Part shown: one piece after another, positions 1 through 64,000 of the stretch | Position numbering within the stretch: position 1 is the stretch's first letter | Layout of the letters: every line of letters begins with the position of its first letter | Assembly: GCA_937951485.1 (NCBI GenBank) | Contig: CALEDJ010000034.1 | Location: 1 to 64,000 of the forward strand | DNA: 64,000 nucleotides | Direction: 5' to 3' | Source of the DNA: an uncultured bacterium | GTDB taxonomy: Bacteria; Hydrogenedentota; Hydrogenedentia; Hydrogenedentales; CAILVY01 | Position numbers and translations under genes: made by a program | The notes under the pieces: generated by a model | Database searches by the model: none | What the model was told of the DNA's origin: nothing | The model's input: the letters and a program-made list of their open reading frames with translations, nothing else

Positions 1-129
1 GAAGGTGAAGGGGAAGGCGAGGGCGAGGGCGAAGGTGAAGGGGAAGGCGAGGGCGAGGGCGAAGGGGAAGGCGAGGGTGAAGGGGAAGGCGAGGGCGAGG
101 GCGAAGGGGAAGGGGAAGGGGAAGGGGAA
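1..129 (+). repeat. Hexanucleotide repeat coding a Gly-Glu linker
   Basis: Tandem 6-mers of the form GA(A/G)GG(N), about 21 units, encode alternating Glu-Gly. The same linker type recurs at 8296-8368, 25855-25926 and 26371-26438. Length variation by slippage would stay in frame because the unit is two codons. Confidence 0.95.
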
Positions 130-1581
130 CCGGAATGCCGCCTGAAAAGTGTCGCTTTTATCCAGCCTGTGGACAATATGGTGATTGTGCTACCGGACAA
201 TGCCGTATCAGTCCCTTTTATCCTTATGGCGGAACCGAATTGCCCCGACGATACTGCATGGATCGAATACTATCTTAACGATGTTTTCATCGTGCGTTTG
301 TTCGAGGCGCCTTATGCGGCCCATCTCCCGGACATTTCCACGTTGGATAGGGGCATGTACCATCTCATGGTGAAGGCGGGGGGCTTGGGCGCGGGGGCGG
401 TGGAATGCGCCGCAGAGGTTTTGTTTGAACTGCGCACCGCCCCGCCGGGCGCGGACGCGGACGGCAACGGCCTTCCGGATGATCCGTTGGCGGTGCTGCC
501 GCCGGAGCGCGGGCTGTGGGTCAGTTCCGGCACGGATGCCAACACGGAACTGATTTTCCACACCCACGCGCTGACATGGCGAGATTCCAAGGGTGCCGAT
601 ACTGCCTCTCCGATCATGGCGCTTGCCGGCGCGCATGCGCCGCTGGCGCATGTACTGGTCGCCGCAGACAAAGACTTGCTGCTGCCCGGTGAAACGGGTC
701 TGCTCGCGGTCAGCCTCGCGCCGGACCCGGTCACCTTGGTCGGCGCCGACATCGCGGCGCAATTGGCGCCGCTTCCGGAAGGTGAGGTGGTCTTCCAGGG
801 ACAATATGCTGCCGTAGGCATCCTTGTTTCCGAACAACCGGGCGAATACAGAATGCCGGACCCGGCGCGCATCGCTTCGTGGCCTGTGCGGGTCACGTTC
901 GAGGGAGCGCACCCGCCGGACAGCGTGCCGGTCTCGATTTATGGGCATCCGGCGCATCTCGTGCAGGATGCATCCGGCGCGGTGGTCTTGGAAACTCCCG
1001 GCGGCGCGTGGTCCTCCGAAATCGCGGTCAACCAGAAGATTACGGAAAACCGTATCGCGGGGGAACTCACCCGTCCGGCGCTGATCGCACCGCTGGCGAC
1101 GCCGTTCGACGCGACGGTGATCCGGGTTACGCCGGGCAGCCTTGATTTTGGGATTGCAACGCGCGGTCGGCGTGCACGCGGATGCTTCACCGTCACCAAT
1201 GTCGGCTATGGCGTGCTTACAGGGCGCGTCACCATGCCGCCGCCTTTCGGCATCGTGCGCGGCGGGCGCTACGCGCTCGGTCCCGGCGAAAGCCAGCGTG
1301 TCGTCATCCAGATTATGGACATGCCGCCCGGCCGCTACGAAGGCATCGCGGGCTTCACCGGCGGCGGCGGGGCCAACCGCGACATGCGCGTCGTTATCGT
1401 GGAAAAGACTGAAAACGCGCTGGGCTGCGGCGCAGCACCACGCTCGCGCGGCCGCAAAGGCGATGCGCTGACATTCATGGGAATGCTGGGTGCGCTTTCC
1501 CTGGCCGCGCGCAGGGCGGCGCGGGGCGCTTCTCCTCGAACCAAGGCCGGACGTCTGACAAACACATCGCGACATTGCTAA
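1..1581 (+). CDS. Secreted Gly-Glu-linker protein, C-terminal part (5' end outside window)
   Basis: The frame is open from base 1, so the gene starts upstream. The first ~43 residues are pure Gly-Glu alternation, as in linkers of other secreted proteins of this window. After the linker comes a Cys-containing segment, then an Asp-rich turn reading ADADGNGLPDD that resembles a dockerin/thrombospondin-3 calcium loop. Around residues 375-460 (LDFGIATRGRRARGCFTVTN) there is a beta-rich region like the ASH/abnormal-spindle Ig folds. The tail has a Gly-Cys-Gly motif, a short hydrophobic stretch and several Arg, which looks like a MYXO-CTERM-type sorting tail, although about 20 polar residues follow it. 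Catalytic function cannot be assigned. It is probably a cell-surface or exported protein. Confidence 0.75.
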   Translation, partial: EGEGEGEGEGEGEGEGEGEGEGEGEGEGEGEGEGEGEGEGEGEPECRLKSVAFIQPVDNMVIVLPDNAVSVPFILMAEPNCPDDTAWIEYYLNDVFIVRLFEAPYAAHLPDISTLDRGMYHLMVKAGGLGAGAVECAAEVLFELRTAPPGADADGNGLPDDPLAVLPPERGLWVSSGTDANTELIFHTHALTWRDSKGADTASPIMALAGAHAPLAHVLVAADKDLLLPGETGLLAVSLAPDPVTLVGADIAAQLAPLPEGEVVFQGQYAAVGILVSEQPGEYRMPDPARIASWPVRVTFEGAHPPDSVPVSIYGHPAHLVQDASGAVVLETPGGAWSSEIAVNQKITENRIAGELTRPALIAPLATPFDATVIRVTPGSLDFGIATRGRRARGCFTVTNVGYGVLTGRVTMPPPFGIVRGGRYALGPGESQRVVIQIMDMPPGRYEGIAGFTGGGGANRDMRVVIVEKTENALGCGAAPRSRGRKGDALTFMGMLGALSLAARRAARGASPRTKAGRLTNTSRHC

Positions 1582-1622
1582 AATGCTTTTGATCTCCGGC
1601 AGAGGGTTGAGGATAACGGATA

Positions 1623-2144
1623 ATGGATTACGCGATCGTGGTTTCATTCTACTATCTATGCATTTTGTTGTTACAGTTGCCGTGGTGGCTGACATTGGCG
1701 GCGGCGATGCGCCGGTTTCGAAGCAAGGGCGGTCGGATCCGGCGCATGCAGGTGGAAGGCGCGGCGCTTATCGTCGTGGGCTATTTCGCCAAGTGGGTGG
1801 TATATGACGTCAACTTCGGCCCGGACCGCCTGGAAGTCACGTCGTGGTCGCCCTGGTTCAGCCGGGGTGAAATCGGCGTGCTGCTCATCGGCCTGCTGCT
1901 GCTTGGGCTGGGCTTTTTCCTGGAGCGGCGTCCACGGCCCGGCGTGACGCCCTGGCCCGCCACGGTGAAAAACGTATGCATAGCCGCGATATTATCGGGG
2001 TTGGTGCTGGCGACGGTGGCGTGGATTCTGAGCACCTATGCGTGGCTTGGTCTCCCATACGGCCTGCCCCGCATCATCTTTACGCTGGGCTGTTATCCGT
2101 TCTGCATCGGCTATTACATGTGGAGCAAGGGCTGGTGGCGTTGA
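1623..2144 (+). CDS. Small integral membrane protein, unknown function
   Basis: A 173-residue protein with about four hydrophobic segments: residues ~5-22, ~60-75 (weaker), ~82-98 and ~118-165 (two adjacent spans). Basic residues (RRFRSKGGRIRR) lie after the first span. The start has an upstream AGGA at a usable distance. It lies 34 bases before the HisG-like gene on the same strand, so the two may be co-transcribed. No family is recognised. It could be a small accessory or stress membrane protein. Confidence 0.65.
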   Translation: MDYAIVVSFYYLCILLLQLPWWLTLAAAMRRFRSKGGRIRRMQVEGAALIVVGYFAKWVVYDVNFGPDRLEVTSWSPWFSRGEIGVLLIGLLLLGLGFFLERRPRPGVTPWPATVKNVCIAAILSGLVLATVAWILSTYAWLGLPYGLPRIIFTLGCYPFCIGYYMWSKGWWR

Positions 2145-2178
2145 CGGAGCCGGCCGCAACCACTGAAACGAAGGCGCT

Positions 2179-3228
2179 ATGAACACGGAAAAACTCATTA
2201 TCGGTATGCCCGCCGGCTCGCTGGCGGACCCCAAGCGCGGGGGCAACCTCGTGGACCTGCTCAAAGCGGCGGGATTTCCCGCGCAGGGCTATGATCAGGG
2301 CGGCCCGACCCGATTCCCGCTCAACACGGCCCTGGTCGGCTGGGATGGGCGTCCCCAGGAATTCGGCGCGCAACTTGCCCTGAACGAGATTGACGTCGCC
2401 ATCGGCGGCGATGACTGGATTCGCGAGCGCATCCTGGAATTCCAGTACGAATACAAGCAGGAGGTCGTTCTTCAGCGGGTAATGCACCTTGGTCGCGGTT
2501 CAGTACGTTTGGTCATAGTCGCGCGGCCTGTCGCGGCAGGCCTTGTCTTCGACGAGTGGCTCGGGAACCTGCTCAATGAAAAGCCGCTGCTCTCGATGGT
2601 CTCCGAGATGCCCTATCTCGCCCTGGAATGGTTCCAGAAGAAAATTGCCGCGCTGGGGTTCGCCGCGTCGCATGGCGCGTGGGCGGTGCAGAAATACCGG
2701 ATGCCGCCCAGAATCGAACGCGGGCTTGTCATCTACGAATCCTGGGGCAAGACCGAAGCCAAGGTGGTGCAGGGCGCGGTGGATTTCGGCCTCGAAATCA
2801 CGCAATCTGGCAGCGCCATCCGCAATTACGGCCTGCAAATCGTGGACGAAGTCATGCAGTCGCAAAGCGGCATCTGGGTGAATCCGCGCATCAAGGACAA
2901 TCCTGAAAAACGCGAACTCGCCCGCATGTTTCTGCTCAACTGCTATGGCGCGGTCTTCGCCGAGAACAAGACACTCCTGTTCTTTAACGCGCGCAACGAA
3001 CAGGTGCCCGAAATCCTGCGCTATCTCCGGGAGAACCGCCTCTTTGGCGATGAGCCGACCATGAATGCGGGGCCAACCTATACCGAGTTCAGCATCCAAA
3101 CCGAAATGGGCGACCCCGAACTGCCCATCGCCCGCGTGCGCTATGAACTCGCCCGCCTCGGCGCCACCCACATCGAAACCGTACCGCTCGACTCCTGCAT
3201 CCCCGGATGGAATGCCGTCGAATTTTGA
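2179..3228 (+). CDS. HisG-family (ATP phosphoribosyltransferase-like) protein
   Basis: A 349-residue protein with the overall order of HisG. The N-terminus reads LIIGMPAGSL, like the opening beta strand of HisG. A DVAIGGDDWI segment corresponds to the 'DLGITGxD' region. GAVDFGLEITQSGSAIRNYG matches the PRPP-binding segment 'DLVETGxTLRxxGL'. The C-terminus ends in LARLGATHIETVPLDSCIPGW, like the regulatory HisG_C domain. The protein is longer than usual HisG (~290) and diverged, and no other his genes are nearby. It could be authentic HisG or a relative with another substrate. The preceding small membrane gene is 34 bases upstream. Confidence 0.7.
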   Translation: MNTEKLIIGMPAGSLADPKRGGNLVDLLKAAGFPAQGYDQGGPTRFPLNTALVGWDGRPQEFGAQLALNEIDVAIGGDDWIRERILEFQYEYKQEVVLQRVMHLGRGSVRLVIVARPVAAGLVFDEWLGNLLNEKPLLSMVSEMPYLALEWFQKKIAALGFAASHGAWAVQKYRMPPRIERGLVIYESWGKTEAKVVQGAVDFGLEITQSGSAIRNYGLQIVDEVMQSQSGIWVNPRIKDNPEKRELARMFLLNCYGAVFAENKTLLFFNARNEQVPEILRYLRENRLFGDEPTMNAGPTYTEFSIQTEMGDPELPIARVRYELARLGATHIETVPLDSCIPGWNAVEF

Positions 3229-3345
3229 GTGCGGAATGCGCAGGGCGGAGGGCGGAGGCCGGAGGGAGAACGTTGAATATAAGTTGCTCCAGTACTGTCC
3301 AAAATATTCTCAGCGTCGAGAATAGCCTTCGATCAGATTGGCCTT

Positions 3346-3731
3346 CCCCCTCACCCCACCCCTCTCCCAAAGGGAGAGGGAGCAAGAGCATGCCGCAGGT
3401 GGCGCGGCAGACGCCTTCTCCCGCTGGGAGAGGGAATAACGGCATACCTCAGGTTGCGCGGCAGACGCCCTCGCCCGCTGGGAGAGGGAGCCACAGCATG
3501 CAATTCGACCATGCGCTGCTTCACCCGCCCCACCCCCTCTCCCAAAGGGAGAGGGAGCAACAGCATGCCGCAGGTTGCGCGGCAGACGCCTTCTCCCCCT
3601 GGGAGAGGGAATAACGGCATACCTCAGGTTGCGCGGCAGACGCCTTCTCCCGCTGGGAGAGGGAATAACGGCATACCTCAGGTTGCGCGGCAAACGCCCT
3701 CTCCCTCTGGGAGAGGGGTGGGGTGAGGGGG
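3346..3731 (+). repeat. Composite repeat island: 54-bp repeats between perfect 23-bp inverted ends
   Basis: Positions 3346-3368 and 3709-3731 are perfect inverted repeats (23 bp, CCCCCTCACCCCACCC plus CTCTCCC). Between them a unit containing GCGCGGCAGACGCC recurs at 3402, 3456, 3577, 3631 and 3685. The period is 54 bp, broken once by a CCATGCGCTGCTTCACC-type spacer around 3500-3540. Each unit carries a small palindrome of the type CTCTCCC...GGGAGAG. All six frames are open through it only because of the biased composition. It looks like a stack of REP/MITE-type intergenic elements, not a gene. Confidence 0.9.
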
Positions 3732-3968
3732 AACAAAACAGGACCCCTTGGTACACGGGTCAATGATGCCTCAGGAATCCCACGGGGAGATTTGTGTATG
3801 GGACAAGCCAGCCCCATCATCTTGATTCAACAGGATTTTCCAAGGGTTTTGGGCATGGTCTTTCATTTTCTTAATAATCTGTTTTGGACAACACTGAAGT
3901 TGCTCTGCTCTTGAAACTGTTTTCATTTATTGGCGCATATGCCAGCGGTTTCCCCTATTCTACCTTCC

Positions 3969-4036
3969 TTCCCCACTCGCCACTCCGCATTCCCCATTCC
4001 GCACTGTCCATTCCGCATTCCGCATTCCGCATTCAG
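3969..4036. repeat. Short degenerate repeats of ATTCCGC type
   Basis: Near-tandem copies of a 7-8 base unit (CATTCCGC / CATTCCC) lie directly downstream of the anti-sigma gene. A mirror version (GTGCGGAATGCGC) sits just after the HisG-like gene at 3229-3241, so the two flank the repeat island. The rest of 3229-4037 shows no gene. Confidence 0.6.
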
Positions 4037-4037
4037 A

Positions 4038-4547
4038 TCACGCGTTGGCTGCAGGGCCGGCATGACCTGATGATGGTTGATTGTGCCGCGCCAGGCGTTG
4101 CATCGTATCCCGATATTCCGCGTCCAGGCGCTCCTGGTAGTCGTCCTCCACCTGTTCGGTGCGCGATACAAAGGGTTGGCGGGCGACAGTGTATGCGGCA
4201 TGACAATAGCGCACCGCGCCGGCGGCGCCGCCGGTGATCATCATCAGCATCAATGCGACCGCAAAGCGCGGAATGGCCCCTTGCACCTTCAGGTGCGGGA
4301 GGAATGCTCTCACTTCATCGAGGGGCACTATTTCCGCCATGCGGGCGCGGAGCGCCGCAAAGGGGTAAGGTGTTTCAGGATACGCCAGGGCGTCCCGGCA
4401 TTCCGCGTCAAAAGCGCGCAGGGATTCCAGTGCCTCCCGGCATTCCAGGCAGGACGCCAGGTGCTGTTCGGCGGCCGTTCGCGCTCCGGGGGACAGGTCG
4501 CCGTCCAGATACGCCACAAATTTTCTTTGCATGCGTCTGCAATCCAT
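4038..4547 (-). CDS. Zinc-finger anti-sigma factor (membrane anchored)
   Basis: A 169-residue protein. It begins MDCRRMQRKFVAYLDGDLSP and carries the ZAS signature H-x3-C-x2-C (HLASCLEC) at about residues 29-36. A single hydrophobic span lies near residues 93-113, followed by a charged extracytoplasmic tail. The start at 4547 is preceded by AGGAGG (4555-4560) that overlaps the stop of the sigma gene, so the two are translationally close. It is expected to hold the ECF sigma factor at the membrane until a signal releases it. The longer upstream open frame was rejected because it lacks this ribosome site. Confidence 0.85.
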   Translation of the reverse strand: MDCRRMQRKFVAYLDGDLSPGARTAAEQHLASCLECREALESLRAFDAECRDALAYPETPYPFAALRARMAEIVPLDEVRAFLPHLKVQGAIPRFAVALMLMMITGGAAGAVRYCHAAYTVARQPFVSRTEQVEDDYQERLDAEYRDTMQRLARHNQPSSGHAGPAANA

Positions 4548-4558
4548 AATGACGCCTC

Positions 4559-5167
4559 CTATAGGCAGCGGTCCGCGCGCGTGGCGAAGACCGATGACAA
4601 CAAATGTCTCACTTTCTTGATCGCCAGAATTTTCCTGGAACGAACCGTGTTTACGGGACAATCCAATGCAGCGGCGATGTCCTCCAGGGACAACCCATCC
4701 AAAGCGCGCATGACGAAAACCATACGCTGCTCTTCAGGCAGGTTCTCCAACGCCAGAAGAATGGCCTCGGCGGCTTCCCGGCGCGCCGCACAGGCGTCCG
4801 GCGCGCGCACGGGGTCGTCTGCAAATTCCCACGCGGTCTGCGCGGTATCCACGCATTGCGGGGAACGGCGCGCCGTGCGCCGCGATTCCAGCCAGATCAT
4901 CCGCGCAATGCCGAAGAGATAGCCGACGAAGGACCCGGTGGCGCGGTAGCGCCGCCGCACCTTCCAGGCCCGCAAGAAGGTCTCCTGGCACAGGTCAGCC
5001 GCCGCCTGGGCATTGCCGCACATGCCATAGAAAAAACCCAGCACCCGGCGCTGATAGCGTCGGTGCAGTTCTTCAAACGCGCCCGCGTCGTCCGCGCGCA
5101 CCTGCAGCATGAGCGCAATGTCCGGGGAACTGTCCCGCACTTCCATGGTCTCGTCGCCCTTCTGCAT
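4559..5167 (-). CDS. RNA polymerase sigma factor, ECF (RpoE-like) family
   Basis: A 202-residue ECF sigma factor. Region 2 is seen in FEELHRRYQRRVLGFFYGMC and ADLCQETFLRAWK (residues ~32-70). Region 4 is the helix-turn-helix LENLPEEQRMVFVMRALDGL with SLEDIAAALDCPVNTVRSR (residues ~140-185). The partner anti-sigma gene follows directly. The start is ambiguous between 5167 and an internal ATG at 5146, and neither has a strong ribosome site. The target regulon is not visible here. Confidence 0.88.
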   Translation of the reverse strand: MQKGDETMEVRDSSPDIALMLQVRADDAGAFEELHRRYQRRVLGFFYGMCGNAQAAADLCQETFLRAWKVRRRYRATGSFVGYLFGIARMIWLESRRTARRSPQCVDTAQTAWEFADDPVRAPDACAARREAAEAILLALENLPEEQRMVFVMRALDGLSLEDIAAALDCPVNTVRSRKILAIKKVRHLLSSVFATRADRCL

Positions 5168-5242
5168 GGATTATGACCACTCTCGCACAAAACGATCAAA
5201 GTGCAGGCTCTTGCAAAACCTTTTGTTATCCACGGTAGCGCG

Positions 5243-5303
5243 GACATCCTGCCCGTGTTTCACAGGCGAGACGCCCATGCCAGGGGAGGCAGGAGCATCA
5301 ATG
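5243..5303. repeat. Dispersed intergenic repeat (CATCCTGCCCGTG...GCGAGACGCCCATGC type)
   Basis: The segment ACATCCTGCCCGTG followed by GGCGAGACGCCCATGC also occurs in near-identical form at 27096-27139, and a shorter part at about 11622-11642. The gap 5168-5401 holds this repeat and no supported gene. Confidence 0.7.
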
Positions 5304-5401
5304 TCGAGCATTTTTTCCAGCGGTCCCTTTGACCTGCTTCGCCGGAAGCCGATACAATACGGGACCGGCTGTTATTGGGGTCATTACGCGAAAGGAGGCA
5401 C

Positions 5402-6658
5402 ATGCTGGAGGTTCAGGGATTCCACGGACTGCGCTTCGACCCGGACAAAACGGGGACGCTGGACCATGTCATCACGCCCCCCTATGACGTGATCAGCCCG
5501 GAACAACGCGCCGCGCTGGCAGCGCAGAGCCAGTATAACATGGTGCACCTGATTCTGCCGGAAGAGCGGGAGGGCCTGTCCCGCTATGAGGTGGCGGCCC
5601 GGTTGCTGGAGGCGTGGCTGGCGGAAGGGGTAATTCGAAAAGATGCCGCCCCATCATTTTATCTTCTGCGCCAGCGCTATACGGACCTCTATGGTGCGAC
5701 GCAGACACGATGCGGCTTTTTCGGCCTGCTCCGGCTCCCAGAGGAAGGGGAACGGTTCATTCTCGGTCATGAGCGCACCTTCGAGAAGCCGGTCGAAGAC
5801 CGGCTGCGGCTCACCCAGGCGACCCGGGCGAATCTGGGGCCGGTCTTTTCGCTCTATGCCGACCCGACCCGCGAATTGGAATGGTTCTACCGCCCGATGA
5901 AAGAACGCGGGCCGGATGCGACAGCGCGCACCATGGACGGGGTGCGTCAGGAACTGTGGCGCGTCCCGCACGACCCGCGCGTCTCGGAGTTTCTTCAGGA
6001 CCAGACGCTTTACATTGCCGACGGGCATCACCGGTTCCGCACCGCCTTGCTTTACCGCGACCAGATGCGCGCAGCCGCCAAACCACAGGGAACGCAACCC
6101 TGGGATTTCGTGCTCATGGGCTTCGTCTCGCTGCACGATCCCGGCCTGAAAATCTATCCGGCGCACCGGGTGATCGAACGCCTCGACGATTTCGACCCGG
6201 ACACCCTGCTGCGCGATTTGAAACGCTATTTCGAAATTGCTCCCGTAGAGGGCAACCTTGCCATCCAGGTGCGACGGTCCCGCGCCCGCTGCGCCATCGG
6301 CGTCTGCATCGCCGGGCGCGGCGAGTTCCTGTTGCGCCTGCGCGACGGCGACCGCACGGAATTGCTCGGCGACGACCATGGCCCGGCCTGGCGCGACCTG
6401 GACGTGGCCGTGCTCCATCGCGGCATTCTGGAGCGCATCCTGAAGATTCCGGAGGGCGCGGAGTTTCTCTATGAGACCGATGCCGCCCGCGCCATGGCGA
6501 TGCCCCGCGAAGGCCGCGCCGTCCTCGCATTCATCCTGCGCGCCACGCGCCCGGACCAAATCTGCGCCTGCGCCGAGGCCGGTGAGGCCATGCCGCAAAA
6601 ATCCACCTACTTCTTCCCGAAACTCCCCAGCGGCGCCGTCATCTATCGGCTGGTGTAA
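5402..6658 (+). CDS. DUF1015 family protein
   Basis: A 418-residue protein that matches the DUF1015 family by its N-terminal FHGLRFDPDKTGTLDHVITPPYDVI, the conserved YNMVHLILPE stretch, and the signature DGHHRFRTALLYRD around residues 205-220. The family is widespread in anaerobes and its biochemical role is unknown. A role in amino-acid or one-carbon metabolism has been suggested from gene neighbourhoods. The start at 5402 is chosen because AAAGGAGG lies 4-5 bases upstream. The cyclase-family gene follows after 29 bases on the same strand. Confidence 0.9.
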   Translation: MLEVQGFHGLRFDPDKTGTLDHVITPPYDVISPEQRAALAAQSQYNMVHLILPEEREGLSRYEVAARLLEAWLAEGVIRKDAAPSFYLLRQRYTDLYGATQTRCGFFGLLRLPEEGERFILGHERTFEKPVEDRLRLTQATRANLGPVFSLYADPTRELEWFYRPMKERGPDATARTMDGVRQELWRVPHDPRVSEFLQDQTLYIADGHHRFRTALLYRDQMRAAAKPQGTQPWDFVLMGFVSLHDPGLKIYPAHRVIERLDDFDPDTLLRDLKRYFEIAPVEGNLAIQVRRSRARCAIGVCIAGRGEFLLRLRDGDRTELLGDDHGPAWRDLDVAVLHRGILERILKIPEGAEFLYETDAARAMAMPREGRAVLAFILRATRPDQICACAEAGEAMPQKSTYFFPKLPSGAVIYRLV

Positions 6659-6687
6659 GGGGCGCAAGGACAGCAAGGACAACACAT

Positions 6688-7305
6688 ATGACCTGGCATG
6701 ATGTGAGTACTCCCCTGCATGCAGACATCACGGTATGGCCGGACGACCCGCCTTTTGAGATGACCCCCGCACAACGCATCGCTTCGGGCGCGGGGTGCAA
6801 CACATCGCTGTTGCGCCTCTCCACGCACACGGGCACGCATTGCGATGCGCCGTGGCATTTCGAGGAGGACGGTCCCCGTCTGCATGAGGTGAACCCGGAC
6901 ATTTTCTTCGGCGAGGCGCTGCTGATTGACCTGCCGGATGTGGAGGTCATCAGGGCGGCAGACCTGACCGCGGATCGGTTGCCCGCGCGCGTGCTCTTCA
7001 AGACGCGCAATTCGGACCATCCCGCCGATGCGCCCTTCCGCAAGGATTACGTGGCGTTGGCCGCCGACGCGGCGGCGCGCCTGGCCGACGATGGCGTCCG
7101 GCTCGTGGGGATTGACGGCCCTTCCATCGCGCCCTATAGGCAGCCGGGGCAGGATACGCACCACATACTCCTACGGCGCGGGGTCTTTGTGGTGGAAGGG
7201 CTGCGACTGGCCGGGTTTGCGGGGGGCGTTTACGAATTTGTCGTGCTGCCGCTGCCCCTGTTCAATGCAGACGGCGCGCCGTGCCGCGCATTCTTGGGTC
7301 GCTGA
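6688..7305 (+). CDS. Cyclase-family / arylformamidase-like hydrolase
   Basis: A 205-residue protein with the cyclase-family metal motif HTGTHCDAPWHF (residues ~48-59), typical of kynurenine formamidase-like enzymes that use Zn or Mn to hydrolyse amides or esters. The family also includes isatin hydrolase and polyketide cyclases. The C-terminal GGVYEFVVLPLPLFNADGAPCRA is also typical. No tryptophan-degradation genes are near, so the substrate is open. It is probably co-transcribed with the DUF1015 gene. Confidence 0.85.
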   Translation: MTWHDVSTPLHADITVWPDDPPFEMTPAQRIASGAGCNTSLLRLSTHTGTHCDAPWHFEEDGPRLHEVNPDIFFGEALLIDLPDVEVIRAADLTADRLPARVLFKTRNSDHPADAPFRKDYVALAADAAARLADDGVRLVGIDGPSIAPYRQPGQDTHHILLRRGVFVVEGLRLAGFAGGVYEFVVLPLPLFNADGAPCRAFLGR

Positions 7306-7511
7306 GGCGTTCCGATCAGAACCGACCGAGTACAGCGCCCAATGGATTTGGCGGAACGACGTGAATTGTCCGTGGAGGCTCCGCCGGGGGATGTTATCCA
7401 ATACGAACACACCTGACATTTTGCATTCATTTCCTGACATATGAATGGCGGGCGTGATTTCACGCGCAGGCGACATTCTATTACACGATGCGACGAAGAA
7501 TCTATGCATAA

Positions 7512-7542
7512 GAAAAGGCCGCCGGGAATTTCCCCGGCGGCC
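7512..7542 (-). terminator. Rho-independent terminator of the lectin-domain gene
   Basis: A perfect 10-bp GC stem (7517-7526 with 7533-7542), a 6-base loop, then TTTTC on the minus strand. It lies 28 bases after the stop of the 7571-9625 gene. Confidence 0.85.
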
Positions 7543-7570
7543 GTTGTGTCACCGCTTATCAGTAACGGGA

Positions 7571-9625
7571 TTACCGCTTCCGGCGCAGGATGGCTGCACC
7601 GCCCAGCGCCGCGACCAGCAGGCCCATGCCAATCATGCCTGCAGCGGGCAGGGCGGGGTTGCCCGGCCAGAAGTTGTTCGGATCGGTCGCCGCAAGCACG
7701 AAGAGTTCCATGTCGCCGCCGACCGCCATCACCTGTTGATATTCGTCCAGGTTGCTCAGTCCATCAACGTCCAGGTCACCATCGGCCGAGAACGGTTCAC
7801 CCGTCGTCTTGCCCGCGCCGAAGGTGACATATGAGGCGTAGGAGGGCAGGCCAATCGCGCCGCCGGTCAGCGCCAGGATTAGTGCATGGACGGTGTTCCG
7901 CGCGCCCATGCTGGTGCCAATCATCGCCGGGAGCAGGTGCCCGACCAGGTCCAGGGCATAGAAAGCCGGGTTAATCCCTCCAAGGAAGGCCACATCGGCA
8001 TCAAACACCGCCTTGTTGTGCAGGAAGCCCGCGAGGGTGTCGGCGTGTGCTGGATAACGCGGATGGCATAAGACATATTCGACCAGCGCCATCTGGAACG
8101 AATCCGGCAATCCGTCGCCGGGGCAGGTATACGGCGGTGCCAGGAATTGCCCCAGATTTTCAAGGTCCCAGTTGTCCCAGCCGGTCATGCCGCACAGTAT
8201 CGCCAGATTCTGGACGACGGGCCCCGCGTTCGCCGACAGCAGCGTGAAGAACAACGCGCCCTCCTGTTGAAGGACACCCTCATAGGCGCATGGTTCTTCG
8301 CCCTCGCCTTCACCTTCGCCTTCGCCTTCGCCTTCGCCCTCGCCTTCACCCTCGCCTTCGCCTTCACCGACTCCCAAGCACTCCGGATGACCACACAGGA
8401 ATGGTTCAAAAGCATCCGGAATGCCGTTGCTGTTGGCGTCGGCGAAGGTGCCGGCAACCTCGATGATACCGGGACGGGTTCTGACGCCCGCGTCATTCCA
8501 CTGGCCGTCGCCGGATCGGATTTCCGCCCAATGCTCTGCGCCACCGGAATTGTTCGGCTCGCCGATTCTCCAGTTGGCGTAGCGGCCGCCCACGGTGCTG
8601 CCGCCTGCGTCGCCCTGCCAGAACTGCTCGCCGGTGGAAATCCAACGCCACACGCCTTCTTCCTCTTGGTCGGTGGCGCCAATCCATGCGGTGCCCACCC
8701 GGCTGGCGATGCTCCACGCAAGCGCGTTCTCGGCTGCGTTGCTGATTTTCATCAGGTTCGACGGATAGGGCGTGCCGCCGATGGTGAGCGCCTGGGCATA
8801 AGCCTGGGCGTCTGTCCATGTCATTTCCGTGGGCGTGACCAGATACACTTTCTGGCTTGCCGGCACATATTGAAAGTGAACGCCCGGAATCAGACAGGTG
8901 TCGTTATCCCCTGCGCAGGACCCCGGTCCTGTGGCGCTGCGCGCAACCGCTGAATTGGTTGCCGCCGCCAACCAGACAGCCCGGTCCATGCACTGGCCGT
9001 AGTATTCCCGCGCATTGTTCACCCCGTCGCCGTCAAAATCGCCGCACCAGGACAGGGTGGCAGGCTGCAGGTTATAGAGCGCAAGATTCGGCGCGCCGGT
9101 GTTCCATCCGGAACCATAGTCGCGCATCCCGTAAATCGTCTCGGCCACAATACCCACCGACCCCTCAAACGTGTTGGGAGCACGGGTGTATCCCCCATCG
9201 CCCAGGAGCATGTAGCCCGCCAGCACTAATTTCAGTGGCGGCACCAGTGAACCCGCCAAGCCGCCCAAATCCGTCTCCAGCCGCGTCACGTTGGCCTTCA
9301 AGGCCTCGTGCACGGTGTTATGCTGCGGGTGGCTCGTGTCCACGCAAATGGCCCTGATGAGCGAGAGCTCATCCGCATCCAGGATATAGTTGTCATTGTT
9401 GTCGGCAACCGCCGGGTCGAGGTAGGCATACGGATAGCCGCCCACCAACGCGATGTACTTGATGGACAATTCGTACATCCACCTGTCGAAGTCCACTGTC
9501 GAGGCGGTCACCGACCCGTTCTGACCCGCAGGCCACGTGAAATTTGCCGGCGGATCGGCATAGCCCGTTACGGGCAGCGCCAACAGCGCCGCCGCTACAA
9601 TCAACCACACCTCATGTCGCTTCAT
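7571..9625 (-). CDS. Secreted C-type-lectin-domain protein with Gly-Glu linker and C-terminal sorting tail
   Basis: A 684-residue protein with an N-terminal signal peptide (MKRHEVWLIVAAALLALPVTGYA is basic then hydrophobic). After an N-terminal region of unknown fold with an EF-hand-like loop (DNNDNYILDADE), a C-type lectin domain spans residues ~245-390, with WIGATDQEEEGVWRW, a carbohydrate-site EPNN and a WND motif. A Gly-Glu linker covers residues ~420-443. The last ~240 residues form a module shared with the metalloprotease at 24874, including DGLPDSFQMALVEYVLC and DLDVDGLSNLDEYQ. The end is LPAAG-hydrophobic-RRKR, a sorting-type tail. The start has GGAAGGAG upstream. It is likely a surface-attached sugar-binding protein. 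Confidence 0.85.
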   Translation of the reverse strand: MKRHEVWLIVAAALLALPVTGYADPPANFTWPAGQNGSVTASTVDFDRWMYELSIKYIALVGGYPYAYLDPAVADNNDNYILDADELSLIRAICVDTSHPQHNTVHEALKANVTRLETDLGGLAGSLVPPLKLVLAGYMLLGDGGYTRAPNTFEGSVGIVAETIYGMRDYGSGWNTGAPNLALYNLQPATLSWCGDFDGDGVNNAREYYGQCMDRAVWLAAATNSAVARSATGPGSCAGDNDTCLIPGVHFQYVPASQKVYLVTPTEMTWTDAQAYAQALTIGGTPYPSNLMKISNAAENALAWSIASRVGTAWIGATDQEEEGVWRWISTGEQFWQGDAGGSTVGGRYANWRIGEPNNSGGAEHWAEIRSGDGQWNDAGVRTRPGIIEVAGTFADANSNGIPDAFEPFLCGHPECLGVGEGEGEGEGEGEGEGEGEGEGEGEEPCAYEGVLQQEGALFFTLLSANAGPVVQNLAILCGMTGWDNWDLENLGQFLAPPYTCPGDGLPDSFQMALVEYVLCHPRYPAHADTLAGFLHNKAVFDADVAFLGGINPAFYALDLVGHLLPAMIGTSMGARNTVHALILALTGGAIGLPSYASYVTFGAGKTTGEPFSADGDLDVDGLSNLDEYQQVMAVGGDMELFVLAATDPNNFWPGNPALPAAGMIGMGLLVAALGGAAILRRKR
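8296..8368 (-). repeat. Gly-Glu linker repeat
   Basis: Hexanucleotide repeats inside the lectin-domain gene encode ~24 alternating Gly-Glu residues. Confidence 0.9.
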
Positions 9626-10257
9626 GATACACTCCTTCCCTTTTCTCAGGTTAAGACCCTAAACCATTCTGACACCTCATTGCTTCGTTCTCAACTGCAT
9701 TTGTATGAGGCACTACACTGCATCCTTCGCCGCTTCACGCTACACTTGCCGCAGCCCGGGGCAGCCCGTTGCCTCTTGTGGCGTTGTCCATCCGCATGAC
9801 GGACATCTCGTCACTTTCACTCACACGAATAGATTAGCGCACTTCCGATCGCTTGTCAAGCCCTGATTCAAACTTTTTTCTGAATTATCCTGCCGCCAGG
9901 GGAATGGCAAAAGCCCCCGGAATGGGTTGGCGGGACGCCATAGACATCGCTGCGAAGCACTTTTCTAATAAATATGATATTTTGCATTAATTGTGTGCCC
10001 GAACACAAAAAAATCCATTGACTAAACGGCAGCCAAGTGCTAGGGTAAAGTAGAAATGATGAGGCATGGTGTGTCAGCGGGAGTCAATGGGCAGGCGCGG
10101 CGACTGCGCCTAATCATGGAGGATGTAACGCGGCGACAGAGGCCATGGGCGTTTAAGGAGATGCAACCGGTGCATGGTTTTGGGCAACGGGCATTGCGGC
10201 CAACGGTGGAAAACGTTGGCGTGAAGGAACTTATCAACACGCGGGAGAAATGATGTC
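9626..10257. other. Divergent intergenic region without a supported gene
   Basis: It lies between the leftward lectin-domain gene and the rightward prepilin gene. The central part (9830-10030) is AT-rich, as expected for promoters. Open frames at 10040-10253 overlap on both strands, have no ribosome site and no recognisable product, and were not called. A possible promoter for the prepilin gene lies at 10018-10046, which would give a ~200-base leader. Confidence 0.6.
10018..10046 (+). promoter_or_regulatory. Possible sigma-70-type promoter for the prepilin-like gene
   Basis: TTGACT at 10018-10023, 17-base spacer, TAGGGT at 10041-10046. The -35 is good and the -10 is poor. It lies at the edge of an AT-rich tract. 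It would leave a long untranslated leader before the start at 10258. Confidence 0.35.
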
Positions 10258-11187
10258 ATGAAAAAGACGGGTTTTACGCTGATCGAATTGCTGGTGGTGA
10301 TCGCCATTATCGGGATTCTGGCGGCGATCTTGTTGCCTGCGCTGGCGCGTGCGCGCGAAGCGGCGCGGCGATCGAGTTGTCAGAATAACCTGAAACAAAT
10401 CGGATTGTCATTCAAGATGTACGCGAATGAGTCGCAGGGACAGAAGTTCCCGCCGAACAAATATGGACGTGAACCGAATATCAACGGGCAATGCACCAGA
10501 ACGGATATTGGCTTCATGTGGTATGGCCCCACGATGTATCCGGAGTATTTGTCGGATCTGTCGGTCAACATCTGCCCATCGGACAACGACGGCGTGAGCG
10601 GTTATAATGCGGGCACGTGGAGCATGGGGGGCACCGGAGACCCGGACATGACGCCCGACCCCTGTCGCGTAAGCGAACGTTCCTATGTTTATCTTGGTTG
10701 GGCGATCAATGATGAATATTACATGGTCGAAGGGATGGATAAGAACGACCCGAACATGCCCAAAGGCATGGCAGCCCTGGGGACCCATCTTGATGTCGGA
10801 TTCTTTAATTTCCTGGCAGAGATGGTGGCGCAGATAAATGCGTTGGCGCAGAACGATGTTGCCGGCGCAGGAAGAATAGTTGATGCCGACAAGAACTTCG
10901 ATAAACTCTCGCCGCCATTTCGAAACATGACGGCATATCGCATTCGAGAAGGCATTGAACGGTTCTTTATCACGGACATCAACAATCCGGCGGCGAGCGC
11001 AAAGGCGCAGAGCGAGATCGCGGTGCAGTTTGACATCCTGGATACCGATCCGTCGGATTTCAACCATATTCCAGGCGGCTGTAATGTGTTGTTCATGGAC
11101 GGCCATGTGGAATGGCAGCGCTATCCATCGGATCATCCCACCACGAGGGCGTTTGCCACAATCGTTGAAATTTCCGGCAGCATGTAA
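10258..11187 (+). CDS. Prepilin-like protein (type II secretion/type IV pilin N-terminus, H-x9-DG C-terminus)
   Basis: A 309-residue protein with the class III prepilin signal [20 protein letters not shown], so it should be cleaved after the Gly and N-methylated. The rest matches DUF1559-type proteins of Planctomycetes and relatives: [20 protein letters not shown] after the helix, and [19 protein letters not shown] near the end, the H-x9-DG signature. The start follows GGGAGAAATGATGTC. A paralogue lies at 22736-23620. These proteins are numerous in such genomes. A role in pseudopilin-like surface structures is assumed but unproven. Confidence 0.92.
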
Positions 11188-11220
11188 TGGGCGGGCTTTT
11201 CTGATTGCCTGAGACATTGT

Positions 11221-11264
11221 GCGCGCCGCATCCGGGGTTGACGTGGGTGCGGCGCGTGTTGTTT
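11221..11264 (+). terminator. Probable terminator of the prepilin-like gene
   Basis: A 13-bp stem with two G-T pairs (11221-11233 with 11245-11257), followed by GTTGTTT. It lies 33 bases after the stop codon. Confidence 0.65.
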
Positions 11265-11348
11265 CGTGGGAATCGCGACGAGATGGAAATTCCAAATGTT
11301 GTGGCTCGGTCGGGAGACCGGCCAGAACAGTGCCTCCCGAAAAGAAAA

Positions 11349-11423
11349 TGGAGGCGGCACCCGGATTCGAACCGGGGAATAAAGGCTTTGCAGGCCTCCG
11401 CCTTACCACTTGGCTATGCCGCC
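11349..11423 (-). tRNA. tRNA-Cys (GCA anticodon)
   Basis: Read on the minus strand: acceptor GGCGGCA pairs with TGCCGCC, D-arm AGCCAAGTGGTAAGGC, anticodon loop CTGCAAA with anticodon GCA, T-arm GGTTCGAATCC and an encoded CCA end (11349-11351). The sequence is very close to the usual bacterial tRNA-Cys. It stands alone. Confidence 0.97.
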
Positions 11424-11479
11424 CTCGCAACCGGCATTCTATCCAAGAGCGGGGAATGATGTCAATGGCGCAAAGGACT

Positions 11480-11587
11480 CAGGCATTTGCGAAATGATCC
11501 TTCTTGACGGTCGTAACATCGCCCCCCCTGATATTTCCGATGCAAACTGTCTTCGCAGTAAGTGAAAAAGCACATTTCGCAAATACC
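11480..11587. repeat. Palindromic element with inverted ends GGCATTTGCGAAATG
   Basis: Left arm 11482-11496 and right arm 11573-11587 form an inverted repeat with one mismatch around a ~76-base interior that contains CTGATATTTCC. The same arms and a matching interior word (CAGATATTTCC) occur inside the sulfurtransferase gene at 42965-43066. It sits between tRNA-Cys and the end of mltG. Confidence 0.8.
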
Positions 11588-11641
11588 CCGGACTGGAGAA
11601 ATGCGTTCCGGCCATAAAGAATCATGGCCGGGACGCCCATG

Positions 11642-12730
11642 CTACGGTTGGAGGGCGCGCCGCTGGACGGCAATCTCGCGGCGGAATCGCGCGACGGCTT
11701 CCTGGTGTTCCTGGAAGGTGGCGCTGAAGGTATGGGTGCGGCCGTCGGCGTTAGAGACGAAATAGACGTAGGGAACGTTGGCCGGCAGGAGCGCGGCGCG
11801 CAGGCTGGCCGTGCCGGGACTGGATATCGGGCCGGGCGGCAGCCCGGGGTTTTTGTAGGTGTTATAGGGGGAATCCACTTCCTTGTCGCTGTCCAGCATG
11901 CGCTGCCCGTACTTGGCCAGCGCGAACTGGAGGGTGCTGTCCAGTTGGAGGGGCATGCCCTTCTTGATCCTGTTGTAAATGACGGCGGCCACGAGCGGAC
12001 GTTCTTCATCCACGCGCGTCTCCTCCTCGATCAGCGAAGCGACAGTGACAATCATCATCTTATCGAACTGGTCCGCGCCGGGAACCTCGCGCAGCAGGCG
12101 GTTGTATTCCCGATCGAACTGCGCCACCATGCGCTCCACCATCGCGCGTTCGGTCGGCTGCGTGTCGAAAAAATAGGTGTTGGGCATGAGAAAGCCTTCG
12201 AGCGAGTCTGCTTTAATGCCGAGGCGCGCGATCAGTTCCGGGTCCCGCGCCGCTGCGCGAAACGCCTCCGGATTGGGAAAAAGCGACGCCGCCTGGTCAA
12301 TGGTCATGCCTTCGGGGATGGTGATGCGGACCTGGTCGGCGGTGAGGCTGCGTGCCGGGCCTTTGTAAAGCAGGCGCAACAGTTCCAGCGCAGACAGGCC
12401 GCGCGGCAGTTCATAGACCCCGTGGCGGATGACCTGGTTCGTGCCGTCCAGTCGGAGCGCCAGCAGGAAAAACGCCTCCCGTTCCACCAGCCCCATGTCC
12501 ACGAGAATCCTGCCAGCATCCCGCAAGGTGGCGCCCGGCGGAATCGCGACCTCGATTTTCGGTCCGGGCGTGCCCGGCTGAATCACATGGTCATAGACGA
12601 TGAACGCGACCACGCCGGCGGCCACGATCAACAGCAACAGCACGGCGGCAACGTAGAGATACACGCCGACCACAATGCGCCAGAATGACCACCTGCGCGA
12701 GCGCGGGGAACTTTGGGGCGTTTCATTCAT
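11642..12730 (-). CDS. mltG: Endolytic murein transglycosylase MltG (YceG family)
   Basis: A 362-residue protein. A cytoplasmic N-terminus is followed by one membrane span (residues ~18-46), then a LysM-like region with IPPGATLRDAGRIL and IPEGMTIDQAASLF. The catalytic YceG core follows, with EGFLMPNTYFF, the glutamate-containing ASLIEEETRVDEER, VIYNRIKKGMPLQLDSTLQFA and NTYKNPGLPPGPISSPG. It cleaves nascent glycan strands at the membrane and helps terminate them. It lies 6 bases after ruvX, which is a common pairing. Confidence 0.97.
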   Translation of the reverse strand: MNETPQSSPRSRRWSFWRIVVGVYLYVAAVLLLLIVAAGVVAFIVYDHVIQPGTPGPKIEVAIPPGATLRDAGRILVDMGLVEREAFFLLALRLDGTNQVIRHGVYELPRGLSALELLRLLYKGPARSLTADQVRITIPEGMTIDQAASLFPNPEAFRAAARDPELIARLGIKADSLEGFLMPNTYFFDTQPTERAMVERMVAQFDREYNRLLREVPGADQFDKMMIVTVASLIEEETRVDEERPLVAAVIYNRIKKGMPLQLDSTLQFALAKYGQRMLDSDKEVDSPYNTYKNPGLPPGPISSPGTASLRAALLPANVPYVYFVSNADGRTHTFSATFQEHQEAVARFRREIAVQRRALQP

Positions 12731-12736
12731 GCGCGG

Positions 12737-13174
12737 TCATTCCCGGCGCGCCGCCTGGCGATCCAGGTAGGTCTGGAGGATGTGCGCGGCGGCCACCTTG
12801 TCCACCACCTGCTTGCGTTTTTTGCGCGAGCAGTCCGCCGCAATCAGCGCCCGCTGCGATTGGGCGGTGGTGAAACGCTCGTCCTGGGTGACAATTTCGA
12901 CGGGACATGCCGTACGCAGCCGATCGATGAATGCCTGCACCTTGCGGGCCTGGGGGCCGGGTTGCCCGTCGCGGTCCAGCGGCAGTCCCACCACCACGCG
13001 GACCGCCTCTGTTTCCCGGATCATCCGGGCGAGCGCGGCGATGGTTTTGTCCAGGGACGGCTCGCACACCACGGAATGCGGGGACGCGATCATCTGCAGC
13101 GGATCGCTGAGGGCCACGCCGGTGCGCACGTCGCCCACATCCAGGGCCATGATTCGCCCGGGGACCGTCATCAT
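12737..13174 (-). CDS. ruvX: Putative pre-16S rRNA nuclease / Holliday junction resolvase YqgF
   Basis: A 145-residue RNase-H-fold protein. MALDVGDVRTGVALSDPL carries the first catalytic Asp. VVGLPLDRDGQPG and QDERFTTAQSQR carry the middle Glu region, and DKVAAAHILQTYLD the last Asp. The family matures the 5' end of 16S rRNA. The start at 13174 overlaps the stop of the upstream MEMO gene (ATGA overlap), and GGAGAGGA lies upstream. A second ATG at 13171 is equally possible. Confidence 0.95.
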   Translation of the reverse strand: MMTVPGRIMALDVGDVRTGVALSDPLQMIASPHSVVCEPSLDKTIAALARMIRETEAVRVVVGLPLDRDGQPGPQARKVQAFIDRLRTACPVEIVTQDERFTTAQSQRALIAADCSRKKRKQVVDKVAAAHILQTYLDRQAARRE

Positions 13175-14427
13175 TCGGTATTCCTCTCCGCCGCGTCCGC
13201 GCCATCCGGCGCGGCATAGGCGACGCTGGCAAAAGACACAATGCCACCCACCGGGTCCGGCGCATAGCCATAGTGGAGCAGATCCCCCTCCAGCGCTTCG
13301 CCTTCCACGCTTTTCAGCGCGGCGTATATGCAATTAATGCCGCAGACCTTGCGCTGGTTGCCATCGCGCATGACAGACCGATAGAACGCAGCCGGACGGC
13401 GTGCGATGGCGTGACCGAGGTCTTCGCGGTCGCCCCTTTCCACGGCGGCAATCACGGCATCGCTGATGTCGAAGTCATCGCCGAATCGCCGCCCGACATG
13501 GGAGAGATCGGCCGCCGCGATGACCACCTTGCGCGACCCGGCGACGCATTCCCGGCAGGCTTCCAGGAATCGGTTCACCGATGCCACGGATTCCGGGTCT
13601 GCCGCCCCGTCTTCGGTCAGGGAGGAACACAGAATCGGCACTATCTTCACGGCATCCCCATAGAGCCGCGCCAACATCACCACCTGGAATTCGATGGAAT
13701 GTTCGTTGCGATGGAGGAATTCCGAGGCAAACGGGTCCCACGCGCAGGCCCCTGCCAGCCGTTCCACCACGGCGGCATCGCTTTCCACCACGCCGAACGG
13801 CGTCGCAAAGGATTTCCGGGTCAATACGAAGGGGGTCGTGGCGGGCGTATGCGACACGCCGAAGATGAACGCTGTGTCCGGACGCGCGCCCTGCAGGAGG
13901 CGGCGGTATCCGTGCGCGTAGGCCTCCGCGCCGCGCGGGAAGTCAATGTGCGGCACAATGAGACATCGCAGCGGCGGGGCGGTTCCTGCGACTTCCTTGT
14001 CCAGCGATACCCCGGCATCCAGGAACAGATTATCGAGATAAACACGCAACGTATCCGGATGCTCCGGATACGATGCCCCGGCCAGACGCGCCGCGCGCAC
14101 AGGCGCTTGAGCGAAACGCCGTTCCGTCTCCGCTTTGATCGTCTCGAAACGGCCGCTCAGGAGGAAGCCTCGCTCATCCAGGAACCCGACAATCCGCCGA
14201 ACCTGCTCTTCGGTGATGACCGCGCCGCCGAACTGCCGCGCAAACGCGTATTGCACATCCCGCAGCGTGCGCTGACCGTCCAGGCATGCCGCTACGAAAA
14301 AAGCCGGCGGCGATAAGGCAATCTGGTCCTCCACATAGCCCGCCGGGTCATGCAGGCAGATCACAGATTGGCCATCATGCTCCATCGGCACGGCATCTAT
14401 CATTCGCAATGCAGGGAATGCTTCCAT
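13171..14427 (-). CDS. MEMO-family protein (AmmeMemoRadiSam system protein B) with N-terminal extension
   Basis: A 418-residue protein from the ATG at 14427. The C-terminal ~270 residues are a MEMO domain, related to the LigB dioxygenase fold. Diagnostic pieces are LIVPHIDFPRGAEAYAHGYR, FIFGVSHTPATTPFVLT, NEHSIEFQVVMLARLYGD and AAADLSHVGRRFGD, with the conserved His and Asp. The N-terminal ~130 residues (SPPAFFVAACLDGQRTLRDVQYAFARQF) resemble a PqqD-like winged-helix unit. Partner AMMECR1 and radical SAM genes are not in this window. A GTG at 14469 is possible but its purine-rich site abuts the codon. It couples to ruvX through an ATGA overlap. Confidence 0.88.
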   Translation of the reverse strand: MEAFPALRMIDAVPMEHDGQSVICLHDPAGYVEDQIALSPPAFFVAACLDGQRTLRDVQYAFARQFGGAVITEEQVRRIVGFLDERGFLLSGRFETIKAETERRFAQAPVRAARLAGASYPEHPDTLRVYLDNLFLDAGVSLDKEVAGTAPPLRCLIVPHIDFPRGAEAYAHGYRRLLQGARPDTAFIFGVSHTPATTPFVLTRKSFATPFGVVESDAAVVERLAGACAWDPFASEFLHRNEHSIEFQVVMLARLYGDAVKIVPILCSSLTEDGAADPESVASVNRFLEACRECVAGSRKVVIAAADLSHVGRRFGDDFDISDAVIAAVERGDREDLGHAIARRPAAFYRSVMRDGNQRKVCGINCIYAALKSVEGEALEGDLLHYGYAPDPVGGIVSFASVAYAAPDGADAAERNTE

Positions 14428-14542
14428 GGCCGATACTATAGGCAGTGCCGCATCGCAAGCGCAAGCCACCTCCGTGAAACAAGTGCCGCACGGAAACGCA
14501 TGAGAGGGGACAGGGTCAAATGGGACCTATAGCACGAATCCC

Positions 14543-14570
14543 TCGTTACACCGCTCCAGCGGTGTAACGA
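14543..14570. repeat. Perfect 13-bp inverted repeat, 2-base spacer
   Basis: TCGTTACACCGCT at 14543-14555 pairs with its exact complement at 14558-14570. No T-run follows. It may be an operator, or a palindromic repeat unit. Confidence 0.8.
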
Positions 14571-14790
14571 ATCACTGCGGCACTCCCGCGTCGCGAGATG
14601 CGCCGGCGCGTTTCACGGGAATGCGTCGTTCCCCGGCGCAGAGTGTCTCAAGCATACGTTGGTCGCTGGATCGGTACACGAGGAAACCAAGGCCCGTCAC
14701 CCCCGCGAAAAGGACTGTCGTTATAATGACCTCAGACCTGTTTTTCTGAGAAGATCACCCCAATAGCCCGCAAGAACAGGAACAATAACG

Positions 14791-14856
14791 AAGCAAAATG
14801 GCGACTGACACAAGCGAGCGAGTCACCGAGCGAGACGTGTCTGTCACCTTTTTGCG
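14791..14856. repeat. Long imperfect palindrome followed by T-run
   Basis: About 29 bases on each side (AGCAAAATGGCGACTGACAC... against ...GTGTCTGTCACCTTTTTGCG) pair with a few mismatches. It could fold as a terminator on the plus strand, but no gene ends nearby on that strand. Confidence 0.5.
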
Positions 14857-14882
14857 TTAAATCGCCAGACCCGAAAGCGGGG

Positions 14883-14992
14883 TCCAGCGAATTGCGAGGG
14901 CGTCCGTTATGCGATCGCCCCTCTGAGGATTCGCAGCCCGGATAGCACCTTTTGAGTCCAGAGAATTGCGAGGGCGCCCGTTACGCGATCGC
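14883..14992. repeat. Pair of 36-base direct repeats
   Basis: 14883-14918 and 14957-14992 share TCCAG(C/A)GAATTGCGAGGGCG plus (T/C)CCGTTA(T/C)GCGATCGC, with 3 differences and 74 bases between starts. Confidence 0.85.
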
Positions 14993-15358
14993 TGGATTCG
15001 CGCTTGCGCGAGAATGACGGAAGTGGCGTCTCCGGGTCCGATGTCAAGCCCATGTGGTTGCGGTTATGCCGCCTTGGGAACAGAATTGCCGATGTTCTTG
15101 AATAGTTGCTATTCTTGGGATGTTTTATCGGCCCTGTTCGTTTTATTAGCCCTATTCGTACTTTCGCGCATCGGCAGCAGATTTTCCTGCTTGCGCCGGC
15201 GGCAGGGGATGTGGCAGCATGGAAGCGGGAAGGGATAAAGATGTGTCCATCGGTGACCAGATTCGATCCCCCGCTAAAGTTTCCGGCGTGTTCAGCCGAT
15301 ACACCGGATGGAATGCGGACCATGCCGGAAGTGTGATCCGTGGGTAGGAGGTATTCAT

Positions 15359-15676
15359 ATGGTTGAAATACAAGGGCTTGGCGGCGTACCGGATCCCAAG
15401 CCTGATCGCCCGGCCAAAGTGCGCGGCGATCGGGCAGGGGGTGGCCGGGATGCATCGGTCAATGCGTCGAACTCCTTCTCAAAGGACAACCTGACCATCA
15501 GCAGCGAAGCGAAAGCGGCAGCGGAGTTGACCCGGCTGATTCAGATTTCCAACACGCAGAGCGATATTCGCGCGGACAAGGTGGCGGCGGCGCGGGAGCG
15601 GATCGAACGGGGCGATTATCGGAATCCGGAAGTCGTGGCGAAGGTGGCGGAACGTATCCTGAAATTCCTCGAATAA
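15359..15676 (+). CDS. FlgM-like anti-sigma-28 family protein
   Basis: A 105-residue protein. The C-terminal half, LTISSEAKAAAELTRLIQIS then SDIRADKVAAARERIERGDY and RNPEVVAKVAERILKFLE, matches the FlgM sigma-binding region, in which helices wrap sigma-28. The N-terminus is Gly/Asp-rich and probably disordered, as in FlgM. The start at 15359 is fixed by AGGAGG eight bases upstream (15346-15351). No flagellar gene is visible nearby, so the partner sigma factor is unknown. A terminator follows at 15712-15740. Confidence 0.75.
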   Translation: MVEIQGLGGVPDPKPDRPAKVRGDRAGGGRDASVNASNSFSKDNLTISSEAKAAAELTRLIQISNTQSDIRADKVAAARERIERGDYRNPEVVAKVAERILKFLE

Positions 15677-15711
15677 TGTTGCATTCATAGCGCATGTTTC
15701 ATACATGACAG

Positions 15712-15740
15712 GGCGCACCCCCAGTGGATGCGCCTTTTTT
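15712..15740 (+). terminator. Rho-independent terminator of the FlgM-like gene
   Basis: Stem GGCGCA (15712-15717) with TGCGCC (15729-15734), 11-base loop, then six T. Confidence 0.75.
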
Positions 15741-15788
15741 CATGCGGTTTGCGGCCATGGTCCGCAATAACGACAAGACCACGGAAAA

Positions 15789-17132
15789 ATGCCCACGCTG
15801 AGCGTTATCATGATTGTCAAGGACGAGGCGGACCGTTTGACGGACTGTCTTGCAAGCGTGCGGGGCATCGCGGATGAGATCGTGGTGTGCGACACAGGGT
15901 CCGTGGACGCGACGATTTCGGTGGCGAAGGGTTTCGGGGCGCAGGTCTCTTCGATTCCCTGGGAAGACGATTTCGCAGCCGCGCGCAATGAAAGCATCCG
16001 GCGGGCGCGGGGGGACTGGCTGCTGCATCTGGATGCGGATGAGGCGCTCGACCCGGAGGGCGCGCGGCGTATCCGCGAGGTGGTGGACGCCGACGGCCTG
16101 GGCGCGGATGCCGTGGAACTGGTGCTTGCCAATTACTGCAACGATCCCCGCGCCTGGCGGTGGACGCCCGCGGACCCCGGCAATCCCTGCGCGCGCGGTT
16201 ATGCCGGGTATATCCGCGTAGGGCTGCTGCGGCTCTTCCGCAATGGACGCGGTTTCGAGTACCGCGAACCGGTCCATGAAAATATCACAGAGAGTGTCCT
16301 TGAGTGCGGTGGCCGCATCCGCCGGGAAGAGATTCTCATCCACCACTACGGCTATGACACCGAAGAAACCCGGCGCGGCGAAAAAGCGCAGCGTTACCTG
16401 ACCATCGCGCGGCGGAAAGCGCAGAATCGGCCCCATGATGTGAAAGCGTTGCATGACTGCGCGGAACAGGCGCTGGCCTGCGGCATGGCCGACGAGGCGG
16501 AGACCTGTTGCCGCCGGGCGCTGGCCATCGCACCGGAGGATGTGGCCGCTGCAACGACACTGGCGAACGTCCTCTTGAATCGAGGCGATCTGGAAGAAGC
16601 GCGGAAAATTCTGGAGCGCCTCGCCCAAAAGACCCCTCCCCTCCCCCATGTGTTCACCGCGCTGGCGGCGATCGCCGTGCGGGAAGGATGGCTGGCATTG
16701 GCGCAACGCCATCTGGATATTGCCTTGGAAGTCGAACCGCGCCATGTCATGGCGCGGCTTTATCGCGCGCGGGTCTGCGACCTGTTGGGGGAGGCCGACG
16801 CGGCGTGCAGCATCCTGGAAGACCTGCACGCGGCATTTCCCCAATTGCGAGAAATCCGGGATCGGCTGGAGGCGCGCCGGCGCCGGCGCGACGCCGAAGC
16901 CCAATTCATCTCCGGACATACCGAAGCCGCGCTGGCGGCCCTCGTGTCGGCGCTGGATCAAGACCCCGAAGACCCGTTGATTCACAATGATCTGGGCGTA
17001 GTGCTGCACTCCCTTGGACAATATGAGAAGGCTCTGGATCGCCTCAACCGCGCATTGGCGCTGGTCCACAACCTTCCGGTCGCGGCGGCAAACCGCGCCG
17101 CGTTACTGCGGATGATGGCCGGAAATACGTGA
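15789..17132 (+). CDS. Glycosyltransferase family 2 with C-terminal TPR repeats
   Basis: A 447-residue protein. Residues 1-~210 are a GT2 catalytic domain: LSVIMIVKDEADRLTDCLAS, the nucleotide-binding DEIVVCDTGSVD, and WLLHLDADEAL with the DxD-like metal motif. Residues ~215-440 form tetratricopeptide repeats (ALHDCAEQALACGMADEAET, NDLGVVLHSLGQYEKALDRL). This GT2-TPR layout is common for SunS-like or surface-glycan glycosyltransferases. The acceptor is unknown. It lies downstream of a terminator, so it should have its own promoter. Only a weak GGAAA precedes the start. Confidence 0.9.
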   Translation: MPTLSVIMIVKDEADRLTDCLASVRGIADEIVVCDTGSVDATISVAKGFGAQVSSIPWEDDFAAARNESIRRARGDWLLHLDADEALDPEGARRIREVVDADGLGADAVELVLANYCNDPRAWRWTPADPGNPCARGYAGYIRVGLLRLFRNGRGFEYREPVHENITESVLECGGRIRREEILIHHYGYDTEETRRGEKAQRYLTIARRKAQNRPHDVKALHDCAEQALACGMADEAETCCRRALAIAPEDVAAATTLANVLLNRGDLEEARKILERLAQKTPPLPHVFTALAAIAVREGWLALAQRHLDIALEVEPRHVMARLYRARVCDLLGEADAACSILEDLHAAFPQLREIRDRLEARRRRRDAEAQFISGHTEAALAALVSALDQDPEDPLIHNDLGVVLHSLGQYEKALDRLNRALALVHNLPVAAANRAALLRMMAGNT

Positions 17133-17259
17133 ATAAGAACGCATTCCTCTCGTCTGGATCGGCAAAAGCAGAAGGAAAGGCAGGTGCCGGATGGAAACAA
17201 CCGCATGTTACAATAATCGGGCGGCGCGGGATTCCATCCTGAAATGGAGGATGAAAGCC

Positions 17260-17649
17260 ATGAGATACGCAACATTGACGGGAATCGGCCTTGCGGCCGT
17301 GCTGCTTTTGTCGGGATGCCAGACCACGCCCACACAGCAGGGCGCATTGCTGGGCGGGGCGCTGGGCGCGGGACTGGGGACAATCATCGGTCACCAGTCC
17401 GGACAGCAACTGGAAGGCGCGTTGATTGGCGCGGGCGCCGGGGCGGTTGCCGGCGCATTGATAGGCGACCAGGTGGACGAGCGCCGGTCGCGCGCGCCGC
17501 AGACGGCCTACGTTGTCGATCAACGTCCCGTCGTGCGCGAATACCGCGTGGTGGAACGGCAGCCCGTGCGCGGGCACTATGAAACCCGCATCGTGAAGTC
17601 TCCGAACGGCGAAACCTACGAGGAAAGGGTTTGGGTGCCTCATCGCTAA
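17260..17649 (+). CDS. Glycine-zipper lipoprotein (17-kDa surface antigen type)
   Basis: A 129-residue lipoprotein. Signal peptide MRYATLTGIGLAAVLLLSGC ends in the lipobox LLSGC. A glycine zipper follows (GALLGGALGAGLGTIIGHQS, then GALIGAGAGAVAGALIGDQV), as in the Rickettsia 17-kDa antigen and SlyB-like outer-membrane lipoproteins. The tail is basic/aromatic with repeated V-x-R. TGGAGG sits 9 bases before the ATG at 17260. It probably stabilises the outer membrane. Confidence 0.85.
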   Translation: MRYATLTGIGLAAVLLLSGCQTTPTQQGALLGGALGAGLGTIIGHQSGQQLEGALIGAGAGAVAGALIGDQVDERRSRAPQTAYVVDQRPVVREYRVVERQPVRGHYETRIVKSPNGETYEERVWVPHR

Positions 17650-17686
17650 ACCATCCAAACCGATACTGACCCAGCGCCGGTGGCGC

Positions 17687-17971
17687 GTGGCGGGCGGGCT
17701 GAGCCTCGCCGGCAGCGCGCTGCTGGCGGTGTGTGGTCCGGAAACCCTGCGCAACCAGTGGCCACTCCCGGCGCTGCTGGTTTATTGGGGGATTTTTTTA
17801 TTGCTGATGCTGGCCGCCCTTTTGGCCGCGCTTCTTGACCTCTACTACATCCGCCTGCAATACCGCATCGGCCAGCGCGAAATCTTCCGCGCCACCCTCG
17901 GCAGCGAGGAATTCCGCCGCGCGCTGCGCGCCCTCCGGCAAAAGGACGATGCGCCGAAGGATGAATCGTAG
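17687..17971 (+). CDS. Small two-span membrane protein, unknown
   Basis: A 94-residue open frame starting at GTG with two hydrophobic segments (residues ~4-16 and ~26-48), then a basic amphipathic C-terminus (RIGQREIFRATLGSEEFRRALRALRQ). The frame stays open upstream into the lipoprotein gene without an ATG, so the start is uncertain. No ribosome site is evident. Codon use matches neighbours. It follows the lipoprotein gene by 37 bases. Confidence 0.55.
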   Translation: MAGGLSLAGSALLAVCGPETLRNQWPLPALLVYWGIFLLLMLAALLAALLDLYYIRLQYRIGQREIFRATLGSEEFRRALRALRQKDDAPKDES

Positions 17972-17982
17972 GCGGCGGACGG

Positions 17983-18510
17983 TCAGCGACGCCGTGCCAG
18001 GCCGATGTCGCCTTCGATGGAAACCGGTTCTGCGCCGGGAAAGGTGAAGTGCAAGGTGAAATCCCCGTCAAGCGCGTCCATCACGCCGTCGGCGTTGTAA
18101 TCATATCCCCGTCCATCAATGCTGGCCAGAACCACGCCCCCGCCACTGCCGCCCAGTGATCCCAGATAGATTTGCCCGCCCGGCAGTATCAGGCCTGTAA
18201 CCGGGAGTGTCGCGGATGCGGGCAGACTGTAGCGGGATAAGGCCCAAATCAGTGAGGGACAAGTGAAGTTCAGGAACAATTCTCCGTCCAACCTGTAGTT
18301 GCCGGGAAATGGGGCCGTCGTCCGCTGATTCAATTTCAAGGTGACGGCGCATCCATCAACAACATTCGCCGAGCCGGTCACCTGTCCTTCCCACGAGCCG
18401 ATGTAGGCGCCGGCGGCATCGAACGGCGGCCCGGATAAATCCATTACCAGACAGCCCGACGCCGTCATGACAAACACCCCGGCCGCCATCCACGGAAACA
18501 TGTTTCGCAT
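17983..18510 (-). CDS. Putative lipoprotein, unknown function
   Basis: A 175-residue protein starting at the ATG at 18510, chosen because GAGGAGAGGGGAC lies just upstream. The signal peptide ends in the lipobox ASGC (residues ~17-20). The mature part is beta-rich (IGSWEGQVTGSANVVDGCAVTLKL begins a lipocalin-like or META-like pattern), with a dockerin-type loop NADGVMDALDGDF near residue 150. Family not recognised. Confidence 0.7.
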   Translation of the reverse strand: MRNMFPWMAAGVFVMTASGCLVMDLSGPPFDAAGAYIGSWEGQVTGSANVVDGCAVTLKLNQRTTAPFPGNYRLDGELFLNFTCPSLIWALSRYSLPASATLPVTGLILPGGQIYLGSLGGSGGGVVLASIDGRGYDYNADGVMDALDGDFTLHFTFPGAEPVSIEGDIGLARRR

Positions 18511-18689
18511 GGCGTCCCCTCTCCTCTGTTGTGGCGATTCCGCCATCGCCTTTTTCCAACGCCGCCAAACCGGCTTATATCATACTCTAAAGGCCATCGT
18601 TTTCACAGCGTTACGCCCCTTGAATAACGGCGGGCCAAGAAATTCAATGTGCCGGAATCGGGTTATCGGGCGCGACAATCCGCCCGGTA

Positions 18690-19622
18690 CTATGTCCTGT
18701 CGTTGACAACCCGCGCGCCCAGCGCGCGCAGGCGCGTTGCCCATGCGGCCACGGTGGCGGTATCTGGCGGTGCGGCGGCGGCACGGCCGTCAGATGTCAT
18801 TCCGAATCGTTCCAGTTTGCTTTCTCCGTAGTCGTGATAGGGGATGATTTCAACGCCCTCGATGGTGGGCATTTCCCGACACAACGCCGCCAAGGCCTCG
18901 AAATGATCATGTCGGTCGTTATATCCGGGTATGATGGGACAACGCAGGCGGATGCGTGCGCCATGGGCATGGATGCGGCGCAGGTTGTCCAGGATCAGCG
19001 CGTTGTCCACGCCGGTCCATTGACGGTGCAAGCCGGGATTGGTTTCCTTGATGTCATAGAGAAACAAGTCGGTATGCGGCAGCAGACGGCGCAGACGTTC
19101 GGGATCGGCGTGGCCGCAGGTATCCACGCACCGGTGCAATCCTTTTTCTCCGGCGGCCTGTAACAGCGCTTCTGCGAACTCAATCTGCATCAGAGGTTCG
19201 CCGCCGGACAGCGTAATGCCGCCGCCGGAATTGTCGTAGAACGGCTTGTCGCGCAGCGCCTCCTTCAACGCCTCCTCGACGCTGGTCTCGTGGCCCGCCA
19301 TGTGCAACGCGCCGGACGGACATTCCTCCGCACAGGCCCCACACACGATGCAGCGGTTGCGGTCGAAGGCATGGCCGCGCTCGTCAAGCGTGTGGGCGGC
19401 GCGCGGACATACCTTGGCGCACGAACCGCACCCGATGCACAACGCGGGCGCGCAGGAAAGCAACGGCTGCCAGGAAACCGATTCCGGGTTGTGGCACCAG
19501 ATGCAGCGCATCGGACAGGCTTTCAGGAAAATCGTGGTGCGGATGCCCGGGCCGTCGTGGATGCAGAACCGCTGGATGTCGAAAACCAGTCCCTTCACAT
19601 CACGCGCGTGTTGCACCGGCAT
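18690..19622 (-). CDS. Glycyl-radical enzyme activating protein (radical SAM)
   Basis: A 310-residue radical SAM activase. Residues ~15-45 hold FDIQRFCIHDGPGIRTTIFL and the cluster motif C-x3-C-x2-C (CPMRCIWC). Two ferredoxin-type 4Fe-4S motifs follow (CIGCGSCAKVCP and CIVCGACAEECP), then the SGGEPLMQ motif. The layout is that of PFL-AE relatives for choline, glycerol or benzylsuccinate-type enzymes. It would install the Gly radical using S-adenosylmethionine. No glycyl radical enzyme gene is in the window, so its partner is elsewhere. Confidence 0.93.
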   Translation of the reverse strand: MPVQHARDVKGLVFDIQRFCIHDGPGIRTTIFLKACPMRCIWCHNPESVSWQPLLSCAPALCIGCGSCAKVCPRAAHTLDERGHAFDRNRCIVCGACAEECPSGALHMAGHETSVEEALKEALRDKPFYDNSGGGITLSGGEPLMQIEFAEALLQAAGEKGLHRCVDTCGHADPERLRRLLPHTDLFLYDIKETNPGLHRQWTGVDNALILDNLRRIHAHGARIRLRCPIIPGYNDRHDHFEALAALCREMPTIEGVEIIPYHDYGESKLERFGMTSDGRAAAAPPDTATVAAWATRLRALGARVVNDRT

Positions 19623-19687
19623 GGACCGTTCCTTCTGCGGCGGTTATTCATGAAACAGCATATCATGTCGCGTCGGGGGATGCGCGA

Positions 19688-22642
19688 TCATGCTCCGGCG
19701 CAGATCGTGACAATGCGCCAGACGCCGTCCACTTCGATCAATGCCGCTGCGATGCCGTATTCGCCGAAAGCGAACGCAAGCGAAGCAATGTTCCATCGGC
19801 CGACGACCAGCGCCAAGGGCCCGTTGACGATGACATGGTCGAGGGTCATGGCGGATGCTTGCGCGGGTCCCCACAGTACGGCTGTATTCATCATGGTGAT
19901 GAGGTATTGCGGGTCGTCAAAGACGAAATATTCGCCGTTCAACGTGGCGGATGCCATGCTGCACGGGCCGTCATAGAGGTTTTCATGCAAACTGCGCGTA
20001 TGCGCTTCGATGAGGGATTTTTCCCACAATTTCAACGCATTGACCACGCCATCCCGGCGTTCCGCGGGGGCTTCAGTCGCTCCCTCGTGCCTCCTGGGCG
20101 CCATCGCCAACCAAAGCAATCGCCACGAATTGCCTAGACCGTCCTGCGTCGCCGCATAGGCCGCGTCCCACGCTTCTGTTTCTGTCGCCACCGTGGCCGT
20201 ACCCACGATGAAGGGCCCTGCAGGACGTTCCGAGAAGTCCACCAGATGCGCATCAGACGGCAGTCTAAACCGCGCAGCGGCGGCGTCGCGGCGAAGTTCC
20301 GGCCGCGTCGCCATATGCGCCTGCGTTTCGTCACCCCGGAGCAGCAGCGATGCCTGTGCGCTCAAGAAAGGCCACAAAGGCGCGTTCCGCGCATCCCTCG
20401 CCGCCATCGCGGCCACCATCGCTTCCAGCAAGGCGCGTGGGCTTTCGTGGACGATAAGCGTGTCCGGCGCGGCATCCTCAATGACTTCCAGCAACGTTGC
20501 GTCGTTCTGGTCGGCGACCAGATACGTCAGCCCACGCGTGGCATCACGGGGAGCGGATATGGGATTGCCCCATCGATCGAAGCATCTCACGGAGTCGGGA
20601 ATGCGACGTGGCAGCGGTTCCGGGTGCTCGCCGTCGGCATACAACACAACCACGGTGCTGGGACCATTTGCATAGGGCCGGAGATTATCTTGTCGGAAAA
20701 TCAGGGCGGAGACGTCGGGCGCGGGCGCCGTGCGCCGTTCAAACTGCGCCCCTTCGATGAAATGCGCCAGCGCGGCCAGCGTCGCGTGCATGGGACGCAG
20801 CAGATAACCCGGCTCGATCAGCATGTGGGTGGACTGGCCGTGGCGCGGTTGAGAATGCACGGAATAGGCGAAGAAACGCTGGTTACCCGCCGCGATGGCG
20901 CTGAGAAACATGCGGGGATAGAGGTCGGCCCCGCGCGACCAGTCGCCCACGACCTCCGGGTCGGCGAAGGAGAAGAAGGACCCGTGGTAAAGCGTTACGT
21001 CCGGGCCGCCTTCGGAAAAGACGAGGGGCTTGGGCGGTCCGTACTTGGCCTGCTCCGCGTTGAGGCGGGCTGATACCCGCGCAAAGGAATCGCCAGGCCG
21101 CCCAGGCAGGTTGGGGTCGTAACGGTGCCAGGAGAGGATGTCGTAGTAGGGGTAGGCGCCCAGTGCCAGCACGGCCACATCCCAAAGCGGAGGATAGGTG
21201 TCGATCCCGAGGATCGTGCAATCGGGGTTCGCCGCTTTCGCCTCTTCGTATGCCGCCTTGAGCAGTTCGGCATACAACTGCGGCGTGCCGCCCTGGAAGA
21301 ATCGGAACATGTCCCACGGCTCGTTCCACACCTCCCAGTGATCAATTTTTCCCCGGTAATGCGTCACGACGCTGCGAACGTAGTTGCGCCAGTCCTCGGC
21401 GTTCTTCGGCGGGTGATAAACGCGGAAGTAGCCGTCCTGGTCCGTGCCGGAAGCCCACGGCGGCGCGCTGTCCAGCATGCCGAGAATGTGCAGGCCGTGC
21501 TTGTGCGCCAGCGCCACCTGGTCGTCATGCCATATCCACAGCCCTGGTTCCGGCTCGATATATCCCCACTTGGTGATGGTGCTCGCATCATGGATGCGGC
21601 ACCATTTGTAGCCCAGCCGGGCCACCGCTTCGAGATCGGGTTCCCGCAACGATACGTGGATGCCGAAAGGGGAGTCCGGCACCGGCCCCGGAACCGGTTC
21701 CGGCACGCGGGCCAGCAGCGTTTCCGTCCGCGCATATTCGCCGCCTGTGTTGCTGCGGATGATTCCCTCAACACGCATCATGCCGTAAGGCTGCGCGGCG
21801 TCGCCGGTTATTTCAAGTTTTTTTTCCCAGTATCGGCCCGCTTCCAGTTCAATCTCCGGCAAGACCCCGGTCTTGCCCGCCGTATGAACGACACGCAGGG
21901 TCAGGGTTGTCTCCTCCGGGATTTTTCCGGCAACCTTTGCGCGTACCAGCAGAGGCGCATCGCCGGTTACCACGCCCCAGGGCGCCACCGGTTCAAGCAC
22001 AAACCCCAGACTGTAAAAGCCTGTCGGCTCCCATTCCGCGGGCGCGTCGCCGGTGGTGTACAGCAACTTCAGGCAGTCCAGCCATAAGGTGGTGTTCTTT
22101 CCTTCGGCCGTCAGGGTAAAGTAGTAGCGGTCTTTGAATGCACGTTCGGGCGTGGCGGTCAAGACAATATGTTGTTCCTCCAAGGCCGCTGTCCGGGATA
22201 CCTGAACCGCCGTGGCGCGGTCCGTTTCGTTGTCATTCAAGGTGATGCTGACACGCGCCCCGGGCGGGTCCGAAGCCAGGCGCAGTTCCGTCAAACATGA
22301 CGCGCCCGCCGGTAAATAAATCACTGGGGATTGCAGTTCCACACGGCCGTGCTCTCCGAACACGATTTTCGCGCTGCCGGGTTGGAAGACGCGCGACTCT
22401 TTTCCAGTTCCATCAGCGGCATTCGCTTCCCAGGCATAGTCTTGACCATCCACGCGCCAACCGGCGGGCGCGCCCGCACCCATGCGATGGAAATTGAGCA
22501 GGTCGCCGAATACGGTCCCTTGCGTCGCATATATCAGGACAAGAAACGTTGCCATGATGTGGCGTTTCAGGTCGGTGGAAATGGGTGAGGAAAAGCGGAA
22601 CATGGCGGCAGCACGCACGCGAATACGTTCAATGTGACGCAC
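19688..22642 (-). CDS. Secreted glycoside hydrolase, GH-A clan (GH39-like)
   Basis: A 984-residue exported protein with an N-terminal hydrophobic segment (FLVLIYATQGTVFG). The first ~330 residues are beta-rich. A TIM-barrel domain starts at GIHVSLREPDLEAVARLGYK. HWEVWNEPWDMF (around residue 438) provides the clan GH-A acid/base Glu after Asn, and PLVFSEGGPDVT (around 542) is the probable nucleophile Glu. The substrate is unknown. GTG start at 22642 has AAAGGA at 8-9 bases. Later ATGs at 22603 or 22555 are alternatives. Confidence 0.85.
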   Translation of the reverse strand: MRHIERIRVRAAAMFRFSSPISTDLKRHIMATFLVLIYATQGTVFGDLLNFHRMGAGAPAGWRVDGQDYAWEANAADGTGKESRVFQPGSAKIVFGEHGRVELQSPVIYLPAGASCLTELRLASDPPGARVSITLNDNETDRATAVQVSRTAALEEQHIVLTATPERAFKDRYYFTLTAEGKNTTLWLDCLKLLYTTGDAPAEWEPTGFYSLGFVLEPVAPWGVVTGDAPLLVRAKVAGKIPEETTLTLRVVHTAGKTGVLPEIELEAGRYWEKKLEITGDAAQPYGMMRVEGIIRSNTGGEYARTETLLARVPEPVPGPVPDSPFGIHVSLREPDLEAVARLGYKWCRIHDASTITKWGYIEPEPGLWIWHDDQVALAHKHGLHILGMLDSAPPWASGTDQDGYFRVYHPPKNAEDWRNYVRSVVTHYRGKIDHWEVWNEPWDMFRFFQGGTPQLYAELLKAAYEEAKAANPDCTILGIDTYPPLWDVAVLALGAYPYYDILSWHRYDPNLPGRPGDSFARVSARLNAEQAKYGPPKPLVFSEGGPDVTLYHGSFFSFADPEVVGDWSRGADLYPRMFLSAIAAGNQRFFAYSVHSQPRHGQSTHMLIEPGYLLRPMHATLAALAHFIEGAQFERRTAPAPDVSALIFRQDNLRPYANGPSTVVVLYADGEHPEPLPRRIPDSVRCFDRWGNPISAPRDATRGLTYLVADQNDATLLEVIEDAAPDTLIVHESPRALLEAMVAAMAARDARNAPLWPFLSAQASLLLRGDETQAHMATRPELRRDAAAARFRLPSDAHLVDFSERPAGPFIVGTATVATETEAWDAAYAATQDGLGNSWRLLWLAMAPRRHEGATEAPAERRDGVVNALKLWEKSLIEAHTRSLHENLYDGPCSMASATLNGEYFVFDDPQYLITMMNTAVLWGPAQASAMTLDHVIVNGPLALVVGRWNIASLAFAFGEYGIAAALIEVDGVWRIVTICAGA

Positions 22643-22676
22643 GACGGTTTTCCTTTACGGATAGAGAGGCATGGAG

Positions 22677-22713
22677 AAAACCGGAGAGCGCTGTTGCCTT
22701 TTGCGCTCTCCGG
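22677..22713 (-). terminator. Rho-independent terminator of the second prepilin-like gene
   Basis: A perfect 11-bp stem (22681-22691 with 22703-22713), then TTTT on the minus strand. It separates the prepilin gene from the glycoside hydrolase gene. Confidence 0.85.
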
Positions 22714-22735
22714 TCATGCAGAAATCTTTCGATCT

Positions 22736-23620
22736 TCACGGATTGCCCAGGAAGGCCGCCATCTGGTTCTTCATGTGCACCTTGGCCTTGCAGACGGGCC
22801 ATTCGCTCGGATAGCGCAGGAAACTGACGTGACCGTCCATGTACAGGACATTGCCCCCACCAGGCACGTGGTTGAAATAACTCTCCGTCCTGTAACCGGG
22901 CGACCACACGGAGTCCCACATCACCACAAGTTCACTCTGCGCCTTTGTGCTCGCGGCGGGGTTGTTGATGTCGGTGATGAAAAAGCGTTCAATCCCCTCG
23001 CGCAGCCGATACACCGTCCTGTCTCCAGGAATTGAAATGTCATCTTCGAACGCCATGCCGGGATTCCCGGCGGCAAAAGCGTTCACGGCTGAGGTCATGA
23101 ACACGTTGGCCACCGCCAACAGGAAGTTCCAGTTGAGGTTGTCGGGCGTGTCCGCGTTCAGATTGCCGTCCGTCACAATGAGTTTCGGGTCCAGCGCCCA
23201 GCCGTAATACGTATAGGAAACTTCCCAGAAATCACAGGGGTCAATGGTGCCGTCCGGCTTGCGCCAGTACTGGTTGGCCAGTTGCTCCCCGTCCGCATCG
23301 GACGGGCAGATGATAATCTTATCGTCCGTCATGTACTCGGGATACACCGACGGTCCGTTGAAGAACTGGTTGAAGGTGTTCGGGGTGGCGCATTTGTTAC
23401 CCCAGGGGAAAGCCTTCAACATGCTGGGAAATTTCCCTCCTTGGGACTCGTTGGCATACATCTTGAAAACAAGCCCCATCTGCTTCAGATTGTTGGCGCA
23501 ACTCGATCGGCGCGCCGCCTCTCGTGCGCGCGCCAGCGCCGGCAGCAGAATTGCCGCCAGAATGCCGATGATCGCGATCACGACCAGCAGTTCTATCAGC
23601 GTAAACCCTTTTCTTTTCAT
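22736..23620 (-). CDS. Prepilin-like protein, second copy
   Basis: A 294-residue protein with the prepilin peptide [20 protein letters not shown] and [20 protein letters not shown] after it. The C-terminal H-x9-DG motif is [16 protein letters not shown]. It is closely similar in layout to the 10258-11187 product, which shares [10 protein letters not shown] and REGIERFF. Start at 23620 is preceded by AAAGGAGCAAGCA. The 81 upstream bases that stay open lack such a site. A terminator follows. Confidence 0.92.
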
Positions 23621-23805
23621 TGCTTGCTCCTTTGCGAACGCCTCACCGGTGGGAACGTTCGTTGTTGTATTGCAGCATAAAGACTTGTTGGTCTTGCGCA
23701 CTGAATGTGCGGGTCATTGCGCCAGAAGCGCCACAGGCACGATATCTGACGTATCTATTCCACCTCCTTTCCATGTATTGCGTCACGACAATGGGAGCGA
23801 CCATC

Positions 23806-23842
23806 AGTGTGCAAGCGCGACGATGATTGTGTCTTGCACACT
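23806..23842. repeat. Inverted repeat after the tetR stop
   Basis: AGTGTGCAAG at 23806-23815 and its exact complement at 23833-23842, 17-base loop. There is no T-run on the minus strand, so it is a weak terminator candidate. Confidence 0.6.
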
Positions 23843-23845
23843 GCT

Positions 23846-24616
23846 TCAACTCCCGCCTGCCGGCATGCATTGCACTGCGGATTCTCTCATTGCCTCCAAT
23901 TTCTGTGATTCCTTCGGAAAAATCTCGCTGCGGACGCGGCGGCGCGTTTCGGCGTAATCCCAGTCCCTTGACAGCGGCTTCCACCCATAGCCGTCGCAAA
24001 GCATCTCGCAGCCGTTGTTCACCACGTCAAGGGGATTGGTGATCCCCAACTCGGCCGGAGGCGTCCAACTGGCCGCGCCGGAATGACCGAGTTCCGTGAT
24101 CGCCCAGAGGTTGAATGTGATCATCTCCGGCGTCACATCATCATTCAGAGACAAGTCGCCCTTTGCGATGGCTTCTTCCACGATGCCGGTGGCGATGGCC
24201 ACCGTGCGCCGCAGGCATTCCCGAAACGCCCTCAGCGAATCATTTGATGCGCGCTGCAGTATCGCCTCCGCGTTGCCGAGATGAAACAGACGCACATCAT
24301 CGGGATACAGGCGTACAAACAAATCCACCGATTCCCCCACGGCCTGCATGCGCTCCCGCGTTCCCCCGTGAAATTTCGCCGCACGCCGAATCATGTCATA
24401 ACGGCGTTCCATGCCCCGACACACCAGCGCAAGCACGATATCTTCTTTGCTCTTGAAATGAAGATAGATCGTGCCGCGCGAAAAGCCGGTCGCTTTCGCG
24501 ATACGGTCAAAAGTGAGGCCATGGTAACCATGGCGAAGCAGCAGTCTCTTCGCCTCGTCAAGGAACATTTGTGTGCGCGCTTTCCTGGCGCGCGCTTTTC
24601 GGACAGTGCTTTCCAT
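23846..24616 (-). CDS. TetR-family transcriptional regulator
   Basis: A 256-residue TetR regulator from the ATG at 24616. The helix-turn-helix is in FDRIAKATGFSRGTIYLHFKSKED (residues ~25-50), preceded by the usual basic N-terminus. The C-terminal ligand domain is longer than average. The start was chosen because a perfect -10 (TATAAT, minus strand) ends 6 bases before this ATG, implying a leaderless or near-leaderless message. An inverted repeat fills the promoter spacer, so autoregulation is likely. The second prepilin gene follows after 225 bases. Confidence 0.9.
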   Translation of the reverse strand: MESTVRKARARKARTQMFLDEAKRLLLRHGYHGLTFDRIAKATGFSRGTIYLHFKSKEDIVLALVCRGMERRYDMIRRAAKFHGGTRERMQAVGESVDLFVRLYPDDVRLFHLGNAEAILQRASNDSLRAFRECLRRTVAIATGIVEEAIAKGDLSLNDDVTPEMITFNLWAITELGHSGAASWTPPAELGITNPLDVVNNGCEMLCDGYGWKPLSRDWDYAETRRRVRSEIFPKESQKLEAMRESAVQCMPAGGS

Positions 24617-24622
24617 GCCGCG

Positions 24623-24652
24623 ATTATATGACATAGTGTCAGAATTTGTCAA
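24623..24652 (-). promoter_or_regulatory. tetR promoter with internal palindromic operator
   Basis: On the minus strand: TTGACA (24652-24647), 18-base spacer, TATAAT (24628-24623). Both hexamers match consensus fully. The spacer contains TGACACTATGTCA (24641-24629), arms TGACA/TGTCA around three bases, placed where a bound repressor would block polymerase. Confidence 0.8.
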
Positions 24653-24873
24653 TACGTCAATCTTCCAGATACGAAAATCCACTCTGGATGTTTTCAAAAA
24701 TCATACTAATCATACGACAAAACCATTGACTATTGCTTGCCTTTCTGCTATGCTGACATCCGGGCAGTCAGTAGTGAGGCAGCAGTGATTGACGCTCACG
24801 GTTGGCAATGGCGGCATGAGTAAATGAACCATCATACTCACGTCCGCAGGCAGCAGAGGAGATGTGCAGGGCC

Positions 24874-27078
24874 ATGATTATTGAAAAAAGCGGCGTGCGG
24901 ATGACGATTTTTCTGGCATGTATTCTGGCGGGGGTCGCAGGAACGGCTGTGCCTGAAACCATTTACCGTTTCAGCCCGGCGACCGGGGCGATTCCCGTGA
25001 CATCAGAAAAAGTGCTGCCGCCCGGCGCACCGGATGATGTGGTCACCCACAACGGATTGACAGTCAATATTTTCTATATGGATATCCGGAACGATACCAA
25101 TATTGGTTTTGACAATGATGCGCCGACAGGACCGGCGGCCCAGGCGCGGTTGAGAGATGTGCTGATATACATCGCCAACACCTTCAATACGACCGGCACC
25201 CTGGATTTCCTGGTGCAGGCCTCGGAAAGCGATGGGACCGGTGCTTTGGCCAGTGCCGGAACCCTCTACAGCACAGCACCGGGTTGGCAAACCGGAGCCG
25301 CGTTGCATCGCCTGACTCATGGCGTCAAGCCTTTCGGACCGAATTATGAAGAAATGTATATGACGGTGGACTTCGGCTGGCCCTGGAACTTTACAACAAA
25401 CCCTCCGGGGATAACGCAGGTGGATTTCATGACCGTGCTGCTGCATGAAGCCACCCACGGACTCGGGTTTGTTTCTTTGAGCAATTCCACCGGAGGCAGC
25501 CAGATCGCGGCCAACGTCTATTCAGTATTTGACCAGTTTATTGTGCGTCGTGCGACCATGACGCCTTTGTTCAGCGGCAACCCGCCCAGTTTCGTGGGAA
25601 ATATCGCAGACCTCACCAGCAACGACCTGGCATGGTCCGGGCCGTCGGCATTCGCGCGCTACGGGCAGGGCGTGGCACCCGGAATCTATGCGCCCTCTCC
25701 CTGGGCGCCGGGCAGTAGTCTCAGTCATTGGGACACCGGAAACATTGTTGGCGGCGCGGTCATGGAACATGCCATCTCATTCGGCGCAATGCGGCGGCAA
25801 TGGGCGCCGGTGGACCTGGGTGGAATGATAGATTTTGGTCATGCCTGGCTCGCCGGCGAGGGCGAGGGCGAAGGCGAGGGTGAAGGGGAAGGAGAAGGAG
25901 AAGGAGAAGGAGAAGGCGAGGGTGAACGTGAATGCGTTGAATACGTCAGCACGAATGTGCCGCGGGTCATTGACTACTTGCTTGACCCTGTTACCGAATC
26001 CACGTTGAATGTGCCGGACGCGTTTTCCGTGGCCGATCTCAACGTCAAAATCAACATCAGTTATCCCATCGTGAACGACCTGACGGTAAATCTGCGCTCC
26101 CCCGTCGGCACGGAAATCACCCTTTTCTCGAACATCCCGCGACCGGGCGGAAATTTCTCCGAGACGATTCTGGATGACCAGGCGGAACTTTCCATCACAT
26201 CCGGCAATGCCCCATTTACAGGCTGCTTCCGTCCGCAGTCAAATCTTTCGGCGTTCAGCGGGATCAATGCCCAGGGCACCTGGCGCCTGCGCATCCAGAC
26301 GAATGATTTCTTCACGACCGGAACCCTGACGGGCTGGAGTCTGTATTTTGATTGTGAATGCCCGCTCGCTGGTGAAGGGGAAGGCGAAGGCGAGGGGGAA
26401 GGCGAAGGCGAGGGGGAAGGCGAAGGCGAGGGGGAAGAATGGTGCAGCCTGGCCTTCTGCCCGAATTTCGATGCCGAAGGCGCGGCATTCTATGAACTGC
26501 TCTCCATCGTCTTCGGTTTGCCACTGAATTGGGCAACCAGCGATGTGGACGGCATCGGTATTCCGGACAGTTGGGAAGTGGCAGTGCTGGAGCAGGTCAT
26601 ATGTCGCGGCGGGCACGCGCTCCGCAACCATGCGACCTGTGTGTTTCTGGAGAATCTGGAGACACTGCGGATGGAACCGGTCTATACACTGCAAGGGCTA
26701 TCCGTTTACGAAAACGTGATTGCCGGGCTGTTGTCCCTGGGTTCGGAAATGCAGAGCGCTATCACGACCCCGGCATTGGGGTTGACCAACACGTATAGAA
26801 CCATCGAATGGCCCTGGAAAACGGCGAATGAACCCTTCTCGCCGTTTGGGGACCCGGACGCGGATGGTCTGACCAACCTCGAGGAGTTCAACAACGTTCT
26901 GGCAGCCGGTACTGGTCGCACGCTCTACGTTATCGCGGTGCTCAGCCCATTGCTGGATGGTACGGAACCGGCGGGGGCGCTTCCCGTGGGCGGCGTGGGC
27001 GGTTTGGCCGTGTTGCTTGGCGCGCTGGCCGGCGCGGGTGGCGCGTGGACCCTCCACCGTAAACGCCGCAGGCAGTAA
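24874..27078 (+). CDS. Secreted zinc metalloprotease with P-domain, two Gly-Glu linkers and sorting tail
   Basis: A 734-residue exported protein. Signal peptide (IFLACILAGVAGTAVP). The protease-like domain spans residues ~50-325, with LLHEATHGLGF (~residue 190), the HExxHxxGF zinc motif, and GGAVMEHAIS as a possible Met-turn. Linker 1 covers ~327-351. A proprotein-convertase P-domain covers ~352-498 (NDLTVNLRSPVGTEITLF, GTWRLRIQTNDFFTTGTLTG). Linker 2 covers ~499-522. The C-terminal module ~523-734 is shared with the lectin-domain protein (DGIGIPDSWEVAVLEQVICR, DADGLTNLEEFNNV) and ends LPVGG-hydrophobic-HRKRRRQ. ATG at 24874 is preferred over 24862, which abuts the GAGGAG. Confidence 0.87.
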   Translation: MIIEKSGVRMTIFLACILAGVAGTAVPETIYRFSPATGAIPVTSEKVLPPGAPDDVVTHNGLTVNIFYMDIRNDTNIGFDNDAPTGPAAQARLRDVLIYIANTFNTTGTLDFLVQASESDGTGALASAGTLYSTAPGWQTGAALHRLTHGVKPFGPNYEEMYMTVDFGWPWNFTTNPPGITQVDFMTVLLHEATHGLGFVSLSNSTGGSQIAANVYSVFDQFIVRRATMTPLFSGNPPSFVGNIADLTSNDLAWSGPSAFARYGQGVAPGIYAPSPWAPGSSLSHWDTGNIVGGAVMEHAISFGAMRRQWAPVDLGGMIDFGHAWLAGEGEGEGEGEGEGEGEGEGEGEGERECVEYVSTNVPRVIDYLLDPVTESTLNVPDAFSVADLNVKINISYPIVNDLTVNLRSPVGTEITLFSNIPRPGGNFSETILDDQAELSITSGNAPFTGCFRPQSNLSAFSGINAQGTWRLRIQTNDFFTTGTLTGWSLYFDCECPLAGEGEGEGEGEGEGEGEGEGEGEEWCSLAFCPNFDAEGAAFYELLSIVFGLPLNWATSDVDGIGIPDSWEVAVLEQVICRGGHALRNHATCVFLENLETLRMEPVYTLQGLSVYENVIAGLLSLGSEMQSAITTPALGLTNTYRTIEWPWKTANEPFSPFGDPDADGLTNLEEFNNVLAAGTGRTLYVIAVLSPLLDGTEPAGALPVGGVGGLAVLLGALAGAGGAWTLHRKRRRQ
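25855..25926 (+). repeat. Gly-Glu linker repeat 1 of the metalloprotease
   Basis: Hexanucleotide repeats encode ~24 alternating Gly-Glu residues between protease and P-domain. Confidence 0.9.
26371..26438 (+). repeat. Gly-Glu linker repeat 2 of the metalloprotease
   Basis: Hexanucleotide repeats encode ~22 alternating Gly-Glu residues between the P-domain and the shared C-terminal module. Confidence 0.9.
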
Positions 27079-27095
27079 CCCGGGGCGTGATACGA

Positions 27096-27139
27096 GCATC
27101 CTGCCCGTGGGGCTTTTTCATGGGCGAGATGCCCATGCT
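27096..27139. repeat. Dispersed intergenic repeat, second copy, with hairpin
   Basis: GCATCCTGCCCGTGG and CATGGGCGAGATGCCCATGC match the element at 5243-5303. The second part forms a 7-bp hairpin (CATGGGC/GCCCATG). It lies in the gap between two convergent genes and may also help end transcription. Confidence 0.7.
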
Positions 27140-27166
27140 ACGGGGCGTGGCACGGGACGACTACTG

Positions 27167-28465
27167 TCATAATTGGACTTCATCACGGCCGAGAGTGAGG
27201 CCATGCGCTATCAGCGGGTCTTCCGTGAGGCCGTTCCGCGCCATTTTTTCCGCGATCCAGGACTCAAGTTTATGCTCCAAATGCTGCGCGGTTTCGGGGT
27301 CTTGCGAGATGATGTTTCGGAGTTCCTGGGGATCCGCGCGCAAATCATACAATTCCTTCAGCGGCGTGCCGTAGAAGTCCGGCTTGCGGGCGCTGATGAA
27401 TTTGTGGCTCTCGGTGCGGATGGCCCACTTCATCTGCCAGGTGCATTCCTGACACACCACAAACTCGCGGACAGGGTCTGTTCTGGTTCCTTCCAGCCAG
27501 GGTGTCAGGCATATACCTTCCATCGTTTCGGGGATGGCGATGCCGCAAAGGTCCAGCAGCGTGGGGGCAATGTCCACATGCGCCGTCATGGAACGGATGC
27601 GCCGCGGGGCAAGTTCCGGATGCTGTAGAATAAACGGGACATGCAGATTCCCGTCATAGAGGCCGTGATGATCAAAAAAGATGCCGTGCCGATACATCAA
27701 TTCACCGTGATCGCCGATGATTAGAATAATCGTTTTCTCTTTCAGTCCCAGTCTTTCCACCTGCTGGATCAGACGTCCGATGCCCTCATCACAATATCGG
27801 ATTTCACCATCATAGAGCGCCACGATGTATTCCGGATCGGTGATGTTCGGGCCGAGTTGATTGAACCATGTCTCCCGCCAGGCGCGTCCCAGTTTGTGAC
27901 GTTCCATGCCTTCGAGACCGTGGTGCGCGGGGTCATTCGGGTCGCCCTTGTAAAACAACGTGCGGTAGGCGCGCGGCGGCAGATAGGGCGTATGCGGGTC
28001 CCAGTAGTGGATAAACAGAAAAAAGCGTTCATTCCGATGATGTTCGAGCCACGGCAGCGCGCGGCGGTTGATCTCCCGGTTGTCCGCGTTCACATGCAGC
28101 GCGCGGCGCTTGGTCGGGTCAATGTAGAACTCATAGCCCCGGTGAAAATCCAGCCGCCACTGACTCAGGTTGTCCACCGCGCAGGTGGTATAACCATGGG
28201 CATGCAGAATGGACGGCAGCCACGGCGCGTCGCGCGGAATCTCCCGCGATCCGCCATGCGCCACAATGCCGTGCGTAATGCTGAACTGCCCCGTGTTGAT
28301 GGTCGTGAACGCCGGATGTGTCGGTATCGCCGGCGACATATGCCAGTCGCCCACCACCGACGTCTCGGCCAGGGCGTCCATGTGGGGCGACGTGGGACGC
28401 GCATAGCCGTAGCACCCCAGATGGTCCGCCCGCAATGTGTCTACTGCGACCAGGATAATGTTCAT
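27167..28465 (-). CDS. Sulfatase-fold (alkaline phosphatase superfamily) enzyme, Thr at nucleophile position
   Basis: A 432-residue protein starting at 28465, where GGAG precedes the ATG. Metal-binding VAVDTLRADHLG (Asp 9 and 14) and IIGDHGE are present. The protein has the usual sulfatase order, with FIHYWDPHTPYLPP and HVDIAPTLLDLCGI. The site that aligns with the formylglycine motif C/S-x-P-x-R reads T-H-P-A-F (Thr49), before TTINTG. This suggests a Thr nucleophile, as in phosphodiesterases and phosphotransferases of the superfamily, not a modified-Cys sulfatase. No signal peptide is seen, so it is probably cytoplasmic. Confidence 0.85.
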   Translation of the reverse strand: MNIILVAVDTLRADHLGCYGYARPTSPHMDALAETSVVGDWHMSPAIPTHPAFTTINTGQFSITHGIVAHGGSREIPRDAPWLPSILHAHGYTTCAVDNLSQWRLDFHRGYEFYIDPTKRRALHVNADNREINRRALPWLEHHRNERFFLFIHYWDPHTPYLPPRAYRTLFYKGDPNDPAHHGLEGMERHKLGRAWRETWFNQLGPNITDPEYIVALYDGEIRYCDEGIGRLIQQVERLGLKEKTIILIIGDHGELMYRHGIFFDHHGLYDGNLHVPFILQHPELAPRRIRSMTAHVDIAPTLLDLCGIAIPETMEGICLTPWLEGTRTDPVREFVVCQECTWQMKWAIRTESHKFISARKPDFYGTPLKELYDLRADPQELRNIISQDPETAQHLEHKLESWIAEKMARNGLTEDPLIAHGLTLGRDEVQL

Positions 28466-29193
28466 GGCACCACCGATTTCTCCGGCATCCCCCCCGCTGC
28501 GCTGACCCTGTGAAAAACGCCACATGGTATAGCATTTTTCCGGCAAGATTCATGTTTCCTGCTCAAACGCGGGTCTGCCCCAGCGCGGACAAAGGGTGAT
28601 GAACCGCAAAAATTGACCAAAAGATTCGAGACAAACTCACCGTCCAGCCCCTTATTCCCCAGCGGCGCCGCTTGGAAGGCGCGCCCCAATCGCCCCACCC
28701 CCCACTATCCGGACTACATGGATACGACCTTACATACGGGAAAAAGTCTGGTACTGCGCCGATGCCGCGACGATGCACAAATCCGGTCATATCCGCGACG
28801 CGACAGAAGATCACCGCTGACAGCCGACGAGGGGCCAGCCTTCGGCAACCCTGCACCCCGGTCTGCACTTTGACCGGCGGTCTGCACTTTGCCCGGCGCG
28901 AGAAGCGGGTGGGCCGGTGTATCAAAATGCCTATCAGGGCGCTGGCTTTGACCGGCGCCTGAAAGGGGGTGGGCAGCACCGGTTGTATCGTTGAGGATAC
29001 GACGATCTACCTATCGTTAGATAAATTCTGATGCTCAAAAGCGAATTCTATTCGTAAACAGTGTTGTTAAAAAAATATCGCGAACTGCTTAAATCTGGAT
29101 ATATTGGCATATAAGCACGTGCTCACAATGCCGCTTTTTACAAGGATAAAACGTATTTATTGATTTATTGATAAAAAGATGTCAAAAAGAGAC
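28466..29193. other. Gap before the hydrogenase operon
   Basis: The left part (28560-28990) is GC-rich with a near-repeat CTGCACTTTGACCGGCG / CTGCACTTTGCCCGGCG (from 28862 and 28880). The right part (29000-29193) is strongly AT-rich, unlike surrounding genes. Open frames here lack ribosome sites and family features, so none is called. Confidence 0.6.
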
Positions 29194-29222
29194 TTGACAT
29201 ATTCAATAAAAAATGGTATGGT
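29194..29222 (+). promoter_or_regulatory. Promoter of the rex-hyd operon
   Basis: TTGACA at 29194-29199 (perfect), 17-base spacer, TATGGT at 29217-29222 (4 of 6). It lies in the AT-rich end of the gap, 48 bases before rex. Confidence 0.75.
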
Positions 29223-29223
29223 C

Positions 29224-29241
29224 TTGTTACGAAATTAACAG
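29224..29241 (+). promoter_or_regulatory. Rex operator
   Basis: TTGTTA-CGAAAT-TAACAG fits the Rex consensus (TTGTTA, six bases, TAACAA) with one mismatch. It starts one base after the -10, covering the expected transcription start, so Rex binding should block initiation and be relieved when NADH is high. Confidence 0.8.
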
Positions 29242-29270
29242 CGTTTGTCAAGTAACAACAAGAAGGCGTT

Positions 29271-29969
29271 ATGATGGTCTCCAGTAACCCAGCCGGAAAA
29301 CGTTGCGTGAATCCACCTTCTGAGAGGACCGTGGAGCGGCTCAGCCGGTATCGGTATCTGCTTCATGAACTGAAGGTGGAGGGGGTGGGCTATGTCTTTT
29401 CCCATGCATTGGCGGAGATGGCGGCGGTCAGTGCGGCGCAGGTGCGCCAGGACATGATGGCGGTTGGGTATTCAGGCACGCCGGTGCAGGGCTATGAAGT
29501 GGAAAAACTGCTGGCGGCGTTGGAGGAGTTTCTGGAGGTGCCGGAGGGGAAGGATGTGGCGCTGGTGGGCGTGGGCAATCTGGGCTTGACGATTCTGAAA
29601 AGCCTTGTGGAATATCCAACACCGCTGCGTTTGTCGGTCGCTTTTGACGTGGACTGGCGTCTGGTGAATCGTCAGGTGCAGGGCTGTTGGTGCTATCCGG
29701 TGGAACAGTTGGTGGCGGTAGTGCGGGAGCGGCAGATTCCGATAGGGATCGTCGCGGTGCCGCCGAAGGCGGCGCAGGAGGTGGCGGACCTGCTTTGTGA
29801 AGGCGGCGTCAGCGGCATCTTGAACTGTGCGCCATTGCGGTTGCGGGTTCCTGAGCATGTGTATGTGAGCAACCTGAACATCATGGTTGCTTTGGAAAAG
29901 GTGTCCTATTTTGCGCATCGCAACCGGGCGCGGATGGAGTGTCCGGCCAGGGAGAGGATGAAGGCATGA
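29271..29969 (+). CDS. rex: Redox-sensing transcriptional repressor Rex
   Basis: A 232-residue Rex. The winged-helix N-terminus runs from SERTVERLSRYRYLLHELK through AAVSAAQVRQDMMAVGYSGT. The Rossmann NAD(H) domain carries VALVGVGNLGLTIL (residues ~95-108). GILNCAPLRLRVPEHVYVSN is typical of the C-terminus. Rex reads the NADH/NAD+ ratio. It is the first gene of the hydrogenase operon behind a Rex-box promoter, so it likely represses itself and hydCBA. The stop overlaps the start of hydC (ATGA). An ATG at 29274 is an alternative start. Confidence 0.95.
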   Translation: MMVSSNPAGKRCVNPPSERTVERLSRYRYLLHELKVEGVGYVFSHALAEMAAVSAAQVRQDMMAVGYSGTPVQGYEVEKLLAALEEFLEVPEGKDVALVGVGNLGLTILKSLVEYPTPLRLSVAFDVDWRLVNRQVQGCWCYPVEQLVAVVRERQIPIGIVAVPPKAAQEVADLLCEGGVSGILNCAPLRLRVPEHVYVSNLNIMVALEKVSYFAHRNRARMECPARERMKA

Positions 29970-30454
29970 CGACAGAAACGTTGGAGAAGCCCGACATCAA
30001 CGCGATTCTGGAGCGGCATCCGGACGCGGGGCGGGATGCGTTGATCCCGTTGTTGCAGGAGGTTCAGGAGGCATTCGGTTTCTTGTCGCGTGAGTCCGTG
30101 GTGGCCATTGGGCGTCACCTGGGATTGCCCGCCAGCAAGATCTACGGGGTGGCGACCTTCTACAACCAGTTTCGCTTTCAGCCATTGGGCAGGTATCACG
30201 TGCAGGTATGCCGTGGCACGGCGTGCCATGTGAAGGGGTCGTTCAATGTATTGACGGCGTTGAAACAGGCGCTGAAGGTGGAGGCGGGACAGACGACGCG
30301 GGATGGTCTATTCAGCCTGGAAGTGGTCGCGTGCCTGGGCGCATGCGGGCTGGCGCCGGTCATCACGGTGAATGGCGAGTTCTTTGCGGGGGTGACGCCA
30401 GCCAAGGTGGACAAGATCATCAGGGATTTCCGAAAAGAGGCAGAAGCATCATGA
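29966..30454 (+). CDS. hydC: [FeFe] hydrogenase subunit HydC (NuoE-like, 2Fe-2S)
   Basis: A 162-residue NuoE-family protein. The N-terminal helical bundle includes ALIPLLQEVQEAFGFLS and LGLPASKIYGVATFYNQF. The thioredoxin-like 2Fe-2S site has Cys pairs in VCRGTACHVKG and ACLGACGLAP. In trimeric bifurcating hydrogenases this subunit sits between HydB and the NAD site. The start at 29966 overlaps the rex stop and its own stop overlaps the hydB start, both ATGA, so translation is coupled. Confidence 0.93.
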   Translation: MTTETLEKPDINAILERHPDAGRDALIPLLQEVQEAFGFLSRESVVAIGRHLGLPASKIYGVATFYNQFRFQPLGRYHVQVCRGTACHVKGSFNVLTALKQALKVEAGQTTRDGLFSLEVVACLGACGLAPVITVNGEFFAGVTPAKVDKIIRDFRKEAEAS

Positions 30455-32493
30455 GCAATACAAACAAGATCGGACAGAAAGACGCGGGCGCGCACGGCGC
30501 GGATGCGGAATGCGCGGCGCTGGTGGCGGCGATCAAAGACGCAGCGGCGGGGAAACTGGACGCGGCGACAGCGGCGCGCCTTGCGGCGCTGCGCCGTGAA
30601 GACGTGTCGCGGCCTGTGATATTCGTCGGGGCGGGCACTTGCGGTCTCGGGGCGGGAGCACGCAAAACCCTCGATGCCATCAAGGCGTATCTGGCGGAGA
30701 AAAATATCGGTGCGGACGTGGTTGAGGTGGGTTGCATCGGCATCTGCTCGGCGGAGCCGCTTGTGGATGTGCAGTTGCCGGGGCGGACGCGGGTGTCTTT
30801 TGAGCATCTGAGCGCGGACAAGGTGGGCGCCTTGCTGGACGCCATGCTGGGGGGCGTGATGCCGACGGGGATGGCGCTGGGACAGTTCCGCTCCGAAAAA
30901 CTGACGCCATGGCCCGATGTGACGTATCTGGACGAACACCCGTTCTTTGCGCCGCAGACCCGCTGGGTATTATCGCAGTGCGGGGAAATGGATCCGCTGA
31001 GCCTCAGCGAATACATCGCGCACGGCGGCTACCAGGCAATGGCGAAGGCGCTGACGCAAATGACGCCGGAGGACGTCTGCGATGCCATCGAGAAAAGCGG
31101 CCTTCGCGGGCGCGGCGGCGGCGGCTTCCCGACGGGGCGCAAGTGGAAGTTCGCCCGCGCCACAAAGGGCGACAAGAAATATCTGATATGCAACGCGGAC
31201 GAGGGCGACCCCGGGGCGTTCATGGACCGCGCCGTGATCGAAAGCGCGCCGTACCGACTGCTGGAAGGCATGGCGATTGCCGCGTATGCCATCGGCGCGA
31301 AAAAAGCCTACATATACATTCGCGCGGAATATCCGCTGGCGATCAAACGCCTGGAAGCGACCATTGCCGAAGCCAAAAAACACGGGTTGCTCGGGGATTC
31401 CATCCTCGGCACCGATTTCGGCCTGGATCTTGTAATCAAGATGGGCGCCGGCGCGTTTGTCTGCGGTGAAGAAACCGCTTTGATCCACAGCGTAGAGGGA
31501 AAGCGGGGCATGCCGCGCCCGCGCCCGCCGTTCCCGGCGGTGCAGGGACTATTCGGCAAGCCGACCATCATCAACAACGTGGAAACGCTGGCGAACGTGC
31601 CGCCGATCCTGGCTGCGGGGGCGGAAGCCTATGCGGCGCTTGGCACTCAGGGGAGCAAAGGCACAAAAGTATTTGCTCTCTCCGGCAAGGTGGCGCGCAC
31701 CGGCCTGGTCGAGGTGGCGATGGGCACATCGGTGCGCAAGATTATCTATGATATCGGCGGGGGCATCCCGGATGACAAAGAATTCAAAGCGGTGCAGATG
31801 GGCGGCCCTTCCGGCGGCTGCATCCCCAAGCAGCATCTTGACATCGAGGTGGATTACGAGTCCTTGAAGTCCGTCGGGGCGATCATGGGGTCCGGCGGGA
31901 TGGTCGTCATGGACGAAGACAATTGCATGGTGGATGTGGCGAAATTTTTCATGGACTTCATCCAGCGTGAAAGTTGCGGGAAGTGTATCCCCTGCCGCGA
32001 AGGGACCCGCCGCATGCTGGAGATCCTGCAGCGGGCGACGCGCGGACAACGCAGTGAAAGCGGGGTGGATGCGCTGCGACGCTTTGAAGGCATGATTTAC
32101 CTCGAACGGCTGGCCAACGTGATCAAGGACACCAGCCTGTGCGGTCTGGGCCAGACGGCCCCCAACCCGATCCTGAGCACGCTGCGGTGGTTCCGGGACG
32201 AATATGAGGCGCATATCTACGAACGGCGCTGTCCCGCCGGCGTGTGCCAGGAACTTCGTCTCTTTCGTATCGATCAGGAGTTCTGCAAGGGCTGCATGCT
32301 GTGCCTCAAACGCTGCCCCAGCGGCGCCGTAATCGGAGAAGCGAAAAAGGCGCATTACATCCTCGCCGACAAGTGCATCGGTTGTGGCGCCTGCGCCGAC
32401 GTATGCCGTTCGGATGCCGTGCGGATCATGTCCTGGGAAGAACTGGATGAAATGGAAGCGGCCGGTGATTTGGCTGCCGAACCGTTGGCCTGA
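30451..32493 (+). CDS. hydB: [FeFe] hydrogenase subunit HydB (NuoF-like, FMN/NAD, Fe-S)
   Basis: A 680-residue protein. It has an N-terminal thioredoxin-like 2Fe-2S domain (GAGTCGLGAGARK ~ residue 60, VGCIGICSAEP ~ 90). The NuoF core has the FMN/NAD loop GRGGGGFPTGRKWKF (~220) and FVCGEETALIHSVEGKRGMP. The SLBB region is followed by the 4Fe-4S site ESCGKCIPCREGTRRM (~506). A C-terminal two-cluster ferredoxin follows (CKGCMLCLKRCP ~611, CIGCGACADVC ~641). It is expected to oxidise or reduce NAD(H) and, with HydA, couple ferredoxin and NADH to H2. Overlaps hydC by four bases. Confidence 0.95.
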   Translation: MSNTNKIGQKDAGAHGADAECAALVAAIKDAAAGKLDAATAARLAALRREDVSRPVIFVGAGTCGLGAGARKTLDAIKAYLAEKNIGADVVEVGCIGICSAEPLVDVQLPGRTRVSFEHLSADKVGALLDAMLGGVMPTGMALGQFRSEKLTPWPDVTYLDEHPFFAPQTRWVLSQCGEMDPLSLSEYIAHGGYQAMAKALTQMTPEDVCDAIEKSGLRGRGGGGFPTGRKWKFARATKGDKKYLICNADEGDPGAFMDRAVIESAPYRLLEGMAIAAYAIGAKKAYIYIRAEYPLAIKRLEATIAEAKKHGLLGDSILGTDFGLDLVIKMGAGAFVCGEETALIHSVEGKRGMPRPRPPFPAVQGLFGKPTIINNVETLANVPPILAAGAEAYAALGTQGSKGTKVFALSGKVARTGLVEVAMGTSVRKIIYDIGGGIPDDKEFKAVQMGGPSGGCIPKQHLDIEVDYESLKSVGAIMGSGGMVVMDEDNCMVDVAKFFMDFIQRESCGKCIPCREGTRRMLEILQRATRGQRSESGVDALRRFEGMIYLERLANVIKDTSLCGLGQTAPNPILSTLRWFRDEYEAHIYERRCPAGVCQELRLFRIDQEFCKGCMLCLKRCPSGAVIGEAKKAHYILADKCIGCGACADVCRSDAVRIMSWEELDEMEAAGDLAAEPLA

Positions 32494-32538
32494 GTCCGCC
32501 CCGAGGCGGAGAAAGACCCAGCAAGGAGCAAGACGAAC

Positions 32539-34263
32539 ATGGTGCAGATGGAAATCAACAAGCGGCCCTTCGAAGCACAGGAAGGGGAAACCATTCTGGA
32601 TGTGGTACGGCGGGCGGGCATCACCGTGCCCACCTTGTGCCACATCGAAGGACTGACCCCCACCGGGGCCTGCCGGGTCTGTGTGGTGGAAGTGGAGGGC
32701 ATGCCCGGTCTTGTGCCGAGTTGTTCCTACCCCGTGGCGCAGGGCATGAAGATTTACACCCATTCGCCCCGTGCCATCCGCGCCCGCAAAACCATCATCG
32801 AATTGCTGCTGGCAGACCATCCCGATGACTGCCTCTACTGTGTCCGCAACAACCGCTGCGATTTGCAGGGGCTGGCTGCGGATCTCGGCGTGCGCACCCA
32901 GCACTACGGGGGCGAAAAGAGCGCCTACAGGGAAGATGTATCGAGTCCGGCCATTATCCGCGATCCCAACAAATGCATTCTCTGCGGGAAGTGCGTTCGG
33001 GTCTGCGAGGAAATCCAGGGAGTTTCGGCGATTGACTTTATCGGGCGCGGCAGCCGGGCGCACATCGGCACGGCTTTCGATGAAGGGCTTAACGTATCGA
33101 GTTGCGTCAACTGCGGCCAGTGCATTCTGGTCTGTCCGACAGGCGCGCTTTCCGAACGGAGTTATGTAAAGGAAGTCCTGGAAGCGTTGAACAATCCCGA
33201 CCTGACCGTGGTCGTGAGCCATGCGCCAAGCGTATCCGTAACGCTGGGTGAGGAATTCGGCCTGCCTGCGGGCACCGATGTGGACGGGATCATGTGCGCC
33301 GCCTTGCGCCAGATTGGCTGCGACTATGTCTTTGATACGGCGTTCACGGCGGACCTTACCATCATGGAAGAAGGTTCGGAACTGGTGCACCGGATCAAGA
33401 ACGGGGGAGCCTTGCCGATGTTGACCAGTTGTTCGCCGGGCTGGATCAAGTTTGTCGAGGAATTCTATCCGGATCTTCTCGACAATCTGTCCACCTGCAA
33501 AAGCCCGCAACAAATGATGGGCGCGGTGATCAAGAGTTTCTTCGCGGAACGCATGGGATTGGACCCAAAGAGGATTTTCAGCGTTTCCATCATGCCGTGC
33601 ACCGCGAAGAAGTTTGAGGCGGCCCGCCCCGAAATGATGCACGAGGGGGAAACGCCGGATGTGGACGCTGTGCTGACCACGCGGGAACTGGCGCGGCTGT
33701 TTCGGATGCGCGGCATGGACCTCAAGACCATGGAACCGGAAACGGCGGACACCCCCTTCGGCGAGCGCACGACAGCCGGGAAGATATTCGGCGCGTCGGG
33801 CGGTGTCATGGAAGCGGCCATCCGCAGCGCGTACATGCTTATCACCGGCGAGGAACTGGGCGATCTGAATGTGAAGGCGGTGCGCGGCCTGGAGGGACGC
33901 AAGGAGGCGCGGCTGAACATCAATGGGCTTGACGTGGGCGTGGCGGTGGTGAGCGGCCTGGGCAATGCCGCAAAACTGCTGGATGAAATCCGGGCGGGCC
34001 GGAATGACCTGCATTTCGTTGAAGTGATGACGTGTCCGGGCGGCTGCATCGCGGGCGGCGGACAGCCCTTGGATACGGACCTGACATCGGTGCAGGCGCG
34101 GCTGCGCGCGCTGTATCAACTGGACGAAACCGAAACGAAGCGCACTTCGCACAGCAATGAATGGGTGCAGCGACTGTACAGGGAGTATCTGGGAGCGCCG
34201 CTGGGCGAGAAGAGCCACCACCTGTTGCACACCCATTATGCGAAGCGCGAAGTGCTGCTCTGA
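32539..34263 (+). CDS. hydA: [FeFe] hydrogenase catalytic subunit HydA
   Basis: A 574-residue catalytic subunit. Residues ~1-80 form a 2Fe-2S ferredoxin domain, followed by a His-Cys3-type cluster site (HPDDCLYCVRNNRCDLQ) and a two-cluster ferredoxin (CILCGKCVRVC, CVNCGQCILVC). The H-cluster domain has L1 TSCSPGWIKF (~295), L2 MPCTAKKFE (~352) and L3 MTCPGGCIAGGGQP (~496). The small-subunit tail ends near HSNEWVQRLYREYLG. The TSCSPGW form is, from recall, usual in trimeric NADH-linked enzymes. Maturases HydEFG are not in this window. GGAG lies upstream of the ATG. Confidence 0.96.
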   Translation: MVQMEINKRPFEAQEGETILDVVRRAGITVPTLCHIEGLTPTGACRVCVVEVEGMPGLVPSCSYPVAQGMKIYTHSPRAIRARKTIIELLLADHPDDCLYCVRNNRCDLQGLAADLGVRTQHYGGEKSAYREDVSSPAIIRDPNKCILCGKCVRVCEEIQGVSAIDFIGRGSRAHIGTAFDEGLNVSSCVNCGQCILVCPTGALSERSYVKEVLEALNNPDLTVVVSHAPSVSVTLGEEFGLPAGTDVDGIMCAALRQIGCDYVFDTAFTADLTIMEEGSELVHRIKNGGALPMLTSCSPGWIKFVEEFYPDLLDNLSTCKSPQQMMGAVIKSFFAERMGLDPKRIFSVSIMPCTAKKFEAARPEMMHEGETPDVDAVLTTRELARLFRMRGMDLKTMEPETADTPFGERTTAGKIFGASGGVMEAAIRSAYMLITGEELGDLNVKAVRGLEGRKEARLNINGLDVGVAVVSGLGNAAKLLDEIRAGRNDLHFVEVMTCPGGCIAGGGQPLDTDLTSVQARLRALYQLDETETKRTSHSNEWVQRLYREYLGAPLGEKSHHLLHTHYAKREVLL

Positions 34264-34299
34264 CGGAGCGGGGCACCGCGCCACCCGGGGAATCGCTCC

Positions 34300-36327
34300 A
34301 TGAGAAGTTCCAGCAACATACCGCTCGTCACCACGGTGAAGGAACGCTGCCGCGTATGCTTCACCTGTGTGCGCGAGTGCCCGGCGAAGGCCATCCGTAT
34401 TCTGGACGGCCAGGCCGAGGTGATGCCGGAGCGTTGCATCGGGTGCGGGAACTGCGTGCGCGTCTGCAGCCAACACGCCAAGCAGGTGCGCGACTGCACC
34501 GTCAACGCCAAAACCCTGCTTGCGGGGCATCTTCCGGTGGTGGCGTGCGTCGCCCCGAGTTTTCCCGCCGAATTCAGCGAATGCGATTACACGCAGTTTG
34601 TGGGCATGCTGCGTGCGTTGGGTTTCCACCACGTGCATGAAGTGGCGTTTGGGGCGGACCTGGTGGCCGCGCGTTACCGACGGCTGCTGGAGGAACACCC
34701 CCACGATCGCTTCATCGCCACCACCTGCCCCGCGGTGATCGCGTTTGTGGAACGTTACCACCCTGACCTGGTCTCCAAACTCGCGCCGATTGTGTCGCCG
34801 ATGGTAGCCACGGCCCGGGTGGTGAAGCGCATTCACGGCCCCAACGCCAAAGTGGTGTTCATCGGTCCGTGTATTGCCAAGAAAGGCGAGATGCTCAGCG
34901 CCATCCTGCCGAGGGAAGTCCACGCAACGCTTGCTTTCACCGAACTGCGCCGCATGCTCGACGCATACGGCATACGCCCGGAAAAGGTGGAAGGCAGCGA
35001 TTTCGATCCGCCACACGGCGGTTCAGGATCGCTGTTTCCCATCCGGGGGGGCCTCCTTCAGGCGGCGGACATGCGCGAGGACCTGATGGCGGGCACCGTG
35101 GTGACTGCGGATGGGAGATCGTCGTTTGTCGAGGCAATCCGCGAGTTTGAATCCCACGATCTCGACGTGGCGCTCCTGGAAGTGCTTGCCTGCCAGGGGT
35201 GCATTTCCGGGCCGGGGATTGACAACGACGCGCCGCTTTTTCGCCGTCGCAGTTGGGTGAGCCGACACGCCCGCCGCCGCGCTTCGGAGATTGACCACGC
35301 GCAATGGCTTCGCGACATGGAGCGCTTTTCAGACCTGGATTTGTCTCGTGAATTCGAAGCGGATGACCAGCGTGTCAGCGCGCCATCGGACGAGGAAGTG
35401 GTGCAAATCCTCGCCCGGATGGGCAAATTTTCGCAGGAGGACGAACTGAATTGCGGGGCGTGCGGCTATGAAAGTTGCCGAGAGCATGCCGTCGCCATTT
35501 ACAAGGGGCTGGCGGAATCCGAGATGTGTCTGCCATACATGATCGAACAACTCAAGCGGACAGTCCGGGATTTGGCGGTCAGTAACAAGGAATTGGCGCG
35601 GACGCAGCAGGCGCTGATGCAATCGGAGAAACTGGCGAGCATGGGCCAACTCGCGGCGGGCATTGCGCACGAGATTAATAATCCGCTGGGCGCGGTTCTC
35701 ATGTACGCCCACATGCTCAAGCGCGACTACAAGGACGACTCGCGTCTCAGCGCCGATATTTCGACCATTGCGGAGCAGGCCGACCGCTGCAAGAAAATCG
35801 TCGCAGGATTGTTGCATTTCGCGCGTCAGAACAAGGTGCAACTGCAACCGACTGATCTGAATGCACTTGTCCGAGAAAGCCTGAAAACAGTAAAAGTTGA
35901 CGATACCATCGCTATAGAACTTCAATTGGATATGCGGAATCCCGTCGCCGAACTGGATCGGGATCAAATCGCGCAGGTCCTCGGCAATCTGATCTCCAAC
36001 GCCTGCGCCGCCATGCCCGGGGGCGGCACGCTGACCATCGCGACTTGCGAGACCGACACACTGGTGGAGTTCCGGGTGAGTGATACCGGCACCGGTATTC
36101 CCAAGGAGAACCTCGCCAAAATATTCGAGCCGTTCTTTACCACCAAGCAAATCGGGAAAGGCACCGGCCTGGGCCTTTCCATTACATATGGCATTGTGAA
36201 AATGCATGGGGGAAACATCCGCGTGACGTCCAATGCGGACCCGCGAGAAGGCGCCACGGGAACCACGTTTTCCGTGACGCTGCCCCGGCATGGCAACCAA
36301 TACGCGGCGCGCGAAAGCGCCGTATAA
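34300..36327 (+). CDS. Histidine kinase with N-terminal [FeFe]-hydrogenase-like sensor domain
   Basis: A 675-residue protein. Two ferredoxin motifs come first (CRVCFTCVREC ~18-28, CIGCGNCVRVC ~47-57). The hydrogenase-like domain has ATTCPAVIAFVERYHPDL (~140), IGPCIAKKGE (~188) and LACQGCISGPG (~297). A 4Fe-4S domain with CGACGYESC (~385) follows. A coiled linker leads to the kinase, with H-box IAHEINNPL (~455-463), N-box LISNACAAM and G-boxes SDTGTGIP and GTGLGLS. Compared with HydA, the first L1 cysteine is replaced by Thr in the aligned register and L3 is C-x2-C, not C-x3-C. This fits a sensory, not catalytic, hydrogenase. No membrane span. It lies 36 bases after hydA. Confidence 0.93.
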   Translation: MRSSSNIPLVTTVKERCRVCFTCVRECPAKAIRILDGQAEVMPERCIGCGNCVRVCSQHAKQVRDCTVNAKTLLAGHLPVVACVAPSFPAEFSECDYTQFVGMLRALGFHHVHEVAFGADLVAARYRRLLEEHPHDRFIATTCPAVIAFVERYHPDLVSKLAPIVSPMVATARVVKRIHGPNAKVVFIGPCIAKKGEMLSAILPREVHATLAFTELRRMLDAYGIRPEKVEGSDFDPPHGGSGSLFPIRGGLLQAADMREDLMAGTVVTADGRSSFVEAIREFESHDLDVALLEVLACQGCISGPGIDNDAPLFRRRSWVSRHARRRASEIDHAQWLRDMERFSDLDLSREFEADDQRVSAPSDEEVVQILARMGKFSQEDELNCGACGYESCREHAVAIYKGLAESEMCLPYMIEQLKRTVRDLAVSNKELARTQQALMQSEKLASMGQLAAGIAHEINNPLGAVLMYAHMLKRDYKDDSRLSADISTIAEQADRCKKIVAGLLHFARQNKVQLQPTDLNALVRESLKTVKVDDTIAIELQLDMRNPVAELDRDQIAQVLGNLISNACAAMPGGGTLTIATCETDTLVEFRVSDTGTGIPKENLAKIFEPFFTTKQIGKGTGLGLSITYGIVKMHGGNIRVTSNADPREGATGTTFSVTLPRHGNQYAARESAV

Positions 36328-36349
36328 CGACAAGGAAATGGTGATCGTT

Positions 36350-36751
36350 ATGGACAAAGGCGAGGGAAAGCGCAATATACTGCTGGTGGACGACGACGAG
36401 GATTTTGTATTTCAACTCAAGACCCAGTTGGAGGCCGCCGGCTACGAAGTTGCGGTCGCCCACACCGCCAGGACCGCGATGGAACGCCTGGCCGAGCGCC
36501 GGCCGGACCTCTGCATTCTGGACCTTATGATGGAAAAGCCGGATGTCGGATTTACGCTGTGTTACCGTATCAAGAAGAAAGACGCCGCCATACCCGTCAT
36601 CATGGTCACGTCCGTCACCAGTGAAACCAGCATTGACTTTGACGCCACGACCAAAGAAGAACGATCGTGGATCAAGGCGGACGCCTTGCTGGACAAGCCG
36701 GTGCGGTTTGAACAGTTGCAACGTGAAATTGCACGATTGTTGAGAGGGTAG
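36350..36751 (+). CDS. Stand-alone response-regulator receiver protein
   Basis: A 133-residue single receiver domain. The acidic triad is in ILLVDDDEDF, the phospho-acceptor Asp in LCILDLMME, and Thr and Lys in VIMVTSVTS and ALLDKPV. Nothing follows the receiver, so it has no DNA-binding or enzymatic output. AAGGA at 36332-36336 supports the ATG at 36350, though 36338 is an in-frame alternative. It lies between the hydrogenase-like kinase and the receiver-kinase gene, suggesting a relay step. Confidence 0.9.
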   Translation: MDKGEGKRNILLVDDDEDFVFQLKTQLEAAGYEVAVAHTARTAMERLAERRPDLCILDLMMEKPDVGFTLCYRIKKKDAAIPVIMVTSVTSETSIDFDATTKEERSWIKADALLDKPVRFEQLQREIARLLRG

Positions 36752-36755
36752 CGTC

Positions 36756-37895
36756 ATGGACGCTCTGCGTGTGCTGGTAGTGGACGATGAACTGTGGATA
36801 CGGAGCGCGGTGGCACGCGACCTTTCCGAGTACATCGTCAACATTCCCGACATCAACGAGAGCGTCAGGTTTGTGGTTGATGAGGCGGAGACCGGCGAGG
36901 AGGCGCTGGAAAAAATCGCCGCCGCCCCGCCGGACATCGTATTGCTGGACCTCAAATTGCCGGGAATCAGCGGCCTGGACGTGCTTGAGAGGGCGGCCGG
37001 AAAACACCCCGACACGGTGTTCGTCATGGTTACCGCCTACGCCAGCATCGAGACGGCGGTACGCGCCACCAAGAGCGGCGCGTATGATTTTCTCGCAAAG
37101 CCGTTTACCCCGGACGAACTGGAACACGTGGTTCAGAAAGTGGCGCGCCATATCGTGATTGCCTCCCGCGCCAAATCGCTTGCGGAGGAGCAGCGTAAGG
37201 TCCGTTTTCAATTCATCTCCGTGCTGGCCCACGAACTCAAGGCCCCCCTCAACGCCATCGAAGGCTACGTTTCAGCGATCATCGAGCGGTCCGCCGGTGC
37301 GGATCAGCGCATTTATGATGAGATGCTGTTGAGATGCCGCACCCGCACGCGCTTCATGCGTAAACTGATCATTGACCTGCTCGACCTGACGCGCCTGGAA
37401 TCCGGAGAGAAGAAACGCGAACTCGTGGAAGTGGATTTGCGCGCAGTTGCGCAGGCCGCGCTCGAAACGGCCGCCCCGGACGCCGCCGCCCGCAGCATTG
37501 CTCTGCATGTGGAGGGGGATGCCCCGGTGCTGCTGAGAGCGGACCGCAGCGAGATGGAAATCATTTTCAACAACCTTGTCTCGAATGCCGTCAAATACAA
37601 CAAAGATGGCGGCGTCGTGAAGGTCCGCATTGCGCGCCAGGACGACAAGGTTCATGTCAGCGTCTCCGATACGGGAATCGGCATGACTCCTGATGAAGTG
37701 CAACGACTTTTTCAGCCGTTCGTGCGCATCAAAAATGACAAGACGGTCGGCATTCTGGGGAGTGGACTCGGGTTGACCATTATTCGCAAGATCGCAGCGA
37801 TGTATGAGGGCGATGTCTCCGTGGACAGCGAAGAGGGTAAGGGCAGCGTATTCAACGTGTTTCTCCGTGACGCGGCCCCTGTGGCGGCGCCCTGA
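36756..37895 (+). CDS. Receiver-histidine kinase hybrid
   Basis: A 379-residue soluble protein. Receiver domain covers residues 1-~125 (VLVVDDELW, phospho-Asp in IVLLDLKLPGISGLD, Lys in DFLAKPF). After a short helix the kinase starts with H-box VLAHELKAPLNAIEGY (~152-167), N-box NNLVSNAVKYN and G-boxes SDTGIGM and GSGLGLT. The receiver-first arrangement suggests its kinase activity is controlled by phosphate from an upstream kinase, most simply the hydrogenase-like one. It starts 5 bases after the receiver gene. Confidence 0.93.
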   Translation: MDALRVLVVDDELWIRSAVARDLSEYIVNIPDINESVRFVVDEAETGEEALEKIAAAPPDIVLLDLKLPGISGLDVLERAAGKHPDTVFVMVTAYASIETAVRATKSGAYDFLAKPFTPDELEHVVQKVARHIVIASRAKSLAEEQRKVRFQFISVLAHELKAPLNAIEGYVSAIIERSAGADQRIYDEMLLRCRTRTRFMRKLIIDLLDLTRLESGEKKRELVEVDLRAVAQAALETAAPDAAARSIALHVEGDAPVLLRADRSEMEIIFNNLVSNAVKYNKDGGVVKVRIARQDDKVHVSVSDTGIGMTPDEVQRLFQPFVRIKNDKTVGILGSGLGLTIIRKIAAMYEGDVSVDSEEGKGSVFNVFLRDAAPVAAP

Positions 37896-37969
37896 TCACC
37901 AGGCAACGAGCAAAAGCAACGTGTCTTGGGCTATACTACCCGAGGAGCCAACAGGGAAGGACGTTTACT

Positions 37970-38362
37970 ATGGGCGATGCGAAGACGATTCTGGTGATTG
38001 ATGACGACCCCGACGTCCACTTTTTCTGCAAAAGCGTCCTCGAAGCCGAGGGATTCCGCGTCATCACGGCCGCCGGCGGCGCATCGGGACTCGCGGCGTT
38101 CCGGGCGGAAAAGCCCGATCTCATTATTCTGGACATCATGATGGAACGCATTGACACCGGTTATGGCGTTGCGGAAGAAATCGGCAAATCCGTTCCGATC
38201 CTGCTGTTTTCCTCCATGCTCAATCCTTCCGATGAAACCTTTGATCCCGCTGTCGTCCCCTTCAGTGATGTGGTGCGAAAACCAATTGAACCCGAAACCC
38301 TTCTCAACAAGGTGCGCAAACTCCTGGCTTGCGGCAAAGAACAACCCGGGCGCCTGCCCTGA
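37970..38362 (+). CDS. Second stand-alone receiver protein
   Basis: A 130-residue receiver domain (ILVIDDDPD, phospho-Asp in LIILDIMME, Lys in VVRKPI). GGAAGG lies before the ATG. No output domain. Similar in kind to the 36350-36751 product. It is the last gene of the presumed sensing operon, and the 75-base gap before it could hold a second promoter. Confidence 0.9.
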   Translation: MGDAKTILVIDDDPDVHFFCKSVLEAEGFRVITAAGGASGLAAFRAEKPDLIILDIMMERIDTGYGVAEEIGKSVPILLFSSMLNPSDETFDPAVVPFSDVVRKPIEPETLLNKVRKLLACGKEQPGRLP

Positions 38363-38474
38363 TAGGTCTTATCTCCATTGTCTCTGTGCACCGCCGGAAT
38401 ACCTCGACCAATAGAACACAACCGGCATGTCATTGATTTGTTTGCAGCACCGGCAAACAGGGAGAAAACAGGCA

Positions 38475-41060
38475 ATGAATCGCTTTCTACTTGGTGTGTT
38501 GATGGGTTCCCTGGGAACTCTTTCGGCATGGACGGAGGAATCCTGGCTGGAGGCGCGGGAATACGGTGAAGTGCAAGTGGTGGTTGCGGCGGATGCGCAC
38601 GAAAACGACCGGCTGGCCGCCCAGGAGTTTGCGTCATATTGGGAAAAGGCCACCGGGCATTCGGTGGCCGTCGGGCATACTCCCGGCATGGGCGTCAATG
38701 CATGGATTGGGGTCAAAGGACTTCCGGAGTCGCTCCTCGAAGGGATTGACCTGGCGGCGCTCGCGCCGGACGGCCTGCATATTCGCAGCCATGCATCTCC
38801 GCCCGTAGGCCGCAAGGCGCTTGTGATTGTGGGGGCGGGCGACCGGGGCACGCTGAATGGCGTGTACGAATTCTTTGAACGCTTCATCGGGGTGCGCTGG
38901 CTGGCCCCGGGAGTTACGTTTGTCCCCGCGCCGCCGCAGGCGCCCTTGCCGGCACAGGCGGCCCCCTGGGAACGGAACACTCCCAGCGTCCTGCCCGCAA
39001 TGGATTTTTCCTATGTGTCGCCGTTTCACTACCGATGGACCGTTCATGAGTCGTCGGAGGATGCCTTTGCCCGGCCGCATCGCCTGACGCAATATCCCGG
39101 TTTCGGCCTCTGGGTACACACGCTTTTCACCCTGTTGCCGCCGGAACAGTATTTTGCCGAACATCCGGAATATTATTCGGAAATTGAGGGGGAACGGGTG
39201 GCTCCGGCCGGGTTGGCCTGGTACAGTTTCCCCATCAGCGCGGAAATGTGGCGCGACCACGGACACCGCTTTGCGCAATTGTGTTTCACGAATCCTGACG
39301 CAGCCGATGTGGTGGCGCAGAATCTTCTGGAACGTATCCGGGCGAATCCCGAACCGCGCATCTGGAGCGTGTCGCAGATGGATTGGGGCGGGTACTGCCA
39401 ATGCGCGGCGTGCGCCGCCGTCAATGAGGCCGAAGGCAGTCCAATGGGGTCATTGCTTCTGTTTGTGAACCGCGTGGCGGAGAGGGTCGAGAAAGAATTC
39501 CCGCATCACTTCATAGAAACGCTGGCCTATACATGGTCGCGCCGGTTGCCCAAGACGGTGCGTCCACGGGACAATGTCATCATCCGGCTGTGTTCAATCG
39601 AATGCGATTTTGCCCGGCCGCTGAACGATCCTGCGTCGTTGGAAAACCAATGGTTTGCCCGTGACATTCGCGACTGGTCGCAGGCGGCGAAGCAGTTGTA
39701 CATCTGGGACTATACCGTCAATTTTCACCACTATCACCTGCCACATCCCAACCTCAATGTATTGCAGGAAAACATGCAGTTCTTCGCGGAACACAAGGTG
39801 CGCGGGGTGTTCGAGCAGGGTTTGGGCGCGCCCCGTGTTGATCTGGGCTATATCCGGCCTTATCTGCTGGCGCGGCTGCTCTGGAATCCCCATCTCGATT
39901 ATGCGGCCGCCAAAGAAGAATTCATTGACCTGTTCTACCGTGAAACCGCCCCGCATTATCGCCGCTATCTGGACCTAATCCACGACGCCGTGCGCGAAAA
40001 GAACTGGCGAATGGACACCTTCGATCGCGGCGGCTGGATTACGAAAACACTGGTTGAGGAAGCGCGTGACGTTTTGAACGAAGCGATGGAAACGGCCACA
40101 TCCGAAGAGATTCGGGAGCGTATTCGCTATGAATTGCTTTCGGTGGAATATGCGGCGCTCGTGGCGCCGCCCGATGTGCGCATTGACGGTAAAACCTTTG
40201 TGCTGGAATGGCCGGAGAGCATGTCCGTCGAGGCATATGTTGCAATGGCGAAATCCTTCGGCGCGCCGGAATTTGCTGAAGGCCGTCCCATTGACGCCTT
40301 GCCGCAGCGCGTGACAACCCGCGCGCATCACCGCGAGTCATACCCCATCGCAAGCATTGAAAACAGTCGGTATGAACTCTGGGTGACACCGGGGTTGGAA
40401 GGTTCGATTATCCGCTGGCGCGACAAACAGCACGGGCTGGAACTGATTGACGGGTTCCGAAGTTATGGCGTCCGCCCGAGCACGTGGCAGGATTGGCAGA
40501 ATACGCCGTTCGTTGCGGAAAAGCCTGCTGCGCGGCGTTACGATGTGGTTGAAGCGACGCCCCATCGCCTGTGCCTCCGCGCAACACTGGACAGCGGACT
40601 GATCGTCCAGCGCACCATGACGCTGGAAGCGGAAGCCGACCGGCTGCATGTGGCGCTTGAACTGCACAACCCCACGGTGGCGCCCCTGGACGCATCCATC
40701 AAATCCCATCCGGAATTTTATGACCAAGGCGGCCATGTGCCGGAACTATGGGGCCAAAAAGACGGGGAATGGCGGCGCCTGGACGCAGCCCCGGGACTCC
40801 CGCCCCGCATGGCGCATGGCGAATACCTCCCCGCCGCAGGTGTTTCGGCATTGGCTTTCCACATAGAACCCGAAAAGGTGACGGTGGTTTGCGAATTCCA
40901 GCCTGAAAACGTCGAAGGACTGCTCTGGTTCTTCAACGCATCACGGGATGCGCAACAGGTCAACCTCGAACTATTGCCGCCGACCACTCCGTTGGCGCCC
41001 GGCGCATCCATTGTGCTGCAGGCCGATTACTACGTCACCAGAGAGAGGCCGGGCGGCTGA
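38475..41060 (+). CDS. Secreted DUF4838-domain protein (putative polysaccharide-active)
   Basis: An 861-residue protein with a signal peptide from the ATG at 38475 (GGGAG upstream). The N-terminal domain resembles the alpha-glucuronidase-type N-domain (NDRLAAQEFASYWEKATGHS, GTLNGVYEFFERFIGVRWLA). DUF4838 follows (~residues 240-500), recognisable by CQCAACAAVNEAEGSPMGSL and LAYTWSRRLPKTVRPRDNVI. The C-terminal ~250 residues are beta-rich and resemble a galactose-mutarotase-like domain. DUF4838 proteins occur in polysaccharide utilisation loci. The exact activity is unknown. Confidence 0.85.
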   Translation: MNRFLLGVLMGSLGTLSAWTEESWLEAREYGEVQVVVAADAHENDRLAAQEFASYWEKATGHSVAVGHTPGMGVNAWIGVKGLPESLLEGIDLAALAPDGLHIRSHASPPVGRKALVIVGAGDRGTLNGVYEFFERFIGVRWLAPGVTFVPAPPQAPLPAQAAPWERNTPSVLPAMDFSYVSPFHYRWTVHESSEDAFARPHRLTQYPGFGLWVHTLFTLLPPEQYFAEHPEYYSEIEGERVAPAGLAWYSFPISAEMWRDHGHRFAQLCFTNPDAADVVAQNLLERIRANPEPRIWSVSQMDWGGYCQCAACAAVNEAEGSPMGSLLLFVNRVAERVEKEFPHHFIETLAYTWSRRLPKTVRPRDNVIIRLCSIECDFARPLNDPASLENQWFARDIRDWSQAAKQLYIWDYTVNFHHYHLPHPNLNVLQENMQFFAEHKVRGVFEQGLGAPRVDLGYIRPYLLARLLWNPHLDYAAAKEEFIDLFYRETAPHYRRYLDLIHDAVREKNWRMDTFDRGGWITKTLVEEARDVLNEAMETATSEEIRERIRYELLSVEYAALVAPPDVRIDGKTFVLEWPESMSVEAYVAMAKSFGAPEFAEGRPIDALPQRVTTRAHHRESYPIASIENSRYELWVTPGLEGSIIRWRDKQHGLELIDGFRSYGVRPSTWQDWQNTPFVAEKPAARRYDVVEATPHRLCLRATLDSGLIVQRTMTLEAEADRLHVALELHNPTVAPLDASIKSHPEFYDQGGHVPELWGQKDGEWRRLDAAPGLPPRMAHGEYLPAAGVSALAFHIEPEKVTVVCEFQPENVEGLLWFFNASRDAQQVNLELLPPTTPLAPGASIVLQADYYVTRERPGG

Positions 41061-41086
41061 CTTCGTGCGGCAGAAGACGGCGATTG

Positions 41087-42256
41087 TCATTCTTCCTGAA
41101 GTCGCTTGACAGGGTCGCCGGAAAGCATGGTATGGGCTTCCTCGAGCAGGGCGGGTATCTTGTCGGCGTGGGGGGAATTTCGCAGGCATAGGCTCAGGTC
41201 GTGTTTATGCACTTCTTTTGCCTGGTTTCCGGGGAACCAGTGCCCGCCGTTGCCCAGAAGGTTGTAGCGCATCTTGCCGAACTCGATCATGTCGTAGGCC
41301 AGCGCCAGATTGCGCAAGCGCAGAATCCAGGGGATGTTGATGTCCCCCGGCGTCTCATGCCACTGCGGCAATCCGACATGCCAGGTCCGCAACCACTCCG
41401 CGCCCACGGCCTCCCGCATCGCCGCTTCCAGACGCGCAATGATCGGCATGATCAGCGCTTGCGCCTGACCCAGTTTTTCCACGGTTTCCAGGTGAATATC
41501 GAAGTCTTCGGGGCGCGCCGCGCCGATGCTGAGGGTGTGGACTTCCGGTCTGGCCAGACAAAACAAACCATTGAATACCATCGGATGCAGCGGTTTGCAC
41601 AGGTTCTGGAGTTTTTCGCTTGGTTGATACAGCATTCCCGCCTTGTCATTGGGGCTGATGATAAAAACCCCCATATCCCGTTTCGTCGCTTCCAGTATTG
41701 CGGGCCAGTTGTCCTGGAAAATGTAGTACCAGTGGAGATTGACGTACTCAAATGCGTCTGTTTGAATCGCTTTTGTGATGATTTCTGTCGGTCCATGTGT
41801 GGAAAAACCGATATGTCGGATGCGGCCCTCTTTTTTCCATTGCATGGCCTGATCCAGGCAAATCATCGTGGCTTCGAGGCATTCCTCGGTGTTGATGCCA
41901 TGAAAGGAAAAAAGGTCCAGATAGTCCACCTGAAGCAGTTTCATGGACTTTTCGAAGGTATCCACAAACTGCTTGACATCCTTGTTCGGTCCTACCTTGG
42001 TTTGCAGCAGGTAGGCATCGCGTTTCAGGGACGGCAGCACGCGGCCGATTTGGTATTCGCTGGTGCCGTAGCCGCGCGCTGTTTCAAAATGGTTTATGCC
42101 CAGTTCCAGCGCGCGCCGCAGGCAGGCCTCGACATTGCGATGGCTGGTCTCCGGAATCTCGCCGTCTTCCTGCCAGCCATGCTGAAAGCGCATGCCCCCG
42201 CAGGTGAGCACGGGCATTTTCAACTCCGTCTTGCCGAATCGCCGGTACTGCATCAT
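41087..42256 (-). CDS. Aldo/keto reductase family protein
   Basis: A 389-residue protein from the ATG at 42256 (AAAGGAG upstream). Family features are the N-terminal YRRFGKTELKMPVLTCGGMR, the active-site segment INHFETARGYGTSE, LLQTKVGP with the Lys, and DYLDLFSFHGIN with the His. The usual catalytic Asp (D-T-A) is Glu here. The C-terminal extension beyond ~290 residues is longer than simple aldo/keto reductases. Substrate unknown. Confidence 0.9.
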   Translation of the reverse strand: MMQYRRFGKTELKMPVLTCGGMRFQHGWQEDGEIPETSHRNVEACLRRALELGINHFETARGYGTSEYQIGRVLPSLKRDAYLLQTKVGPNKDVKQFVDTFEKSMKLLQVDYLDLFSFHGINTEECLEATMICLDQAMQWKKEGRIRHIGFSTHGPTEIITKAIQTDAFEYVNLHWYYIFQDNWPAILEATKRDMGVFIISPNDKAGMLYQPSEKLQNLCKPLHPMVFNGLFCLARPEVHTLSIGAARPEDFDIHLETVEKLGQAQALIMPIIARLEAAMREAVGAEWLRTWHVGLPQWHETPGDINIPWILRLRNLALAYDMIEFGKMRYNLLGNGGHWFPGNQAKEVHKHDLSLCLRNSPHADKIPALLEEAHTMLSGDPVKRLQEE

Positions 42257-42309
42257 GATTACTCCTTTATCGCGGCTTATTTGTCGGCGGTCCCCAGTTC
42301 CACGGGAAG

Positions 42310-43284
42310 TTACGAACAGGAACCCCACTCCGCCATGGAACCTTCATACGACGCAACATTATTCCGACCGCCAAGCAACGCGCCGAAACAGCCGACGCTT
42401 GCATCGCGCCCGGAATTGCAGTACGTCACGATACGCCTGGCGGTGTCCGGAACCGCGCCGCGCAGAGCGGCTTCCAATTCCTGCGCCGCGCGAAAGATAT
42501 AATACGCGCCATTTTCGCGCGCTTCCAGCAGGGAGGATGCCGGCACATTGGCCGCGCCCGGGATATGGCCGGCGCGCGCGGCGAAATCGCTCTTGGCCGC
42601 GCCGTCTTGATCCTGCAACACGATGAGTTCTTCCTGCATCACCAACCGTTCCGAGCGTGGCGCCAGAGACAACGCTGAGGGATCCAGTCCGGCGGCGAAG
42701 ACCGGCTCATGTTCTATCGGACGGCACTCATATTTCCATTCGGCGCGCCCGCCGTCAAGGATGGCCACACGGGGATAGGACAGGTAATCCAAGACCCAGA
42801 AGGCGCGCGTTGCGTTCTGTGCATCCGAGGAATCCGCCATTCCTGAATGGAGCACGACATGCTTCGCCGGGTCAATGCCCGCTTCGGCAAGCACGCGCGC
42901 GAGCGCATCGGTCGCCTTCAGGAGACCCCGAACGCCATTGCGCTCTTCCGAGAGTTGCTCATGGTGAGGCATTTGCGAAATGGGCGTTTCAAACCTCAAT
43001 TCCATCAAAAATCCCAGATATTTCCTGCTCTTAAACGCAAAAATCGTCCATTTCGCAAATGCCTCATAGTCGAAATGGACAGCCCCGGGAATGTGGCCCT
43101 GCAAATAGTCATCTTTCGGGCGGCGGTCCAACACCAGTAAATCACCGCTGTTTTCCTCCTGCAGGTTTGCGAGATTCGCTGTTTCGACCAGCAGTTTCGG
43201 GCTGTCCGCGCCTGCCGACACTGCACCCGTGACAAACAGCGCCACAAGCCCGCCCAGGAGGAAGAGACTCATTCGGCACGTCAT
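42310..43284 (-). CDS. Exported sulfurtransferase, two rhodanese domains, carrying a palindromic insert
   Basis: A 324-residue protein with a signal peptide (MSLFLLGGLVALFVTGAVSAG). The first rhodanese domain (LLVLDRRPKDDYLQGHIPGAV) lacks the catalytic Cys. The second ends in VTYCNSGRDAS, with the active-site Cys. It is of thiosulfate/3-mercaptopyruvate sulfurtransferase type and would act outside the cytoplasm. Residues ~73-106 (FAKWTIFAFKSRKYLGFLME onward) are encoded by a 102-bp palindromic element and have no counterpart in typical family members. Start at 43284 has AAGGAA upstream. The ATG at 43272 is an alternative. Confidence 0.85.
   Translation of the reverse strand: MTCRMSLFLLGGLVALFVTGAVSAGADSPKLLVETANLANLQEENSGDLLVLDRRPKDDYLQGHIPGAVHFDYEAFAKWTIFAFKSRKYLGFLMELRFETPISQMPHHEQLSEERNGVRGLLKATDALARVLAEAGIDPAKHVVLHSGMADSSDAQNATRAFWVLDYLSYPRVAILDGGRAEWKYECRPIEHEPVFAAGLDPSALSLAPRSERLVMQEELIVLQDQDGAAKSDFAARAGHIPGAANVPASSLLEARENGAYYIFRAAQELEAALRGAVPDTARRIVTYCNSGRDASVGCFGALLGGRNNVASYEGSMAEWGSCS
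42965..43066. repeat. In-frame palindromic element inside the sulfurtransferase gene
   Basis: Perfect 19-bp inverted ends at 42965-42983 and 43048-43066 (TGAGGCATTTGCGAAATGG). The total of 102 bp equals 34 codons and is open in the gene frame. The ends match the intergenic element at 11480-11587. Confidence 0.88.
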
Positions 43285-43360
43285 GTTATGTTCCTTGCAG
43301 TATCGCCACCCCCGGATTCTCGCAATCTTGAAAAAAAAGGACAAATCCAGGGAATGTGCA

Positions 43361-45250
43361 CTATTCGGGGGTGGCCGCATCTTGACCTGCGGCATCCCTG
43401 TATTGCAACTCGTACAACGTGCGGTATATTCCGCCTTTGGCGAGCAGTTCCTGGTGGGTTCCCGATTCCCGCACCTCGCCGTGGTGCATGACGATGATGA
43501 GGTCCGCATGCTGGACGGTGGACAGGCGGTGCGCGATGACGATGCTGGTGCGTCCGGCCATGAGTTTGGCGATGGCGTCTTGAATGAGCGCCTCGGTCTC
43601 AGTATCAATGCTTGAGGTGGCCTCGTCCAGCACGAGGATGCTGGGATCGTGGGCGAGGGTGCGCGCAAAGGCGAGCAGTTGGCGCTGGCCCGTGGAGAGG
43701 TTGCAGCCGCGCTCTCCGACGTGATAGCCGTAGCCGCCGGGCAGTTTCTCGATGAATGCGGCGGCGTTCACATGGCGCGCACAGGCGCGCACATGATCCA
43801 TCGGCATGGCATCGTCGCCAAGCCGGATGTTCTCCTCAATTGTACCGGAGAACAGGAACACGTCCTGCAGGACCATGCCGATTTTTCGGCGCAGGGCCAC
43901 CTGCGGGTAGTCCCGGATATCCACGCCGTCCAGGAGAATGGCGCCCTGCTGCACATCATAGAAACGGTTGAGTAAATTGATGAGCGTGGTTTTTCCCGCG
44001 CCGGTGTGGCCGACAATGGCGATGCGTTCCCCCGGTGCGATGCGCATACTGATGTTTTTCAACACCCATTGGCCGGGTTCATAGGCAAACCACACCTCGC
44101 GGAATTCCACGTCGCCGCGCAGGGCCTCGCAGGGTTTCGGGTTGGGCTTGTCCTCGATGTCCGGCGGGGTGTCCAGGAGACGAAAGACCCGCTCGGATGA
44201 AGCCATCGCCTCCAGCAACAGGTTGTAGCGGTCGGCCAGCGCGCGGATGGGAGAGAAGAACTTTTCGGCCAGAAAAACGAAAGCGAAGATGGTGCCGACC
44301 GAGGCGGTTCCGCTGACTTCCCGGCCTGTGGCCAGAATCACCCAGCCGCAATAAGCAAGAATCAGCGCCGTGGCCAGCATGCCGAGAAACTCCACCACGG
44401 GGAAGTAAATGGCGAAATTGCGGATTTGCCGCAGCCATTCATTGCGGTGGTCGGCGTTTCTGCGGCGGTACTCCGCATAATTGGCGTCTTCCCGGCGGAA
44501 CATCTGCACCACGCGCATTCCGCTGATGTTCTCCTGGAGACAGGCGTTCAGGTGGGCGATTTTTCTGCGCACCTCCAGGAAAGATCGCTGCGCATACTTG
44601 CGAAAGATCAGACTGGTCGCAAAAACGATGGGCACCGGCGCCACCACGATGACGGCCAGCCGCCAGTTGATGGCGATCATGAACCCCAACACGACCACGA
44701 TGGTCAGCAAATCGTTGACCACTTGCACCATCCCGGAAACGACGGTTTCCTGAATCTTCTCGACATCGTTTGTCACCCGTGTCATGAGCCGTCCGACGGG
44801 ATTGCGGTCCAGAAAACGGAGGGAAAGCCGTTGCAGATGATCGAAGATGTCCAGGCGCATGGTCATAAGCGTCCTCTGACCGACCAGCGCGACGATGATC
44901 ATCTGCACATAACGCAGCGCCGCTTCGAGGATCATGAATCCGGCCAGCAGCGCGACAATGCGCAACAGGCCCGCCATGTCCGCGGCAACCTGCCCTGCCA
45001 GCGCGTCGCTCACCGCCGCGTCGTCCGCGGCACGCAGTCCGGTCCGATCGGGATTGTTGATGTAGTGGTCCACGGACCACATGATGAGCAGTGGCGCGAT
45101 GTTGCTGATGACCGATACGACGATCAGCAGGAGGGTGGCCGCAACCAGCCAGCGGCGGTATGGGCGCACATAGCCGAGGAGCCGTCGCATCAGCCGCGCG
45201 TCATACGCCCGGCGCGGGGATTCATCGTCCATGTGATAATCGGCGCTCAT
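43361..45250 (-). CDS. ABC exporter half-transporter, catalytically complete Walker B
   Basis: A 629-residue half-transporter with six membrane spans (first ~ residues 33-55) and an ATPase domain. Walker A is IVGHTGAGKTTLINLL, signature LSTGQRQLLAFAR, Walker B ILVLDEATSSID with catalytic Glu, H-loop IVIAHRLSTV. The signature has Thr in place of the first Gly. It overlaps the next ABC gene by four bases, so the two form a heterodimer of MsbA/LmrA/BmrCD type. Exported substrate unknown (lipid, peptide or drug). Confidence 0.93.
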   Translation of the reverse strand: MSADYHMDDESPRRAYDARLMRRLLGYVRPYRRWLVAATLLLIVVSVISNIAPLLIMWSVDHYINNPDRTGLRAADDAAVSDALAGQVAADMAGLLRIVALLAGFMILEAALRYVQMIIVALVGQRTLMTMRLDIFDHLQRLSLRFLDRNPVGRLMTRVTNDVEKIQETVVSGMVQVVNDLLTIVVVLGFMIAINWRLAVIVVAPVPIVFATSLIFRKYAQRSFLEVRRKIAHLNACLQENISGMRVVQMFRREDANYAEYRRRNADHRNEWLRQIRNFAIYFPVVEFLGMLATALILAYCGWVILATGREVSGTASVGTIFAFVFLAEKFFSPIRALADRYNLLLEAMASSERVFRLLDTPPDIEDKPNPKPCEALRGDVEFREVWFAYEPGQWVLKNISMRIAPGERIAIVGHTGAGKTTLINLLNRFYDVQQGAILLDGVDIRDYPQVALRRKIGMVLQDVFLFSGTIEENIRLGDDAMPMDHVRACARHVNAAAFIEKLPGGYGYHVGERGCNLSTGQRQLLAFARTLAHDPSILVLDEATSSIDTETEALIQDAIAKLMAGRTSIVIAHRLSTVQHADLIIVMHHGEVRESGTHQELLAKGGIYRTLYELQYRDAAGQDAATPE

Positions 45251-47055
45251 GCTTCCGACTCCAGGGCGCGCTCCAGCAATTGCCGCCGGTGCATGTGCGC
45301 ATATAAGCCGTCCAGTGCGAGCAATTCGTCATGCGTCCCCTGCTCCACGATGCGGCCGTCGTCCAGCACCAGGATGCGGTCGGCATGGCGCACCGTGGAC
45401 ACCCGGTGCGATACGATGATGCTGGTGCGCGTTGCCATGACTTCCCGCAGCCCCTCAAGAATGCGCTCCTCCGTGTGCGTATCAACGCTGGAGAGCGCAT
45501 CGTCAAGCATCAGGATGACGGGATCACACAAGATGGCGCGGGCCAGGGTCAGCCGCTGCTTCTGGCCGCCGGAGAGGTTGACGCCGCGCTCGCCAAGCAG
45601 CGTATCCAATCCTGCGGGCATTTCTTCAAGATCTGCGCTGAATTGCGCCGTCTCGCACGCGGCGCGAATCGCCGCATCTGAAGCGTCAGGTTTGCCCAGG
45701 CGAATGTTCTCGCGCACGCTGTCGGAGAAGACGAACGGGTCCTGCGGCACATACCCCATCGCGCGCCGCAGGGTTCTGAGCGGAATCGAGCGAATATCGA
45801 AGCCGTCTATGAGCACCCTGCCGCCGGAGACATCGTATTCCCGCGCGATAAGCGCGATAACCGTGCTTTTCCCGGATCCCGTCGGGCCGACAATCGCCAC
45901 GGTCTCCCCCGCGCGGATGGTGAAACACAGGTCGTGCAGCACTGCCACGCCGTTGTAGGCAAAGTGAGCATGATCGAATTGAATTTCCCCCCTGGTGATT
46001 GCGGCTTCCTGCAAGGCGTCGGGTTCATCGCGGATATCAGGAACCGCGCACAGGATTTCGGCGATGCGATTCATCCCCACCGCCCCCCGTTGATAGAGCG
46101 TAATCACCCAGCCAAATTGCGCCATCGGAAAGGCCAGCATGACCATGCAGATCAGGAAGGCCGTCAGGTCGGCCAGGGTCAGGTCGCCGTGGATCACCAT
46201 GCCGCCGCCATACCACACCACGGTCAGGACCGCCGCGCCGATCACCATGCCGATCAGCGGCCACGCGAAAGACATCACCGCCACCAGTTTGATGTTTTCG
46301 CGCATGTACGCCTCACAGGCCTTGCGAAACGCGCGCATTTCCCGGTCCGCGATGCCATAGGCCTTGACCACCCTGGCCCCCGCCAGATTCTCCTGCACGC
46401 GCGCAGTCAACGCGGAAAACAAGTCTTGTACCACCTTGGATTGGCGGTTCATGTAGCGCACAAAGAAATAGACGGCAATGGAAATGAACGGCAACGGGAC
46501 CAACGCAACCAGGGTGAGTCGCCCGCTCAGGTAAATCATCATGCCCAAGGTTGCGGGCAGGCGGATCATGTCCACCGTTCCCATGATGCCCGGACCGATA
46601 AAATCGCGCGCATAGTTGAGGTCATTGACCGCGCGGGCCATGATGTCGCCGGTCTGGTTGCAATGGAAAAAGCGCTGCGACAATCGCTGCACGTGGCGGA
46701 AGTAGTCGTTGCGCAGGTCGAATTCAAAGTGGCGCGACGCGCCGATCATCAGCGTCCGCTGGAAGTAGCGCGCTACGCCTTCCGCCGCGGCGATGAGCAA
46801 CAGCCCCAAAAAGTAGAGCGCCAGCAACTGCCGTGTCATCGTCCCGGTTTCAAAGGCGCGGACAATGCCGCGAATCACCAGGGGGACGACCAGCCCAACC
46901 CCCACAAACATCATCGCCAGCATCGCCCCGCCAAGATAGCGCGGCCAATATGGCAGATTATAACGGAGCAGCGATAGAAAAGGACGGCCGTGAAGCGCTT
47001 TGCCGGAGTCCCGGGAATGTTCGGCGGCATCGGCGCGTTCTGCGCGCCCCGTCAT
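45247..47055 (-). CDS. ABC exporter half-transporter with degenerate Walker B
   Basis: A 602-residue partner of the preceding entry. Six spans, Walker A IVGPTGSGKSTVIALI, signature LSGGQKQRLTLARAIL. Walker B is VILMLDDALSSVD, with Asp where the catalytic Glu is expected. H-loop is IIVSHRVSTV. In heterodimeric exporters the degenerate ATP site uses this Walker B with the signature of the other subunit, which is also altered (LSTGQ). Its start overlaps the stop of the sensor-kinase gene by four bases, so the three genes form one operon. Confidence 0.93.
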   Translation of the reverse strand: MTGRAERADAAEHSRDSGKALHGRPFLSLLRYNLPYWPRYLGGAMLAMMFVGVGLVVPLVIRGIVRAFETGTMTRQLLALYFLGLLLIAAAEGVARYFQRTLMIGASRHFEFDLRNDYFRHVQRLSQRFFHCNQTGDIMARAVNDLNYARDFIGPGIMGTVDMIRLPATLGMMIYLSGRLTLVALVPLPFISIAVYFFVRYMNRQSKVVQDLFSALTARVQENLAGARVVKAYGIADREMRAFRKACEAYMRENIKLVAVMSFAWPLIGMVIGAAVLTVVWYGGGMVIHGDLTLADLTAFLICMVMLAFPMAQFGWVITLYQRGAVGMNRIAEILCAVPDIRDEPDALQEAAITRGEIQFDHAHFAYNGVAVLHDLCFTIRAGETVAIVGPTGSGKSTVIALIAREYDVSGGRVLIDGFDIRSIPLRTLRRAMGYVPQDPFVFSDSVRENIRLGKPDASDAAIRAACETAQFSADLEEMPAGLDTLLGERGVNLSGGQKQRLTLARAILCDPVILMLDDALSSVDTHTEERILEGLREVMATRTSIIVSHRVSTVRHADRILVLDDGRIVEQGTHDELLALDGLYAHMHRRQLLERALESEA

Positions 47056-50000
47056 TGCGAAGCGTCTCCATTGTCTTCTTGCGATTCCGCGGGGACGTCG
47101 TTCTGGGGTTTCGCTCGCGGGCGCCGCTCCTCAAAGCCCTGCACCAGCCCGACCAGTTCTTCGGCCTTGAACGGTTTCAGCAAGTAGCCGTCGGCGCCGT
47201 TCTCATTCAGGTTGGGAATGGTCTTGTCAACGGGTTTCGCGGTGACCATGTACACCTTCAGGCCGGCGAGCGCGGCGTTGGACTTCAGGCGACGACACGT
47301 CTCCCAGCCATCCATGCCCGGCATGGCGATATCCAGCAATACGAGCCAATAGTCCCCCGTCTGCGCCATCTCCAAGGCCTCTTCACCGGTCGCACAGCCG
47401 TCCACCACGTACCCTTCCGTCTCCAGGCACCGCGAGATAAAGGTCACGATTTCCGGGTCATCATCCACGCACAGCACCTTGTCGCCCAACTGTCCGCCCA
47501 CCAGCACTCCTTTGCTCAAGGCGGAATGGATGCCGCTCAGCAGCGTGCTTTTCCGGAAGCCGCGCTTGATGCGGCCTGCAATATGCGGCCGGTAATGTTC
47601 ATAGAGGGCGTCATCGTTGGTCAACAGCAAAATGGGAATATTCCCGGCCGAAGGGTCCGAAAGGATGTCTTCAATAACCACGCTGCCCAGGGGGCCGGCC
47701 TCCGTGTCCACCAGAATACAGTCGGGGTTGTACCGGTTGGCGAGCGACACCGCCACCGCAGGATAGGCTGCGTGGATAATGTCCATGTTTTCTGTAATCA
47801 GCAGGTTGCGGACTTGGGCGCTGAGTGCGCGGTCCTGCGTCACCAGTTCCACCAGCAGGTGGGTCTCCGTGGGCATGGGCAACCGGGCGTCTTCCTGCGG
47901 CGCCCTGCGATGCGGCGCGCCGCTCAGCGGCAGCGAAAAACGAAATGTCGCACCCTGGCCCTCGGTGCTGTTCACCGTGATGCGGCTTCCATGCAACCGC
48001 ATGATGTCCTGCGCGATGGCCAGGCCGATCCCCGTGCCGCCGTACTTGCGCGTGGAAGAACTGTCCACCTGGTAGAAGCGGGTGAAAATCTTGTCCATCG
48101 CTTCTTTCGGAATACCGATACCAGTGTCACTGACCGCCACCTCGACATCGGTTTCCGAGGCGCGCATCGTCACCGTCACGTTGCCACCGGGGCGGTTGAA
48201 TTTCACGGCATTTGAAAGCAGATTGTTGAAGACCTGCCCCAGTTTGCCCTTGTCGCCATCCACCAGGATCGTCTCCTGCGAAGGCTCGAAGATGAGGCAG
48301 ATGTTGCGGCTGTCAGCCACCGGCTGAATGATTTGGAGGCTCGTTCTCGCGCAGTCAACCAAATCGAGCGTGTCATAGACCATCTCCTCCGCGCCGCGGT
48401 GCAGGCGCGAGAAATCCAGCAGGTTTTCGATCAGCGTCACCAATTTCTCCACGTTCCGCAGCGTAATGCCGAGATACTCCCGCTGCACCTCGTTCACCGG
48501 CCCCACCTTGCCGTTCAGGATCATGTCCGTGTAACCCATCACGGCAACCAGCGGCGTGCGCAGTTCGTGCGACACGTTTGACAGCAGGTTGGTTTTCATC
48601 TCATCGAGCGTTTTCAGTTCTTCATTGGCCTCGTGCAATTTTTCGCGGGCCTGGGTAACCTCTTCCAGGGATTTCTGAAGATTATCCAGCAGTTCTGCGT
48701 TGCGAATGGCCACGGCGACATGCGGCGCGAGTTGCTCCAGAATTTCCACTTCGTGGCGCGAAAAGGCGTCTTCCCGCTCAGAACCCACGATAAGCGCCCC
48801 GATAATCCTGCCGGAGGCGTACAACGGCGCGCTGACGCAACTCTTGATCGCCTCGGGGAACTGGCCGGCAAACGGCGAGTCGCCCGAACATAGATTGCCG
48901 ACAATCAGCGAGCGACCTTCCCGGGCCACCCACGCCGCACAGTTTTCCGCCGCGACGTCACGCGCTTTGACACTGTGGCGCTCGGGGAAAAGTTGGTGGA
49001 TGTCAAATCCGCCCGCTTCATCGTTGTGCAGGGCGACGGAAGCGTAGTCGAAACGCACCAGTTTGCGCAGTTCAATCACAATGCTCTCAAACACCAACCC
49101 GGCTTCCAGGCTGGAATTGATGACATTGGCGATCTGGTTGATGGCGCTGATGCGTTCCGAACGTTCCCGGGCCTGCGTTTCAAGATGTACGTTCTGGGTC
49201 ACATCCCGGAAACTGCCCTCCACACCAACAAACACCCCCGCTTCGTCCTGGATGCCGTTGGCCGAAATCTCCACGCAGATGTGGCGCCCAGATGCATGAC
49301 GCACCCACACCCGACGGTGCTCCACAAAACGCCCATCGGCCAACTCCGCGCTCATTCGGTCGTAGTCGGTGCGGTCCACGAACATTTCGCGAAAACTTGT
49401 TCCAATGGCTTCCTCGGGATCCGCAAATCCCAGAAAAACCGCGCCGGCAGGATTGAGAAAGGTAATCGCCCACGCGGCATCGGTCTGGTAGATACCGTCT
49501 CGCATCGAGGTGATCAATCGGCGGTATTTCTCTTCGGATTGCTCCAACTGCTTGATGTTTTGCCGGAGCGCCGAGGCCATTTTGTTGAAGGAAGTCGCCA
49601 GTTCTTCGATCTCGTCCCCTGTAGCAATCTTGAGTTTGAGGTCAAAATCGCCCTGTCGGATGATCTGCGCGCCCTCATTCAACAACGAGACCGGCCGAAT
49701 GATATTGTTATTGACAATCCGGTACCCGACAACGCAGAACACGGCGATGACCAGGCCGCTGACCACCAGGGTAATCACCGCGCCGAGATTGATGTTGGCG
49801 AAGACAGAGGAAACCGGTCGGTACACGACAAGAAACAGCGGCGCCTCCCGTGGAATCCGGTGATAGGCCATCATCACGGGGCGTGTCTCTTTATTGGCGG
49901 TGTAGCGGAGCAGGAAAAACGAATCGAACTGTCGGTCTCCCGCGCGCAGGAGCCGGTCATGCAGGCGCGGGTCCACCTCATCATATCGCAACACGGGGGT

Positions 50001-50705
50001 CCGTCCCTCTCCCCCATCCTCCAAGTACACCGCAAATGCGCGATCTTCACTTGCAAAAACGATCTGGTATTCGTTCTGATCACGCACCCCCTCGTCGCGG
50101 TCCTGGCGTTGCCCCAGGACAAAAAGCAAGAGTTCCTGCACGCCCTGGTCTTCGGCAAGGAATCCCAGCAATTCCCCTGTTTCCGGATCGCGAACAGGGG
50201 ATAAAATACGCGTCATGTAGCGTTGGTTCTTCTGAAAGAGATAAGGCTCGACAAAATTGGTGCCGGTGATGCTTTCCAGCCATTCCGGGAGAAATGCGTC
50301 GGCCTCGTCCAGCGGTTCGGTGCTGACCAACGGCGTCCCCTTGCGGTCGTAAAGGATGAATGAGGAATCCACCCCCCCGATGGCGGCCGCCTCCGCCTGC
50401 ATGCGCCCCAGCAACGCCACCACCCGCGAGTGATCGTCTCCATAATCGCCGCGCAGCGCCGCGACAATCTCGCCATCCATGGCCGCGCGGCTGGCCATCA
50501 TTTGGCGCGCCTGCAGGGCAAGCCACATGCCTTCCGCCGTTTTGCGGGCGGAGGTGGCCTGGTTCTGCTGCGTCGCGATCCACTGGCCTTCGCGGGCGAA
50601 GACATAGCCGATCGTCAACGCCAATGTCATCGGGACCACGCCCACCCACAGGATGGCCCTGAGGAACTTGCGTTCAATCCCGCCACGAACTTGCTTGTTT
50701 CGCAT
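47052..50705 (-). CDS. Large membrane hybrid sensor histidine kinase
   Basis: A 1217-residue protein. TM1 spans ~14-36, an extracytoplasmic sensor ~37-300 (Cache/CHASE-like), and TM2 ~305-328. HAMP follows (~330-385), then PAS (~395-510, RRLITSMRDGIYQTDAAWAI) and GAF (~530-680). The kinase has H-box LSNVSHELRTPLVAVMGY (~712), N-box NNLLSNAVKFN and G-box YGGTGIGLA. A receiver-like domain (~965-1075) lacks the usual acidic pair and Lys, so it is probably a pseudo-receiver. A full receiver (~1080-1200, VLCVDDDPEI, LVLLDIAMPGMDG, YLLKPF) ends the protein. It lies in an operon with the ABC exporter. Confidence 0.92.
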   Translation of the reverse strand: MRNKQVRGGIERKFLRAILWVGVVPMTLALTIGYVFAREGQWIATQQNQATSARKTAEGMWLALQARQMMASRAAMDGEIVAALRGDYGDDHSRVVALLGRMQAEAAAIGGVDSSFILYDRKGTPLVSTEPLDEADAFLPEWLESITGTNFVEPYLFQKNQRYMTRILSPVRDPETGELLGFLAEDQGVQELLLFVLGQRQDRDEGVRDQNEYQIVFASEDRAFAVYLEDGGEGRTPVLRYDEVDPRLHDRLLRAGDRQFDSFFLLRYTANKETRPVMMAYHRIPREAPLFLVVYRPVSSVFANINLGAVITLVVSGLVIAVFCVVGYRIVNNNIIRPVSLLNEGAQIIRQGDFDLKLKIATGDEIEELATSFNKMASALRQNIKQLEQSEEKYRRLITSMRDGIYQTDAAWAITFLNPAGAVFLGFADPEEAIGTSFREMFVDRTDYDRMSAELADGRFVEHRRVWVRHASGRHICVEISANGIQDEAGVFVGVEGSFRDVTQNVHLETQARERSERISAINQIANVINSSLEAGLVFESIVIELRKLVRFDYASVALHNDEAGGFDIHQLFPERHSVKARDVAAENCAAWVAREGRSLIVGNLCSGDSPFAGQFPEAIKSCVSAPLYASGRIIGALIVGSEREDAFSRHEVEILEQLAPHVAVAIRNAELLDNLQKSLEEVTQAREKLHEANEELKTLDEMKTNLLSNVSHELRTPLVAVMGYTDMILNGKVGPVNEVQREYLGITLRNVEKLVTLIENLLDFSRLHRGAEEMVYDTLDLVDCARTSLQIIQPVADSRNICLIFEPSQETILVDGDKGKLGQVFNNLLSNAVKFNRPGGNVTVTMRASETDVEVAVSDTGIGIPKEAMDKIFTRFYQVDSSSTRKYGGTGIGLAIAQDIMRLHGSRITVNSTEGQGATFRFSLPLSGAPHRRAPQEDARLPMPTETHLLVELVTQDRALSAQVRNLLITENMDIIHAAYPAVAVSLANRYNPDCILVDTEAGPLGSVVIEDILSDPSAGNIPILLLTNDDALYEHYRPHIAGRIKRGFRKSTLLSGIHSALSKGVLVGGQLGDKVLCVDDDPEIVTFISRCLETEGYVVDGCATGEEALEMAQTGDYWLVLLDIAMPGMDGWETCRRLKSNAALAGLKVYMVTAKPVDKTIPNLNENGADGYLLKPFKAEELVGLVQGFEERRPRAKPQNDVPAESQEDNGDASQ

Positions 50706-50729
50706 GCGGATCAGCCCGCCGGGGCATGG

Positions 50730-51314
50730 CTATTCACTCGCCCGACCCCGGCCAATCAGTTCGCGGACCTTCTCCAGCAGTTGATCCACTTTGAACGGTT
50801 TCGCGAGGTATTCGTCCGCGCCGCACGCAAAAATGCGCTCGATATCGCGCTCTTTGCTCAGGCAGGTCACCGCCATGATCGGAATGCTGCGCGTCATTTC
50901 GTTCTCTCGCAAGGCCTTGCACACCTCAAAACCATTGATCTCCGGCATGAGAAAATCCAGCAGGATGAGGTCGGGAGACAACTGGGCGGCCTTCAGGCCG
51001 ACTTCTGTGGCGTTGCTCACTTTGATCAGTTCAAAGCCGTCATCGCTGAGAATCTTCTCCATCAACGCCAACGCGTCCGGATCATCGTCCACTATCATGA
51101 CGCGCCGCTTGCCGGGGCCTTTCTCCCGCGGAAACATATCGTATTTCTCGCGAAAACGGTCCAAGTCCTGCTCAAGAATGCGATAATGTCCCCCAGGCGT
51201 CCGCGAGGCTTTGATCAAACCCTGCTTGATCCAGTTCTTGATGCTGTGGTGCGTCACATGGCATATCTTTGCCGCTTCAAAGGTTGTGTAGGCTTTCTGC
51301 TCACGCTCTCCCAC
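50730..51314 (-). CDS. Response regulator with N-terminal MerR/excisionase-type HTH
   Basis: A 194-residue protein. Residues ~8-55 form a winged HTH of the MerR/excisionase class (YTTFEAAKICHVTHHSIKNW, then SRTPGGHYRI). The receiver occupies ~68-190 (VMIVDDDPDA, phospho-Asp in LILLDFLMPEINGFE, Lys in EYLAKPF). DNA binding at the N-terminus with the receiver behind is the reverse of the usual order. GTG start at 51314 has AAGGAG 8 bases upstream. It lies 24 bases before the hybrid kinase gene and is probably its output. Confidence 0.9.
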   Translation of the reverse strand: MGEREQKAYTTFEAAKICHVTHHSIKNWIKQGLIKASRTPGGHYRILEQDLDRFREKYDMFPREKGPGKRRVMIVDDDPDALALMEKILSDDGFELIKVSNATEVGLKAAQLSPDLILLDFLMPEINGFEVCKALRENEMTRSIPIMAVTCLSKERDIERIFACGADEYLAKPFKVDQLLEKVRELIGRGRASE

Positions 51315-51526
51315 CGTTATGGCTCCTTCTTTGGTTGACCCATTTCAACGTTGGACATCTGATATTTGTGTTCGCTTGTGCCGCGATATGTTGCTTCGTG
51401 GCAAATTTCATAGTTTAATCGGGATTCTTAATGATTATACCCATTGATAGCCAGTATTGTCAACCACTTCCTGTCACATATCGCTGTTTTCGCGATTCGG
51501 AGGTGACGCACATGCGCCCGACGCCT

Positions 51527-53134
51527 TCACGACAGCATCTCCAGAACGCGCAGAACCATTTTCAGCGCATCGTTTTCAAGACCGGTGACAAGGAGTTCCA
51601 TTTGTGTAGGATAAACGGCGGCAGCCAACCGATAGCCTGTCATCCAGCAACATGCCACGCAGATCAGGCCGCCGGCCATGAGGCCATAGGTGCGCCGCAT
51701 CAGGGAAATATAGGCCATGAGACGACGCCGGCGAACCACTGAACGGATACTGTCCGGGTCTTCCGGAGCAACCGCCTCGCAGATGCGCCGGGCGCTGGGC
51801 AGGGCAAAAGCGGGATAAATCAGAACCAGTACAACGGCGGTCAGTAACACTGCGTGCCACAGCAGGTCAATACTCTGCAACAAGGAAGGAGCGGCGTTTT
51901 CGGCGCGTTGCATCAGCGAGACTATCAGCAACAGCACGAGAAAGACAGCCTGAATCCCGACGAGGGGATAGAGCGCCCATGAGGGATGGGGAACCGCCCA
52001 GAACCGTTTTCCCGCATCGGTCAGGCGGGCGAGAAGCGCGACAAGAAGATAGACCAGCGTCAGTACGCCGAGGGTTTGCGCCAGCAGGCGCAACGGCATG
52101 GCAACGATGGCGCGGTGCTCGGCCATCCTGGTGTTGCGCAGGTTTTCGAAGGATTTCAGTTCGTTCAAGGCATGGTCCAGTTTGATGCCGCGTTCGATAA
52201 GAAAGGCATCGGGCGCGCCCCGACCCATTTCGGCGATGCGCTGCCGCAAAGCGATGGCGTCAAGTTGTATCTGCGCGCCCGCTATGGCTTGGGGGACGCC
52301 GAGATTGGCGGGATCGGATGCGGCTGTTCCGACAAAGCGTTCTCCCATTACCTGAATTTTCTCAAGCCAGGAATCCCAATCGCCGATCTGGCCCGCCTCA
52401 ATCTGGCGGCGCGCCTGCGCGATGACCTGACTGCGCAGCCGGTATATCGGGGCGCAGCAGAGATCAACAATTTCCCGGCGCTGTTGCGCGTAACGGGCGC
52501 CCCGGCGCGGCAGGCTCGGATGCCACAGCGGCTGGGGGAAAATGACCGGGTCGCCCGTGCTGTTGGTGCGCGCAATCAAGGCTATCACCTCGGTCAAGTC
52601 ATCTTCCGGCGTGCCGGCGGCCAACGCCGCCGCCTCCAAGTAGCGCGGCAGGGCATTCTTCGGGGGTTGCACGCCCGCTTCCCGGAAACGCTCGCGCGCT
52701 TCCCGGTACTGCCCGTTGAGAAACAAATGGCACCCATAGTTGATAATGAGAAACGGGTTGTTCGGGTTCAGCCGGTAGGCCTCCTCATAACGCGGCAGGA
52801 TCAAATCGGCTTCTTCCACCGCGGCAAGCGCCTCCACATAGCGCGCGGCAGGGGTTTCATTGCGCTCGTGGTCGCGCTTCACAACGTTGCGCAGAATGGC
52901 GCGCGCAGAATCCGGGGGAAGCGTCAAGGCCATGCGATATTGGCTTTCCGTGCGATCGAAACGCAGATGATTTTCGGAAAACCAGAGGGAAAAGGTGAAA
53001 AACACGAAGGCCGTCACCAGAAAGCGGAAACCGCGCCGGCTCCTGCGCGCGCCGGCATGGTCACCGGCAAGTCCGTATTCCGCCAGACGCAGCGCCTGTT
53101 CCTCGCCGAGGAGGCCTTGGGCCTTTTCGTTCAA
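51527..53134 (-). CDS. Membrane protein with TPR-like region, unknown
   Basis: A 535-residue protein. One span lies at ~37-52. A large TPR-like region follows (ILPRYEEAYRLNPNNPFLII, YREARERFREAGVQPPKNAL). Then come four or more membrane spans in the C-terminal part (LLAQTLGVLTLVYLLVALLA, LVGIQAVFLVLLLIVSLM, LLTAVVLVLIYPAFAL, and one near residue 495). Not recognised as a known family. Its start overlaps the end of pgi by four bases, so it is translationally coupled to pgi. Confidence 0.75.
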   Translation of the reverse strand: MNEKAQGLLGEEQALRLAEYGLAGDHAGARRSRRGFRFLVTAFVFFTFSLWFSENHLRFDRTESQYRMALTLPPDSARAILRNVVKRDHERNETPAARYVEALAAVEEADLILPRYEEAYRLNPNNPFLIINYGCHLFLNGQYREARERFREAGVQPPKNALPRYLEAAALAAGTPEDDLTEVIALIARTNSTGDPVIFPQPLWHPSLPRRGARYAQQRREIVDLCCAPIYRLRSQVIAQARRQIEAGQIGDWDSWLEKIQVMGERFVGTAASDPANLGVPQAIAGAQIQLDAIALRQRIAEMGRGAPDAFLIERGIKLDHALNELKSFENLRNTRMAEHRAIVAMPLRLLAQTLGVLTLVYLLVALLARLTDAGKRFWAVPHPSWALYPLVGIQAVFLVLLLIVSLMQRAENAAPSLLQSIDLLWHAVLLTAVVLVLIYPAFALPSARRICEAVAPEDPDSIRSVVRRRRLMAYISLMRRTYGLMAGGLICVACCWMTGYRLAAAVYPTQMELLVTGLENDALKMVLRVLEMLS

Positions 53135-54498
53135 CCTTCACCTCCCATCAACCGGCGCGCAATGCGTTTGCCTTCTTCCACACCGGGCTGGTCGAACGCA
53201 TTCACCCGATAGAGCCGGCCCGCCATTGCCGTTTCGACTTCAAGCATGTACAGCAACTGCGCCACGGTGTGCGCGTTGACGCGCGGCAGGGTGATGCGCA
53301 TGACCGGCCGGGCGCTCATTTTCAGGGCATCCATGGTGCCGCGCAGTTCCGCGGCCAGCAGTTTGTTCAACGACTTGTTGCGAAGGTAGTTCAAGCCTTC
53401 CACCTGTTGCAACGCGTCAGGGATTCTCACGGTTTTGTCAAAACGTCCGACCTCCAACATGGTGAAGACCTTGTTGTTGGGGCCTTCCCGGTACAGTTGC
53501 ACCTGCGAATGCTGGTCGGTGACCCCCAACGCCTTGATCGGCGTCTGGCCGGCATAGACTTCCTCGCCCTCGTAATTGAGACGTTTGCCCAGGCTCTCCG
53601 CCCAGAGTTGGCGGAACCAGTCCGCCACGTCGCGCAGGCTGTCCGCATAGGGCATCATGACGGTCATGGTCTTGCCCTTCCGGGTGTCCAGAAGATACTG
53701 CACGGCGGCGCGCAAGTACGCAGGATTATCCGCCAGCGACGGTTGCGAACAACGGGCGTCCATCGCGGCGCAGCCCGCGGCCATGGCGTCGAGGTCCATG
53801 CCGAGGATTGCGGCTGGAAACATGCCGACGGGCGAAAAGACCGAAAAGCGCCCCCCCACATTCAAGGGGATGGCAAAACTGGTCAGGCCGTAGGCGTCTG
53901 CCACGGGATGCAACAGACTCCTGGGCGCGCCTTCCGCCCTGGGGCTGGTGGTCACCACGAGGTGATCTTTCAGGGCGTCTTTCCCCAGTTTCTTCTCCAG
54001 CATCTCCACCACAATCATCAACTGGGCCATCGTCTCGGCGGTTTCACCGGATTTCGAAATGGCATTGAACAGGGTCTTCTGCGGCGGACACAGCCGCAGC
54101 ATCGCACGAAAGGTCATGGGATCGATGTTGTCCATGACAAACAGGCGCGGGCGGCGCTTCCGTCCTGCCCCGCTGAGCAGGTTGTAATACGGGGGATTCA
54201 AAGCGGTATGCAACGCCGTAATCCCGAGCGCCGAGCCGCCGATCCCCAGAATCACCAGATTTTCGCAACCGTTCGGGGAAAAACGCGCCGCCTCTTCCTT
54301 GACCGCCTGCCACATCGCGGCATCTCTATACAGATCGAAGAAACCGTATTGGCGTTCCGCCCGCTGCTGTTGCAGCACGGCGTGCGCCTCCAACACGCGG
54401 CCCTCAATCTCCCCCAACTCTTCCGGCGTCACGCCGTGGTCCCGGCCCACGGCGGATGCCTTGGCGCGACTGATATCCACAAGAATGTTTTGTTCCAT
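53131..54498 (-). CDS. pgi: Glucose-6-phosphate isomerase
   Basis: A 455-residue enzyme. Motifs are VILGIGGSALGITALHTAL, the sugar-phosphate loop NAISKSGETAETMAQL, TDQHSQVQLYREGPNNKVFT with the base Glu/His region, and NAFDQPGVEEGKRIARRLM, the C-terminal signature with the Lys. It interconverts glucose 6-phosphate and fructose 6-phosphate in glycolysis. ATG at 54498 is chosen over a TTG at 54504 because AGGA sits 7 bases upstream. Confidence 0.97.
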   Translation of the reverse strand: MEQNILVDISRAKASAVGRDHGVTPEELGEIEGRVLEAHAVLQQQRAERQYGFFDLYRDAAMWQAVKEEAARFSPNGCENLVILGIGGSALGITALHTALNPPYYNLLSGAGRKRRPRLFVMDNIDPMTFRAMLRLCPPQKTLFNAISKSGETAETMAQLMIVVEMLEKKLGKDALKDHLVVTTSPRAEGAPRSLLHPVADAYGLTSFAIPLNVGGRFSVFSPVGMFPAAILGMDLDAMAAGCAAMDARCSQPSLADNPAYLRAAVQYLLDTRKGKTMTVMMPYADSLRDVADWFRQLWAESLGKRLNYEGEEVYAGQTPIKALGVTDQHSQVQLYREGPNNKVFTMLEVGRFDKTVRIPDALQQVEGLNYLRNKSLNKLLAAELRGTMDALKMSARPVMRITLPRVNAHTVAQLLYMLEVETAMAGRLYRVNAFDQPGVEEGKRIARRLMGGEG

Positions 54499-54557
54499 GG
54501 CCAATTCCTGTTTTCAGTAACATTTCAGCCGATTGAAGCAATCACCATGCATAATCC

Positions 54558-54830
54558 CGTCATTGCGAGTCCCCCACCGCCTTCGGCGGCGATTCATGGA
54601 AGAAAGGAAACGCACTTTCGTGGCAATACAACAATTTGAATCCATCCGCCAACCCCGAATCCTCGTCATTGCGAGCGAAGCGAAGAAAACTGCTGCTGTG
54701 ACGACTTTCGCTGCGCAAATACGCCGCAATAGGAACATACAAGCAATCTCGGACATTATATGAGGCCACCATTATTTCAGATTTCTTCGATCAGCGGCGC
54801 ACTGCGCCGCACCGCCCGCGATGACGAAAA
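54558..54830. repeat. Dispersed CGTCATTGCGAG-type intergenic repeats
   Basis: CGTCATTGCGAG occurs at 54558-54569 and again at 54664-54675 followed by CGAAGCGAAG. An inverted partner CGCGATGACG lies at 54818-54827. Small hairpins (CCGCCTTCGGCGG, GCGGCGCACTGCGCCGC) lie between. This is the common bacterial intergenic repeat that translates as 'RNDE/SLRSQ'-type false proteins. The gap 54499-54885 has no supported gene. Confidence 0.75.
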
Positions 54831-54885
54831 GAAAGTTCTATGTGTGCTGATTCCAAAGGTTAGGCCAGTCGGCCAAAAATGTTGC

Positions 54886-57432
54886 CTATTTGTCGAAAAA
54901 GTCCTTGAGCGCGGCCAACACTTCGGCGCGCGGCCCCCGGACGAGGCGCAAGTCCGGAAGTGAATCCAGAAATGCTCGGCCATAGTACTTCGTGATGATG
55001 CGCCGGTCCAGCACCAGAATCGCCCCTCGATCGCTGCGGCGGCGGATGAGGCGGCCAAAACCCTGCCGGAACTTGATCACCGCCTGCGGCACGGAATATT
55101 CCATAAAAGGATTGCCGCCGTCCGCCGCAATGGCCTCGGCGCGCGCTTCCTGAATGGGTTCGGTCGGCACACGGAACGGCAGTTTCGGGAGTATAACACA
55201 CTGCAACGCTTCCCCGGCAACGTCCACGCCCTCCCAGAAACTGTCCGTGGCGAAGAGCACGCTGGTGACGTCGGCGCGGAAACGGTCGAGCAATTGGGTG
55301 CGGGTCGCTTCGCCCTGGCGCAGGGGCGTGATGCCCGCCGCGCGCAGGTCATTCTCCAGGCGGCGATACGCGAAATCCACGGCGAAAAAGGAGGTAAACA
55401 GGACAAAGGCGTGCCCGCCGGTGATGCGCAGGGCTTCGTGGATGCACGCTGTGCTCTCCTCCAGAAAGGCCTTGTCGTCAGGGGCGGGCAGGTCCGTCAC
55501 CACGCCCAGAATAGCCTGTTTCTGAAAATTGAACGGCGAATCCAGGGTAGCGGCAATAATGCGCCCGGGGTCCGCCTCGCCAAGTCCAATCCGGTCAAAC
55601 AGATAGTCGAATCTTCGCTGCACCGCCAGGGTGGCAGAGGTGATCGCCACCGTGCTGATCTTGTTATACACCCACTCGGCCAGCGGCTTGCCTACATGCA
55701 GCGGGCAACGCACCAGTCGGACTATCTGGTCGTTTCTGGCGTCAATCTCGATCCACCTGACGGTGTTTTCCTGGATGGTTTCGCTCGTGGCTTCTGCAAG
55801 AACATTCGCGACGCCGTCCATGCGGTTCGCATAGGCGTTCAGTTGCAGAACCTCCGCCGTCAGCGGGGATTCCCCCTGACCCTCCATCGGCGCAATCGCG
55901 TTAATTCGTCTGATCAGCGCGCCGCAATGGTCCGTCAATGCGCGGATGTGATTCACCGCCGGCGTCACCAGTTCCCGGTGGATCTCGCGCAGTTCCGGGT
56001 CCGCGAGCACCGTTTCGGTCAGCCGCCACTGGATGTCGCGTCCGATCTGGCCGCATTTGGCCGCAGTCAGTTCGCGCAATGCGCCGAAAGCCGATGTCAG
56101 CGCCTCGCGACACACGGCGACCGCAGGAAGCAGGTGTTCATCTATCAGGGCCAGCATTGCTTCGTAATCCGGAATTGACAGGCGCGGACAATCGTGAAGG
56201 AGTCGGATTTTGATTGTCGGGATAAGGCCGCGTTCCTTGCCGCGTTCCAGCCGGTAGAAGCGCGAGAGGGTGTTCAACGCCCCCAGGCGCGAGGCCTTCA
56301 CTCCGAAGTATTCCGTGGCCGAATCCTCGATGCTGTGTCCTTCATCGAATATCAGCCGCCGGTATGCCGGCAACACCGCCAGCGCCGTGAAATCCCCCGT
56401 CTCCTTCTTGATGGCGACATCGGAAAACAGCATGTGGTGATTGACCACCAGCAGGTCCGCTTTGGCGATTTGACGCCGCGCGCGCGTCACGAAACAGCGC
56501 TTCTGCTCCGGACAACGCGCCATGCCGCAGGTATCCGCTTCGGAGCATATCTGTTCCCAAAGTTCCCGCCGGGGCACGAACGACAGGTCGGAGAGGCTGC
56601 CGTCCTCGGTCTTGTCGGCCCATGCCGCAATCTGTTCGAGTTGCTCCCGGCTCTGCGCGTCTTCAAAGAGCGTCGCTTCCGACAGCGCCCGCTCCAGTTT
56701 GCGGAGGCACAGATAATTGCCCCGGCCCTTGACCAGGCATGCCGTGAACGGCTTGTCGAGGCAGCGTTGCAGCAACGGAATGTCCTTGAAAATGATCTGT
56801 TCCTGAAGGTTGATCGTGCGCGTGGAGATGACCACCCGTTCCTTGTTCTGCACCGACCACACCGCCGCCGGCAGCAGATATGCCAGCGTCTTGCCGACCC
56901 CGGTCGGCGCTTCCACTACCGCGATGCCGTCGCGGTTGAACGCGTGTGAGACCACCTCCAGCATTTCCACCTGTTGCGGCCGGACCTCGAAATGGGGCAA
57001 CGCCCGCGCCATCCGGCTCTTGGGCGAGAGCATCTCAGCCAGCGCGCCCGCATCGAGGAACTGCAACTGCTTCGGCAGAAACGGCTCCACGACGACATAA
57101 ACTCGCTGCACTTCATTGTCAACGATATAGACCCCATGGCCGTGGCTGGAGTAGACCGCCGCGAGGTCCAGGTCCGCCTCACTGGGCGCCAATTCACCGG
57201 ACGGGTGGTTGTGAAGCACCACTTCGCGCACGTCCAGCCCTTCCAGCAGCGCCGGCGTCGCGTGTTCATTCCCCCGCGCACACACCCGCACCGACGCCAC
57301 ACGCCCCGACCCGTCCAGCGTCCCCGCAAAGAACACCTCGCGCCCCCCGGTTTCCTCGATGGCCTCCTGCATCCGGCGCGCCGCCGGCGGCGCGATTCTT
57401 TTTTCAATGGATTCGCCCAAAACCTCAGGCAT
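54886..57432 (-). CDS. dinG: JAB metalloprotease-like domain fused to DinG-type Fe-S helicase
   Basis: An 848-residue protein. Residues 1-~120 are a JAB/MPN+ domain: Glu32 in GREVFFAG and VLHNHPSGELAPSEADLDLA, with His74, His76, Ser84 and Asp87 fitting the JAMM zinc motif, as in RadC-like proteins. The XPD/DinG helicase follows, with Walker A APTGVGKT (~175), the four-Cys Fe-S region (CSEADTCGMARCPEQKRC ~ 300) and Walker B-type FDEGHSIEDSATEYFG. C-terminal helicase motifs include TDSFWEGVDVAGEAL and QGFGRLIRRRSDRGAILVLD. DinG unwinds DNA and R-loops 5'-3'. The exonuclease domain seen in some DinG is replaced here by JAB. Confidence 0.9.
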   Translation of the reverse strand: MPEVLGESIEKRIAPPAARRMQEAIEETGGREVFFAGTLDGSGRVASVRVCARGNEHATPALLEGLDVREVVLHNHPSGELAPSEADLDLAAVYSSHGHGVYIVDNEVQRVYVVVEPFLPKQLQFLDAGALAEMLSPKSRMARALPHFEVRPQQVEMLEVVSHAFNRDGIAVVEAPTGVGKTLAYLLPAAVWSVQNKERVVISTRTINLQEQIIFKDIPLLQRCLDKPFTACLVKGRGNYLCLRKLERALSEATLFEDAQSREQLEQIAAWADKTEDGSLSDLSFVPRRELWEQICSEADTCGMARCPEQKRCFVTRARRQIAKADLLVVNHHMLFSDVAIKKETGDFTALAVLPAYRRLIFDEGHSIEDSATEYFGVKASRLGALNTLSRFYRLERGKERGLIPTIKIRLLHDCPRLSIPDYEAMLALIDEHLLPAVAVCREALTSAFGALRELTAAKCGQIGRDIQWRLTETVLADPELREIHRELVTPAVNHIRALTDHCGALIRRINAIAPMEGQGESPLTAEVLQLNAYANRMDGVANVLAEATSETIQENTVRWIEIDARNDQIVRLVRCPLHVGKPLAEWVYNKISTVAITSATLAVQRRFDYLFDRIGLGEADPGRIIAATLDSPFNFQKQAILGVVTDLPAPDDKAFLEESTACIHEALRITGGHAFVLFTSFFAVDFAYRRLENDLRAAGITPLRQGEATRTQLLDRFRADVTSVLFATDSFWEGVDVAGEALQCVILPKLPFRVPTEPIQEARAEAIAADGGNPFMEYSVPQAVIKFRQGFGRLIRRRSDRGAILVLDRRIITKYYGRAFLDSLPDLRLVRGPRAEVLAALKDFFDK

Positions 57433-57600
57433 CGGATTTCCTCAACGCGGCCCGTCCGCCTGCCTGATGCGCAAACATCGGTGCGGCCGGGCACCCTGTT
57501 CCGTGGAAAACGCACCGGCGAATGCGGCTCGTGCCGCGCATTATAGCCCAAGTGCATCGGACCAGCGTAACCCGTCCGCGGCTTTGAGGGACCTTCCTGT

Positions 57601-57640
57601 CATGGGGACCCAATACGATTCATGGGGACCCGATACGATG
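57601..57640. repeat. 20-base tandem repeat
   Basis: CATGGGGACC(C)(A/C)ATACGAT at 57601-57620 is repeated with small changes at 57621-57640. It lies in the gap 57433-57728, which has no supported gene. Confidence 0.8.
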
Positions 57641-57728
57641 TAACGCTTTGATTGGCCCTAAAGAGCACTCAGCGATGCTTCTCCCATCGTCGGGCGTTTC
57701 TGACCGCGATCTTGGGCAGCGCCGGCCC

Positions 57729-58850
57729 CTAATTAATGTATTCCCGCTGCACACGGGGACCGATGCCGGTCAGAATGTCGTAGGGAATGGTGTTTGCGCG
57801 CCGCGCCAGTTCCTCGACGGTGATACACTCCGATCCGTCCGAACCAATGAGCGTGGCGACGTCGCCAGGCTCCACAGGGGGCGCTTGTGTGACATCCGCG
57901 ACGATCACGTCCATACAGACACTGCCGCGCACCGGGCGCCTCACGCCTTTGATCAGCACATCTGCACGGTTGGAAAGCGCATGTTTATAGCCGTCGGCGT
58001 AGCCGACAGGGAGGATGGCCACCCTGGTCGGGGCCTGGGTGGTGTACGTGCGCCCATAGCCGACGCTGGCCCCCGGGGGCAGGTCGCGCACCTGGGTGAC
58101 GCGTGTTTCCCAGCGCAAGACGCGCCGCAGGGGACTGGCTTCCGGCGGCGTTTTCCCCGGCCATACGCCATAGGTGATGAGTCCCGGCCTGACCGTGTCA
58201 AAGATGCTGTCGTGATAGTTGAGGATGGCGGCGCTGTTGGCGGCGTGCGCCATCTCGTAGGGGATGCCGAACCTGTCCAGTTGCTTGAGCAGGGACTTGA
58301 AAGCCTTGATTTGGTTATAGGTGTAGGGGTCTTCGGGCTGGTCCGCCACGGGAAAATGCGTGGCGATGCCTTCGATGTCTATATGCGAGATGCGTGTGAG
58401 ATACTGTAAATCCGTCGGGGCTGATCCCAAGGGAAATCCCTGACGCCCCATGCCTGTGTCCACTTTGCAGTGAATCGGCGCCACGCGGTTTGCCCGCTGC
58501 GCCGCTTCGCCAAGCCGTTCGGCAAAGCGCGCCGTTGAGACCATCATGGTGAGACGGTATTCGATAATGGGGGCTATCGCGCCCTCATCGGGCTGCATCA
58601 TCACCAGAATCGGGGTGTCAATGCCGGCCTCGCGCAGCGCGACGCCTTCGTCCACGGTCGCCACGCCCAGCATGCGCACCTGCGCTGCCGCCGCGCGGCG
58701 CGCGATCGGTATCAGGCCGTGACCATAGGCATTGGCCTTCACCACTGCGATGATGTTCGCCGCGCCGCCCGTGTACCGGCGCACCACAGCCAGGTTTTCT
58801 GCGTAGGCCGCCAGGTCAACAATCGCTCGCGAAGGAGATGTGGCGTTCAT
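57729..58850 (-). CDS. alr: Alanine racemase
   Basis: A 373-residue PLP enzyme. The PLP Lys38 lies in VVKANAYGHG. The catalytic Tyr is in ASVGYGRTY, and CKVDTGMGRQG and CMDVIVADV are conserved core pieces. It converts L- to D-alanine for peptidoglycan. The start at 58850 overlaps the pgsA stop by four bases (ATGA), which shows coupling and excludes the longer upstream open frame, which runs through pgsA in another frame. Confidence 0.96.
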   Translation of the reverse strand: MNATSPSRAIVDLAAYAENLAVVRRYTGGAANIIAVVKANAYGHGLIPIARRAAAAQVRMLGVATVDEGVALREAGIDTPILVMMQPDEGAIAPIIEYRLTMMVSTARFAERLGEAAQRANRVAPIHCKVDTGMGRQGFPLGSAPTDLQYLTRISHIDIEGIATHFPVADQPEDPYTYNQIKAFKSLLKQLDRFGIPYEMAHAANSAAILNYHDSIFDTVRPGLITYGVWPGKTPPEASPLRRVLRWETRVTQVRDLPPGASVGYGRTYTTQAPTRVAILPVGYADGYKHALSNRADVLIKGVRRPVRGSVCMDVIVADVTQAPPVEPGDVATLIGSDGSECITVEELARRANTIPYDILTGIGPRVQREYIN

Positions 58851-59461
58851 GTCACCCCGTCCAGATGCAGTGCTTTCCAATTCAAGCGGGCAAATTGCAG
58901 GCCGGAATAGACGGTATACAGCGCAACCATCACCATTGTGTAGCGCGATGCCAGGCCGATCACGGTCTGATAAATTCCCGGTCCGCCCGGCAACCACAGC
59001 GCCAGCCCCTGCCATGTCTCCAGCAGTTCGAGCACTATCGCAAAGAAAAGGAAGACCAACACGTAAATCATCTGCACAATGGTCTTGGCCTTGCCGTATT
59101 CGTTGGCCGCGATCACCGTGCCTTCCGCCGCCGCAAGCGACCGCGCGCCCATCACCAGAAACTCCCGGGAAAAGATGGCCACGATCGTCCACCCCGGGAT
59201 GCGCAATTCCGGAATCGTCATCAGCATGATCAACGCCGCCGCCATCAGCACCTTGTCGGCCACCGGATCAAAAAGTTTCCCGAAATTGGTCACCAGATTG
59301 CGCGCCCGCGCAATCTTGCCATCGTAGTAATCCGTCAGCATCGCCGCAATGAAAAGAAAATAGGCCAGCGCGTAAGCGAGCACGTGCTTGTAGGACATGA
59401 TGCCTACAAAGACAACCGCCATGATACAGCGGGCCACTGTCAGTTTATTCGGTAGATTCAT
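58847..59461 (-). CDS. pgsA: CDP-diacylglycerol-glycerol-3-phosphate 3-phosphatidyltransferase
   Basis: A 204-residue membrane enzyme starting at MNLPNKLTVARCIMAVVFV (ATG 59461, GGCGGGG upstream). The CDP-alcohol transferase motif D-x2-DG-x2-AR-x8-G-x3-D-x3-D is intact in LTDYYDGKIARARN...FGKLFDPVADKVL (residues ~50-80). Several membrane spans. It makes phosphatidylglycerol phosphate. An earlier in-frame codon at 59563 was rejected because that stretch lies over the Fur-region promoter. Confidence 0.93.
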   Translation of the reverse strand: MNLPNKLTVARCIMAVVFVGIMSYKHVLAYALAYFLFIAAMLTDYYDGKIARARNLVTNFGKLFDPVADKVLMAAALIMLMTIPELRIPGWTIVAIFSREFLVMGARSLAAAEGTVIAANEYGKAKTIVQMIYVLVFLFFAIVLELLETWQGLALWLPGGPGIYQTVIGLASRYTMVMVALYTVYSGLQFARLNWKALHLDGVT

Positions 59462-59546
59462 CGCCCCGCCATTGTAACAAAAGACGCCGAAGAACAAAAA
59501 AGAAAGCTTTTTCCCGGCAATTCCAATCGCCGGGAAAGGGATGGAC

Positions 59547-59587
59547 TTGACTTTTGCCGTCAATTTATGATAATGATAACTGATCCT
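59547..59587 (+). promoter_or_regulatory. Promoter with Fur/PerR-type box for the regulator-ferritin genes
   Basis: TTGACT (59547-59552), 16-base spacer, GATAAT (59569-59574, 5 of 6). GATAATGATAACTGATCCT (59569-59587) shares the first 11 bases of the classic GATAATGATAATCATTATC iron box and covers the -10, so autoregulation is likely. Confidence 0.65.
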
Positions 59588-59601
59588 GATAGGAAAGCGC
59601 C

Positions 59602-60039
59602 ATGCAACGCATGACCCAACAACGCCGCGTCATCCTGGAGACCTTGAGAATTCTCAGGACGCATCCGACGGCCGATGAAGTATATGCCGTGGTGCGGCGG
59701 CGTCTGCCGAGGATCAGCCTGGGCACCGTATATCGTAACCTGGACGAGTTGACGCGCTGCGGGTTGATCCGTAAATTGGATATGGGGGGCGCTCCCGCGC
59801 GGTTTGACGGTGATACGGCGGCACACTGCCATATCCGGTGTCTGCGCTGCGTCCGCCTGGATGATGTGTCTGTAAAATCGGCGAAAGTCCATCTTCAAGC
59901 CGTTTCCCATGCAACCGGGTATCAGGTGTTTGGGTATCGTTTGGAATTTGAGGGCCTGTGCCCTGAATGTCGGACAAAAGAAGCCAGCAACGGCACGCCT
60001 GGCGGAAAACATGGAAAATCCGGTCAGACGAAGCCATAA
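59602..60039 (+). CDS. Fur-family regulator (Fur or PerR)
   Basis: A 145-residue Fur-family protein. Winged-helix part: RRVILETLRILRTHPTADEVY and ISLGTVYRNLDEL. Metal part: GDTAAHCHIRCLRCVRLDDV, where two Cys form one zinc pair and C-terminal CPECR supplies the other. The His-rich loop is short. Fur and PerR cannot be separated safely. Ferritin and peroxiredoxin downstream would fit either iron or peroxide control. Ferritin follows after 15 bases. Confidence 0.92.
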   Translation: MQRMTQQRRVILETLRILRTHPTADEVYAVVRRRLPRISLGTVYRNLDELTRCGLIRKLDMGGAPARFDGDTAAHCHIRCLRCVRLDDVSVKSAKVHLQAVSHATGYQVFGYRLEFEGLCPECRTKEASNGTPGGKHGKSGQTKP

Positions 60040-60054
60040 AGGAGGGAAAAACGT

Positions 60055-60591
60055 ATGATGAAGAAGAAACTGCAGGAAGCGTTCAGCAACCAGATCAATG
60101 AGGAACTCTATTCGGCCTATCTGTACGCGGCGATGCGCGCGTACTTCGAGGGCCTGAATCTGCAGGGCTTTGCAAACTGGATGCGGATTCAGGTCGAAGA
60201 GGAACTCTTCCATGCGCGCAAATTCGTGAACTTCCTGTTTGAGCGCAGTGCGGAGGTGACATTCAAAGCGATCAAGGCGCCGGAAATGCAATGGGATTCT
60301 CCGCTGGCGGCCTTCGAGGCGGCGCATAAGCATGAGTGCCATATCTCCGAGTGCATCAACAAACTCTCCACGCTGGCCGTGAACGAAGACGACCATGCGT
60401 CGCGGATCTTTCTGGAATGGTTCGTGACGGAGCAGGTGGAAGAAGAGGCAAACGCGGACGCAATGGTCCAGAATCTGCGCCTCGTAAAAGATGCGCCGGG
60501 CGGCCTCTTCCTCTTGGACCGCGAAGCGGGCCAGCGCGTGATCAGCCCCACTATTGTGGCGGACATCACGGGCGCTGCGGCCGCGGGCTGA
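60055..60591 (+). CDS. Ferritin (non-heme iron storage)
   Basis: A 178-residue ferritin. Ferroxidase ligands are seen in NQINEELYSAYLY, VEEELFHARKF (E-x2-H) and FVTEQVEEEANADA. It has the length and helix order of bacterial FtnA. It oxidises Fe(II) and stores it as a mineral. AAAGGAGGG lies 8 bases before the first of two adjacent ATGs. It probably forms one transcript with the Fur-family gene. Confidence 0.95.
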   Translation: MMKKKLQEAFSNQINEELYSAYLYAAMRAYFEGLNLQGFANWMRIQVEEELFHARKFVNFLFERSAEVTFKAIKAPEMQWDSPLAAFEAAHKHECHISECINKLSTLAVNEDDHASRIFLEWFVTEQVEEEANADAMVQNLRLVKDAPGGLFLLDREAGQRVISPTIVADITGAAAAG

Positions 60592-60721
60592 TCCCCAGGA
60601 ATACGCACCCGTTGCAATGCGTTTCATTGCACGGCAAGGACTGCATTCACAGGTTCGGCGCAGGGTGGGAGCGCCGGCCCCGGTAAAAAAACGCCCACAC
60701 AACCAAAAAGGAGAAACAGTC

Positions 60722-61324
60722 ATGTCTTGTTGCTGCATCAAAGTGACCCAGCCTGCGCCGGATTTCACCGCAACGGCGGTCATGCCCGACAATTCGTTCA
60801 ATGAGAAATTCAGCCTCTCGCAGTTCAAAGGCAAATACGTGGTGTTGTTCTTCTACCCGCTCGACTTCACCTTCGTATGCCCGTCGGAAATCATCGCTTT
60901 CGACAAGCAACTGAAGGAGTTCAAGGACCGCAATTGCGAAGTGGTCGGGGTATCCGTGGACTCCCATTTCTCCCATTGGGCATGGAAGAACACCCCGGTG
61001 GACAAGGGCGGCATCGGCAATATCCAGTACCCACTGGTCTCGGACCTGACCAAGAATATCGCGCGCGAATACGGGGTGCTGATCAACGATGCCGTCGCCC
61101 TGCGCGGCCTGTTTCTGATTGACCGCGATGGCATCGTGCGCCACGCGCTTGTGAACGACCTGCCGCTGGGCCGCAGTGTGGACGAGGCGCTGCGCGTGCT
61201 CGATGCGCTTCAGTACACCGAGAAGCACGGCGAGGTCTGCCCGGCGAACTGGAAGAAGGGCGACGAAGCCATGAAACCGTCCGCCGAAGGCGTTTCCAAG
61301 TATCTCGCCAGGCACGCGAAATAG
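60722..61324 (+). CDS. 2-Cys peroxiredoxin (AhpC/TSA family)
   Basis: A 200-residue typical 2-Cys peroxiredoxin. The peroxidatic Cys is in YPLDFTFVCPSEIIAF (~residue 50). The resolving Cys is in HGEVCPANWKKGD (~173). VVGVSVDSHFSHWAW is also typical. It reduces H2O2 and organic peroxides. The start at 60722 is supported by AAAAGGAG. The N-terminus MSCCCIK has three extra cysteines. It is followed by a strong terminator. Confidence 0.96.
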   Translation: MSCCCIKVTQPAPDFTATAVMPDNSFNEKFSLSQFKGKYVVLFFYPLDFTFVCPSEIIAFDKQLKEFKDRNCEVVGVSVDSHFSHWAWKNTPVDKGGIGNIQYPLVSDLTKNIAREYGVLINDAVALRGLFLIDRDGIVRHALVNDLPLGRSVDEALRVLDALQYTEKHGEVCPANWKKGDEAMKPSAEGVSKYLARHAK

Positions 61325-61337
61325 CATCACGCACCGC

Positions 61338-61384
61338 AACGCGGCGTCCGGAAGTTGACAGAACCCCCGACGCCGCGTTTTTAT
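61338..61384 (+). terminator. Rho-independent terminator after the peroxiredoxin gene
   Basis: A perfect 11-bp stem (61338-61348 with 61369-61379) closing on GCCGCG and followed by T residues. Confidence 0.88.
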
Positions 61385-61518
61385 ATGGGCGAGGCATTCG
61401 GTGTGGCGGGTCTTTCGCGTTATCGCCACGGCCTTTGGCGAAGACAGGACCATGCCACTTCTTCGGTCAAGGGTCGCCGAAAACCGTTGCCAAGCCGGCT
61501 TGTGCGAAAGGAGACGGC

Positions 61519-62211
61519 GTGCGCATTCACTATTTGCAGCATGTGGCGTTCGAAGATCTCGCCAACATGGAGCGCTGGGTGCGGTCTGAGGGGCATGTGC
61601 TCACCCGTACACGTTTTCACCATCGCGAACGCCTGCCGGCGGTCAAGGAGATAGACTGGCTCATCATTCTGGGCGGCCCCATGAATGTGTACGATGTGGA
61701 GCGGTATGCGTGGCTTCCCCGCGAGAAAGCGTTTATCGAAGAAGCCATTCACCAGAATAAGCGCGTACTCGGGGTATGTCTGGGCGCGCAGTTGATCGCG
61801 GACGTGCTCGGCGCGCCCGTCGAGCGCAATCCGGAACGGGAAATCGGCTGGTTCCCGGTGCGGCGCACGGCGGAAGCGGCCGTCTGCCCGTTCTTTTCCG
61901 TTCTGCCACAGGAATTCCATGCCTTTCATTGGCACGGCGACACTTTCGGCATTCCGGAAGGCGCACTGCGGTTGGCGGCAAGCGATGCTTGCGCCAACCA
62001 GGCTTTCCGTTACGGCGACCGCGTTTTGGCGCTCCAGTTTCATCTGGAAACGACGCGGGAAAGTGTGGGGCGCCTTGTGCGCCACTGCGCGGATGAACTC
62101 GTCGCCGGCCCCTACGTGCAGTCGGAAGAGGCTTTGCGCGCGGGCTGTGTGGAACATATCCCGAAAATGCAGGAGTTCATGACCGCGCTCCTGCATGCGA
62201 TGTCTCTGTAA
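61519..62211 (+). CDS. Class I glutamine amidotransferase domain protein
   Basis: A 230-residue stand-alone glutamine amidotransferase. Catalytic Cys is in VLGVCLGAQLIAD (~residue 84), His in VLALQFHLETT, with LIILGGPMNVYD as the oxyanion region. It resembles GMP-synthase-like GATase proteins of unknown acceptor. GTG at 61519 is chosen because AAAGGAG lies 5 bases upstream. The longer frame without such a site was rejected. Confidence 0.9.
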   Translation: MRIHYLQHVAFEDLANMERWVRSEGHVLTRTRFHHRERLPAVKEIDWLIILGGPMNVYDVERYAWLPREKAFIEEAIHQNKRVLGVCLGAQLIADVLGAPVERNPEREIGWFPVRRTAEAAVCPFFSVLPQEFHAFHWHGDTFGIPEGALRLAASDACANQAFRYGDRVLALQFHLETTRESVGRLVRHCADELVAGPYVQSEEALRAGCVEHIPKMQEFMTALLHAMSL

Positions 62212-62316
62212 ACGCTTCTCTTGCTTCTCCGGTCCGACCCGGGGCGCGTTTCTTCCCTGCCGCAACCGTGGTGTACAATGGCCTGCAGCGATGGAGGCGG
62301 AAGGAGCGCGAATCAT

Positions 62317-63642
62317 ATGGGCCATACAGTAAATCCTGACAGGGAGCATCGGCTCTTGCAGCAGCGGCTCGAACGCATGGTAACGGGCGCACCCGATTCG
62401 CCCGTGCTCATGCAAATCCTGAAACTGTTGTTTACGCCGGAGGATGCCGATTTCGCGCGCCGGATTCCCGCCAGCCCAACGCCACTGCCCGCGCTGGCGC
62501 GCAAACTCGGCATGCCGCTGGATGAACTCGACGCCAAGGTGACCGATCTCTCCCGACGCGGTCTGCTGCTCGATTTCGTTCACAAGGAACGCCGGTACTG
62601 CATGTTGCCGCCGGTGGTCATCGGCTTCTTCGAATTCACCTTCATGCGCGCGCGTGACGACATGCCGATGGCGGAACTGGCCCGGCTCTTCGACCAGTAC
62701 ATGTATAACGACAGAACCTTTGGCCATGCCGTATTCCAGGGCGAAACGCAAATCGGCCGGTCGCTCGTGCGCGAAGAGGCCCTGCCCGATGACGACCACT
62801 CGGAAATCCTGGACTGGGAACGCGCCGGCAGCATCATCGAAAACGCCACCGCCATCGGCATTTCCCTGTGCGCCTGCCGCCACAAGGCCGAACATCTCGG
62901 CCACGCCTGCGGGCGCCCCATGGAAACCTGCTTCACCCTGAACGAAGCCGCCGAGTCCATGATCCGCAACGGCATCTCCCGGCGGGTCACTCCCGCCGAG
63001 GGCATGAAGATTCTGGAGCAATGCAAGGAGGCCGGGCTGGCCCAGGTCGGCGACAATGTCCAGCGCAACCTCACCTATATGTGCAATTGCTGCGGCTGCT
63101 GCTGCGGCATGATGAATGCCGTCAAACGCTTCGAGATTAAAAACGCCATCGTTTCTTCCAATTGGATCATGGCCGTGAACGCCGACCTCTGCCGCGGCTG
63201 CGGTAAATGCGCGCAAGCATGCCCCGTGAGCGCCATAAACATGGCCATGCCTGAGGATAACGGCGCTAACGGCGGCCGACGGACCAAACTCGCCGTGGTG
63301 GAGGAAGACCTTTGCCTCGGTTGCGGCGTCTGCTACGCCGCGTGTGGGTCGGGGGCTGTACGCATGAATCCCAGACCCAGGCGCGTGTTTACCCCCGAGG
63401 GCACGCTCGACCGCGTCCTGCATATGGCCATTGAACGCGGCAAACTCGCCGACCTCATCTTCGACAACCCCGAGCGCATCCATCACCGCGTTTTCGCGCG
63501 CCTGGCCCGCGCTCTCGAAAACACTCCGCCCGTCAAGGCGCTGCTCGCCGTCAAACCCCTTCGGTCGGCGTTTCTGAACACACTGGTCAACGCCAAGAAA
63601 AAGGGCGGGGCCAAAGAAAGCGCGCAGGTCGAAAAGTCATAA
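62317..63642 (+). CDS. Multi-cluster ferredoxin with N-terminal winged-helix-like region
   Basis: A 441-residue protein. The N-terminal ~90 residues look like a winged helix (LARKLGMPLDELDAKVTDLS). A Cys-rich motif follows (LCACRHKAEHLGHACGRPME, then TCF and MCNCCGCCCGMM). Two classical 4Fe-4S motifs (CRGCGKCAQACP, CLGCGVCYAACG) lie at ~290-350. It matches a family of anaerobe 4Fe-4S proteins of unknown role, presumed electron carriers or oxidoreductase partners. AAGGAG lies 10 bases before the ATG at 62317. Confidence 0.88.
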   Translation: MGHTVNPDREHRLLQQRLERMVTGAPDSPVLMQILKLLFTPEDADFARRIPASPTPLPALARKLGMPLDELDAKVTDLSRRGLLLDFVHKERRYCMLPPVVIGFFEFTFMRARDDMPMAELARLFDQYMYNDRTFGHAVFQGETQIGRSLVREEALPDDDHSEILDWERAGSIIENATAIGISLCACRHKAEHLGHACGRPMETCFTLNEAAESMIRNGISRRVTPAEGMKILEQCKEAGLAQVGDNVQRNLTYMCNCCGCCCGMMNAVKRFEIKNAIVSSNWIMAVNADLCRGCGKCAQACPVSAINMAMPEDNGANGGRRTKLAVVEEDLCLGCGVCYAACGSGAVRMNPRPRRVFTPEGTLDRVLHMAIERGKLADLIFDNPERIHHRVFARLARALENTPPVKALLAVKPLRSAFLNTLVNAKKKGGAKESAQVEKS

Positions 63643-64000
63643 TCCGCGCGGCTGTCGGCGTAACGATCGCGCACACTTAAGAATAATGAGAAATGACCGA
63701 GTCGTCGTAGGTGGAATGAGTCGCAACCGTCAGCGTCCTTGGGAACTTTTGCGTTCTCAGGGTAATAGTATGCGTTGGGATGGTATTGTATGCGGAGGGT
63801 GTTTTTCAGTAATGCTGTGACAAATCAAGGGGGGTGGGGGTACTTATTTACGAAAGATGCCAGAGATGTGCGCAGGCGCACATGAGCATGCGTAATATGC
63901 GCCCTCGTGATAATGCCGATTGAATGGATGCGAAAGACTTGGTATACTGTTCATACAGGATGGGTTGGAGGATGTATCCAACACCGCCGGAAGGAATCCC
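63643..64000. other. Terminal gap without a supported gene
   Basis: It contains a perfect 8-bp palindrome ATGTGCGC-AG-GCGCACAT (63866-63883) and a -10-like TATACT near 63943. A short frame begins at ATG 63972 right after TTGGAGG and runs off the window, but spacing is too short to call it. Confidence 0.5.

Follow-up and report, generated by a model that had tools for sequence, protein, structure and literature searches.

A putative H2-sensing phosphorelay encoded in one gene run with a Rex-headed [FeFe] hydrogenase operon of an uncultured Hydrogenedentota bacterium

Introduction

Which signal is read by a histidine kinase encoded directly behind the catalytic subunit of an [FeFe] hydrogenase, and to which proteins it is passed, is the question raised by a gene run in the window, which is the whole 64,000-nucleotide stretch analysed here (contig CALEDJ010000034.1). 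Signal transmission by sensory [FeFe] hydrogenases was described as an open question (PMC8163306), and their role is backed by 'little direct physiological evidence' (PMC8924675). Group C1 is listed in HydDB as 'histidine kinase-linked' [FeFe] hydrogenases (PMC5037454), and in 2024 53 members of this group were reported from Hydrogenedentota, with 21 of the 53 adjoining group A3 hydrogenase genes (PMC11406978). Because a sensor-kinase class beside hydABC was thus already on record, the joining of kinase and hydrogenase is not new in itself.

Gene arrangement and promoter

The run opens with rex, encoding a redox-sensing repressor (29271..29969, + strand; NF003995, 176.9 bits against a cut-off of 126), followed by hydC for a NuoE-like [2Fe-2S] subunit (29966..30454, +), hydB for a NuoF-like FMN/NADH subunit with a ferredoxin domain at the C terminus (30451..32493, +), and hydA for the catalytic subunit of an NADH-dependent group A6 [FeFe] hydrogenase (32539..34263, +; NF040763, 828.4 bits against the NCBIfam curated cut-off of 765). 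Behind these lie the genes for the sensor kinase HK1 (34300..36327, +), the single-domain receiver REC1 (36350..36751, +), REC-HK, in which a receiver precedes a complete kinase (36756..37895, +), and a second single-domain receiver, REC3 (37970..38362, +). The REC1 open reading frame extends from 36290, but the ATG at 36350 is preceded by AAGGA and is used for numbering here. The first-pass annotation had given this gene order on one strand with short gaps, and both points held: every gene is present on the + strand, and the intergenic gaps measure from -4 to 74 bases.

The sole good + strand promoter in 28900-38600, of sigma-70 type by consensus match only, begins with its -35 hexamer at 29194, the first base of the stretch singled out earlier (29194..29222, +; TTGACA, 17 nt, TATGGT, with TG ahead of the second hexamer). 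Immediately 3' of the -10 hexamer lies a Rex-type operator recognized by sequence match, TTGTTACGAAATTAACA (29224..29240, +), matched once in the window against 0 expected and nowhere else exactly in the 4.55-Mb genome. In 1.78 Mb of fetched loci a single match of this form was obtained (locus L058), 51 bp upstream of another rex, and the box is therefore not general. A sigma-54 promoter was looked for ahead of the window operon and none was found. Rex-controlled hydABC operons likewise have rex first and a Rex-type operator at the promoter, but the present run differs from them in extending into a sensor kinase relay. Rex would set transcription of the operon separately, from NADH/NAD+.

Domains and H-cluster motifs of HK1

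HK1 consists of two Fer4 motifs, an H-domain, a Cx2Cx4Cx16C FeS domain, HisKA and HATPase; a kinase with an [FeFe]-hydrogenase-like sensor and several Fe-S clusters had been read from the letters alone. Fe_hyd_lg_C was matched at 156.8 bits (cut-off 22.1), together with Fer4, FeS PF04060, HisKA and HATPase_c. In the kinase half, PF00512 and PF02518 scored above cut-off, and the phospho-acceptor H457 is present in 82/82 homologues. A PAS domain was not detected in Pfam at E 0.001, and a transmembrane helix is not likely (top 19-residue hydropathy, 1.4). A structural model of the H-domain was superimposed on CbA5H with Z 41.2 (2.4 A across 345 residues) and on CpI (4xdc) with Z 38.3, the comparison covering mainly residues 2-359 and the kinase half being judged from Pfam and from Foldseek matches to ZraS.

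All 16 cysteines of the FeS and H-cluster sites are invariant in the 82 sensors: eight in the two N-terminal [4Fe-4S] motifs, the H-cluster ligands C143, C191, C298 and C301 in L1, L2 and L3, and C385, C388, C393 and C410 of the C-terminal motif. The H-domain motifs of HK1 read TTCP (L1), GPCIAKK (L2) and EVLACQGCISGPG (L3). L1 is mostly TTCP or TSCP in the family and a Cys never precedes the ligand, so that the proton-transfer cysteine (C299 of CpI) is absent; GPC in L2 (82/82) places Gly at the M353 position, as in TmHydS, and the L2 lysine K194 is invariant across phyla. The departure lies in L3, which is CxGC in 82/82, whereas each of the 38 further [FeFe] sequences in the comparison (15 PAS-type, 4 long, 4 group B-like and 15 group A) has CxxxC, with one residue more. 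With L3 contracted, attachment of the [2Fe] subcluster may be altered or absent.

Placement among [FeFe] hydrogenases

In a tree built from sequences other than the named references TmHydS and TamHydS, HK1 grouped with the PAS-type and long sensory H-domains, its separation from groups A and B-like having a support of 100/95, and formed one clade in 88% of bootstraps. The comparison of the kinase N-terminal half with groups C and D, proposed at first pass, gave a mixed answer. HK1 shares with group C (M2f) the N-terminal clusters, the ligand cysteines, the C-terminal FeS motif, Gly at M353 and the tree placement, but lacks the CxxxC spacing of L3 and the PAS domain after the FeS motif. Group D (M2e) is marked by absence of PAS and by Ser/Thr at M353; PAS is absent from HK1, but the residue is Gly in 82/82. 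The putative sensors TmHydS (group C, M2f) and TamHydS (group D, M2e) resemble HK1 in the two N-terminal [4Fe-4S] motifs, an H-domain without the group A proton-transfer cysteine, the Cx2Cx4Cx16C domain, and genes close to a group A hydrogenase. They lack the CxGC motif, and TmHydS carries PAS and TamHydS no fused output, whereas HK1 is fused directly to HisKA/HATPase. H2 fails to reduce the C-terminal cluster of TamHydS (PMC13104023), which counts against assuming a redox relay through the FeS domain of HK1.

Hydrogenedentota proteins of the HK1 build, with an H-domain and a C-terminal HATPase domain, were placed in group C1 by PMC11406978 and are probably the same proteins. H-cluster motifs were hardly found there, whereas in HK1 the ligands are invariant with a shortened L3. 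That report and the contraction of L3 in every HK1 fit a redox sensor without the [2Fe] subcluster, whose [4Fe-4S] cluster alone would report the ferredoxin or NADH pool and not H2; a [4Fe-4S] cluster in place of the H-cluster is known from the HydA subunit of NiFe-HydABCSL (PMC9304861). Such a sensor is considered unlikely, as neither the four ligand cysteines nor K194 vary from phylum to phylum, the bridging cysteine should be released from constraint once the diiron site is lost, and the kinase is repeatedly linked with maturases and with hydrogenases of two types. Sensing at an H-cluster-like site, as first proposed, is thus favoured by the complete ligand cysteines, the sensory-group placement and this linkage, and is weakened by CxGC.

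Recurrence of the module

Related loci were compared as the best 80 of 493, from MAGs with about a dozen phylum-level names. Among these, REC-HK lies downstream of HK1 in 62/66 testable loci, hydA upstream in 61/73, a receiver gene in 53/63, and H-cluster maturation genes downstream in 28/44. Chance adjacency is ruled out by this conservation of gene order, and the recurrence of the set in distant phyla gives it the look of a conserved circuit for H2 sensing and enzyme adjustment.

A second copy was found in the same genome, where a paralogous HK1 and REC-HK pair faces a [NiFe] hydrogenase operon whose last gene encodes a maturation protease with an attached receiver domain; hydG-aspA-hydF-hydE lie beyond that operon. 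HK1 is therefore associated with two unrelated hydrogenase types and with H-cluster maturases. An HK1 genome without a catalytic [FeFe] hydrogenase was found neither in 60 phylum genomes nor in 294 Planctomycetota, the one exception sampled being a MAG cut at a contig edge, and the maturases are therefore no proof of HK1 maturation. That MAG (G062/L033) was dismissed as an exception since its contig begins 1 base before REC1 and the near-identical L048 has hydA directly upstream.

Receivers and signal order

REC-HK is a complete second kinase with a receiver at its N terminus (phospho-acceptor H159 in 86/86; phospho-Asp D65), the phospho-Asp of REC1 is D58, and in both receiver families the catalytic positions show little or no variation. 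As was first stated, REC1, REC-HK and REC3 gave no match to a DNA-binding or other output domain in profile searches. By class, HK1 matched AtoS/ZraS and the receiver of REC-HK matched AtoC/NtrC, while its kinase matched PnpS/PhoR and REC1 and REC3 matched OmpR/PhoB-type receivers; REC3 also has a relative in the receiver part of the [NiFe] maturation protease fusion. In 33-70 related loci drawn from the best 80 of 493, a sample by which the values are biased, the HK1 kinase co-varied with the receiver of REC-HK (r 0.66-0.70), and REC1 co-varied with HydA (0.57-0.59, vs 0.11-0.38 with the kinase domains). Taken with the family classes, this co-variation suggests, at the level of sequence, a signal order from HK1 to REC-HK to the single receivers, and that REC1, the main receiver, is inherited with HydABC and not with the kinases.

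In the Spo0F pathway a single-domain receiver serves as a relay intermediate, and phosphate of REC1 and REC3 might similarly be handed to an Hpt or a DNA-binding regulator encoded elsewhere, which would switch hydrogenase genes. A divergent NtrC-type regulator is encoded in some loci of Planctomycetota, and in two of these loci hydC is preceded by a -24/-12-like promoter. This route is judged somewhat unlikely, given that an output regulator conserved beside the module was not found among the best 80 of 493 loci, REC1 appears to follow HydABC and not the kinases, a maturation protease has one of the receivers as a fusion partner, and a Rex-type operator lies at the promoter of the operon. It is quite improbable that the receivers are only phosphate sinks or feedback elements with the real target elsewhere, or that the kinase genes simply travel along with the hydrogenase operon: the three genes carry no output domain and some HK1/REC-HK pairs have no hydA nearby, but the pair and its catalytic residues are strictly conserved over phyla.

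Proposed mechanism

The reading favoured here, with a probability of about 0.6, is a cytoplasmic phosphorelay that senses H2 (or H2-linked redox state) and shares a gene run with the hydrogenase that it adjusts; H2 sensing by HK1 and phosphotransfer within the module are both inferred. Binding or turnover of H2 at the H-cluster-like site would alter the redox state or the conformation of HK1, and the C-terminal 4-Cys FeS domain would hand this change to the kinase. HK1, being AtoS/ZraS-like, would phosphorylate the NtrC-class receiver of REC-HK, this receiver would control the PhoR-like second kinase, and that kinase may feed REC1 and REC3, whose output would be contact, either with the hydrogenase or with its maturation. 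Receiver contact is the most likely output since REC1 and REC3 lack a DNA-binding domain and REC1 appears to be inherited with HydABC. The first-pass proposal of H2 or redox sensing, phosphotransfer and protein contact thus gained comparative evidence, including the catalytic residues kept in the relay proteins, but its sensing step is burdened by the L3 ligand motif that is one residue short.

Significance

HoxBC-HoxJ-HoxA of Ralstonia likewise couples a hydrogenase-like H2 sensor to a histidine kinase governing hydrogenases, but the metal site and fold of HoxBC are unrelated to those of HK1, and HoxA is a DNA-binding regulator, whereas the HK1 run continues with receiver and receiver-kinase proteins only. 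Regulatory [NiFe] hydrogenases are listed in HydDB as group 2b.

Beyond the group C1 report, the conserved REC/REC-HK relay, the [NiFe]-linked copy and the protease-receiver fusion are described here; the term 'response regulator' is absent from the main text of PMC11406978, and no description of the relay was found in the literature searched. Sensory [FeFe] hydrogenases have long been proposed, and here the sensor is fused to a kinase, with likely downstream partners that are named and conserved. The relay, made of four small soluble proteins, is amenable to in vitro work. Tentatively, a widespread relay can be envisaged: a PAS-free [FeFe]-hydrogenase kinase, its H-cluster site remodelled, would signal via REC-HK to single receivers that bind hydrogenase or maturation protease, placing [FeFe] and [NiFe] hydrogenases under post-translational control by H2. 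In anaerobes of many uncultured phyla, the H2 level may in this way govern hydrogenases with no need for a DNA-binding regulator.

Gene organization and transcription

Positions 29271-38362 of the window were occupied by eight genes, all on the forward strand and separated by gaps of -4 to 74 bases. According to NCBIfam and Pfam matches, these encode Rex (NF003995, score above cut-off), HydC (NuoE-like), HydB (NuoF-like, with a ferredoxin domain at the C terminus), HydA (NF040763, 'NADH-dependent [FeFe] hydrogenase, group A6', 828.4 bits against a cut-off of 765), the 675-residue sensor kinase HK1 (34300-36327; Fer4 domains, Fe_hyd_lg_C, PF04060 FeS, HisKA, and HATPase_c), a single receiver (REC1, 36350-36751), a receiver-HisKA-HATPase protein (REC-HK, 36756-37895), and a further single receiver (REC3, 37970-38362), the same-strand order read in the first-pass annotation. 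That annotation had also described the last three genes as lacking a DNA-binding or other output domain, and the NCBIfam/Pfam scan likewise detected neither a PAS nor any DNA-binding or other output domain in the last four proteins. Loci from two genomes of the same family (G041 and G046) were identical to those of named Candidatus Hydrogenedentota MAGs (L142 = L050 and L143 = L061), and the window was therefore assigned to that phylum. The protein encoded at 24862-27078 looks secreted and has long GEGEGE repeats and a hydrophobic C-terminal anchor with a basic end. A large exported-looking protein of unrelated type was encoded at 38427-41060, on the strand of the operon and 64 bases past the last receiver, where operon read-through is possible.

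The sole good forward-strand sigma-70-type promoter within 28900-38600 was located at 29194-29222, immediately followed by an inverted repeat, TTGTTACGAAATTAACA (29224-29240), of the form that Rex binds in other bacteria. The window contained one copy against an expectation of none; that copy was the sole exact match across the 4.55-Mb genome, and 1.78 Mb of fetched loci gave a single match, 51 bp 5′ of another rex. Terminator-like sites inside the run were not more frequent than in shuffled sequence. The run would thus be read as one transcript, putatively autoregulated by Rex. Elsewhere (L020:1861-5387, L025, L062, and L063), rex was replaced by an NtrC-type sigma-54 activator gene divergent from hydC; in L020 and L062 this gene was accompanied by a Cache-domain kinase, and in L020 and L025 a -24/-12-like promoter lay ahead of hydC.

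The putative sensor HK1

HK1 relatives (493) were obtained from one scan, and the best 80 of the 493 loci, at 57-66% identity, belonged to MAGs bearing the names Planctomycetota, Hydrogenedentota, Latescibacterota, Acidobacteria, Deltaproteobacteria, Myxococcales, Armatimonadetes, Lentisphaerae, Marinimicrobia, Caldisericia, Eisenbacteria, Glassbacteria, and Hyd24-12. Among 82 aligned sensors, 16 cysteines were invariant (8 in two N-terminal clusters, 4 H-cluster ligands, C143, C191, C298, and C301, and 4 in Cx2Cx4Cx16C), and the group A proton-transfer cysteine was replaced, mostly by T/S. The Cx2Cx4Cx16C motif is known in group C and D sensory hydrogenases, and HK1 shares Gly at M353 with TmHydS (group C) and Leu at M497 with TamHydS (group D) (PMC8163306).

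In the AlphaFold2 model (mean pLDDT 81; H-domain mostly >90), HK1 was superposed on the solved hydrogenase structures CbA5H, with Z 41.2 (2.4 Å over 345 residues), and CpI 4xdc, with Z 38.3. The maximum-likelihood tree of H-domains placed HK1 among sensory types, separate from groups A and B-like (100/95), and HK1 was monophyletic in 88% of bootstrap trees. HK1 would be a sensor that holds an H-cluster and takes H2 as its signal. The main doubt over this reading lies in the contracted third ligand motif (L3), which was C-x-G-C in every HK1 versus C-x-x-x-C in 38/38 other [FeFe] sequences (15 PAS-type sensors, 4 long sensors, 4 group B-like, and 15 group A). Since the C-terminal cluster of TamHydS does not respond to H2 (PMC13104023), coupling in HK1 may, by analogy, be conformational rather than via electron transfer.

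Neighbourhood in other genomes

Neighbourhoods were scored in 79 loci drawn from the best of the 493 matches, so that the fractions describe the close family and not all relatives. In testable loci, hydA lay within 1.5 kb upstream of HK1 in 61/73 and rex upstream in 28/45, a receiver-kinase was downstream in 62/66, a receiver was on one side or other in 53/63, and H-cluster maturation genes (hydE, hydG, hydF, and aspA) were downstream in 28/44. Across 294 Planctomycetota genomes, a group A hydrogenase was present in each one with an HK1-type match. Within loci L013-L092, HydG distances gave r 0.43 against HK1 (30 loci) and r 0.17 against HydA (24 loci), which hints weakly that the maturases belong to the sensor. 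Other [FeFe] sensors, with domains judged by eye, were fused to a methyl-accepting chemotaxis-like part (L167:1621-3504), to a hybrid kinase, after which came two receivers and an apparent Hpt (L168:1799-5404), or to PAS-kinase-receiver (L155:3105-6560).

Kinases and receivers of the putative relay

Neither the active site of the receiver nor the second phospho-acceptor His varied among 86 REC-HK sequences, and the phospho-Asp of REC1 was kept in 73/73. The closest classes were AtoS and ZraS for the HK1 kinase half, AtoC, LuxO, and NtrC for the REC-HK receiver, PnpS/PhoR for the second kinase, and OmpR/PhoB-class receivers for the single receivers. Distance co-variation agreed with these matches: the HK1 kinase and REC-HK receiver gave the highest value among kinase-receiver pairs (r = 0.66-0.70), and REC1 gave 0.57-0.59 with HydA versus 0.11-0.38 with either kinase domain. 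The partial correlation of REC1 and HydA given HK1 was 0.46-0.60, and that of REC1 and kinase given HydA was -0.17 to 0.13.

Over all genes, co-variation fell into two blocks, hydA-hydB-hydC-REC1 and HK1-REC-HK. This split was also physical, since REC1 was last in the hydCBA operon with HK1-REC-HK divergent in L029 and L038, and a related single-domain receiver was the first gene, ahead of hydC-hydB-hydA-type genes, in L149, L157, and L158; the fetched stretches of L157 and L158 showed no HK1. Most single receivers adjoining hydrogenases carried MME two residues past the phospho-Asp. These patterns suggest that the kinases together do the sensing and that the single receivers serve as the output on the hydrogenase side; phosphotransfer would pass onward from HK1, and the single receivers would act by contact.

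Relation to known systems and to [NiFe] hydrogenases

A fused sensor class beside HydABC is already known, because group C1 is listed in HydDB as histidine kinase-linked, putative (PMC5037454), and 53 C1 proteins, with a HATPase domain reported in them, are described from Hydrogenedentota, 21 of them adjoining group A3 genes (PMC11406978). The same study doubted the C1 H-cluster in this phylum because the motifs were hardly found, and its main text makes no mention of response regulators. In other C1 reports (Cloacimonadota and Vallitalea) the kinases are separate neighbouring genes.

Three HK1 copies were present in the genome containing the window. The third (L011, 5167-7182) was an orphan, with no receiver-kinase or hydrogenase genes nearby. 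Another (L010, contig 39), followed by REC-HK, lay opposite a [NiFe] operon encoding NuoEF-like, HoxU-like, small subunit, and large subunit (VhuA-like) proteins and, as the last gene, an in-frame protease-receiver fusion (L010:13059-13901), in which residues 10-146 scored 71.6 bits against TIGR00072 (hydrogenase maturation protease superfamily; cut-off 47.45) and the rest was a receiver. Further downstream were hydG, aspA, hydF, and hydE; all three maturases scored above cut-off. A fusion of the same build was found in a same-family genome (L061/L143; L061:4312-5217), and phosphorylation control of [NiFe] maturation is possible. In L068, the maturation protease and receiver were separate adjacent genes.

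In the literature searched, with subscription journals largely outside it, no description was found of a relay conserved in this way, a ligand set that is invariant yet contracted, a copy linked to a [NiFe] hydrogenase, a receiver fused to a maturation protease, or co-inheritance of receiver and hydrogenase. The same sensor pair thus adjoins hydrogenases of unrelated metal type, and it would be difficult to account for this placement if hydrogen were not what the two have in common.

Follow-up and report, generated by a model that had tools for sequence, protein, structure and literature searches.

The locus studied here raises the question of how a palindrome-ended block came to lie in frame within an enzyme gene, and whether such a block belongs to a class of repeats that make new peptide segments or to an ordinary mobile element. 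In the window, i.e. the whole stretch of 64,000 nucleotides that was analysed, the following features are relevant to this question:

42310..43284, minus strand: two-domain rhodanese-type sulfurtransferase gene, 324 aa, with the insert at about residues 75-109
42966..43065, plus strand: MITE copy of 100 bp with inverted ends GAGGCATTTGCGAAATGG / CCATTTCGCAAATGCCTC
42961..42965, plus strand: target-site duplication copy ATGGT, matching the other copy at 4/5 bases
43066..43070, plus strand: target-site duplication copy ATAGT; the minus strand reads GAC TAT GAG, cf. LDYEQLSE in the orthologue L076
11480..11589, plus strand: second MITE copy, of a 110-bp subfamily (CAGGC...CCCC), intergenic and adjoining a tRNA gene
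54640..54875, plus strand: dispersed repeat with a MITE empty site, a single target near 54842

The block very probably belongs to a family of non-autonomous DNA transposons (MITEs) in Candidatus Hydrogenedentota and is a copy that was mobilised in trans and tolerated in the gene. The MITE copy at 42966-43065 has inverted ends that are perfect over 18 bp, and each arm in turn makes up a small hairpin (CATTT-GCG-AAATG). The earlier note had placed a palindrome-ended block here, which holds, but with a length of 102 bp and ends of 19 bp, since it included one base of each copy of the target duplication. That duplication, which the note had proposed to look for, is present with one mismatch (ATGGT/ATAGT). 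Because the minus strand of the ATAGT copy reads GAC TAT GAG as in L076, this side is probably the original target, and the orthologue reading suggests that the original sequence was probably GAC TAT GAG CAA. Together with the duplication, the insertion lengthens the host gene by 105 bp, which make 35 codons with no stop in the minus-strand frame; the in-frame addition claimed before thus stands, with 35 instead of 34 codons. The closest sister of this copy (C28:21895) is 98% identical to it, which suggests from the sequence a fairly recent insertion.

The host gene has a full open frame with a signal-like N terminus and without frameshift or stop. Its product gave a Pfam rhodanese match, has relatives among 3-mercaptopyruvate and thiosulfate sulfurtransferases and keeps the C-terminal active-site motif YCNSG. 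For comparison, we used orthologues from 29 loci of the same order, the insertion site being covered in 28 of them. The 35 residues were absent from all of these 28 orthologues, as expected in the earlier note for an insertion, and the inserted peptide was found in no orthologue at all. The same-order orthologues read HLD..LSETRDG and the window protein HFDYE-[35 aa]-LSEERNG; in the case of L076, the sequence is LDYEQLSENRDG, and the window protein has FDYEAFAKW...MPHHEQLSEERNG at the same place. In the alignment to solved sulfurtransferases, the HIPGAV.FD segment of the first rhodanese domain precedes the insert, in agreement with the position proposed before. The insertion point is a probable surface loop of this first, non-catalytic domain, a placement judged from the rhodanese fold in general. 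A single-sequence structure prediction of the host protein had a low mean pLDDT of 38.6 and was uninformative on the fold.

In the own genome, which is 4.5 Mb in size and 94% complete (Candidatus Hydrogenedentota), the arm had 134 matches with at most one mismatch, compared to 0 for the reversed control, and a search with a profile built from 30 copies gave about 90 distinct dispersed copies. The further genome copies anticipated in the earlier note thus exist. Both ends were present in 84 copies, 51 of them exactly 100 bp long. Exact 5-bp duplications flank 27 of these 84 complete copies, whereas 0.4 would be expected and no more than 3 were reached in any of 500 shuffles; if one mismatch is tolerated, the number rises to 41/84 against an expectation of 1.95. 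Exact 6-bp matches at five copies (0.09 expected) may be 5-bp duplications lengthened by one chance base. The intergenic element 31 kb away, to which the ends of the block had been matched before, proved to be real: it is the 110-bp subfamily copy at 11480-11589, flanked by the exact duplication GGACT at 11475-11479 and 11590-11594. At another locus (L162, G000:C19:36825-37040), a 110-bp subfamily copy is nested in a 100-bp copy of the same MITE family, so the 100-bp copy was already in place when the 110-bp element moved. MITE copies are also hosts to a second dispersed repeat, GTAACCGTTCACGGGGTT...AACCCCGTGAACGGTTAC, which is inserted in them at L160 (G000:C6:86186-86448), L161 (C16:91475) and L172 (C19:88) and, in C6, has the 8-bp repeat AAATCCCG on its flanks. 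Arrays of a unit like CTCTCCCGGAGGGAGAGGGAGCACAAACATGCCTCAGGTTTCGCCATATACACC were seen at L147 (G000:C11:1-340), L150 (C4 end) and L161 (C16), i.e. at two contig ends and elsewhere; they are absent from the window.

The window also contains an empty site of paralogous origin. The repeat copy at 54640-54875 lacks exactly the 105 bp, i.e. the 100-bp element plus 5 bp, that four aligned relatives carry at that point. In all, five repeat copies (L137, L138, L142, L143, L159) have the MITE at one point where it is missing from the window copy, so that the host repeat and the MITE in it were copied together. This host repeat is itself dispersed, ends in CAGTCGGCT and carries TCATTGCGAGCGAAGCGAAG-type sequence.

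Matches to the end AGGCATTTGCGAAAT numbered 73 in the own genome, 58 in G002 (same family), 21 in G009 and 5 in G047, and five further genomes of 68 had one or two each; the control had 0 matches. G002, G009 and G047 have families that share the MITE ends but have other interiors, with elements of 129 bp in G002 and about 116 bp in G009, and 5-bp duplications around the copies read in both of these genomes. Across genome contigs, the element end was concentrated in Hydrogenedentota, and viral contigs had 12 scattered matches; the full-element pattern had 0 matches in genome contigs and viral contigs. In G047, 141 bp of a multicopy element lie at five contig ends and include two different element ends, the flanks pairing by the pentamers CTATC and TATGT; another 141-bp end is common to three contig ends in G002. 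The 141-bp contig-end overlaps are those of L203, L209, L233, L234 and L235 (G047/G068) and of L277, L286 and L287 (G002). From these assembly breaks in two relatives, we infer a longer multicopy element with the MITE ends that was collapsed by the assemblies and lost from the bins. In G047 and G002, this longer element is likely to be the autonomous insertion sequence. The bins searched yielded neither a transposase nor a complete autonomous copy, and there was no transposase between the arms at the single-arm sites of G026.

According to the mechanism that we propose, a transposase supplied in trans would recognise GAGGCATTTGCGAAAT[G/A]G, the terminal inverted repeat, and would cut the target with a 5-bp stagger, upon which the 100-bp element would insert and the pentamer be duplicated; the enzyme and its cut chemistry are putative, and the ends, duplications, copies and empty sites are observed. 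In the window, the element would have entered the codons of the probable surface loop in the first, non-catalytic rhodanese domain, where 105 bp in a stop-free phase would leave the gene open and 35 residues longer. The defining features of a MITE are present, apart from the autonomous partner, which is putative: terminal inverted repeats, short length, no coding capacity for a transposase, dispersed multicopy occurrence, target duplications of a fixed 5 bp, and empty sites both in the 28 orthologues and in the paralogous repeat at 54640-54875. A structured-RNA role was considered as well and found unsupported, with no Rfam match at the element, pairing limited to the inverted ends and a compensatory change in 1/13 pairs.

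The earlier note was right to see here a palindromic mobile element with an in-frame insertion, and it had likened this element to the Rickettsia palindromic elements (RPEs), a class of repeats that give rise to new peptide segments. RPEs have palindromic ends and add in-frame peptides to genes, as the window copy does; they are about 150 bp long and about half of them are intragenic (PMC10969869). If the present repeats likewise persisted preferentially in genes as new peptide segments, one could account for an insertion that is in frame and stop-free in a gene of metabolic type, for consensus frames that are open or nearly so in 4/6 cases (three to four without stops) and for the 51/84 copies of exactly 100 bp, 105 bp with the duplication. 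However, under a frame-aware coding model only 1/84 complete copies, the one in the window at 202 nt from the called start and 653 from the stop, lies well inside a gene; seven others are 75 nt or less from a called gene end, where the position of the start is uncertain. Several further intragenic copies suggested by a first hexamer scan turned out under this model to be mostly antisense shadows or over-extended starts. Coding sequence makes up about 80% of the sampled DNA, so that random unselected insertion would give roughly 67/84, figures which are approximate as the sample was drawn around MITE copies with gene calls made in this analysis. Furthermore, frame neutrality is not a general property of the relatives of 110 bp, 129 bp and about 116 bp. 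An RPE-like family is therefore highly improbable, and the comparison, made by described features, is valid only in the sense of 'works like' and for the window insertion alone. What is seen is the behaviour of an ordinary MITE with 5-bp duplications, purged from coding DNA. Since 100 + 5 = 105 bp puts any standard 100-bp-class insertion in frame and 34% of the strand/phase combinations of 95-105-bp copies are in frame and stop-free, the window insertion is explicable without selection for the peptide. It is equally hard to believe that selection for survivable gene insertions has kept the 100-bp length and the half-open frames and, in addition, that the 35-residue segment has gained a role. 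Nothing in the present analysis shows a benefit of the 35 residues; the insert most likely persists because it is tolerated by chance, and not through selection for the peptide.

REPIN/RAYT systems consist of an inverted pair of short hairpins of about 100 bp in extragenic positions, in which a RAYT (Y1 tyrosine) transposase mobilises two REP palindromes as a pair. The family studied here resembles them in arm symmetry, with a small hairpin in each arm, in its size of about 100 bp, high copy number and mostly extragenic placement. It differs in its consistent 5-bp target duplications and in the lack of a RAYT gene, as Y1_Tnp (PF01797) had 0 matches in the own 94%-complete genome whereas control genomes were positive. 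We rejected the REPIN reading, which is the least credible of those considered. A different question, which is about what becomes of the gene and is compatible with the MITE explanation, is whether the gene is decaying as a pseudogene, with the in-frame insert as a step towards its loss. The host protein retains 29/33 orthologue-conserved columns, YCNSG included, and the four departures exceed those of most full-length orthologues, which weakly suggests relaxed constraint. Also, a search at E <= 1e-20 reported no orthologue of the host gene in the two remaining genomes of its family. Against this stand the complete open frame, the signal-like N terminus and the intact YCNSG motif, and we consider gene decay possible but rather doubtful.

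Bacterial MITEs such as ERIC, Coxiella QMITE1/2 and CIR are about 100-200 bp long and mostly intergenic with occasional intragenic copies, and in-frame and intragenic copies are documented in other bacteria (PMC10969869, PMC5896051). The transposon family described here shares with them the inverted ends, the missing transposase, the target duplication, the high copy number and the mostly intergenic placement, but has its own end sequence, a 5-bp duplication and several interiors on one end type and, in contrast to ERIC, QMITE and CIR, was found so far mainly in Hydrogenedentota. One literature search listed no Hydrogenedentes paper, the phylum being little studied. The family appears to be a new, undescribed one of an already known kind. 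The in-frame insertion is a real but ordinary event, the sole clear case among the 84 complete copies, and it is a clean example of an enzyme lengthened by the residues that a transposon brought in. That 1/84 copies is intragenic where about 80% of the DNA is coding offers a simple measure of the strength of purging, even for gene insertions that are frame-neutral.
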